Shown one piece after another: positions 1 through 33,822 of a stretch of 33,822 nt of DNA. Numbering within the stretch: position 1 is the first letter of the stretch; every line of letters starts with the position of its first letter. The notes below the pieces were generated by a model, which made no database searches, was not told the origin of the DNA, and saw nothing but the letters and a program-made list of their open reading frames with translations. Source of the stretch: Planctomycetes bacterium GWC2_45_44 (lineage in GTDB: Bacteria > Planctomycetota > Phycisphaerae > Sedimentisphaerales > UBA12454); contig MHXU01000085.1 of NCBI GenBank assembly GCA_001824555.1, positions 1 through 33,822 of the forward strand, read 5' to 3'. Position numbers and translations under genes: made by a program.

Positions 1-116
1 AGATGTCCTACAAAAAGTCCCCAGTGATAATCGCTGGAATTAAACAGGGTTTCCATCGTCTTATAATCCCTATCCGATGTATCAATCCAATATTTTATTA
101 TATTTTTTTTGCTCAT
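1..116 (-). CDS. HEPN domain protein, N-terminal fragment (runs off the window edge)
   Basis: Reading the minus strand from an ATG at 116-114 gives 38 codons without a stop before the window ends. The fragment starts MSKKNIIKYWIDTSDRDY and reaches LFNSSDYHWGLFVGH. This matches the start of PF05168-type HEPN proteins: a short basic start, a W/D-rich first helix, then an aromatic-rich helix 2 like the GRFLYVAFMCQQ and GRFFYAVFMCHL segments of the two complete HEPN genes in this window. HEPN proteins of this class are usually partnered with minimal nucleotidyltransferases. A partner here would lie beyond the left edge and cannot be seen. The sequence upstream of the start (134-262) is nearly identical to the sequence upstream of the HEPN gene at 18654. 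The family call rests on only 38 residues. Confidence 0.6.
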   Translation of the reverse strand, partial: MSKKNIIKYWIDTSDRDYKTMETLFNSSDYHWGLFVGH

Positions 117-133
117 TCAGAACTTTCCTTTTG

Positions 134-262
134 ACGCTGTTTTTTACCACGAAGGCATCCGCCGTCGCCATCCTACTTCGCAAGGCTACTAAGGAACCGG
201 CTATGGCGGGACAAGCGAAGACGCAAAGAAACCGACAACTTACTGCTGATAGCTGAAAACTA
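134..262. repeat. 129-bp HEPN-upstream element, copy 1
   Basis: This stretch aligns without gaps to 18670-18798, and only about four positions differ by eye. It begins ACGCTGTTTTTT, continues as a CCACGAAG/CAAAGAAA repeat interrupted by a 61-bp GC-rich insert, and ends in 7-nt-phased repeats (CTGATAGCTGAAAACTA). It lies 17 bp upstream of the HEPN start at 116. Copy 2 lies 15 bp upstream of another HEPN start. It may be a shared promoter or leader, or the boundary of a transferred cassette. Confidence 0.8.
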
Positions 263-313
263 ATTCTAACTTCTTTTGACACAGATTTCGCGGATTAACG
301 CTGTTTTTTTTGT

Positions 314-390
314 TTCTAACTTCTAACTTCAGATTTCTAACTTCTTACACCTGACTGCTGATAGCTGAAAACTGATTACTGACCGCTATT
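314..390. repeat. 7-nt-phased degenerate repeat array
   Basis: Consecutive 7-mers can be read as TTCTAAC, TTCTAAC, TTCAGAT, TTCTAAC, TTCTTAC, then CTG-containing heptamers up to GACCGCTATT. The array ends on the stop codon of the acetyltransferase gene (389-391). It belongs to the family found in many spacers of this window. Confidence 0.75.
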
Positions 391-988
391 ATTCCCGTCT
401 CACTTCAGCAATGTAAATATTGCTGCTTACACCGTGGCTGTCAATTTGCATCTTAAAGTCAAACCCGCACTTTTTATATAATTTATTAGCAGCTTCATTA
501 TCAGCAGCCACTAACACCTTAACTTTATCAATACCGCGTTTTCGGCATTCTTCAAAGCCGGCATCAACAAGCTGTTGTGCAATTCCTTTGCCTCTGCCTT
601 CAGGGGCTACTGCTATTGAGAGCAATTCAGCATCCGGCAAATCCATTTCTTTCATTTTCTTAGGATACAATAGATTAGCCCATACCTTTTTAATATTTTG
701 TATGGACATCATTTTTCTTGCAAGGATAAAAGAAAATTTGAAACCTTTTTTAAAAGCCACATATTTATATAGCCTTGATAGATTGGTCGTAAACGCAACA
801 AAGCCAAGCACCTTATCATCTTCCACTGCAACGAAGCCGAAACTATTTTTATCTTCTGCAATAGCTTCGTACAACGCCGCTACAAACTCCTGCCCCAGGG
901 AACTTATAAATCCGGTTGGAATGCCCTGAATATGGAGAAGAGCTGCCTGAAATAAATAATGCTTATTTAGTAAAACTATTTTGTACAT
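389..988 (-). CDS. GNAT-family N-acetyltransferase
   Basis: This 199-aa protein carries the GNAT acetyl-CoA signature at about residues 124-138 (SIAVAPEGRGKGIA, the R/Q-x-x-G-x-G/A loop) and ends its fold with a typical N-E-A-A-x-x-L-Y-x-x-C-G-F segment. The start is an ATG at 988. The upstream glycosyltransferase stops 16 bp before it, so it is the last gene of the assembly operon. It follows genes for a 4,6-dehydratase, a nucleotidyltransferase and a PLP aminotransferase. A reasonable inference is that it acylates the amino group of a 4-amino-4,6-dideoxy sugar nucleotide, as LegH/PseH-type GNATs do. The family is firm; the substrate is inferred from context only. A 7-nt repeat array begins immediately after its stop codon. 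Confidence 0.88.
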   Translation of the reverse strand: MYKIVLLNKHYLFQAALLHIQGIPTGFISSLGQEFVAALYEAIAEDKNSFGFVAVEDDKVLGFVAFTTNLSRLYKYVAFKKGFKFSFILARKMMSIQNIKKVWANLLYPKKMKEMDLPDAELLSIAVAPEGRGKGIAQQLVDAGFEECRKRGIDKVKVLVAADNEAANKLYKKCGFDFKMQIDSHGVSSNIYIAEVRRE

Positions 989-1004
989 CTTGTTTTTAGT
1001 GTTT

Positions 1005-2213
1005 TTAGTTTTTTAGCAGATTCAAGTGGTGCGTTACCATAGCTTGTAAAAATTCTTTTCGGCCAAACATTTTAACAACTCTTTCTCTTCCATTTTTTGC
1101 AAATTCTTTTCGCAATTGTGAGTTATCCAAAAGTTTTTTCAATGCTGCATACAACGTCTGACTATTTTTAGGCTCTACTAAAAGTCCGGTCTGATTATTC
1201 ACAATTGTTTCTCGAGCTCCTACAATGTTTGTAGTAACAACCGCCACCCCCATCGCCTGTGCTTCGATTAAGGATTGAGGAAACCCTTCACGGTAACTTG
1301 GCAAACAAAAGATATCCAAAGCTGCATAACACGGCAGAAGTGTCTCCTGCCAACCCAATCGAAACACTCTATGATGATTGTTAATTACATCCATTGTGCC
1401 AGATGGCAGCCTGTCTTTCTGCTCTTCTCTTCCAACTACCAACAGATAAACATTCGGCCTTTCCTGAGAAATCCTTTGAAAAGCCGTCATCATTTCATTT
1501 ACACCTTTGTCTCCGGTTAGCCTGCAGAATAGCCCTATAACAATTCCATCTTTTGGTATGCCAAGCTTGCTCTTCAATTGTTCGCCAGATTGACTCCATT
1601 TTACAGGTTCAAATTCCTCTGTGTCAATAGCGCAAGCACTGCCATTATAAATCATTCCACATTTAGCACCTTTCGTAACGCCCTGCTGCTGGATATAGCT
1701 GATCATTTCACGAGAATCCGGCAATATCCGTGTACTAAAAAAGCAAATTACCTTTTCAAAAAATTTAAGGATGGCTCTTTTTACGCCATGTTGTCCCTCG
1801 TAATAAAGCCCCCACAGAAGATAAATACGTATTGGAACACGGGTATAAAAAGAGGCTATTGCCCCCAATAGCGCCGCCTTTGGTGTGCTATATTGAACGA
1901 TATCAAAATTATATTTTCTAAATATTCCAACGAGCTGCCATAAAAGTTTTATATCTTTTAACGGAGTAACCAGTCGAGTAAAATTAACTGGGATAAATTT
2001 CGTTTCCGGCGGCAGGAAATTCGACACTTCACTGTCTTCAGCACAAATTGCAAATGTTTCAAATCCCGCCCGATTAAACGCCTCAAACTGGCCTTCATAG
2101 AAGGCTTTCATAGAAACAGCAACTGTTGTTATAGCTACAAGTTTAAATTTTGGTGATTCCATCATAATAGACACACTACTGCCAACTGAAATCCTATTTA
2201 CACAAACAGTCAT
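1005..2213 (-). CDS. Glycosyltransferase family 4 protein
   Basis: A 402-aa GT-B retaining glycosyltransferase. The N-terminal half has the Rossmann-like acceptor domain with D-I-V-Q-Y-S-T-P-K at about 104-112. The C-terminal half has the GT4 donor site: GLFCRLTGDKG at about 227-237 and the E-x7-E motif EGFPQSLIE at 309-317. It would transfer a sugar from a nucleotide donor to the lipid-linked repeat unit on the cytoplasmic face of the membrane. The first ATG (2213) overlaps the aminotransferase gene by 20 nt. Two consecutive ATG codons at 2165 and 2162 (MMESPKFKL) would avoid the overlap and match the usual N-terminus better, but no strong ribosome-binding site separates the choices. Donor and linkage cannot be read from the sequence. 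Confidence 0.9.
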   Translation of the reverse strand: MTVCVNRISVGSSVSIMMESPKFKLVAITTVAVSMKAFYEGQFEAFNRAGFETFAICAEDSEVSNFLPPETKFIPVNFTRLVTPLKDIKLLWQLVGIFRKYNFDIVQYSTPKAALLGAIASFYTRVPIRIYLLWGLYYEGQHGVKRAILKFFEKVICFFSTRILPDSREMISYIQQQGVTKGAKCGMIYNGSACAIDTEEFEPVKWSQSGEQLKSKLGIPKDGIVIGLFCRLTGDKGVNEMMTAFQRISQERPNVYLLVVGREEQKDRLPSGTMDVINNHHRVFRLGWQETLLPCYAALDIFCLPSYREGFPQSLIEAQAMGVAVVTTNIVGARETIVNNQTGLLVEPKNSQTLYAALKKLLDNSQLRKEFAKNGRERVVKMFGRKEFLQAMVTHHLNLLKN

Positions 2214-3333
2214 TTAGAGAATTTACAACCGTCGCCACTTGTTCAAAACTCATATCAGGGTAAAGCGGCAGCGTTAAAACATTGCTGGAGATTTTTTCCG
2301 TCAAAGGCAATGTGTTCTCTCTTGTACCAAGAAAAGATTTCATATATGTAAATAGATGAGCCGCAGGATAATGAATGCTGGTTTGTATTCCTTTTTCTTT
2401 CATCATAGCAATCACAGAACTTCGGCTGACCTTAGAATCAAGCAATATGGGGAAAATATGATAGCTGCTCTTTCCCTCATTCGCCGCAAAAGGCACCGAA
2501 ACATTTGGAGTATTCGCAAGTCTTCTGCGGTATGCATCAACAAGCAATGCTCGTTTTTTGTTATTTTCGAATAATTTTGACAACTGAACCAGCCCTATTG
2601 CGGAACGAATTTCATCAATACGATAATTATATCCTGGAAGAACAACATCATAACTCGATGCATGCCCTTTGTGTCTTTGCCATGTTAGGGTAGTCATCCC
2701 GTGAGATCGCAGTAATCGAGCTTTTTCCGCCAACTGGTCATCATCTGTAACAAGCATTCCACCTTCGCCAGTGGTCATATTTTTATTTGAAAAAAAGCTG
2801 AAACAGCCAAATTTCCCAAAACTGCCCATGTGCTTACCCTGCCAATAAGTGCCTACTGAATGCGCACAGTCTTCTATGAGGTAAAGATTGTGCTTTCTGC
2901 AGAGAGAAACAATCTCGGTCATATTTGCAGGATAGCCTGCATAATGAACAACTGCCACCCCTACTGTTTTAGAGGTAATCAGCGGTTCGATGTTTTTGAC
3001 ACCAATACACCATTTGTCCAAACTTTCAACATCAGAAAAAACTGGTTTTGCGCCAGCCGCAAGTATAGTATTTACCGTTGCAATAAACGTAAGGCTCGGT
3101 GTAATTACTTCATCACCAGGTTTCACATTCATAGCAAGGTGAGACATATGCATTGCAGCAGTACAGTTAGATACTGCAATGGCGTATTTGCTTCCTGTTA
3201 ATTCTGCAAACTTTTCTTCGAAAAGCTGAGTTTTTGAACCCATGCTTAACCAACGAGACTTTATTACTTCTATAACAGCCTGCTCTTCGCGTTCGTCAAA
3301 AGAAATATCACTTAACGGAACTTTCCAATCCAT
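2194..3333 (-). CDS. DegT/DnrJ/EryC1/StrS-family sugar aminotransferase
   Basis: This 379-aa PLP-dependent aminotransferase carries the family landmarks. They are VSNCTAAMHM at about 54-63 (phosphate cup), GDEVITPSLTF at 73-83, IEDCAHSVG at 153-161 and the PLP lysine in FFSNKNMTTGEGG (K184). Such enzymes transaminate keto-sugar nucleotides, usually UDP- or GDP-4-keto-6-deoxyhexoses. Adjacent genes encode an NTP-sugar nucleotidyltransferase (22 bp upstream) and a LegB-like 4,6-dehydratase. Together these would form a 4-amino-4,6-dideoxy sugar, and the GNAT at 389-988 could acylate it. LegC-like or perosamine/bacillosamine-type activity is possible. The exact substrate is not determined. Confidence 0.92.
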   Translation of the reverse strand: MDWKVPLSDISFDEREEQAVIEVIKSRWLSMGSKTQLFEEKFAELTGSKYAIAVSNCTAAMHMSHLAMNVKPGDEVITPSLTFIATVNTILAAGAKPVFSDVESLDKWCIGVKNIEPLITSKTVGVAVVHYAGYPANMTEIVSLCRKHNLYLIEDCAHSVGTYWQGKHMGSFGKFGCFSFFSNKNMTTGEGGMLVTDDDQLAEKARLLRSHGMTTLTWQRHKGHASSYDVVLPGYNYRIDEIRSAIGLVQLSKLFENNKKRALLVDAYRRRLANTPNVSVPFAANEGKSSYHIFPILLDSKVSRSSVIAMMKEKGIQTSIHYPAAHLFTYMKSFLGTRENTLPLTEKISSNVLTLPLYPDMSFEQVATVVNSLNDCLCK

Positions 3334-3354
3334 AATAACATCCTTAACTAAACT

Positions 3355-4062
3355 TTAATCATTAAAAAATAACCGCTTATTTGACTCAAATTCATCTACA
3401 GCCTGCTGATAATCATCCGCTCGCCCAATATCGAGCCAGTAATCTTCGCTCTGATATCCATACACCTTTTCTTTTTTATTGAGCAAAATGTGTATAAGAT
3501 CTGGAAAATCGAGGTATTTGTCTTTTTTTACATATTGCATAACAGTTGGCGAAAAAACATAAACACCCATACTTACGGAATAATGATAAGTAGGCTTTTC
3601 AATATATTCAACAATATTGCTGGCATCATCATACTTTAAAACCCCCAAGTCGATTTTAACCTCTCTTTTGTGTACTGCAATAGTTGCCATAGCCGATTCA
3701 GCTTTATGTTTTTCGACAAGATTTTTGTAAGGCAGCGTAGTAAGAAGGTCGCCGTTCATAACAATAAAATCAGAATCTAAACCATCAATCAGGGATAGTG
3801 GCCCTGCGGTGCCAAGGGGCTTATCTTCCCTAGAATAAGTTATTTTTAACCCAAATTTTCTACCGTCACCAAAGAAAGCCTCTATAAGCTCTGCCAAATG
3901 TCCAACCGCTAGTACTATTTCTTCGATACCGTTATTCTTCAACTGTCTTAAAATAATTTCCAAAATCGGCATATCGCCAACCGGCACAAGAGGTTTAGGA
4001 AAAACTGTAGTATATGGTCTCAACCTTGTGCCTTTACCGCCAGCCAAAATCACTGCTTTCAT
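3355..4062 (-). CDS. Sugar-phosphate nucleotidyltransferase
   Basis: A 235-aa protein of the NTP_transferase fold. It opens with the pyrophosphorylase signature GGKGTRLRP at residues 8-16 and a following K23 (FPKPL), then NGDLL in the metal-binding region near 99-103 and EYIEKP for sugar binding. It activates a sugar-1-phosphate to an NDP-sugar. It has a single catalytic domain, with neither CBS repeats (as in PtmE) nor a left-handed helix domain. It lies between the 4,6-dehydratase and the aminotransferase, which suggests it supplies the nucleotide sugar for that branch. The nucleotide used (GTP, CTP or UTP) cannot be told from sequence alone. Confidence 0.9.
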   Translation of the reverse strand: MKAVILAGGKGTRLRPYTTVFPKPLVPVGDMPILEIILRQLKNNGIEEIVLAVGHLAELIEAFFGDGRKFGLKITYSREDKPLGTAGPLSLIDGLDSDFIVMNGDLLTTLPYKNLVEKHKAESAMATIAVHKREVKIDLGVLKYDDASNIVEYIEKPTYHYSVSMGVYVFSPTVMQYVKKDKYLDFPDLIHILLNKKEKVYGYQSEDYWLDIGRADDYQQAVDEFESNKRLFFND

Positions 4063-4081
4063 AATTACCTCTAAATTAATT

Positions 4082-5095
4082 TTATACCGAGTAAATTTCA
4101 GGCTTATACAAAGCCAGATTTTTTTTAATCCAATCTATTGTCTGCTGAAGACCGGCTTCCAGATCATACATTGGCCTCCAGCTGCAAACCTCACGGGCAA
4201 TTGTGTTATCGCTAATTAATCTCATCACTTCGCTTTTGACAGGGCGCACTCTTGAAGAATCCTGTCTGATTGGCATATTTTCTTTCTCCAGTATCTTCAA
4301 GATAGTCTTGACCATTGTCCCAATCGTATCGCCATGGCCTACCCCAAGATTAACAACCTGCCCTATAACTTTATCACAAAGCCCAACAGCAATAAACCCT
4401 TCTGCAGTATCCCTAACAAAAGTCATGTCGCGTACAGGATCGAGGGAACCCATAAAAATTTCTTTTTGCGTCAGAGCCTGAGTTATTACCGTAGGAATAA
4501 ACGCTCTTGCCGACTGTCTTGGGCCATAAGTATTGAACGGCCTGACAGTTACCACCGGCATGTCAAAAGATTTGTAATACGATTCAACCATTTTATCTGC
4601 TGCAATCTTGCTGGCAGAGTAAGGCGATTGTCCCTGCATAGGGTGTTTCTCGTCGATGGGGACATATTGTGCTGTACCATAGGTTTCACTTGTTGATGTG
4701 TGTATCAATCGAGGAGTTCTTTCGTCACGGCACGCTTGCAAAATATTGAGCGTACCCTGAACATTGACAGAAACGTAATCATTTGGCGCAACATAACTGT
4801 AAGGTATTCCTATCAAAGCGGCAAGATGAAAGACATAATCACAGCCATGAACAGCTTTTCTCGTAAAAAACGGATCGACGATATTGCCAGATACCACTTC
4901 AACATTTTTCATCACATCGCGAGGCAACTCGGAGATAAACCCCCAATCGCCGCGTGAATTGTATTTCACAAAAGCACGAACATGAGCGTTTTTCTCAAGC
5001 AGCGCCTCAACAAGATGCGAGCCTATAAATCCTCCGGCACCTGTAACCAATACTTTCTTACCATTTAGCACGACAATATCCTTTTTTGTTACCAT
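4082..5095 (-). CDS. NAD-dependent 4,6-dehydratase, LegB-like extended SDR
   Basis: This 337-aa extended short-chain dehydrogenase has the NAD site GAGGFIG at 19-25, an HTSTSETYG active-site strand at about 132-140, and YSASK (Y159, K163). The stretch HLAALIGIPYSYVAPNDYV is typical of the LegB/GDP-mannose-4,6-dehydratase-like group. The role would be dehydration of an NDP-hexosamine or NDP-hexose to its 4-keto-6-deoxy form. It starts 7 bp after the preceding gene and is followed by the nucleotidyltransferase and aminotransferase. LegB proper acts in legionaminic acid synthesis. No NeuB/LegI-like sialic acid synthase or CMP transferase is present here, so the product may simply be an amino-dideoxyhexose. 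Confidence 0.88.
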   Translation of the reverse strand: MVTKKDIVVLNGKKVLVTGAGGFIGSHLVEALLEKNAHVRAFVKYNSRGDWGFISELPRDVMKNVEVVSGNIVDPFFTRKAVHGCDYVFHLAALIGIPYSYVAPNDYVSVNVQGTLNILQACRDERTPRLIHTSTSETYGTAQYVPIDEKHPMQGQSPYSASKIAADKMVESYYKSFDMPVVTVRPFNTYGPRQSARAFIPTVITQALTQKEIFMGSLDPVRDMTFVRDTAEGFIAVGLCDKVIGQVVNLGVGHGDTIGTMVKTILKILEKENMPIRQDSSRVRPVKSEVMRLISDNTIAREVCSWRPMYDLEAGLQQTIDWIKKNLALYKPEIYSV

Positions 5096-5102
5096 TATAA
5101 AT

Positions 5103-6392
5103 TTAGTTTAGTTTGTTCCCGCTGCAAACTTCATCAAAAACCAATGCCAATCGTTTTACCAATCCATAACAATTGAATTTTTCAAGTATTTCTTTTCCAT
5201 GTGTTACAACCTTTCCACTTTCCCATTGTTTGTACAGTAAAAGCAATTGCTGAGTTGTCCCTTCCACATCTTCGGCATCTGCAATTGCGCTATTATTCAA
5301 TTCTTTCATTATCTGTGCTGTAACACTGTCCAATCCGAGTAGCCCAAGAATAGGTTTTTCAGTCATAATATATTCGAAAATTTTCCCAGGTATGGTTACA
5401 TTCTGATAATCACATTTGTCGCAAATCAGAAGTAATAAATCTGAATTTGCATATAGATGCAGAACTTTTTCACGCGGCATCATCGCAAAGGTCTCAACAA
5501 CATTATCAAGTTGATACTGCGATATTACCGATGGCATCAGGTTGCTAACAAAAACTACTTTTAATTTATTGGCAGGAACAAGTCCTCTGTCAATAAGATT
5601 TTTTACCGCTTTGAGCAATGTATCAGGCTTGCGATGTCGATAAAAAGCTCCGGCATAAATCATTGTAAAACGGTCATTGGGGGTTGTCGGCAGAGCATCG
5701 AAACTTTCCTTATCTTTTGGATCATAACCACTTGGTATAACCTCAATCAGTTCGCTTTTGATTTTATGCCTATCCATAACCCAGTCTTTAATGCCCGGGC
5801 TTACGGCAATGATTTTAGAGGCTGAATGAACCACTTTCCTTTCGATCTTTCGTGCAATCTCTCTGTGCATTGCCGTGGGAGGACCGCCTTCGAAATCGTC
5901 ACTTATAATATCTCTAAATTCAAGAACAAAAGGCAATTTCAGACGATTGGCGATATTCATACCTATCCATCCTGCCGTTAACGGAGGAGATGTACTGAAA
6001 ACACACTTCCATTTGTGCTGATGCGAGGATTTGATTGCCAATTGCTGAGCAGGCAATTTCCAAAGCACCTGACGCTCCGGAATAAGCGCCCATTTTGCAA
6101 ACGTACGCTTTAGTTTTGTGCAAAATGATTCTTTGTCCGTCCCTGTTCCACGAGGCAAACACCGGACTTTGCCTTCATTTATTACACTGCTGGCCCTAAG
6201 AACTTTTATTCCCATTTGGGCGTATTTTTTGTCCACCTCTTCGCTATTTTCTGCCGTTGCAACTAATAAGGTGGGTTGCCAGCCATACTTAAGCAACGCC
6301 TGACTGTTTTGCTCCGTTCTGGCAACTCCAGCACCTATAAAAGGAGGAAAATTGTATGCAACATACAGCAGTTCTTTGTTTAGTGAGTCCAC
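5103..6392 (-). CDS. Glycosyltransferase (GT4-like, WbuB-type)
   Basis: A 429-aa GT-B glycosyltransferase. The N-terminus has the flexible loop YNFPPFIGAGVART near 13-26, followed by FEFRDI-like and STSPPLTAGWIG segments. The C-terminal half has IYAGAFYRHRKPDTLLKA and the donor-binding TIPGKIFEYIMTEKPILG near 350-370. This resembles WbuB-like enzymes that use amino-deoxysugar donors, which would fit the neighbouring dehydratase and aminotransferase genes. It sits between the esterase (34 bp upstream) and the 4,6-dehydratase (7 bp downstream) in one operon-like run. Donor specificity is inferred, not seen. Confidence 0.85.
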   Translation of the reverse strand: MDSLNKELLYVAYNFPPFIGAGVARTEQNSQALLKYGWQPTLLVATAENSEEVDKKYAQMGIKVLRASSVINEGKVRCLPRGTGTDKESFCTKLKRTFAKWALIPERQVLWKLPAQQLAIKSSHQHKWKCVFSTSPPLTAGWIGMNIANRLKLPFVLEFRDIISDDFEGGPPTAMHREIARKIERKVVHSASKIIAVSPGIKDWVMDRHKIKSELIEVIPSGYDPKDKESFDALPTTPNDRFTMIYAGAFYRHRKPDTLLKAVKNLIDRGLVPANKLKVVFVSNLMPSVISQYQLDNVVETFAMMPREKVLHLYANSDLLLLICDKCDYQNVTIPGKIFEYIMTEKPILGLLGLDSVTAQIMKELNNSAIADAEDVEGTTQQLLLLYKQWESGKVVTHGKEILEKFNCYGLVKRLALVFDEVCSGNKLN

Positions 6393-6426
6393 AATTATTG
6401 TTTCTCGTAATTTCTCTGATATTAAC

Positions 6427-7263
6427 TTACATTTTCAAATATGCGTTTAGAAAACGCTTTCCCAACTCAATCTGCCCATTAGCGTCATAATGGACACCAC
6501 CTTCGATTCTGGTAAGTCCATCTGTTGGCACTATTGTAATAAACGGAAGTATTTTTGCTATATTTTTTTGTGCCTGGCGTATTATTTCCACATATTCAGC
6601 ATTATTATTAACAAGACCTATCATAAAAGGAAGTTGCGGCGCATTTAAATCCTGACGTAATTTTTTGATAAAAGATTCCAAGTTTTTTTCATATTCATTA
6701 GCAGAGACTCTATCCTTGCTGTCGCTTTCGCCCTGCATCCAAAGCACACCAAGAAATTCAACATCCCTATCATCTGTAGCTTTATGTATAGCTGCTAAAA
6801 GCTCTTTATACAAAGAACCATGTTTTTTATCGTCTTCTAAGTTTGCTTTCTTTCTATCCCATTCCGGTATCCACGAGTACATTGATGTGGCTGACGCTGC
6901 AAATTTCATTAGACCAATTTTATGCTCCGGCATAGCCCTGCCTGCTTCGTATCCAAATGAAATTTCCGGTCCGAAAGTACTGTTGCGGCATCTGAGAAAA
7001 TCCCGGATTGTTTTCTGAGGAGCTAAATTGTTCCACTTGTCATTTTGAAATAAAAAAATATTCTCGTTCAATATTTTATAATCATTTGGCAATAAATCTC
7101 CGTTAGCAGTGCCTTTCATATTAGATTGCCCAGCAAGAATAAAAATTTTCATATGGCCGTTGATAGGCTTTCCATTTTTCATAATAAACAACAGCACCAG
7201 AGCAACGATTACTGCTATCGACACAAATAAAAAAACATTTATATTCTTAAATTCATAACCCAA
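6427..7263 (-). CDS. Membrane-anchored SASA/CE6-type carbohydrate esterase
   Basis: A 278-aa protein with one N-terminal transmembrane helix (about residues 9-28) and an SGNH-hydrolase-like domain of the sialate O-acetylesterase type (PF03629). It has the nucleophile block FILAGQSNM (S47), PEISFGYEAGRAM, LGVLWMQGESDS, and a C-terminal GGVHYDANGQ with H258. These enzymes remove O-acetyl groups from carbohydrates. With one helix and a short cytoplasmic tail, the domain should face the periplasm and trim acetyl groups on the nascent polymer, opposing the acetyltransferase encoded next door. The residue three before the catalytic His, commonly Asp, is Gly here, with a Glu one step earlier. Confidence 0.82.
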   Translation of the reverse strand: MGYEFKNINVFLFVSIAVIVALVLLFIMKNGKPINGHMKIFILAGQSNMKGTANGDLLPNDYKILNENIFLFQNDKWNNLAPQKTIRDFLRCRNSTFGPEISFGYEAGRAMPEHKIGLMKFAASATSMYSWIPEWDRKKANLEDDKKHGSLYKELLAAIHKATDDRDVEFLGVLWMQGESDSKDRVSANEYEKNLESFIKKLRQDLNAPQLPFMIGLVNNNAEYVEIIRQAQKNIAKILPFITIVPTDGLTRIEGGVHYDANGQIELGKRFLNAYLKM

Positions 7264-7290
7264 AATTTATCTTCACCAACTTAAGAGAGT

Positions 7291-7881
7291 TTAAACTTTA
7301 TCATTCTTTCGATTAGCGTACAGGATTTCATTGTATTTTATGAATCCCTGCTTTCTGAGCTTTAAATACAACTTATCTTCTGACTTTAATTTTTCATAAA
7401 TCTGACTATTACGCTGGCCGATAACCTTTGCCGGGTTGCCGCCGACAATTGCCAATGCAGGAACATTCTTAGTTACTACTGCTCCGGCACCTACAACAGC
7501 ACCTTCACCGATTGTAACTCCCGGCACAATAATTACACCGACTCCAATCCAAACGCATTTTTCTATTTTTACCGGTTTTAACAGCATGGTACCATCATAC
7601 GGTAAAGCCGAATCGCTGAGATAATTATGGTTACAGGTATAGATAGTAACTCTGGGACCAATTACAACGCCATCTTCAATTGTCAGGCCGCCCTGGGCAT
7701 GTATTAAGGCTTCGGAACATATATGGATATCGTTGCCGAGCTTTACGCGTTCAGGATAACTGCATTGCATATAAGCATCAATGCTCACATTTTCCCCGCA
7801 GCTTACAAACTTCCTTCTTGGGGTTTCAATCGCCCAACGGTGCATCCTTACAATCAACCCTTTTAAAATCTTGCCTAACAT
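7291..7881 (-). CDS. Left-handed beta-helix acyltransferase (NodL/LacA/maltose O-acetyltransferase type)
   Basis: This 196-aa protein consists mainly of hexapeptide repeats, including GLTIEDGVVIGPRVTIYTCNH (about 70-90) and VWIGVGVIIVPGVTIGEGAVVGAGAVVTKNV (about 109-139), ending in the diagnostic GNPAKVIG. The NHN turn at about 88-90 provides the likely catalytic histidine of O-acetyltransferases. It would act as a trimer and acetylate a hydroxyl of a glycan precursor with acetyl-CoA. It lies 19 bp after the flippase gene and upstream of a carbohydrate esterase, consistent with acetyl decoration of the polysaccharide. It does not look like the WbpD subtype, which has a different N-terminal pattern. 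Confidence 0.9.
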   Translation of the reverse strand: MLGKILKGLIVRMHRWAIETPRRKFVSCGENVSIDAYMQCSYPERVKLGNDIHICSEALIHAQGGLTIEDGVVIGPRVTIYTCNHNYLSDSALPYDGTMLLKPVKIEKCVWIGVGVIIVPGVTIGEGAVVGAGAVVTKNVPALAIVGGNPAKVIGQRNSQIYEKLKSEDKLYLKLRKQGFIKYNEILYANRKNDKV

Positions 7882-7900
7882 AATTATTCTTTGACAACTT

Positions 7901-9490
7901 TCAGCATATTTTTTTCGTAAGCCGGTTTTTGATTGAAACCAGATGAGAAACTGCTAAGTCTCTGTCCCACTTGTCAAACCCCAAAAACCAGCAGCTTGGA
8001 ACATAAACCAAAACACAAATTAAAATAACAGCAATCATTATGGCTAAATTCCAGCTTGTAATATAATATTTTGATAAAAGCAGTACTGCTGTAAATGGCA
8101 ATATCGTGATTAGTGGTTTTATATAACCAACGTAAATATACTTTAACTGGGCACAACGGCACATTTTCGCCGCATACCAGGTTTGTATTAAACCGTACCT
8201 GATAAAAGTACAAATAAACATCGAAATGGCAATGGACTCAAGCCCTAACTTGTACCAGCCGAGACATATCAGAACAATCATTAAATTTATGGCCGCTAAA
8301 ATAGGAGCTGCTATACTCGGAAGCTTATACTTTCCTAAGGCAATTAGAATTGAAGCCGCTGGTATCTGGCATATTAAAGGAATCAGACTTAACGAAAACC
8401 ATGGCATTATAGAAACCGAAATACTGAATTCCTGCCGAAGCCATAGCCATAAAATAGGACCAGGAATGAACATTAAAAACGCACTTAGGGGAAAGCCAAT
8501 GAGAGCGCTGTATTTTGTTACACGGCACAGACCTTCGGCAACCAGGTCCCAGCGTTCTTTGGCCTGGTAGGTAGTTATCTGCGGGGCTATTACCGAACCC
8601 ACCGTATTCAACACCGTCCATACAAGCCGCTGCCATATTAAACAAACTTCAAGATAAGTATTATAAATTGCCCCGAGGAAAATATTGACAATCAGTTGAT
8701 TACCATAAGTGTAAACCGAATTACTGACAACCGGTAGCAGTACCTGACTGCTTATAGAAAAAATCCCCAATATCTTCTGTTTGTCCACCAATTGCGGCGA
8801 AAAACGACAGTATTTAAATAATCTTCCCGAAATTACAAATATTAATATCAGGCACACAAAGCCGCTTAGAAAATAAGCAACTCCATACACAAGTAAAGTG
8901 GGCTTAACCGGAAGTACTAACAAAATAAAAGCCATACAGATAATCTGACCGGCAACAGTACAGAAATGCTGAATATAAAACTTCTGGGCCGTGGCACAAA
9001 TAGCCATATACGGGCTTGCCAAAATCTGTGTGAGTGAATAAGCACTCAAAAATATAAAAATCTGGACGACGGATGTTATAAGTTCCGGTTTTACATTCAA
9101 ATGTGGTATAGCGAAATACGCCAATAAGATAGCAATCAGTGACACAAACGGCAATATAATTCCAACTGTGATAACAACTGAATTCGTATAGTATGCCTGA
9201 AATCCACTGGAATCACCTTCTGCGTGTTTCAATGCAAAATATCTGCCCATTGCCTGACCTAATCCCGAACCACAAAGTGCAACTATAAAACACAATGACT
9301 GGGCTACCGCTACAAGACCAAAAAGTTCCTTGCCTAAGTAACGTATAACAAATGGAACAAGAATAATATTTATAATTACCGAAGCACCTATCGCTACATA
9401 CGAACTTAAACTATTTATAAAAATTCTTGTTGTGGTTTTCATAGATTGTTTTGGCAATTTATTTAAACAGTAGATGCTTGATTTTTCCAC
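7901..9490 (-). CDS. Wzx-like oligosaccharide flippase (MOP superfamily)
   Basis: A 529-aa hydrophobic protein with about 12-14 predicted transmembrane helices, including an initial FINSLSSYVAIGASVIINIILVPFVI pattern and G-x-G-L-G-Q-A-M-G-R-Y-F in the first third, typical of the polysaccharide transporter (PF01943/PF13440) group. It would flip the lipid-linked repeat unit to the periplasmic face for polymerisation by the Wzy-like protein at 10655-12187. The first ATG (9490) overlaps the pyruvyl transferase gene by 32 nt. The ATG at 9442 (MKTTTRIFINS) removes the overlap and gives a more usual flippase N-terminus, so it may be the true start. Confidence 0.9.
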   Translation of the reverse strand: MEKSSIYCLNKLPKQSMKTTTRIFINSLSSYVAIGASVIINIILVPFVIRYLGKELFGLVAVAQSLCFIVALCGSGLGQAMGRYFALKHAEGDSSGFQAYYTNSVVITVGIILPFVSLIAILLAYFAIPHLNVKPELITSVVQIFIFLSAYSLTQILASPYMAICATAQKFYIQHFCTVAGQIICMAFILLVLPVKPTLLVYGVAYFLSGFVCLILIFVISGRLFKYCRFSPQLVDKQKILGIFSISSQVLLPVVSNSVYTYGNQLIVNIFLGAIYNTYLEVCLIWQRLVWTVLNTVGSVIAPQITTYQAKERWDLVAEGLCRVTKYSALIGFPLSAFLMFIPGPILWLWLRQEFSISVSIMPWFSLSLIPLICQIPAASILIALGKYKLPSIAAPILAAINLMIVLICLGWYKLGLESIAISMFICTFIRYGLIQTWYAAKMCRCAQLKYIYVGYIKPLITILPFTAVLLLSKYYITSWNLAIMIAVILICVLVYVPSCWFLGFDKWDRDLAVSHLVSIKNRLTKKIC

Positions 9491-10619
9491 TTATTATGTC
9501 TTGTCCCAAATTTGCCTTGGAACAGGCCTCTTCAATAGTCATTTTTGGTAAACACAATTTACCATCATTTATTTGCGACATTATTACCTCCTTTATTTGA
9601 TCGGGTCTAATTTCCGTATCTAATAAATACCTCCCCGATAAACCAACATCTTTTGCAAATGCTGCACATTTGCTGTGATAAGGTATCACGGCAAACGGAG
9701 TGCCTACAATATAAGCAAATATTGCGGCATGAAGACGTTCAGCAATGATTCCGTCAAGTATTGATAAATCATGAAGCATTTTCACAGGGTCCGGTTGGTA
9801 TCGAATATACTTCACTTCACATATATTTTGTAGTTTTCCCAAAAGTATTTTCAATATTTCTGCATCACTATAGAAAGTATTGCTACACATTTCGATACCC
9901 GCTATGCAAATAGATTGCAAACGACAAACATCTTTAATCGCACAAACAAGGCGATCGATTTTTAAGATTTCTTTTTCTTTGCTGCTTGAAATAGTACCAG
10001 ATGATTCAGAAAGTGAAATACCTATGATTGGAACTTTATTATCCCTGCTTTTCATTCCGTTTGATTGCTGAAGTTCCTTATGAAGCAGAACGGCTGGATC
10101 GAAACTCTCAACAATATGTGACGAGACAGATATTTTTTTACATAATTCATACGAGGTTTTGTCCCGTAGTTCGACAACTTCAGCCATATCTAATACCGAC
10201 TTGGCTAAATCAATGCCTTTTTGACTGACAAAAGGGCCGACTCCCAATCCTGTAAATATTATCGGTACGCCTTTAAATTTGGCAAATCGGCAAATACAAT
10301 GTAAAGAGCGAAGACCTTTCATTCGCTGCTCATTTATATCAGTCATAATACTTCCGCCACCAAAGATTAAAATATCCGAGGCTAATATCGCTAAGATTTT
10401 TCTCAATGTAACATACCCTTTAAAAAGCGGGGATATGCGATTAACATTGACACAATCGGGAAGAGGTGGCAATTGTCCCGATTGGGGAACTTGAATAGTG
10501 ATTTCCACGCCCGATACCGCTTGTGTTATAGTTTTTGAAATTATACTCAATAGGGCATCATCGCCACTGTTATTGCAACCATACCAGCCATGAAGAAATA
10601 TTTTCCGCTTTGATTTCAT
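9459..10619 (-). CDS. Polysaccharide pyruvyl transferase family protein
   Basis: The protein belongs to PF04230 (CsaB/WcaK family). It has the N-terminal LHGWYGCNNSGDDALL pattern, ILIFGGGSIMTD in the first third, and the C-terminal IIAERLHAAIFAYIVGTPFAVIPYHSK signature, where the R-L-H-A and P-Y-x-x-K residues are conserved. These enzymes add ketal-linked pyruvate from phosphoenolpyruvate to a sugar, giving the polymer negative charge. I chose the ATG at 10619 (MKSKRKIFLHG) because an AAGG ribosome-binding site lies about 8 nt upstream. A longer form from 10649 is possible. The polymerase gene ends 35 bp upstream and the flippase follows. Confidence 0.9.
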   Translation of the reverse strand: MKSKRKIFLHGWYGCNNSGDDALLSIISKTITQAVSGVEITIQVPQSGQLPPLPDCVNVNRISPLFKGYVTLRKILAILASDILIFGGGSIMTDINEQRMKGLRSLHCICRFAKFKGVPIIFTGLGVGPFVSQKGIDLAKSVLDMAEVVELRDKTSYELCKKISVSSHIVESFDPAVLLHKELQQSNGMKSRDNKVPIIGISLSESSGTISSSKEKEILKIDRLVCAIKDVCRLQSICIAGIEMCSNTFYSDAEILKILLGKLQNICEVKYIRYQPDPVKMLHDLSILDGIIAERLHAAIFAYIVGTPFAVIPYHSKCAAFAKDVGLSGRYLLDTEIRPDQIKEVIMSQINDGKLCLPKMTIEEACSKANLGQDIISGKIKHLLFK

Positions 10620-10654
10620 ACAATTACCTTTTAACCTTACAACTTCCACACAAA

Positions 10655-12187
10655 TTAAGTTTCACTCTGTGCTGTATCTAATTCGTCATAGTCCTCATTA
10701 ACGGCGTAATGCTCATTTATGGCCGTGATAATCGCAATAATGAAACCTATGAGTAAAACACCTTTGCCGGAATAGTAAAGACTAATTATCAAAGTAGGTG
10801 TAAATGCGATAAAACAGCCCAAAATTCCATTTAACATCCCTGTGTCCTGCCGATTAAAAATATATCTGTATGCATGCCAGGATGGCCCGATCCATAAAGC
10901 CAGGATAATTATTAAGCCGATAACTCCATATTTGAATAAGGTAGTGAACAAAAAGTTGTGACAATAAAAATACATTCCCGCCGCAGCGGAAAATTCCGTA
11001 TGAGCATCGGAAAGATTAAAGGAAAACGGTATTGGGGTGTCTCTGTAATAACTGCCATATCCACTGCCCCACAAAATTGCCATTCTTTTTGTGTTTGCGG
11101 CAATCGAATCCACAGCTTCGGCATATCGGAGAGCATCCAGTCGCTGTAAGCGACTGCTTATTGAGCCGCCGCCCGTAAAACTTTCAGCTTTTTCTGAAAG
11201 CATTTCAAATGATTCTGTTCTGACCATGTTAATAACCTTATAACTTCCCCCCAAAAGAATCAGCACAATTGGAACGGCTATAAAAGCTTTTTTTGCACCA
11301 TACAGAAACATCAGCAGCATACTGCACATCGCCGCCAAAGCCCATATCGAACGGGCGTTATAAATAATAATAAGTACAACAGAGAGTATCCCAAGAATTG
11401 AACCTGTTATAATTTTTTTGCGTTTCATAATAAGATAAATTGCGAATAACAGTAGAAAAACCACTGTGCATTTTACAGTATCAACGCTTCCGACGGAGGT
11501 GCCTCCAACCATAGGGCCATAATCGATTGCCCAGTAAGCTATGTCGCAAAGATGCCTGCCAAGGATACCACCTATAAAGAGAGCGGACAACATACCCACT
11601 CCATAACTATATTTTTTCAGGAATCCTCTAAATAAAACAACTCCAATGACCAACAGCAGTGCGAATCTCAAATCTGCAGGGACTTCAATGCTGCTGGCAA
11701 ACGTAAAAAGGCCTCCATAAACAACGCCTGTGAGTATTGGCACCGTTGCAAACCACGCTATAGTAATATTTAACCATTTATCTGAAATCGGCTGCCAGTT
11801 TTTTATGGCATGTATAATTGCTGCTCCTGCAACAATCCAGCTTGGACGAAGCGGTCCTAAATACAACCGCCAAATGCTGGCGGTATTATATTCTCCTGAT
11901 GTCAATCTTTCAGACCTTATCTGAATAATATCCGGGCCTACCAGTATTAAAATGAAAAATAGCGGAACCCCAACCTTAGAGGGCAGAAAAAACGAGAGTA
12001 TTAACAGAAAACCGAGGAAATACCGAGCAACCGGAAAAAAAACACCCGATGTGTCTTTCACTCCTGATAACAGAGACAGAATAAGACTAATGATTAGAAA
12101 GAATACGATCTGTCTGAACATGGCAGCATCAGGACGGAAAGTATCATCCTCCAGCACACTCTCGCTAATATAAGAATCTGTTTCCAT
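10655..12187 (-). CDS. O-antigen polymerase/ligase-like membrane protein (Wzy-like)
   Basis: A 510-aa polytopic membrane protein with roughly 11-13 hydrophobic helices and a large periplasmic loop between about residues 330 and 410. That loop holds the short GSGYGSYYRDTP and DAHTEFSAAAGMYFYCHNFLF segments, which resemble the conserved loop of the Wzy_C/WaaL family (PF04932) with its key His (HNFLF). The cytoplasmic N-terminal tail is acidic. Position between a GT2 gene and a pyruvyl transferase and flippase supports a role as the polymerase of the Wzx/Wzy pathway. A ligase function cannot be excluded. Confidence 0.85.
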   Translation of the reverse strand: METDSYISESVLEDDTFRPDAAMFRQIVFFLIISLILSLLSGVKDTSGVFFPVARYFLGFLLILSFFLPSKVGVPLFFILILVGPDIIQIRSERLTSGEYNTASIWRLYLGPLRPSWIVAGAAIIHAIKNWQPISDKWLNITIAWFATVPILTGVVYGGLFTFASSIEVPADLRFALLLVIGVVLFRGFLKKYSYGVGMLSALFIGGILGRHLCDIAYWAIDYGPMVGGTSVGSVDTVKCTVVFLLLFAIYLIMKRKKIITGSILGILSVVLIIIYNARSIWALAAMCSMLLMFLYGAKKAFIAVPIVLILLGGSYKVINMVRTESFEMLSEKAESFTGGGSISSRLQRLDALRYAEAVDSIAANTKRMAILWGSGYGSYYRDTPIPFSFNLSDAHTEFSAAAGMYFYCHNFLFTTLFKYGVIGLIIILALWIGPSWHAYRYIFNRQDTGMLNGILGCFIAFTPTLIISLYYSGKGVLLIGFIIAIITAINEHYAVNEDYDELDTAQSET

Positions 12188-12200
12188 TTCAGCTACTTTC

Positions 12201-13157
12201 TTATGTAGTTTTATTGATTATTTTATTTTTCAAAAACAATATCGAGCCTTCCAATACGCCAATAGTCATGCCAATATCAAAACCTGTCAAAGCATAAAAC
12301 CCAACGGCAAATTTGACTGGATTCATAAATATCCGCCATCTGTTTTTGCCAAACATGCGTTTTGCCAAATAAACTGCATATAGTACCAGTGCAGCATACC
12401 AGATTTTATGCTCAAAAAAACCACATATAGCGCATAATAACATAAAAGGATATATCAGTGCTATAAGAAACATTTGTGCGGTACCAAATGGTTCAGCAAG
12501 AATAATGTGTCCTTTAGCATTTCTTCTTTGCATTTTTAAAACGCCCTTCCATGAATTTCGGACTTCCCAGAAATTCTTCGCCTCCGGCACATTAACGTAC
12601 TTATATCCGAGTTTCATAGACTGCGTATTAAACCATGTATCTTCCCCCGCAGCGACATGCTCCGGATATCCTCCAATTTTCTCCCATACTTTCTTATAGA
12701 ACGCAATTCCTCTGTGAGATGGCTGAATAGCTGCTCTTGGCTCATCCTTGAACGCCGCCAGACATTGAGCAAAAAGCCCGCTGCCGCAGCAAATCGTTAG
12801 TCCTCCAACAATACTTACTTCTTCATCTTCAAACGGTTTTAGCATCAATTCAAGCCAGTCATCATTATATTTTGTGCCTGAATCAAAGCCCACAACAATA
12901 TCCGCATCTGCCATCCGGATAGCTTCGTTTCGTCCACGCGAGATATTTGCACCCGGAACCTGGCGGATTTTCAGTTTTGACACTTTTTGAGACCACTTTA
13001 TAAGTAACTCCCACGTGCCATCCCTTGAACCTCCATCCACGATGATTATTTCTTTCAACATTTCAAGATTTCTCTGGGCCGTAAAAATCTCAAGAGAACT
13101 GTCTAATTCATCCCTGCAATTTAAGGTTGTGCATATTAAAGCTGCTTCTTTATTCAT
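12201..13157 (-). CDS. Glycosyltransferase family 2 protein
   Basis: This 318-aa GT-A enzyme has the N-terminal ICTTLNCRDEL (8-18), the conserved IIVDGGSRDGTWELL at about 38-52, and the metal-binding DADIVVGFDSGT at about 83-94. It also has GEDTWFNTQSM at about 172-182. The C-terminus holds two to three hydrophobic helices (about 230-310), a frequent feature of membrane-associated GT2 enzymes that add sugars to undecaprenyl-linked intermediates. The ATG at 13157 is preceded by an AGAGG ribosome-binding site. A 173-bp leader separates it from the TIM-barrel gene, so a promoter here could drive the assembly genes. Confidence 0.92.
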   Translation of the reverse strand: MNKEAALICTTLNCRDELDSSLEIFTAQRNLEMLKEIIIVDGGSRDGTWELLIKWSQKVSKLKIRQVPGANISRGRNEAIRMADADIVVGFDSGTKYNDDWLELMLKPFEDEEVSIVGGLTICCGSGLFAQCLAAFKDEPRAAIQPSHRGIAFYKKVWEKIGGYPEHVAAGEDTWFNTQSMKLGYKYVNVPEAKNFWEVRNSWKGVLKMQRRNAKGHIILAEPFGTAQMFLIALIYPFMLLCAICGFFEHKIWYAALVLYAVYLAKRMFGKNRWRIFMNPVKFAVGFYALTGFDIGMTIGVLEGSILFLKNKIINKTT

Positions 13158-13330
13158 AGATGCCTCTAAATATTTTCTCTAATAAACCTTGTAATCCAAA
13201 CAAACTTACGGTCAGTTTGAAAACACGAAATTTTAGAATACCGACTCCGGAGGGTAGCTCTCTTAGCTATTTTTTACTTCGCATAGAGTTATATTGTTCG
13301 AATGTAAATCAGTTTGTCTAAGTTTATAAG
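13158..13330 (-). promoter_or_regulatory. Intergenic leader with small inverted repeats, possible promoter or 5' UTR
   Basis: The 173-bp spacer holds two short hairpins. One is CAAACT/AGTTTG at 13201-13219. The other is TAGCT/AGCTA at 13255-13269, next to the palindrome CTCCGGAG and, on the plus strand, followed by six T. The 13-mer CGGTCAGTTTGAA (13209-13221) recurs at 25440-25452 in the hairpin after gmd. No known riboswitch was recognised. Confidence 0.3.
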
Positions 13331-15409
13331 CTATTTATAAGATTGCTTAAGCACCTCAAGCTTATCTAAATAATATAAATACGATGGAACCAGGCCATTA
13401 GACCAGGAATATGTATTATTATTCATCATCATCCAGCTATGCGATTCCTGTCTGCAATTCATTCGAATTACAGCATCAGCAATACCTTTATAATCTATTG
13501 AGTTCGGATGTTCCCCATCAGGCCGCCACAAACCAATAGTATTCGATATACCGTATTTCCTAACCTGATACCTTATATAAGCATCACCGACAGAGGTAAA
13601 AGGCACCCCCTCTCCATTCAAAGTAGCAGTACAATAACTATCGATATTGGGAGCAGCGGCAACAGGATTTGCTGTTTTGGCTTTAATAAGATGAGTCCCG
13701 TGTAATACCACCACTCCTTCTGACCCAAAAAGCTTTCTTATGCGCCTAACTATTTCCCAATTCAGTATTTTATTATCATCGTGCGAAGTATTAAAATCAA
13801 ATGACAAACCATCGATGTAAACGCCATCTATATTGTATTTGTCACGCAAGACTATAATCTGTTCAATGTAAGGTTCTGATTTTTTGAAATCATTGTAATA
13901 AGCAAAAAAGCTGGTATAGGCCGCAACTTTCATATTATTGTTATGTGCTGTTTTTACCAGTCTCCGAAATTCAGCCTCATCCTCAACAATATAAGGGCTG
14001 TCAGAAAACAACAAATTGATGTCGCCTTTTGGTCTAGTATAGAGTCCTTTCCAAAAAACGATAAGAATATCAAAATTTTGCGACCATTGTTTAATTATAG
14101 AATCAGGCGGCATTTTACCATAAATGTGCCTGGTATCTGTTCCATTGCTACCATGGGTAATTAATATATTGCTCTTAAATGAGTTGTCCCAATCAAATGC
14201 CTTGCCCGGAAAGGCGGCTATCATAACTCTTTCGCCGGTATTCAATTTATAATCAGCAACCCAATCAATTCTACCAAGCTCAATCCTTTTTACTTCATAA
14301 CCTTTTTCATACCGCTGGGGATAAATTTCCATTCCGCCCTTGTCGTCGATCAACAGCAATTCGCTGTTGTGCCTGCCTTCATAATCCGGCTTAAAGTTTC
14401 CCTGACAGAACAGCATTTGCCGTGCCTTGGGGGAAAAAACCAGTGTAGAATCACCATAAATGCCAATATTCAAATCCTTTGACCAAAATAGAATATGGTC
14501 ATTGCTATCTTCAACTTTTATAAACTCCGGTTCATTCTCAAAAGTAAGTGTTGATAATAATCTGCGATTGGCTTTATCAAGTCCCTGATAAAGTTTTAGC
14601 TGTCCCTTTACATATTCAAACCTTGCCCCTGTTGTTTCAACCAAAAAAGCCCCTTTTGCAAAATGAGAGCTTGTAATCTTCATCCCCATTATGCTTGAAT
14701 CCCCTTGAATATATACATCATCTACATTAAAAGATCGGGCAGTACCACTACCCCCCCCACCGCCGCTTGTATCAGGTATTGGATTAGAGGCAGTATCATC
14801 ACCGCTTGTATCAGGTATCGGGTCAGAAGCAGTATCCGTGCCGCCTGTATCAGGTATCGGGTCAGAAGCAGTATCTGTGCCGCTTGTATCGGGTATCGGG
14901 TTAGCGGCTGTATCCGTGCCTGGCACGGCGGTATCTTCTGTCTGTTCAGGACTTTCATCTGCGGCATCAGAACCTGTTATGCCGAGGCCGGTTGAACTAA
15001 ACACGCTCTCCCCGCCGGTACCGCTGTTTGCTGTCCGGCCGGCGTTGGTACTGCTATATGTCCTGCCGAAAGTTTCCCCAACAGTATCGCTGCCGCCATT
15101 GCCTAAAGAATCTTTGCTTTCATACTTCATCGCAGCGTATTCTGCAGGATTAAAATCCCTAATCGTCCCTTCCAAATCGATATTCGAAGAATTGTTGTAG
15201 CTGTCAGCAATTCTGTCAAAACCAGATGAGACAACTTTGCCTGTTTCGGCAGATGCGCTCGGCTGAACCGCTTTGCTGACTTTCGGAGTTTCCAGACTCC
15301 CACTCTTAAAAGAGGAATGAACCAGCACAGAAATACTGATAATTCCTATCGCCAGCACATACGACAATTCAATTTGATTTTTACTAAATTTTTTTAACAT
15401 TTTTAACAT
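13331..15409 (-). CDS. Membrane-anchored TIM-barrel glycoside-hydrolase-like protein with 4x13-aa linker repeats
   Basis: The protein (about 692 aa from the ATG at 15409; an upstream TTG at 15430 is less likely) starts with a basic stretch and one transmembrane helix (VLAIGIISISVLVHSS). A long S/T/G/D-rich region follows, with four tandem 13-residue repeats of the form GTDTASDPIPDTS at 14765-14920. A beta-rich domain comes next (ARSFNVDDVY to roughly residue 420 of the longer form). The C-terminal TIM-barrel-like domain contains HIYGKMPPDSIIKQW, KVAAYTSFFAYYN, YNIDGVYIDGLSFDFN and GVVVLHGTHL. The Y-x-I-D-G-V-Y-x-D-G-L strand is typical of GH-like barrels (DUF6259/GH-clan relatives). It should be periplasmic and might cut or edit the polysaccharide. 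Catalytic residues and substrate are unknown. Confidence 0.75.
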   Translation of the reverse strand: MLKMLKKFSKNQIELSYVLAIGIISISVLVHSSFKSGSLETPKVSKAVQPSASAETGKVVSSGFDRIADSYNNSSNIDLEGTIRDFNPAEYAAMKYESKDSLGNGGSDTVGETFGRTYSSTNAGRTANSGTGGESVFSSTGLGITGSDAADESPEQTEDTAVPGTDTAANPIPDTSGTDTASDPIPDTGGTDTASDPIPDTSGDDTASNPIPDTSGGGGGSGTARSFNVDDVYIQGDSSIMGMKITSSHFAKGAFLVETTGARFEYVKGQLKLYQGLDKANRRLLSTLTFENEPEFIKVEDSNDHILFWSKDLNIGIYGDSTLVFSPKARQMLFCQGNFKPDYEGRHNSELLLIDDKGGMEIYPQRYEKGYEVKRIELGRIDWVADYKLNTGERVMIAAFPGKAFDWDNSFKSNILITHGSNGTDTRHIYGKMPPDSIIKQWSQNFDILIVFWKGLYTRPKGDINLLFSDSPYIVEDEAEFRRLVKTAHNNNMKVAAYTSFFAYYNDFKKSEPYIEQIIVLRDKYNIDGVYIDGLSFDFNTSHDDNKILNWEIVRRIRKLFGSEGVVVLHGTHLIKAKTANPVAAAPNIDSYCTATLNGEGVPFTSVGDAYIRYQVRKYGISNTIGLWRPDGEHPNSIDYKGIADAVIRMNCRQESHSWMMMNNNTYSWSNGLVPSYLYYLDKLEVLKQSYK
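14765..14920 (-). repeat. Coding tandem repeat, 4 x 39 bp
   Basis: Four in-frame copies of a 39-bp unit encode GTDTAANPIPDTS, GTDTASDPIPDTG, GTDTASDPIPDTS and GDDTASNPIPDTS. The last copy is followed by a polyglycine run (14746-14764 region, rich in C on the plus strand). The units form an extended, acidic linker between the membrane anchor and the extracytoplasmic domains, and are a likely site of copy-number variation. Confidence 0.9.
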
Positions 15410-15557
15410 AATATGCCCAAATCCCGGCAATTTTCCGCATTTTTCTAATTCGACCCAAAAATACGCCTTTTCGACACATTTTTTGGGACTAACAGCTTAT
15501 ACTTACACCTTTCCAATCACTATAAACTATAACAAATATAAACCGTGATGATGGAAT

Positions 15558-15657
15558 CAGTCTTCAGCTTTCAGCAGTCAGACTTCAGATATCAGCAATT
15601 AGCTTTCAGTCTTCAGCCATCAGAGTTAAAAAGCTATCAGCGATAAGAAGTTAGAAG
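15558..15657. repeat. 7-nt-phased repeat array overlapping the 3' end of wecB
   Basis: Heptamers read CAGTCTT, CAGCTTT, CAGCAGT, CAGACTT, CAGATAT, CAGCAAT, TAGCTTT, CAGTCTT, CAGCCAT, then less regular units to TTAGAAG. The array crosses the stop codon of the WecB-like gene (15637-15639) and encodes its final residues. Confidence 0.85.
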
Positions 15658-16737
15658 GATTTGGGCGATTCTTTCGGCGGCCTTGCCGTCCCAGAATTTA
15701 GGAATTCTGCCTTTGGCCTCAAAGTTTGCTGATTTTATTTGGTTATAATGTTTGATTATATCCTGTGTGTCTATATGGATAAGTCTGTTTGTGCCTTCTG
15801 CTACCGTTACTGGCCTTTCTGTGTTTTCTCTCAACGTCATACAGGGCACGCCAAGAATCGTTGTCTCTTCCTGTATTCCGCCTGAATCTGTAATTACAAT
15901 TGCGGCATTTGCTGTTAATTTTAAAAAGTCAAGATAGCCAACCGGCTCAAGTAATATAAGATTAGTCATAGCAGTAACTCTTGCCTGCAAAGACGAACCT
16001 TCAATATTCTTCTTCGTTCTGGGGTGGATGGGAAAAACAAGTTTCAAATCTTTCTGGATTACTTCAAATGCAGAAATTATTTTCTCAAGATTATTCATAT
16101 CATCCACATTGCTCGGCCTGTGAAGAGTAATGACGGCATATTTTTTCTTTTCCAAATAAAGCTTTTCAAGAATGTCTGACTTTTCGGCTTTATCTTTATT
16201 AGCAAGCAACGTATCAATCATCACATTACCGACAAGATATACCTTATCAGAATTTACCCCCTCGTTTTTAAGATTATCAATACCGGATTGTTCGGTAACA
16301 AAAAGAATATCACTGATGCTATCTGTCAATACGCGATTGATTTCCTCCGGCATTGAACGGTCAAAACTTCTAAGGCCTGCTTCGACATGAATAAGTTTGA
16401 CACCAATTTTAACAGCAACCATTCCACATGCGATAGTACTATTAACATCACCAACCACCAAAACATAATCAGGTTTAAAGTCCAGAACCACAGGCTCAAA
16501 CCTCTTCATTACCTCGGCAGTCTGGACGGCATGAGAACCAGATCCAACTTCGAGATTAATATCAGGTTTGGGAATATTAAGTTCATCGAAGAACAATGTA
16601 CTCATCTTCTGGTCGTAATGCTGGCCAGTATGCACAAGAAGTGTTTGAAATTTACCACTTTGATTGAATGCTTTCATCAATGGAGCAATCTTCATAAAAT
16701 TAGGCCGTGCTCCGCATACACAAATAATTTTAATCAT
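15637..16737 (-). CDS. wecB: UDP-N-acetylglucosamine 2-epimerase, non-hydrolysing (WecB/WbpI-like)
   Basis: A 366-aa GT-B-fold epimerase. It begins GARPNFMKIAPLM (9-21), carries VVGDVNSTIACGM near 94-106, HVEAGLRSFDRSMPEE near 116-131 and ITDSGGIQEE near 283-292, all diagnostic of the non-hydrolysing family. It interconverts UDP-GlcNAc and UDP-ManNAc, or the corresponding uronic acid derivatives in WbpI-type enzymes. With the WbpA- and WbpE-like genes at 26454-29065 it could feed a mannuronic-acid-type sugar. Its last codons (LLTSYR plus the stop) are made of 7-nt repeat sequence, so its C-terminus seems repeat-derived. It is flanked by repeat arrays on both sides. Confidence 0.93.
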   Translation of the reverse strand: MIKIICVCGARPNFMKIAPLMKAFNQSGKFQTLLVHTGQHYDQKMSTLFFDELNIPKPDINLEVGSGSHAVQTAEVMKRFEPVVLDFKPDYVLVVGDVNSTIACGMVAVKIGVKLIHVEAGLRSFDRSMPEEINRVLTDSISDILFVTEQSGIDNLKNEGVNSDKVYLVGNVMIDTLLANKDKAEKSDILEKLYLEKKKYAVITLHRPSNVDDMNNLEKIISAFEVIQKDLKLVFPIHPRTKKNIEGSSLQARVTAMTNLILLEPVGYLDFLKLTANAAIVITDSGGIQEETTILGVPCMTLRENTERPVTVAEGTNRLIHIDTQDIIKHYNQIKSANFEAKGRIPKFWDGKAAERIAQILLTSYR

Positions 16738-16764
16738 TAGTTAATCTTCCAAAATAGTTAAAAA

Positions 16765-16868
16765 GTTATCAGTTATTAGCTGTCAGCTTTCAGCCATCAG
16801 AAATCAGAAGTTAGAAGTTAATAATAGCTTTCAATTGTCAGACTTCAGATATCAGTAGTCAGCAATTA
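16765..16868. repeat. 7-nt-phased repeat array
   Basis: The spacer between the WecB-like gene and the 225-aa gene carries CAGTTAT, TAGCTGT, CAGCTTT, CAGCCAT, CAGAAAT, CAGAAGT, TAGAAGT and, after a phase shift, CAGACTT, CAGATAT, CAGTAGT, CAGCAAT. It is degenerate but keeps the CAG/TAG anchor every seven bases. Confidence 0.8.
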
Positions 16869-16911
16869 AAAATATCCCCAGCCGTCAACATTTTCAGTCA
16901 ACGGCTGAGGG
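16866..16911 (-). terminator. Rho-independent terminator after the 225-aa gene
   Basis: On the minus strand a stem of CCCTCAGCCGT pairs with ACGGCTGGGG (one G-U pair, loop of about 15 nt) and is followed by ATATTTTTAATT. It begins about 15 bp after the stop codon at 16926, so it should end transcription of the 225-aa gene before wecB. Confidence 0.75.
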
Positions 16912-16925
16912 TTTTACTTAAACTT

Positions 16926-17603
16926 TTACGCTGCTATCGTTGCGCTGACGGTTTCGGACCATGGTCCTTTTTCGACGCCGGTCTTGACCCATCGCAGCAT
17001 ATAATGAGCCGTCTTGCCGCCACTCTTGCCATCATATTCGGCAACATACGGACTGGCCGTATCCAATGATAAAAAGGTAAGGCCATCGGCACTGGTCGGA
17101 GCCGCCTCACCCGCAGCGGCAATCGAAACCCAAATCTCACAGCCCATAACGCCTGCCGGTTTGGCACGCTTTGTCGGGGTCGATTCATCAGAAAAACGAA
17201 TCTCATGACGCAGACGCTGACTGGTATCGACCACTCCTATCGGCCTTGTCGTAAGACCGCCGACTGCCATCGTCTTGATGGTATCAGCTACGGTAATACC
17301 AAGAGCTGCCCGCTCGGCATCATTAACACTGGCAGATACCTGAAGTCTCTGCGCTAACTGCCTTATCGCAGTCTCGAGAGCATCGCGACTGTCATCCTTT
17401 GCCTGACGTGCCGATTGTGATGTCTGCTGGGCAGTAACATTAGCCGTCATTTTTACAGCAAAATCAGTATTGGCCGCCGATAGTGGAATCGTATCGGGGG
17501 GCATCAGACCCAAATCGGGGAGATGGGTGTTGGCATAGGTAATAAAGTTGTTCACCCATGCCTGAAATGCTGTGTCTGAACCTGGAATGTAATCTTTTGA
17601 CAT
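16926..17603 (-). CDS. Hypothetical protein, 225 aa, with C-terminal FN3-like strand pattern
   Basis: I do not recognise a named family. The ATG at 17603 has a GAAAGG ribosome-binding site. The protein is soluble with no signal peptide. It has an N-terminal segment with aromatic residues (DTAFQAWVNNFITYANTHL), an Ala/Gln-rich predicted helix at about 55-95 and a TKRAKPAGVMGCEIWVSIA strand region. The end is YMLRWVKTGVEKGPWSETVSATI, which resembles the last strands of a fibronectin type III domain (R-W-x-x-x-G-x-x-G-P-W-S). It stands alone: its own terminator follows and 7-nt repeat arrays flank it, so it looks like an independent cassette rather than part of the polysaccharide operon. Its base composition looks more G+C-rich than the assembly genes. 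Confidence 0.75.
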   Translation of the reverse strand: MSKDYIPGSDTAFQAWVNNFITYANTHLPDLGLMPPDTIPLSAANTDFAVKMTANVTAQQTSQSARQAKDDSRDALETAIRQLAQRLQVSASVNDAERAALGITVADTIKTMAVGGLTTRPIGVVDTSQRLRHEIRFSDESTPTKRAKPAGVMGCEIWVSIAAAGEAAPTSADGLTFLSLDTASPYVAEYDGKSGGKTAHYMLRWVKTGVEKGPWSETVSATIAA

Positions 17604-17701
17604 TTTCTAAAACCTTTCATTAAAACAGTTAAACATTGATGCCCCACACATTGCGGAACTATTCAGTGTTGCTAAACGATGGTAGTTAGTATTATAGTAT
17701 T

Positions 17702-17940
17702 TAGTAGCCATTAGACAATAGTCAGTAGATAGCAGTCAGATATCAGATGTCAGACTTCAGAAATCAGCTTTCAGTTGTCAGCTTTCAGTTTTTTATAGCC
17801 ACAAAGGCACAAAGACACAATATCAAGAATTCAGTTATCAGTTTTCAGCGGTCAGACTTCAGAAATCAGAAATCAGTTATCAGCACAGCTTTTTACTCTA
17901 ACCTTCTGATGGCTGATTACTGAAAACTATTTCCAACTGC
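17702..17940. repeat. 7-nt-phased repeat arrays filling the spacer 17604-17959
   Basis: Two blocks keep a 7-base period: 17702-17795 (for example CAGATAT, CAGATGT, CAGACTT, CAGAAAT, CAGCTTT, CAGTTGT, CAGCTTT) and 17829-17940. Between them is CACAAAGGCACAAAGACACAA, a different 8-nt-phased repeat. No coding potential or promoter was found in this 355-bp spacer. Confidence 0.85.
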
Positions 17941-17959
17941 TTTTTATGCAGATTTATGA

Positions 17960-18283
17960 TTAGGTAATTTCTAATGCGGAATTTAATATTTCAGAAAGAA
18001 TACTGCCTTGAATACAATTATTATACTCATCCCAGAAAAAACATTTTGGTTCAATATTTATGTCGATATCCCCGGCAAAATGGAATAATTTTGCAGCAAG
18101 CTTTAGCCGTTGTTTATGGTCGGGGTAATCAACAAAAACAGCAACATCAATATCGCTGTCAATTCGCGCAGAGCCTTTTGCGTAGGAGCCGTACAATAAA
18201 ACTTTCCGGACTGGAAGTTCCCTGCTGACACATTCACCGAATCTCTTTACAGATTCTTTTACTTCTTGTAAGCTTCGAGCCAT
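17960..18283 (-). CDS. MNT-type minimal nucleotidyltransferase (partner of HEPN)
   Basis: This protein of about 107 aa belongs to the PF01909 nucleotidyltransferase group. It shows the full catalytic signature G-S-x10-D-x-D in GSYAKGSARIDSDID, followed by VAVFVDYP. I chose the ATG at 18283 (MARSLQEVKES) because GGAG lies about 10 nt upstream. An ATG at 18301 is also in frame. The gene overlaps the HEPN gene upstream by about 25 nt, so the two are translationally coupled. In known pairs the nucleotidyltransferase either neutralises the HEPN protein by nucleotidylation (MntA/HepT) or forms a two-subunit enzyme with it (HI0073/HI0074). Which applies here is open. Confidence 0.88.
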   Translation of the reverse strand: MARSLQEVKESVKRFGECVSRELPVRKVLLYGSYAKGSARIDSDIDVAVFVDYPDHKQRLKLAAKLFHFAGDIDINIEPKCFFWDEYNNCIQGSILSEILNSALEIT

Positions 18284-18654
18284 TCTATAATCTCCGTACA
18301 TTCTTCGAGTATCTGCTTAGCGTCTTTTTGATTTATCGAGGATTTCATATCTTCAAGCGTCTCTGTATATCTCGATTCTATATAGTACGCATTGAGCCTG
18401 TCAAACAGGCTTATTTGTTCCTCACTGCATTTATCATAAAAACTAAGCGGTTTCGCAATCTTTCGCAGATTATGAGTATATGGAGGCGTCTGCTCCGTTT
18501 CCTTAACAAATATACCTTTTAAAGTTTTTTCAACGGCCTGCTGACACATAAAAGCAACATACAGAAACCTTCCGCCGGCAAGCATAACTTCAGCAGAGTC
18601 CAAATCGTATTTTGCCAGTTCATACCAATTCTGAATTATTTCATTCTTTTTCAT
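18259..18654 (-). CDS. HEPN domain protein (partner of MNT)
   Basis: A 131-aa all-alpha protein of PF05168 type: WYELAKYDLDSAEVML (helix 1), GRFLYVAFMCQQAVEKTLKG (helix 2), the conserved P-x-x-H-N-L near residue 58-62, and AYYIESRYTE near 89-98. The last motif corresponds to the A/S-R-Y-P of this subgroup. I see no R-x4-6-H ribonuclease motif of the HepT type, so toxicity by RNA cleavage cannot be assumed. The start ATG at 18654 lies 15 bp downstream (in transcription) of the 129-bp element at 18670-18798, which also precedes the HEPN fragment at the left edge. Confidence 0.88.
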   Translation of the reverse strand: MKKNEIIQNWYELAKYDLDSAEVMLAGGRFLYVAFMCQQAVEKTLKGIFVKETEQTPPYTHNLRKIAKPLSFYDKCSEEQISLFDRLNAYYIESRYTETLEDMKSSINQKDAKQILEECTEIIEWLEAYKK

Positions 18655-18669
18655 TTTTAACCACTGATT

Positions 18670-18798
18670 ACGCTGTTTTTTGCCACGAAGGCATCCGCCG
18701 TCGCCATCCTACTTCGCAAGGCTACTAAGGAACCGGCTATGGCGGGACAAGCGAAGACACAAAGAAACTGACAACTGACTGCTGATAGCTGAAAACTA
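18670..18798. repeat. 129-bp HEPN-upstream element, copy 2
   Basis: This is the gapless partner of 134-262, with about four mismatches by eye. A 61-bp GC-rich insert (from GCATCCGCCG to GGCGGGACAAG) interrupts a CACGAAGACACAAAG repeat and is flanked by CGAAG on both sides. Inside the insert GTCGCCAT and ATGGCGGGAC can pair imperfectly. The CTGATAGCTGAAAACTA end belongs to the 7-nt-phased family. Confidence 0.85.
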
Positions 18799-18842
18799 TT
18801 TCTTACTTCTAACTCTTGAAAGCTGACCGCTGATTGCTGACA
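18769..18842. repeat. 7-nt-phased repeat array
   Basis: CTGACTG, CTGATAG, CTGAAAA, CTATTTC, then CTGACCG, CTGATTG, CTGACAT. This is the complementary orientation of the CAGnnnT arrays elsewhere, and its left part is shared with the end of the 129-bp element. Confidence 0.75.
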
Positions 18843-18898
18843 TCAGAACGCTTTTTTTGCATTTTTAGGCCAAAAACGCAGTTTTATAAGGCCGACAG

Positions 18899-19132
18899 TC
18901 ATCGGCGGGACTCCGCGGGTCATCCACTGCCTCCCGCCATTCATCCGCCGCCTCCTGTGGGTCATCCGCGGGAATCAGTGGGTCATCGGCTGCTATCCGC
19001 CAATCATCGTCGGGCACCGGGAATCATCCACTGCCTCCCGCTATTCATTCGCGGGCTTCAGTGAATCATCCACCGGCCTCCGCCAGCCATCGGCGGGTTC
19101 TGCGAATCCTCCACTCCAAAGAGCCAATCATC
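18899..19132. repeat. 21-nt-period TCATC array with partly alternating inverted units
   Basis: TCATC (or one-base variants) starts at 18899, 18920, 18941, 18962, 18983, 19004, 19024, 19045, 19066, 19087, 19107 and 19128. The spacing is therefore 21 nt with two 20-nt steps. The 15-16-nt parts between are G-rich in some units (GCGGGAATCAGTGGG) and near reverse complements in others (CCACTGCCTCCCGC), so neighbouring units can fold on each other. The block is clearly more G+C-rich than its surroundings. It is not CRISPR-like, because the units are too short and have no unique spacers. Confidence 0.85.
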
Positions 19133-19135
19133 CGA

Positions 19136-19242
19136 TTCACCACGAAGGACACGAAATTCACGAAGTTTTTTATTTTAATCACACAGGCCGCAATTCTTTT
19201 TACTTTTTATTCCTTCGCGCTCTTCGAGAACTTCGTGGTGAA
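19136..19242. repeat. Imperfect inverted repeat with perfect 12-bp ends
   Basis: TTCACCACGAAG (19136-19147) and CTTCGTGGTGAA (19231-19242) are exact reverse complements. The match extends inward imperfectly for about 30 bp through CACGAA-rich sequence. It lies directly next to the 21-nt array. The remaining spacer, to 19426, is T-rich with no recognisable gene. Confidence 0.75.
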
Positions 19243-19426
19243 CCTCTTTTTTTTATTTTCCGCCTTTTTTGAGTTTTATGCCAGAACGGGCAAAAAATGT
19301 CCCCGAACCGCTCAAATTGCAGAAAACTATCATTTTGATTTTTACATTGTCATTTTACTTTTTAATTTTTGATTTTTGATTTTATGTCAATAACAGCCTT
19401 TTATCAGTGTAAGCAGTGTTGTAGTA

Positions 19427-20842
19427 TCAAGGACACCAATTCAGGTCTCGCGGATTGCCGCAGGTGAGCCACTGTCCGCTGAACAAAGCAAAATCTGCGA
19501 AATCAACCTTGCAATCGCCGCTAAGGTCGGCTGTCAGCGATTCATCGCACGCGAAAATCGTAAAAACATAATTGCTGGTATCGCTGGCGGCAGGTGGAAT
19601 GGCCGTGTCGGTTATTTTAATCCTGCACTGATTTGAATCGATAGCCTGCGGTGTTTGCCACAGATATGTGCCGGTATTGACGGTATTGGCATCTATAATC
19701 GAATATGCTGTTCCGCCATTCGTCGAATATTCAAGTTTTACATGGGCGATGGGTGTTCCTGTGGTTTGCCATATTATGGTATGTTTGGAGCCTGCAAGGA
19801 GCATCTCGCCGCCATTGGGATTAAGCACGGTGAGGAACGAAGGCGCAATCGGCGTGGGAATATATGCACCGTAAATATCGCCGCTTGTATCGATTCGATA
19901 ATCCTCCCAAACCACAAAGTCGCCATCAATTGAAGGGTTCTTTTGGTTGGCGGCAAGAGTGCAGATTGGAAACACGCTATGCGTGGAAATCCGATAGCCG
20001 TAAATATCTGCTGTGCCGGTTCCGCTTCGATAATCTTCCCATACTACGATATCACCGCTGACGGCTGGATTGACTTGCTCGCTACCGGAGAGTTTGCAAA
20101 TCTCAAGTTCCTCGCCGGTGGAAATATTTTTGCCGTAAATGTCAGTATCACCGTGTCGGTTGTCCTGCCAAACGACGATATTTCCGCTTATAGCCGCGTT
20201 CTGTTTAAAGTAGCTGTTTATGCAAACAGCAGTCTCAAGCAGCGTATCAAGATTCTTGCTGTAAATATCCATCCCGCCATCTCTGGCATCCTGCCAGACC
20301 ACTATATTTCCACTGATGGCTGGTTTTGACTGGGCTCCAGTTGAACCGCAAATGACAAACTCTCCTGCAGTCAGGCCGTAGCCATATATATCGTCAATGC
20401 CACTACTGCGATTATCCTGCCAGACAATAATGCTGCCGCTTATAGCAGGATTTCTCTGCTTGCTGGCAAGAGTGCATACCGAGGTCTCAGGGCCGGAAGG
20501 CAGGAGGTAGCGATAGATGTCGCAGTTTGCATCGATGGGACGATAATCCTCCCAGACTATGTTTGTGCCACTGATTGAGGGATATTGTTGCTTGCCGGTT
20601 GCATTGCAAACCAAAAAACTGTTTGCATCATTCGTATCCGCGCCGTTGTTTCGATAAATATCATCATACACGCCAGAACGTTTATCCTGCCAGACAACGT
20701 AGTTGCCGCTGACTGCCGGATAACGTTGCTCTCCCGCCCATCTGCAGATGGGAAAACTATTTGGCTCGGCGGCTTTTGAAGTCGATGGATAGGCAATAAG
20801 AGTGAACATAATGAATGTTATACAAACTTTAAATGTTGTCAT
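19427..20842 (-). CDS. Secreted seven-bladed beta-propeller protein with Ig-like and dockerin-like C-terminus
   Basis: The 471-aa protein starts with a signal peptide (FIMFTLIAYPSTSKA, cleavage likely near residue 24). Seven repeats of about 40-46 aa follow, each carrying a variant of A-I-S-G-N-I-V-V-W-Q-D-x-R and usually D-I-Y-G. This is the propeller repeat also known from Methanosarcina surface proteins (TIGR04275-like). Each blade also has one Cys in an (I/V)-C context. Next comes a PNGGE...W...LEYSTNGG beta domain of about 100 aa. The end is a single dockerin-like module (ADLSGDCKVDFADF) finishing at NWCP. It is likely exported and could bind the polysaccharide or cell surface. An AGGAG site precedes the ATG. 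It follows the epimerase gene by 28 bp. Confidence 0.88.
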   Translation of the reverse strand: MTTFKVCITFIMFTLIAYPSTSKAAEPNSFPICRWAGEQRYPAVSGNYVVWQDKRSGVYDDIYRNNGADTNDANSFLVCNATGKQQYPSISGTNIVWEDYRPIDANCDIYRYLLPSGPETSVCTLASKQRNPAISGSIIVWQDNRSSGIDDIYGYGLTAGEFVICGSTGAQSKPAISGNIVVWQDARDGGMDIYSKNLDTLLETAVCINSYFKQNAAISGNIVVWQDNRHGDTDIYGKNISTGEELEICKLSGSEQVNPAVSGDIVVWEDYRSGTGTADIYGYRISTHSVFPICTLAANQKNPSIDGDFVVWEDYRIDTSGDIYGAYIPTPIAPSFLTVLNPNGGEMLLAGSKHTIIWQTTGTPIAHVKLEYSTNGGTAYSIIDANTVNTGTYLWQTPQAIDSNQCRIKITDTAIPPAASDTSNYVFTIFACDESLTADLSGDCKVDFADFALFSGQWLTCGNPRDLNWCP

Positions 20843-20870
20843 CTTCTTCTCCTATAAAATTAAGATTAGC

Positions 20871-21926
20871 CTACACATTATAAAAATTACGATACCACAC
20901 TATAAACTTATCAATGCCCTCTTGAATGGTAGTGGCTGGCTTATAACCCAAATCCTCAACCAAATCCGTAACATCCGCCCAGGTAGCCGGAACATCGCCC
21001 GGCTGTATCGGAAGCAAATTCTTTTCACATTTTTTGCCGATAGCCTTCTCTATCGCCTCGATAAAATCCATCAATCTAACCGGCGAGCTGTTGCCGATAT
21101 TATAAATTTTATACGGCGCCTTTGAACAGGATGGGTCAGGCTCTTTGCCCGTCCAGGCAGGATTGCCCTTCGGCGGATTATCTATCACTCTGACAATACC
21201 TTCAACAATATCATCTATATAAGTAAAATCGCGCTTCATCTCGCCGAAATTAAAAACATCAATCGGCTTACCCTCAAAAATAGCCTTCGCAAAAATAAAC
21301 AACGCCATATCAGGTCTGCCCCACGGCCCATAAACCGTAAAAAACCGCAAGCCCGTCGTCGGCAATTTAAACAAATGACTATAACAATGTGCCATCAATT
21401 CATTACTCTTTTTGCTGGCGGCATAAAGACTGACCGGATGGTCAACATTATCGCTGGTCGAAAAAGGCATTGACTCATTCAAGCCATAAACGCTCGAACT
21501 GCTCGCATAAGATAAATGCTTAACGCCGTTATGCCGGCACGCCTCCAGAATATTGGCAAAGCCGACAATGTTAGCGTTGATATAAGCATTGGGATTTGTA
21601 AGGCTGTAACGCACGCCCGCCTGCGCTGCTAAATTGCAAACGCCGTCAAACTTCTCCGCCGCAAACAGCTTATCAATATTTTCCTTATCCTCAAGGTTTA
21701 GACGGATAAATTTATAATTGGAAAATTTGCTACTGCTCAAAATCTTGTTGTATTCGAGTTTTGTGTGGTCGATGCCGGTTTCTTTTAACCTGCCGTATTT
21801 GACGTTCACATCGTAATAATCATTGACGCTGTCTAAGCCGACAACCATATCGCCGCGCTCAAGCAGTCTCAACGCTGTGTGAAAACCAATAAACCCCGCT
21901 GTGCCGGTAAGTAAAATAGTTTTCAG
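20871..21926 (-). CDS. UDP-glucuronate 4-epimerase-like SDR with repeat-derived start
   Basis: An extended SDR of about 351 aa. The body has [37 protein letters not shown] (Y-x-x-x-K) and [13 protein letters not shown], typical of CapI/LspL-type UDP-glucuronate 4-epimerases that make UDP-galacturonate. The nearest obvious start is a TTG at 21872, but that omits the NAD-binding loop. Reading in the same frame upstream gives (M)[15 protein letters not shown] with G-T-A-G-F-I-G intact. The frame is open back to the stop codon of the IVP gene at 21930, with only CTG (21926) as a plausible start. That CTGAAAACTATT is itself a recurring repeat sequence. The gene may start at CTG, be poorly expressed, or have lost its ATG. 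Confidence 0.85.
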
Positions 21927-21947
21927 CTTTCAGCCCTCAGCTTTCAG
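21918..21947. repeat. Short 7-nt-phased array spanning a stop and a start
   Basis: CAGCTTT, CAGCCCT, CAGCTTT, CAG. On the minus strand it encodes the last residues (LKAEG) and the stop of the four-helix-bundle gene, then runs into the first codons of the epimerase gene. Confidence 0.8.
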
Positions 21948-22289
21948 TTTTTTAATATAGCCAGTTAACATTTTTTTGATTTCGATAACCTTATCTTCCA
22001 ATTCTTTATGAATAGAAGCAGGTATATAACCCAAATCACGCGATAATAATAGTTGATACTCAACTTCACTGGCCGAACCCATCGAAATCGTCATAAAATA
22101 TTTTAACTCTTTATCGCCGCTGCGACAGGCTCCCTCTGCAATATTGCTCGAAATCGAAACAACTGCACGGCGAAGCTGATTCGTTAATCCGTAAATTTCT
22201 TCCCTTGGAAAGCTGGATGTGATTTTATAAACACCCAGAGCTAAACTATGAGATTTCTGCCAAACTTTTATTTCTCTAAAATCTTTCAT
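21930..22289 (-). CDS. Four-helix-bundle protein (23S rRNA intervening-sequence protein type)
   Basis: A 119-aa helical protein with the diagnostic patterns of the TIGR02436/PF05635 family: FREIKVWQKSHSLALGVYKIT, FPREEIYGLTNQLRRAVVSISSNIAEG and an E-Y-Q-L-L-L-x-R-D-L-G-Y segment. The family was first seen in insertions within 23S rRNA genes, and is also common as single genes in polysaccharide loci. Its biochemical role is unknown. It lies between ugd and the epimerase and has 7-nt repeat arrays at both ends (21918-21947 and 22305-22337). This suggests a one-gene cassette inserted into the operon. Its C-terminal LKAEG is encoded by the repeat. Confidence 0.92.
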   Translation of the reverse strand: MKDFREIKVWQKSHSLALGVYKITSSFPREEIYGLTNQLRRAVVSISSNIAEGACRSGDKELKYFMTISMGSASEVEYQLLLSRDLGYIPASIHKELEDKVIEIKKMLTGYIKKLKAEG

Positions 22290-22304
22290 TGCGAACTTTT
22301 TAGT

Positions 22305-22337
22305 GCTGACCGCTGAAAACTGAACGCTGACAGCTAT
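22305..22337. repeat. 7-nt-phased repeat array abutting the ugd stop
   Basis: CTGACCG, CTGAAAA, CTGAACG, CTGACAG, CTATTTA, running directly into the stop codon of the UDP-glucose dehydrogenase gene at 22338. Confidence 0.85.
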
Positions 22338-23642
22338 TTACGCTCGTCCAACTCCGTAATATTCAACCCCCAGCTTCCTCATATCCGCCGGCTCGTAAAG
22401 ATTACGCCCGTCAAATATAACAGGTTTCTTAAGTTTTTCTTTTATCAAATCGAAATCCGGCGTTCTGAACTGCTGCCAGTCGGTAAATATGACAAGCGCA
22501 TCAGCGCCGTCAATCGCCCGATACTCATTCTCAACCATTTCAACGCTTTGCTTTAACACAGCTTTGGATGTCTCCATCGCTTCAGGGTCGAATGCTTTTA
22601 TTTTTTTAAAACCTGCTTTCAAAAATTTATTTATGCACCAAATCGCCGGCGATTCTCGCACGTCATCTGTTTTCGCTTTAAACGCAAGCCCCCAAACCGC
22701 AAGCGTAGTTTTACTTTCTCTGCCCGCGAAATATTTTAAAATTTTATCCGCGAATCTGTCGTGCTGATTATAATTCGCCTGCTGAACCGACTCGGCAATC
22801 GTTTGTCGGCAATCCATTTTTTTGCCCATATAAATCATCGCTTTGACATCTTTGGGAAAACAACTCCCCCCGAAACCTGCCCCCGCAAACAAAAACGAGT
22901 TGCCGATTCGCGGGTCAGAGCCGATAGCCGCACGAACTTTCTCAATATCCGCTCCGCATTTTTCGCACAGACCGGAAAGCTCGTTCATAAACGATATTCG
23001 CGTCGCAAGCATCACGTTGGCCGCGTATTTAGCGGTCTCTGCACTTGCCGCATCCATAAAAATAATGCGACTGCCCTTGCGCATAAACGGCGAATACAAC
23101 TGCTTCATCGTCTCCTGAACTTCCGCGCTGTCCGTGCCGATAATAACCCTGTCCGGCTTGGCGAAATCGTCAACCGCAGAGCCTTCCTTTAAAAATTCCG
23201 GATTGCTTACATAATCAAACGGCACTGATGTTTTGCTTTTGAGCAAATCAGCGACAATTTTATGCGTACCGATTGGCACAGTGCTTTTCGTAACGATAAT
23301 TTTGTATTCCTTCATATACTCCGCGATTTTCCCGCATACGGCAAGTACCGCTGAAATATCCGCCGAACCATCTTCTGCGCTGGGAGTGCCGACGCCAAGT
23401 ATTATAATTTTGGAATTATTAACAGCATATTCCAAATCAGTTGTGAACGAAAGCCTGCCCGCCTTTTCATTATTTTTTACAATCTCCGCAAGGCCGGGCT
23501 CATAAATCGGAATGATGCCTTTTTTCAGATTGGCAATTTTACTCTCATCGTTATCAACACAAATAACGTGGTTGCCGCTTTCAGCCAAACCGCCCGCCGC
23601 GACCAAGCCAACATAACCAATTCCAACAACTGATATTTTCAT
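22338..23642 (-). CDS. ugd: UDP-glucose 6-dehydrogenase
   Basis: A 434-aa enzyme with the N-terminal NAD site GIGYVGLVAAGGLA (7-20), the VTKSTVPIGT segment (about 117-126), the EFLKEGSAVDDF substrate loop (about 149-160) and the catalytic cysteine in GFGGSCFPKD (C261). The C-terminal UDP-binding domain has WGLAFKAKTDDVRESPA. It oxidises UDP-glucose twice to UDP-glucuronate using NAD. The product would feed the epimerase encoded just downstream. The start ATG follows the MNT gene by 12 bp, so it is co-transcribed with fcl and the HEPN-MNT pair. Confidence 0.95.
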   Translation of the reverse strand: MKISVVGIGYVGLVAAGGLAESGNHVICVDNDESKIANLKKGIIPIYEPGLAEIVKNNEKAGRLSFTTDLEYAVNNSKIIILGVGTPSAEDGSADISAVLAVCGKIAEYMKEYKIIVTKSTVPIGTHKIVADLLKSKTSVPFDYVSNPEFLKEGSAVDDFAKPDRVIIGTDSAEVQETMKQLYSPFMRKGSRIIFMDAASAETAKYAANVMLATRISFMNELSGLCEKCGADIEKVRAAIGSDPRIGNSFLFAGAGFGGSCFPKDVKAMIYMGKKMDCRQTIAESVQQANYNQHDRFADKILKYFAGRESKTTLAVWGLAFKAKTDDVRESPAIWCINKFLKAGFKKIKAFDPEAMETSKAVLKQSVEMVENEYRAIDGADALVIFTDWQQFRTPDFDLIKEKLKKPVIFDGRNLYEPADMRKLGVEYYGVGRA

Positions 23643-23654
23643 AATTTATCTTGC

Positions 23655-23950
23655 TTAACCATAAACAACTTCGCCGCCGCGGGCGTAATTAGCAATCAAC
23701 GAATCATTTTGCTGCCATTCTTTCGGGGTCATTGCAACCGCTTCAATGGGTTTGAAAATTTTATATATGGCATCGGACAACAAATCTATTCGCTCCCAAT
23801 AGCCTTTGCCTTCAAAATCTTCGGATATAACCGCTATATCAATATCACTGTCCTGATGTTCGTTGCCATTTGCGAACGAACCGAAGAGAACTAACTTTTG
23901 CGGGCGAACTCCGCTGGCCTCAAGTATTTTCCTGAAATCAGAAATAATTA

Positions 23951-23972
<22 letters not shown>
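23655..23972 (-). CDS. MNT-type minimal nucleotidyltransferase, second copy
   Basis: A 105-aa protein with the complete G-S-x10-D-x-D signature in GSFANGNEHQDSDID, then IAVISEDF. The N-terminal helix is followed by the LFGSF strand typical of PF01909 minimal nucleotidyltransferases. Its ATG overlaps the HEPN gene by 22 nt, as in the pair at 17960-18654. It shares only motif-level similarity with that other copy, so the two pairs were probably acquired independently or duplicated long ago. The pair is embedded between fcl and ugd. Whether it acts as a toxin-antitoxin module or a two-subunit nucleotidyltransferase is unresolved. Confidence 0.9.
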
Positions 23973-25286
<1,314 letters not shown>

Positions 25287-25307
25287 TCAATTTCAATTTT
25301 TTGTAGG

Positions 25308-25353
25308 GTGGGCTCTTTTGTCGCGGCGTAGCACAGCGAAGACGAAAGCCCAC
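25308..25353. repeat. Long hairpin repeat (GTGGGCT...AGCCCAC)
   Basis: GTGGGCT pairs with AGCCCAC and the stem continues with CTTTTGTC against GACGAAAG (one wobble), giving about 15 pairs around a GC-rich loop. Related modules (GTCGCGGCG...CGAAGACG) occur at 27640-27670 and 29826-29856, so this is a dispersed intergenic element. Confidence 0.75.
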
Positions 25354-25426
25354 GCGGTTTATTAAAAAATCCATCGGCGACAGCCGATTCCACAATTTTA
25401 CACTTTCAACTTTAAATTTTAAACTC

Positions 25427-25451
25427 TCAAACTGACTTTCGGTCAGTTTGA
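25427..25451 (-). terminator. Perfect 10-bp hairpin after gmd, terminator-like
   Basis: TCAAACTGAC and GTCAGTTTGA flank a 5-nt loop directly after the gmd stop codon at 25453. The downstream tract on the minus strand (GAGAGTTTAAAATTT) is only weakly T-rich, so it may attenuate rather than end transcription, or protect the upstream mRNA. Confidence 0.5.
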
Positions 25452-25452
25452 A

Positions 25453-26457
25453 TTACTTACTATGCTCTCTTATAAGTTTTTCATTCTCGGCAATTTTCAT
25501 ATCCGCTTCGGTCATCATTTTCGCGAGTTCACTGAACCCGACCTTCGGCTGCCAGCCGAGCAGCTTTTTCGCCTTTGATGCATCGCCCAAAAGCAGCTCG
25601 ACTTCCGCGGGACGATAATATCTCGAATCAACTTCGACATATTTCTTCCAGTCTAAATTCAAAAAACCAAACACTTCATCGAGAAATTCTTTAACCGAAT
25701 AAGTATGCCCTGTGGCGATAACAAAATCATCCGCTTTTTCCTGCTGCATCATCAGCCACATCGCCTCGACATAATCCCCGGCAAAACCCCAGTCGCGTTT
25801 CGCCTCAAGATTGCCTAAATATAATTTACTTTGCAGGCCGAGTTTGATTCTTGTTGCGGCTCTTGTGATTTTTCGAGTAACAAAAGTTTCACCTCGTCTG
25901 GGCGATTCGTGATTGAATAAAATCCCGTTGCACGCAAACATATCATAAGCCTCGCGGTAATTCACCGTCTGCCAAAACGAATATACTTTCGCGCAGCCAT
26001 AAGGACTTCGCGGATAAAACGGCGTTTTTTCAGTCTGCGGCGTTTCGACAACTTTGCCGTACATCTCACTGCTCGATGCCTGATAAAACTTCGCCGGCTT
26101 TTTCATCGAGCGAATCGCCTCAAGAACTCGCAGCGTTCCCAGCGCATCGACATTTGCCGTATAAATCGGCTGGTCAAAACTAACGCGAACGTGGCTCTGC
26201 GCGCCGAGATTATAAACCTCGTCAGGGTTGATTTCATTCAATACCGAATGAAGATTACTCCCGTCGGTCAAATCCGCGTAGAGCAATTTCAAATTCGGTT
26301 GTTCGTGCGGGTCTTTGTATAAGTGGTCGATTCGGTCGGTATTAAACGATGAGCTTCTGCGAATCAGGCCGAAAACTTCATAGCCTTTCTTCAAAAGCAG
26401 TTCTGTCAAATACGAGCCGTCCTGACCGGTTATGCCCGTGATAAGAGCTTTCTTCAT
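25453..26457 (-). CDS. gmd: GDP-mannose 4,6-dehydratase
   Basis: A 334-aa SDR with the family N-terminus [17 protein letters not shown] (7-23), [27 protein letters not shown], the catalytic [10 protein letters not shown] (Y-x-x-x-K) and [16 protein letters not shown]. It converts GDP-D-mannose to GDP-4-keto-6-deoxy-D-mannose, the precursor of GDP-L-fucose made by the fcl product downstream. The start ATG overlaps the aminotransferase stop by 4 nt (ATGA), which indicates translational coupling. This coupling raises the alternative that the aminotransferase also uses the Gmd product to make a perosamine-type sugar. Confidence 0.97.
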
Positions 26458-27554
26458 TTTGTCGCCTCAAGAACAGACTGTACAACGTAATTTTTCATTT
26501 CATCAGTTAACTCCGGATAAATCGGCAAAGCCAAAACTTCACCCGCCGCTTTTTCACTCTGCGGAAAATCGCCCTGCTTATATCCGAGATATTTGAAACA
26601 TTCCTGTATATGCAGCGGAAGCGGATAATATATCGCGCATCCAACGCCCTTTTCTCGCAAACTTTTCAATACCGCATCACGATTGGCAATCCTGATTACA
26701 TACTGATTATAGACTGTTATGCAATCCGGACTGACAAACGGAACGCCGACTTTAGAGCCTGCGAATTTCTTATTATAGTACTCGGCATTTTTTCTTCTTG
26801 CCGCCGACCAGCTTTCAAGATGAGGCAGTTTAACTAACAGAGCCGCCGCCTGAATCGGGTCGAGCCGGAAATTCCCCCCGACAAAATTATAATAGTATGT
26901 TGGATTTTGTCCATGGTCTCTCATCAGCTTCATTTTAGCGGCAAGCTTTTCATCGTTGCAGACAACCATACCGCCATCGCCGATGCCGCCGAGATTCTTG
27001 CTTGGGAAAAAGCTAAAGCATCCGAAATCACCGATACTGCCTGCTTTTTTGCCTTTATAAACGCTGCCGATTGATTGTGCCGCGTCTTCTATGACCGCTA
27101 AATTATGTTTTTTCGCAATCGCCATAATCGCGTCCATATCCGCCATTTGGCCGTAAAGATGAACCGGCATAATCGCTTTGGTTTTTTTCGTTATCGCCTT
27201 TTCAATCAGAGCGGGGTTTATATTGTAGGTCTTCGGGTCGATATCGACGAACACTGGCTTTGCGCAAACCCTGGAGATACAGCCTGCCGTCGCGAAAAAC
27301 GTAAAAGGCGTTGTAATTACCTCATCGCCAACGCCGATGCCCATACTCATCAGGCAGCCGAGTATCGCATCAGTGCCGCTTGAAACACCGACCGCGAATT
27401 TGCAATCGCTGTATTGAGCGACTTTCTGCTCAAGCTCGGCAACCTTCGGCCCGCCGATACAAATCTGACTATCGAGAACTTCATTGATTTGTTTCAGCAC
27501 ATCGCTTTTTATCGTCGCGTACTGTGCTTTAAGGTCTAACAATGGTACTTGCAT
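26454..27554 (-). CDS. DegT/DnrJ/EryC1-family aminotransferase (WbpE-like)
   Basis: A 366-aa PLP enzyme with [11 protein letters not shown] at the N-terminus, [12 protein letters not shown] (55-66), [14 protein letters not shown] (76-89), [15 protein letters not shown] (154-168) and the PLP lysine K186 in [14 protein letters not shown]. The LDLK start and the S-G-T-D-A motif point to the WbpE/FdtB/DesV branch, which aminates 3-keto sugar nucleotides. A WbpA-like dehydrogenase lies directly upstream and a WecB/WbpI-like epimerase at 15637. This would suit 2,3-diamino-uronic acid synthesis, but no WbpB oxidoreductase or WbpD acetyltransferase is seen. The ATG has an AGGAG site. The gene overlaps gmd by 4 nt. 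Confidence 0.92.
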
Positions 27555-27639
27555 TAAATACTCCTAAAAATTTACTTGTCATTGCGAGTTTTATCAGAGC
27601 CGCGAATGTAAATGAGCGGTCATCTTAAACTCTCATCGG

Positions 27640-27743
27640 CGACCTGTCGCGGCGAAGCGTAGCGAAGACGGAAGCCGATTCCACATTCTGTCTTCTGTCT
27701 ACTGAATTCTGTATTCTTTTTCACTTCTTTACTGATAACTGAA
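27640..27743. repeat. Composite intergenic repeat upstream of the WbpE-like gene
   Basis: The 197-bp spacer holds TCATCGGCGACCTGTCGCGG, a GAAGCGTAGCGAAGACGG module and CCGATTCCACATTCTGT. Then a 7-nt-phased run follows (CTTCTGT, CTACTGA, ATTCTGT, ATTCTTT). Nearly the same composite sequence occurs at 29820-29910. No promoter could be identified. Confidence 0.7.
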
Positions 27744-27751
27744 TTGCCGTC

Positions 27752-29065
27752 TTACGCCTTAACTATCTTATTACGCCCTGCCTTGACATTCGCCGTCGCG
27801 TTTCTGCTATCAACGACTAACTTTGAATTTTTCACAATCCATTTATAATCGTAGCAGCTATGGTCTGTCGCGATAACAACCGCGTCGTATTTTTTAAGCA
27901 TCGCGACGCTCAATGGCTTGCTCTTCATTTTCAAGTCATACTTGCGCTGTTTATGCGTTTCAGAAATATACGGGTCATTAAAATCAACCGCCGCGCCCTT
28001 GTCTCGCAGCAATTCAATCAGCTCCAGCGATGGCGATTCGCGAACATCGTCAATATCTTTCTTATACGCAAGACCGAGAACCAGAACCTTTGAACCCTTC
28101 AAACTCTTTTTCCTGTCGTTCATCGCTTCCAGAGTTCTCTGCACGACATAGTGCGGCATCGCGGTATTGATTTCGCCCGCAAGTTCGATAAATTTCGTCT
28201 GCATACCAAACTGCCTCGCTCGCCAGGTCAGATAAAACGGGTCAATCGGAATGCAATGCCCGCCAAGACCGGGGCCGGGATAAAATTTCTGGAATCCGAA
28301 TGGCTTAGTTCCTGCCGCGTTAATCACTTCCCAGACATCAATGCCCATTCTGTCGAACAACTGTTTCAACTCGTTGACCATCGCGATATTTACACAGCGA
28401 TATGTATTTTCTAAAATCTTCGCCGCTTCTGCGACATCGCACGATGACACGGGCACCGTCTTATCAATCGCGTATTTATAAATATCCAGCGCAACCGCAA
28501 GACTCTTTTTGTCATAACCGCCGACGACCTTTGGAATCGTCGCAGTTCGGAAATTCTTATTGCCGGGGTCTTCGCGTTCAGGAGAAAACGCCATATAAAA
28601 ATCCTTGCCCGCCTTCAGCCCGCTCTTTTCGAGTATCGGCTTCATTACTTCTCTTGTCGTTCCCGGATACGTCGTGCTTTCAAGACTTACAAGCTGCCCC
28701 TTTCGCAGATACTTCGCAATCGTCTCGCAGGTAATAACGATATAAGTCATATCAGGCTCGCGATTCTCCGTCAAAGGCGTAGGCACGCAAATTATCAAAG
28801 CGTCGGGCTTGCTCATCAGCGTCATATTTGTCGTTGTAACGAATCTGCCGCTCTTAACCATATCCGCAATATCGGAGGACGGAATATGCTTCAGCGGGCT
28901 TTGCCCTGCGTTGAGCCGTTTGACGTTTTTCTCGTTTATATCGAAGCCGATTACTTTCGCTCCGCGAATAATAAATTCACGAGCTAAAGGAAGTCCTACA
29001 TAACCCATTCCGACGATGCCGACATACGGCGGCTTTTTGCTTTCTTTCACACTTGCCTTTGCCAT
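27752..29065 (-). CDS. Nucleotide-sugar 6-dehydrogenase (UDP-N-acetylhexosamine type, WbpA-like)
   Basis: This 437-aa dehydrogenase has GIVGMGYVGLPLA (16-28), CVPTPLTENREPDMTYI (93-109), LESTTYPGTTREV (128-140), SPEREDPGN and the catalytic cysteine in GPGLGGHCIPIDPFYLTW (C271). The pattern C-I-P-I-D-P-F-Y-L matches UDP-GlcNAc/ManNAc dehydrogenases (WbpA, WecC, Vi TviB) rather than UDP-glucose dehydrogenase. It would give a UDP-N-acetylhexosaminuronic acid. The ATG is preceded by GAAAGG. It differs clearly from the Ugd at 22338. Whether the substrate is UDP-GlcNAc or UDP-ManNAc cannot be fixed; the WecB-like gene makes both conceivable. Confidence 0.93.
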   Translation of the reverse strand: MAKASVKESKKPPYVGIVGMGYVGLPLAREFIIRGAKVIGFDINEKNVKRLNAGQSPLKHIPSSDIADMVKSGRFVTTTNMTLMSKPDALIICVPTPLTENREPDMTYIVITCETIAKYLRKGQLVSLESTTYPGTTREVMKPILEKSGLKAGKDFYMAFSPEREDPGNKNFRTATIPKVVGGYDKKSLAVALDIYKYAIDKTVPVSSCDVAEAAKILENTYRCVNIAMVNELKQLFDRMGIDVWEVINAAGTKPFGFQKFYPGPGLGGHCIPIDPFYLTWRARQFGMQTKFIELAGEINTAMPHYVVQRTLEAMNDRKKSLKGSKVLVLGLAYKKDIDDVRESPSLELIELLRDKGAAVDFNDPYISETHKQRKYDLKMKSKPLSVAMLKKYDAVVIATDHSCYDYKWIVKNSKLVVDSRNATANVKAGRNKIVKA

Positions 29066-29113
29066 ACTATTTAAACCTTTCTAATTTTCGATTCAATTTT
29101 CAATTCTGGTTAG

Positions 29114-29135
29114 CCCCGTCATTACTATGACGGGG
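29114..29135. repeat. Dispersed 9-bp stem hairpin (CCCCGTCAT)
   Basis: CCCCGTCAT and ATGACGGGG form a perfect stem around TACT. The same hairpin with loop TACC, and the same leader TTCTGGTTAG, occurs at 30135-30156. It lies between the membrane-protein gene and the WbpA-like gene. Confidence 0.8.
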
Positions 29136-29172
29136 TTCATTTATTATTTGGTTTTCGTGTTTAGCCCCCGCA

Positions 29173-29213
29173 ACTTTTCACTTCTCACTTCCTACTTCTT
29201 ACTTCTCACTTCA
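29173..29213. repeat. 7-nt-phased repeat array overlapping a gene end
   Basis: CTTTTCA, CTTCTCA, CTTCCTA, CTTCTTA, CTTCTCA, CTTCAG. The stop codon of the two-helix membrane protein (29192-29194) lies inside it. Confidence 0.85.
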
Positions 29214-29557
29214 GTATCCTTGCTGTCCAAATGGATACTATGCAGAAAACGGTGCGCGAACGGCAACATAAGAATGCCCGCAAAGGCTATGAATCCGAGC
29301 CCCGCAAAAAGCGCATAGAACCCGGCAAATAACTTAGCCGATGGATAATATAGTTCATCGACCGGCCCCATACCCCCAAGAATCATCGAGGCATTGAGAA
29401 ATGAGTCAAGCCATGAAAGCCCCTCAAAACTATGATAGCCGACCACGCCTATCCCCAGCGCAACCGTGATAACGACCATCGCAAGCAGCGCATGCCGGAG
29501 AAAACGATAAATAAATTGTCTTATCGGCAGCAGCGGCTTGGAATGATGTTCGTACAT
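29192..29557 (-). CDS. Small two-helix membrane protein with pore-loop-like segment
   Basis: A 121-aa protein with two strong transmembrane helices (about 22-44 and 79-104) separated by a re-entrant-like stretch, SWLDSFLNASMILGGMGPVDE. The layout (TM, pore helix, filter-like loop, TM) resembles the two-TM ion channel fold (Ion_trans_2), but the filter T-V-G-Y-G is replaced by L-G-G-M-G-P. It may be a channel relative with different or no conduction. Function is not known. It lies upstream of the WbpA-like gene beyond about 125 bp of repeats. Its last residues (TEVRSKK and the stop) are encoded by a 7-nt-phased repeat at 29173-29213. Confidence 0.72.
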   Translation of the reverse strand: MYEHHSKPLLPIRQFIYRFLRHALLAMVVITVALGIGVVGYHSFEGLSWLDSFLNASMILGGMGPVDELYYPSAKLFAGFYALFAGLGFIAFAGILMLPFAHRFLHSIHLDSKDTEVRSKK

Positions 29558-30223
29558 TTTCGCTCCCTATTGTAACACGCAATCAAAAACTCGTCCCGCC
29601 TGTTTTTCTGTTTTAAACTTTCGATTTCAGATTGCTCATTTCTGTAGGGTGGACAGCTCTGCTGTCCACGCGTTTTTATTATTTTAAAATTTTGTAACCC
29701 CCGCACCTATGGCGGGAGTTCGTTTAGCCGTTGCCGGAACGGCAACATGTCATTCCCGCGCCCTGTCGTGTCGTGGTTTTAGCAACGGCGGAAGCCCACG
29801 CGGTTTTTTAATCTCATCAGCCGCCTGTCGCGGCGTAGTCCGCAGGACGAAGACGGATGGCCGACTCCACATTCTGTCTACTGAATTCTGTATTCTTTTT
29901 TTTCACTTCTTCGTGTGTCCACGCGTTTTATTATTTTAAAATTTTGTTTAGCCCCCGCACCTGTGGCGGGGGTTCGTTTAGCCGTTGCCAGCCTGCCCCG
30001 AACGTCCTGTGGTGAGCTTGTCGAACTAAGTCGAGGAGGCACAGCAGCGTGTCATTCCCGCGAAAGCGGGAATCCAGTTCTTTGTCATTGCCAGGCCAAT
30101 GGCCGCAGCAATCTCATTTTTAAATTCTGGTTAGCCCCGTCATTACCATGACGGGGTCATTAAAATCTCATCGCCGCAGGCGATTCCACAACCTTTGTGC
30201 CTTCTGCCTTTGTGCCCTTTTTC

Positions 30224-30341
30224 AAAACTTCTCAATTTCGTGTCAAAACTCACAAAAACTCGTCAAAAACAACAAAAAAATTGCGAAATCTGCGTCAAAA
30301 CTTTCAATTTTTTAACAAAATTTTACAAAATTTGCAAAAAA
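30224..30341. other. Phased A-tracts, predicted intrinsically curved DNA
   Basis: Runs of three to seven A begin at 30224, 30245, 30254, 30265, 30274, 30286, 30297, 30317, 30327 and 30336. Spacings are 9-12 nt or about twice that, close to the helical repeat, which is the classical arrangement for bent DNA. Confidence 0.65.
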
Positions 30342-30460
30342 CTTGCGCATTTGGCTGAAAATTTGCGTAAGCGGATAATCGTAACTCCTTATTTTACGTT
30401 CCAGCGACCAACGAAAATAAAGGATTTAAGTTCACGCGCGCAAGCACAACTTGCGCATTT

Positions 30461-30495
30461 GACTGATAACTGATAGCTGACCGCTGATAACTATT
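30461..30495. repeat. 7-nt-phased repeat array abutting a stop codon
   Basis: CTGATAA, CTGATAG, CTGACCG, CTGATAA, CTATTTT, ending next to the stop codon (30497-30499) of the WbpP-like epimerase gene. Arrangement and sequence match the arrays after the GNAT and ugd genes. Confidence 0.85.
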
Positions 30496-30496
30496 T

Positions 30497-31435
30497 TTAT
30501 AAATTTTCCTGATACCACCCGATTGCTTTTTTAATCCCCTGCTCAAACGAGACAAGAGGCTCATACCCGATTAACTTTTTCGCCCGCGATATATCCGCAA
30601 GCGAATACTTAACATCGCCAGGCCTTGGCGGCAAATAAACGGGCTTGATATTTTCCTTGCCCATAAGTTTTCTTATAGTATTAACAACCGTATTAACCGT
30701 TACGGCATTTACGGTTGATATATTAACCGCTTCGCCGTGCGTTTCTTTAGCGTTAGCGGCAAGCCAGTTTGCCTGCATAACATTATCAATATAAGTAAAT
30801 CCGCGGGACTGCTCGCCATCGTCAAAAATCTCCGGCGATTTATTTCGCAGCAGCAAACTCACAAACAGCGGTATCGCAGCGGCATACTGACTATTAGGGT
30901 CTTGCCGCAGCCCAAAAACATTATAATAACGCAAACAAACCGATTGCAGGCCGTAAGTTGCGTAAAATGACCGGAAATAAATTTCGCCAATCGCCTTTGT
31001 CGCGCCATAAGGACTAATCGGAGCAAGCGGCAGCTCCTCGTGCTGCGGCAGAACCGGACTTTGCCCATAAACCGAAGAACTCGACGCGAAAATAATCCGC
31101 CGAACCTTCGCATCTCTTGCAGCCAAAATAACATTGAAAGTCCCGTTCACATTGACATCGTGGCTCATCGCGGGGTCTTTCATCGACCTCGGCACCGACC
31201 CCAGCGCCGCCAAATGATAAACAACATCAACGCCGGCAACCGCTTTTTTAACAATGTCAAGATTGCGAATATCCCCCTCTATAAGTTCAATATCTTTCGA
31301 TATTTCCGCCAGATTCTCACGTCTGCCGGTCTCAAAATTATCGAGAATGCGGACTTTTTGACCCTTGCCTAAAAGAAACCGAGCCATATTGCTGCCGATA
31401 AATCCCGCACCACCTGTAATTAACGATGTTCCCAT
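30497..31435 (-). CDS. NAD-dependent sugar epimerase (WbpP-like UDP-GlcNAc 4-epimerase)
   Basis: A 312-aa extended SDR with ITGGAGFIGSNM (6-17), [37 protein letters not shown] and SPYGATKAIGEIY (Y-x-x-x-K). The segments GSVPRS and YYNVFGLRQDPNSQYAAAIP are typical of WbpP/Gne-type enzymes that interconvert UDP-GlcNAc and UDP-GalNAc or their uronic acids. An AAGGG site precedes the ATG at 31435. It is 9 bp downstream of another SDR gene, so the two are co-transcribed. Specificity between acetylated and non-acetylated sugars is inferred by similarity. Confidence 0.9.
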   Translation of the reverse strand: MGTSLITGGAGFIGSNMARFLLGKGQKVRILDNFETGRRENLAEISKDIELIEGDIRNLDIVKKAVAGVDVVYHLAALGSVPRSMKDPAMSHDVNVNGTFNVILAARDAKVRRIIFASSSSVYGQSPVLPQHEELPLAPISPYGATKAIGEIYFRSFYATYGLQSVCLRYYNVFGLRQDPNSQYAAAIPLFVSLLLRNKSPEIFDDGEQSRGFTYIDNVMQANWLAANAKETHGEAVNISTVNAVTVNTVVNTIRKLMGKENIKPVYLPPRPGDVKYSLADISRAKKLIGYEPLVSFEQGIKKAIGWYQENL

Positions 31436-31444
31436 TTTTACCCT

Positions 31445-32407
31445 TTATTTTGCGTTATCTATAATTATCTTAAGAGCTTTATCCAAACTCACTTGCGGCT
31501 TATATCCGATTGCCTTTCCGATTTTTTCCAGCGATGGCAGGCGTTTCTGCATATCATCAAACCCCTGCCCGTAAGCAACGGAATATGGTATGTATTTTTT
31601 CTCGCTTTTGCTGTTCGTTTTTTCGATAATTTTGTCCGCCAAATCCTCGATTGTAATTTGCTCGTTCGAGCCTATATTAAAAACTTCGCCGTTTGCACTG
31701 TCCAATTCCATCAAAGCTGTCATCGCGCCGATTACATCGCTGATATAGGTAAAGCTGCGGCTCTGCTTTCCGCTGCCGTAAATCATTATAGGTTCGTTCT
31801 TTACAGCCCAGCCGATAAACCTCGGCACAACCATTCCATAACTGCCGGTCTGCCTGATGCCTATGGTGTTGAAAAGCCTGACTATAACCACAGGCAGAGC
31901 GTACTGGCGGTGATAAGCTAACGCCAAAAACTCATCTATCGCTTTGCTGCAGGCGTAAGACCAGCGGGAAAACTTCGTACTGCCAAAAATGGTGTCATCG
32001 TCCTCGTTGAATGGAATCTTCTCGTTTTTGCCATAAACCTCGCTGGTAGAGGTAATTAGGACTTTTTTGCCGAACCTGTTCGCCGCAGCCAGAACGACTT
32101 CTGTCCCGCCGATGTTGGTTTCGATTGTGTGGACGGGCTTTTCGATAATCAGATTAACGCCTACCGCGGCCGCGAGATGATAAACGCATCGGCAGTCAGA
32201 GATTACGTCATTCATCAGGCTGGGATTGCGTACCGAGCCTTCGATAAATTTGAAATTGGGGTTGGAAAAAAGGGGTTTGATATTTGAAATGCTGCCCGTA
32301 CTTAAGTCGTCCACAACAATGACGTTATGGCCTTTTGCGAGCAGAGATTCGCACAGATGCGAACCAATGAATCCTGCCCCTCCTGTTACTATCACCGAAT
32401 TTTCCAA
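31445..32407 (-). CDS. NAD-dependent epimerase/dehydratase of nucleotide sugars
   Basis: A 320-aa extended SDR with VIVTGGAGFIGSHL (5-18), VVDDLSTGSISN, YHLAAAVGVNLIIEKP, ITSTSEVYGKNEKIPF and WSYACSKAIDEFL (Y-x-x-x-K). The FGSTKFSRWSYACSK pattern is common in UDP-glucuronate decarboxylase/4-epimerase-like proteins, so it could make UDP-xylose or a C4 epimer. The substrate is unresolved. No ATG is available near the N-terminus. A TTG at 32407 gives the full Rossmann motif, and a GTG at 32395 would begin just before it. It is the first gene of the leftward cluster, so the main promoter should lie in 32408-32880. Confidence 0.88.
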   Translation of the reverse strand: MENSVIVTGGAGFIGSHLCESLLAKGHNVIVVDDLSTGSISNIKPLFSNPNFKFIEGSVRNPSLMNDVISDCRCVYHLAAAVGVNLIIEKPVHTIETNIGGTEVVLAAANRFGKKVLITSTSEVYGKNEKIPFNEDDDTIFGSTKFSRWSYACSKAIDEFLALAYHRQYALPVVIVRLFNTIGIRQTGSYGMVVPRFIGWAVKNEPIMIYGSGKQSRSFTYISDVIGAMTALMELDSANGEVFNIGSNEQITIEDLADKIIEKTNSKSEKKYIPYSVAYGQGFDDMQKRLPSLEKIGKAIGYKPQVSLDKALKIIIDNAK

Positions 32408-32901
32408 TTTTCCCGTCTTATAATATGAGTTCTTTTTAGACTACGTCCCCGTCGGCTGCGCCGAAAAGGTAAAATAAAAGTCCGTTAATATAACGTAAAT
32501 ATCGGCAAAAAAAGAAGATAGCTTTAAATTAGCTGCCAGTAGTCAATAGTCAATAGTTAGCAGTTAGGTCGGATAATACCATATTACAGAGCAACTAACA
32601 AGGTTGTTCGGGGTGTAGAAATCAGATGTCAGACTTCAGAAAAACGAAGCAGAGAAGTAAGGAAGCTGGGAGGTAAGGAACATTCAGCTTTGAACGCCCA
32701 ACGTCGAATATAGAATCGGCTATGTCGGGCAGGCAGGGATTTTTGATTTTTAATATGTCGTTTTTATTTTTTATTTTTGATGTTTTATTTTACGATGAGA
32801 TTGCCACGCTACGATGGCAATGACAGCCCCTGCCAAAGTATTGGCAGGACTATCCCCTAAACCCTGTACCCTATCCCCTAACTGTGGTATAATTGTGGAT
32901 T
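32408..32901. repeat. Divergent intergenic region with repeats; likely promoters for both directions
   Basis: This 494-bp spacer separates the leftward cluster from the rightward PIG-L gene. It contains 7-nt-phased runs near 32535-32575 and 32850-32883 (CTATCCC, CTAAACC, CTGTACC, CTATCCC, CTAACTG), T-rich tracts at 32740-32795, a TTGCCACGCTACGATGGCAA module (32804-32823) and a perfect hairpin CCTGCCAA-AGTA-TTGGCAGG (32829-32848). No gene was found. Confidence 0.7.
32888..32893 (+). promoter_or_regulatory. Possible -10 box (TATAAT) for the PIG-L gene
   Basis: A perfect TATAAT lies 8 nt before the ATG at 32902. If used, the transcript would begin at or next to the start codon (leaderless). The hexamer 17 bp upstream (TGTACC) is a poor -35, so this is tentative. 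Confidence 0.25.
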
Positions 32902-33507
32902 ATGGATAATGTTTTTGATGATTGCAAATCGGCGGCTGTTATAGTCGCTCACCCGGACGATGAAACGCTGTGGTGCGGCGGGGTAATTTTGATTAACCCG
33001 AAAATCGACTGGACAATTTTGACGCTCTGTCGCAAATCCGACCCCGACAGGTCGCCGAAATTCTTCAAAGCTGCCGGCAGATATAACGCAGCGGGCATAA
33101 TGGCAGACCTCGATGACGGGCCGGAGCAATCGCCGCTGGCTGGGGCAGAAATTCAGCGGACGATTCTCGAAAATCTGCCGAGGAAGGATTTTGACCTGAT
33201 TTTGACGCACAGTCCGAAAGGCGAATATACAAGACACCGCAGGCACGAGGAAGTGTCGGAGGCGGTTTTTTCGCTTTGGAAAACCGGCGAACTGAAGGCT
33301 AAAAAACTACTGATGTTCGCCTATGAGGACGGCGGCGGAAAATATTCGCCAAGACCCATTAAAAACGCGGACATCACAATAAGTCTTGCGAAAAATGTTT
33401 TAAAAATTAAAAGAGAGATTATAATTAAGGTTTATGGTTTTTTGCCGGGCAGTTTTGAGGCGAAAGCGGTTTGTGGTACTGAAGCATTTTGGCGGGTAAA
33501 AAAATGA
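32902..33507 (+). CDS. PIG-L family zinc-dependent deacetylase
   Basis: The protein is 201 aa from the ATG at 32902; an upstream TTG at 32893 adds three residues and is less likely. It has the zinc site AHPDDE (16-21) and the second metal motif H112-x-x-H115 in TRHRRHEEV, preceded by LILTHSPKGEYT. This defines PF02585. Members remove N-acetyl groups from GlcNAc-containing lipids, thiols or antibiotics. It is transcribed away from the polysaccharide genes, so the substrate could be a glycan precursor or an unrelated metabolite. It overlaps the next gene by 4 nt (ATGA). Confidence 0.92.
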   Translation: MDNVFDDCKSAAVIVAHPDDETLWCGGVILINPKIDWTILTLCRKSDPDRSPKFFKAAGRYNAAGIMADLDDGPEQSPLAGAEIQRTILENLPRKDFDLILTHSPKGEYTRHRRHEEVSEAVFSLWKTGELKAKKLLMFAYEDGGGKYSPRPIKNADITISLAKNVLKIKREIIIKVYGFLPGSFEAKAVCGTEAFWRVKK

Positions 33508-33822
33508 CAAATGAAAAAATCAGCGGGCAGATAATTTATATGTACGCATTCGATATCGCTTACGATATGAAGCGCCAGCCGATAACCGAACTTCTCGGCT
33601 GTCCGGCCAGAGACTATTCCTTAAGCACAAACAAGCGAAGTCCAAAGCAATTGTTTTTTTACCGTCCGCAACTGTTTGTGCTGCCGAACAGGGAGTGCAA
33701 ATTAGACGGCAAAACAATAATCGTTCAGCCGAGCGTGAAAGTTTTCAATGTCGGAGCGATAAGCGTTCAGTTCAGGATTCCGTTCGAGGTGCAGAGGCTC
33801 GAAGAGCTTGTGGCGTTTCATT
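33504..33822 (+). CDS. Hypothetical protein, 5' part (runs off the window edge)
   Basis: An open frame starts with ATG at 33504, overlapping the PIG-L stop (ATGA), and stays open to the window end (106 codons). It begins MTNEKISGQIIYMYAFDIAY and continues with ELLGCPARDYSLSTNKR, LFFYRPQLFVLP and VFNVGAISVQFRIPFEVQRL. Predicted strands predominate and no signal peptide or membrane helix is present. I do not recognise the family. Translational coupling with PIG-L indicates a shared operon. Confidence 0.75.
   Translation, partial: MTNEKISGQIIYMYAFDIAYDMKRQPITELLGCPARDYSLSTNKRSPKQLFFYRPQLFVLPNRECKLDGKTIIVQPSVKVFNVGAISVQFRIPFEVQRLEELVAFH

Follow-up and report, generated by a model that had tools for sequence, protein, structure and literature searches.

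Palindromic arrays with a 21-nt period lie upstream of an FN3-like gene family in planctomycete bacteria

A row of short inverted repeats in Planctomycetes bacterium GWC2_45_44 belongs to an apparently undescribed element that is widespread in planctomycete bacteria, in which a mostly non-coding array of dyad-symmetric units with a constant 21-nt period is positioned upstream of a gene from one protein family. An earlier note on this DNA had missed this association, and also that the constant part of the arrays is the period and not the sequence TCATC, and that the pairing has no RNA-like bias towards G–U. The most likely, though tentative, reading is that the array would serve as a helically phased, cis-acting DNA platform of the downstream family gene.

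The array and its locus

The window analysed here is the whole stretch of 33,822 nucleotides of contig MHXU01000085.1 (C85). Followed in the direction in which the anchor reads GATGA, it holds the array, some 240 bp containing a tail motif and heptamers, a HEPN-domain gene, a nucleotidyltransferase gene, more heptamers, and then the family gene, with the following features:

16926..17603, minus strand: array-associated family gene of 225 aa (xDYIPxSDxxFxxWxxNF ... GPWSETVSATI), with N-terminal helices and a C-terminal FN3-like domain
17667..17815, no strand assigned: 7-nt TCAGNNN/CTGANNN repeats directly upstream of the family gene, with periods 14 and 21
17960..18301, minus strand: nucleotidyltransferase (MNT-like) gene overlapping the HEPN gene (PF18765, E 1.7e-10)
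18259..18654, minus strand: HEPN-domain gene between the array and the family gene (PF05168, E 1.3e-26)
18862..18879, minus strand: GCGTTTTTGGCCTAAAAA motif adjoining the array; its top three genomic matches each lie next to an array (C85, C38 and C164)
18899..19132, minus strand: 12-unit array with a 21-nt period and two steps of 20

The array is upstream of the family gene at a distance of 1.3 kb, with the HEPN–MNT pair between them. This pair is probably a later insertion, and unrelated genes likewise separate the array from the family gene on contig C142 of Planctomycetota bacterium LacPavin_0920_SED2 (G131). The 7-nt CTGANNN/TCAGNNN direct repeats occur in both orientations at 17667–17815 and 18752–18845, and resemble the TAACTGA repeats described in Beggiatoaceae, Cyanobacteria and Bacteroidetes (PMC4679880); the suggestion that they share a common mechanism with the array is unsupported.

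The initial description of twelve TCATC anchors with a 21-nt spacing and two 20-nt steps is confirmed, with anchors starting at 18899, 18920, 18941, 18962, 18983, 19004, 19024, 19045, 19066, 19087, 19107 and 19128 (nine steps of 21 nt and two of 20). Nine of the twelve are exact and the others carry one change each (TCATT at 19045, CCATC at 19087 and TCCTC at 19107). Anchor triples 21 nt apart were found five times in the window and never in 100 dinucleotide shuffles of it, and the block is also richer in G+C than its surroundings, as had been noted (62% inside compared to 39–41% beside). However, the units do not alternate in orientation as had been proposed, as the anchor keeps one orientation in all twelve. 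The alternating look arises because each unit, when read on the minus strand, is an inverted repeat centred on the anchor (a 5-nt arm, a GATGAYY loop, the complementary 5-nt arm and a 4-nt linker), and the G-rich and C-rich neighbours of the anchors are the two arms of these repeats.

Copies in this genome and in relatives

Five arrays were identified in this genome (2.93 Mb in 180 contigs), located in the window, on C26, C38 and C69, and, in a short form, on C164. Those on C26, C38 and C69 are orphan arrays without a family gene, and the GCGTTTTTGGCCTAAAAA tail is found on the 3' side of three of the five. We note that the sister genome G001 has no array at the place following the orthologue of the C38 neighbour gene, and that another dispersed repeat, some 250 nt long and with many genomic copies (72–81% identity plus shorter pieces), ends just before the C38 array (L026:8619-8870). 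C164 carries the second family gene of the genome, which is frameshifted and follows a different 21-nt array of its own (L152:6790-7460), while two GTTTCACGTGAAAC-like sites, which are parS-like, lie within 150 nt of each other on contig C33 (L115:1320-1460).

The dispersal of the arrays and the presence of two Y1_Tnp genes in this genome would suit mobile palindromes of the REP/RAYT type moved by a Y1 transposase, but both of these RAYT-like genes (L109:1930-2300 and L110:1410-2030) have unrelated palindromes of their own on either side (TTTAGCCGCC..GGCGGCTAAA) and the arrays accompany a different gene family, so that this explanation is largely refuted and is the least probable of those considered here.

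Further arrays were sought with BLAST in 148 relatives and with a three-hairpin covariance model (R1) in 161 genomes of the order and 392 of the phylum. The absence of other occurrences, which the earlier note had named among its grounds for refutation, is contradicted, as arrays are present elsewhere in this genome, in the sister species and across the phylum, with related arrays retaining the loop in about ten genomes of the order plus the four further copies in this genome. Among these related arrays the GATGAYY loop and the period are constant and the arms change in step, giving arm pairs such as CAACG/CGTTG, CTACG/CGTAG, GTACG/CGTAT, CAGTG/CACTG, CCGCC/GGCGG, GGAGCG/TGCTCC and CCCCCTG/CAGGGGG. 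Other types of array were also seen, including 22-nt-period arrays near 21-nt arrays in distant planctomycetes (L149:6370-6720 and L151:8150-8490), and a different, AGCGTGATATGTCATAAAGTA-type 21-nt array (L139:1266-1625 and L137:9159-9480) which in L137 is joined directly to a GATGA array.

Association with one gene family

Several arrays lie 30–60 nt upstream of genes resembling the window gene at 16926–17603 and are on the same strand. Within the order (approximately 160 genomes), the array was found in about ten genomes and the gene in about ten, with eight common to both (the model hits in G026, G053 and G063, which are false or coding, were left out of this count by inspection). When the upstream sequence of every homologue was read, a 21-nt-period array was found for nearly all of them, usually of another sequence and with locus-specific arms (GGAGT..ACTCC in G005, CGTTG..CAACG in G020, AGTAT..ATACT in G221, ACCAG..CTGGT in G377 and ATGTTC..GAACAT in G460).

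This association was also evident in a set of 42 loci found via the protein, none of which had been found via an array. The best upstream period was 21 in 31 of these, including 23 above the per-sequence shuffle threshold, and 20 in three more, and period 21 was seen downstream in none of 38. Similarly, among distinct genes whose upstream sequence was long enough, a strong lag of 21 was found upstream in 44/68 compared to 0/63 downstream; the other upstream periods among the 68 were 20 in three genes and 14 in the window gene, where the immediate upstream sequence is the heptamer repeat. A few 22-nt arrays also occur, as do orphan 21-nt-period arrays without the gene. Neighbouring genes mostly differ between loci, and the unit is therefore the array plus one gene.

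The arrays as a class are not in general coding, with 35 open frames across them on the sense strand compared to 33.8 expected, and no open sense frame in eight of 31 arrays; on this basis we rejected a coding heptapeptide repeat. GATGA arrays retrieved from other phyla by a pattern scan are by eye mostly in-frame DDxxxxx coding repeats, and none has the family gene. An origin of the array or gene in phage, plasmids or viruses was rejected for lack of a match, as the gene is absent from phage, plasmid and viral-contig collections at the sensitivity used and three viral pattern hits lack arrays of at least four units. A hairpin chain in 3'UTRs was also rejected, since orphan arrays have no fixed orientation to neighbouring genes.

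The family was found in 17 of the 392 genomes sampled from the phylum, and some of the 17 carry at least seven copies. The protein has no match in Pfam and none of note in NCBIfam, PHROG or PADLOC. AlphaFold2 predicts four helices followed by a C-terminal beta sandwich (pLDDT 83.7), which Foldseek matches to fibronectin III domains, and no DNA-binding domain is recognisable in the model. At L148:8106-8801, the N-terminal region of the family is fused behind a GIY-YIG-looking stretch (GVYRLVYRT..YNGETDDLYKTLCGHL), an appearance without confirmation by Pfam.

Dyad symmetry and covariation

Of the arm cells of 113 distinct units, 74% are paired compared to 62% when the arms are re-dealt (z 8.5), and pairing is also in excess within arrays (z 3.0); the signal within units is weak when this genome is taken by itself (p 0.015). 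As choosing the dyad centre on the same data inflates the palindrome score, the centre was learned on alternate units and tested on the rest (odd/even cross-validation). In this test of 41 arrays, 65% of held-out stem cells were Watson–Crick and held-out pairing exceeded that of column shuffles by z 5.4. Arm changes are paired across units, in agreement with the earlier suggestion of short hairpins, and the compensatory changes between units which had been named as support for structure are present. Symmetry is usual but not universal, as three arrays (L176, L182 and L175) show little when held out.

The covariation is Watson–Crick and strand-neutral. G–U pairs (162 observed compared to 182 expected) are not tolerated better than A–C (128 compared to 135), which suggests that pairing is probably kept at the DNA level, unlike selection on an RNA helix, and we lean towards DNA over RNA for this reason.

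An RNA role is nonetheless possible, and ranked second is the rather unlikely explanation that the array forms a multi-hairpin 5' untranslated region in the transcript, with GATGA on the sense strand, where the hairpins would bind a protein or control the translation or stability of the family mRNA. In gene-adjacent copies GATGA is on the strand of the gene, and for 11 of 45 arrays the distance from the array end to the start codon is at most 60 nt, so that some arrays are probably transcribed. Sense RNA also folds slightly better than antisense in 35 of 45 arrays (p 0.0008). Folding both strands of the window array, as had been recommended, gave z −4.1 for the sense strand and −2.3 for the other; however, G–U pairs are not in excess over A–C, as RNA pairing would favour. 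Furthermore, the folding advantage tracks G+T content too and a downstream control leans the same way, and a fixed 21-nt step is not needed by RNA hairpins.

We regard a CsrA sponge, in which GGATGA in hairpin loops is predicted to bind CsrA as in CsrB, as very improbable. Although csrA is present in the genome and many units read GGATGA, about 40% of the units of the genome have no G before GATGA (it is found in 24/42), this G swaps for C together with its partner, and the loops of arrays at other loci are unrelated.

A phased DNA platform as the preferred explanation

Our preferred explanation is that the array is a cis-acting element working as DNA, in a two-part locus consisting of a row of dyad-symmetric units with a 21-bp period followed by the FN3-like family gene on the same strand. 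Two turns of B-DNA span 21 bp, which would place all the palindromes on one face of the helix; there they could serve as a phased platform, either for hairpin or cruciform extrusion or for a protein that is dimeric or oligomeric and may be the family product itself. Such a platform may set the expression of the family gene, and whole 21-bp units would be gained or lost, by which the phase would be kept. The upstream-only period of 21, the co-occurrence of array and gene, and sequences that vary while the period and dyad persist all support a DNA platform, as do the non-coding frames, the strand-neutral Watson–Crick covariation and the exact one-unit difference between orthologous arrays. Against it are the arrays close to a start codon (11/45), the orphan arrays, the lack of a recognisable DNA-binding domain in the predicted protein, the fact that covarying arms are unnecessary for a classical dimer site, and the few loci with period 20 as well as the existence of 22-nt arrays.

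Ranked third, and more unlikely still than a transcribed leader, is a mutational element without function, made by tandem copying of 21 bp and by replication template switching between the arms, in which case the array would merely accompany the gene. Template switching is a known mechanism which makes and restores perfect hairpin arms (PMC8794818), and strand-neutral Watson–Crick covariation, the existence of orphan arrays, and clustered arm changes between orthologues are all in keeping with this origin. It does not explain why an array is upstream of nearly every family member and downstream of none, or why a period of 21 is kept irrespective of sequence. The orthologues in question are the arrays of G066 (CAJVYN010000011) and G139 (CAJVYK010000040), which differ by the loss of one exact 21-nt unit, and where two closely spaced changes within a single arm make the CCGCC/GGCGG palindrome perfect again; these differences fit the DNA platform, the RNA leader and a mutational origin alike.

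It is possible, if somewhat doubtful, that these loci represent a new kind of bacterial locus in which the family is always accompanied by a phased palindromic array, with the period and symmetry, not the sequence, under selection and the architecture of the DNA or of its hairpins, not a motif, recognised by the protein or a partner.

Comparison with known systems

Rfam covariance models gave no match in the window at the gathering score, and we found no description of such arrays in open-access PMC papers, in agreement with the earlier remark that no element of this design was known. The arrays lack the defining features of TIGR-Tas, REP/RAYT, TAACTGA heptamers and CsrB, and apparently also those of iterons. 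They also differ from CRISPR in that the units are diverged copies without spacers and not identical repeats with unique spacers. Iterons of plasmid origins and partition sites are direct repeats of about 20–22 bp on one helix face, with one sequence per array and one Rep or Par protein. The arrays here are alike in repeat length, helix face and position beside a gene, sometimes in AT-rich DNA, but their arms vary within arrays, and no initiator, Rep or Par gene was seen on inspection of the ORFs listed for array contigs. The CsrB and CsrC sponge RNAs are rows of hairpins, many with GGAUG, as here, but in our arrays the GGA is not kept and arrays of other loci have unrelated loops.

TIGR-Tas (PMC12045711) is similar in having an array of 5–15 units next to one protein gene, with sequences kept within a locus and different between loci, and some versions are stem-loop arrays. 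However, its units carry 36-nt dual-spacer guides whereas ours are degenerate 21-nt copies without spacers, and its protein has a Nop domain whereas the family protein, which has no Pfam match, is modelled as helices plus an FN3-like domain. REP/BIME elements with RAYT transposases (PMC3733652) are also short, clustered intergenic palindromes, but the array here has a fixed 21-nt head-to-tail arrangement, no GTAG or CGTC tag, and another associated gene. The TAACTGA heptamers (PMC4679880) are likewise intergenic tandem repeats upstream of genes, and similar heptamers flank the window array, but they have 7-nt units without dyad symmetry, a constant sequence, and many unrelated genes downstream.

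A repeat length that is fixed while the sequence is free is unusual for a cis-element, and here it is tied, throughout a phylum, to a single family of uncharacterised proteins. A functional link would provide a handle on the family and a test of sequence-independent, geometry-based recognition of DNA or hairpins, and if the link is mutational, the arrays would be a natural laboratory for the making and keeping of palindromes.
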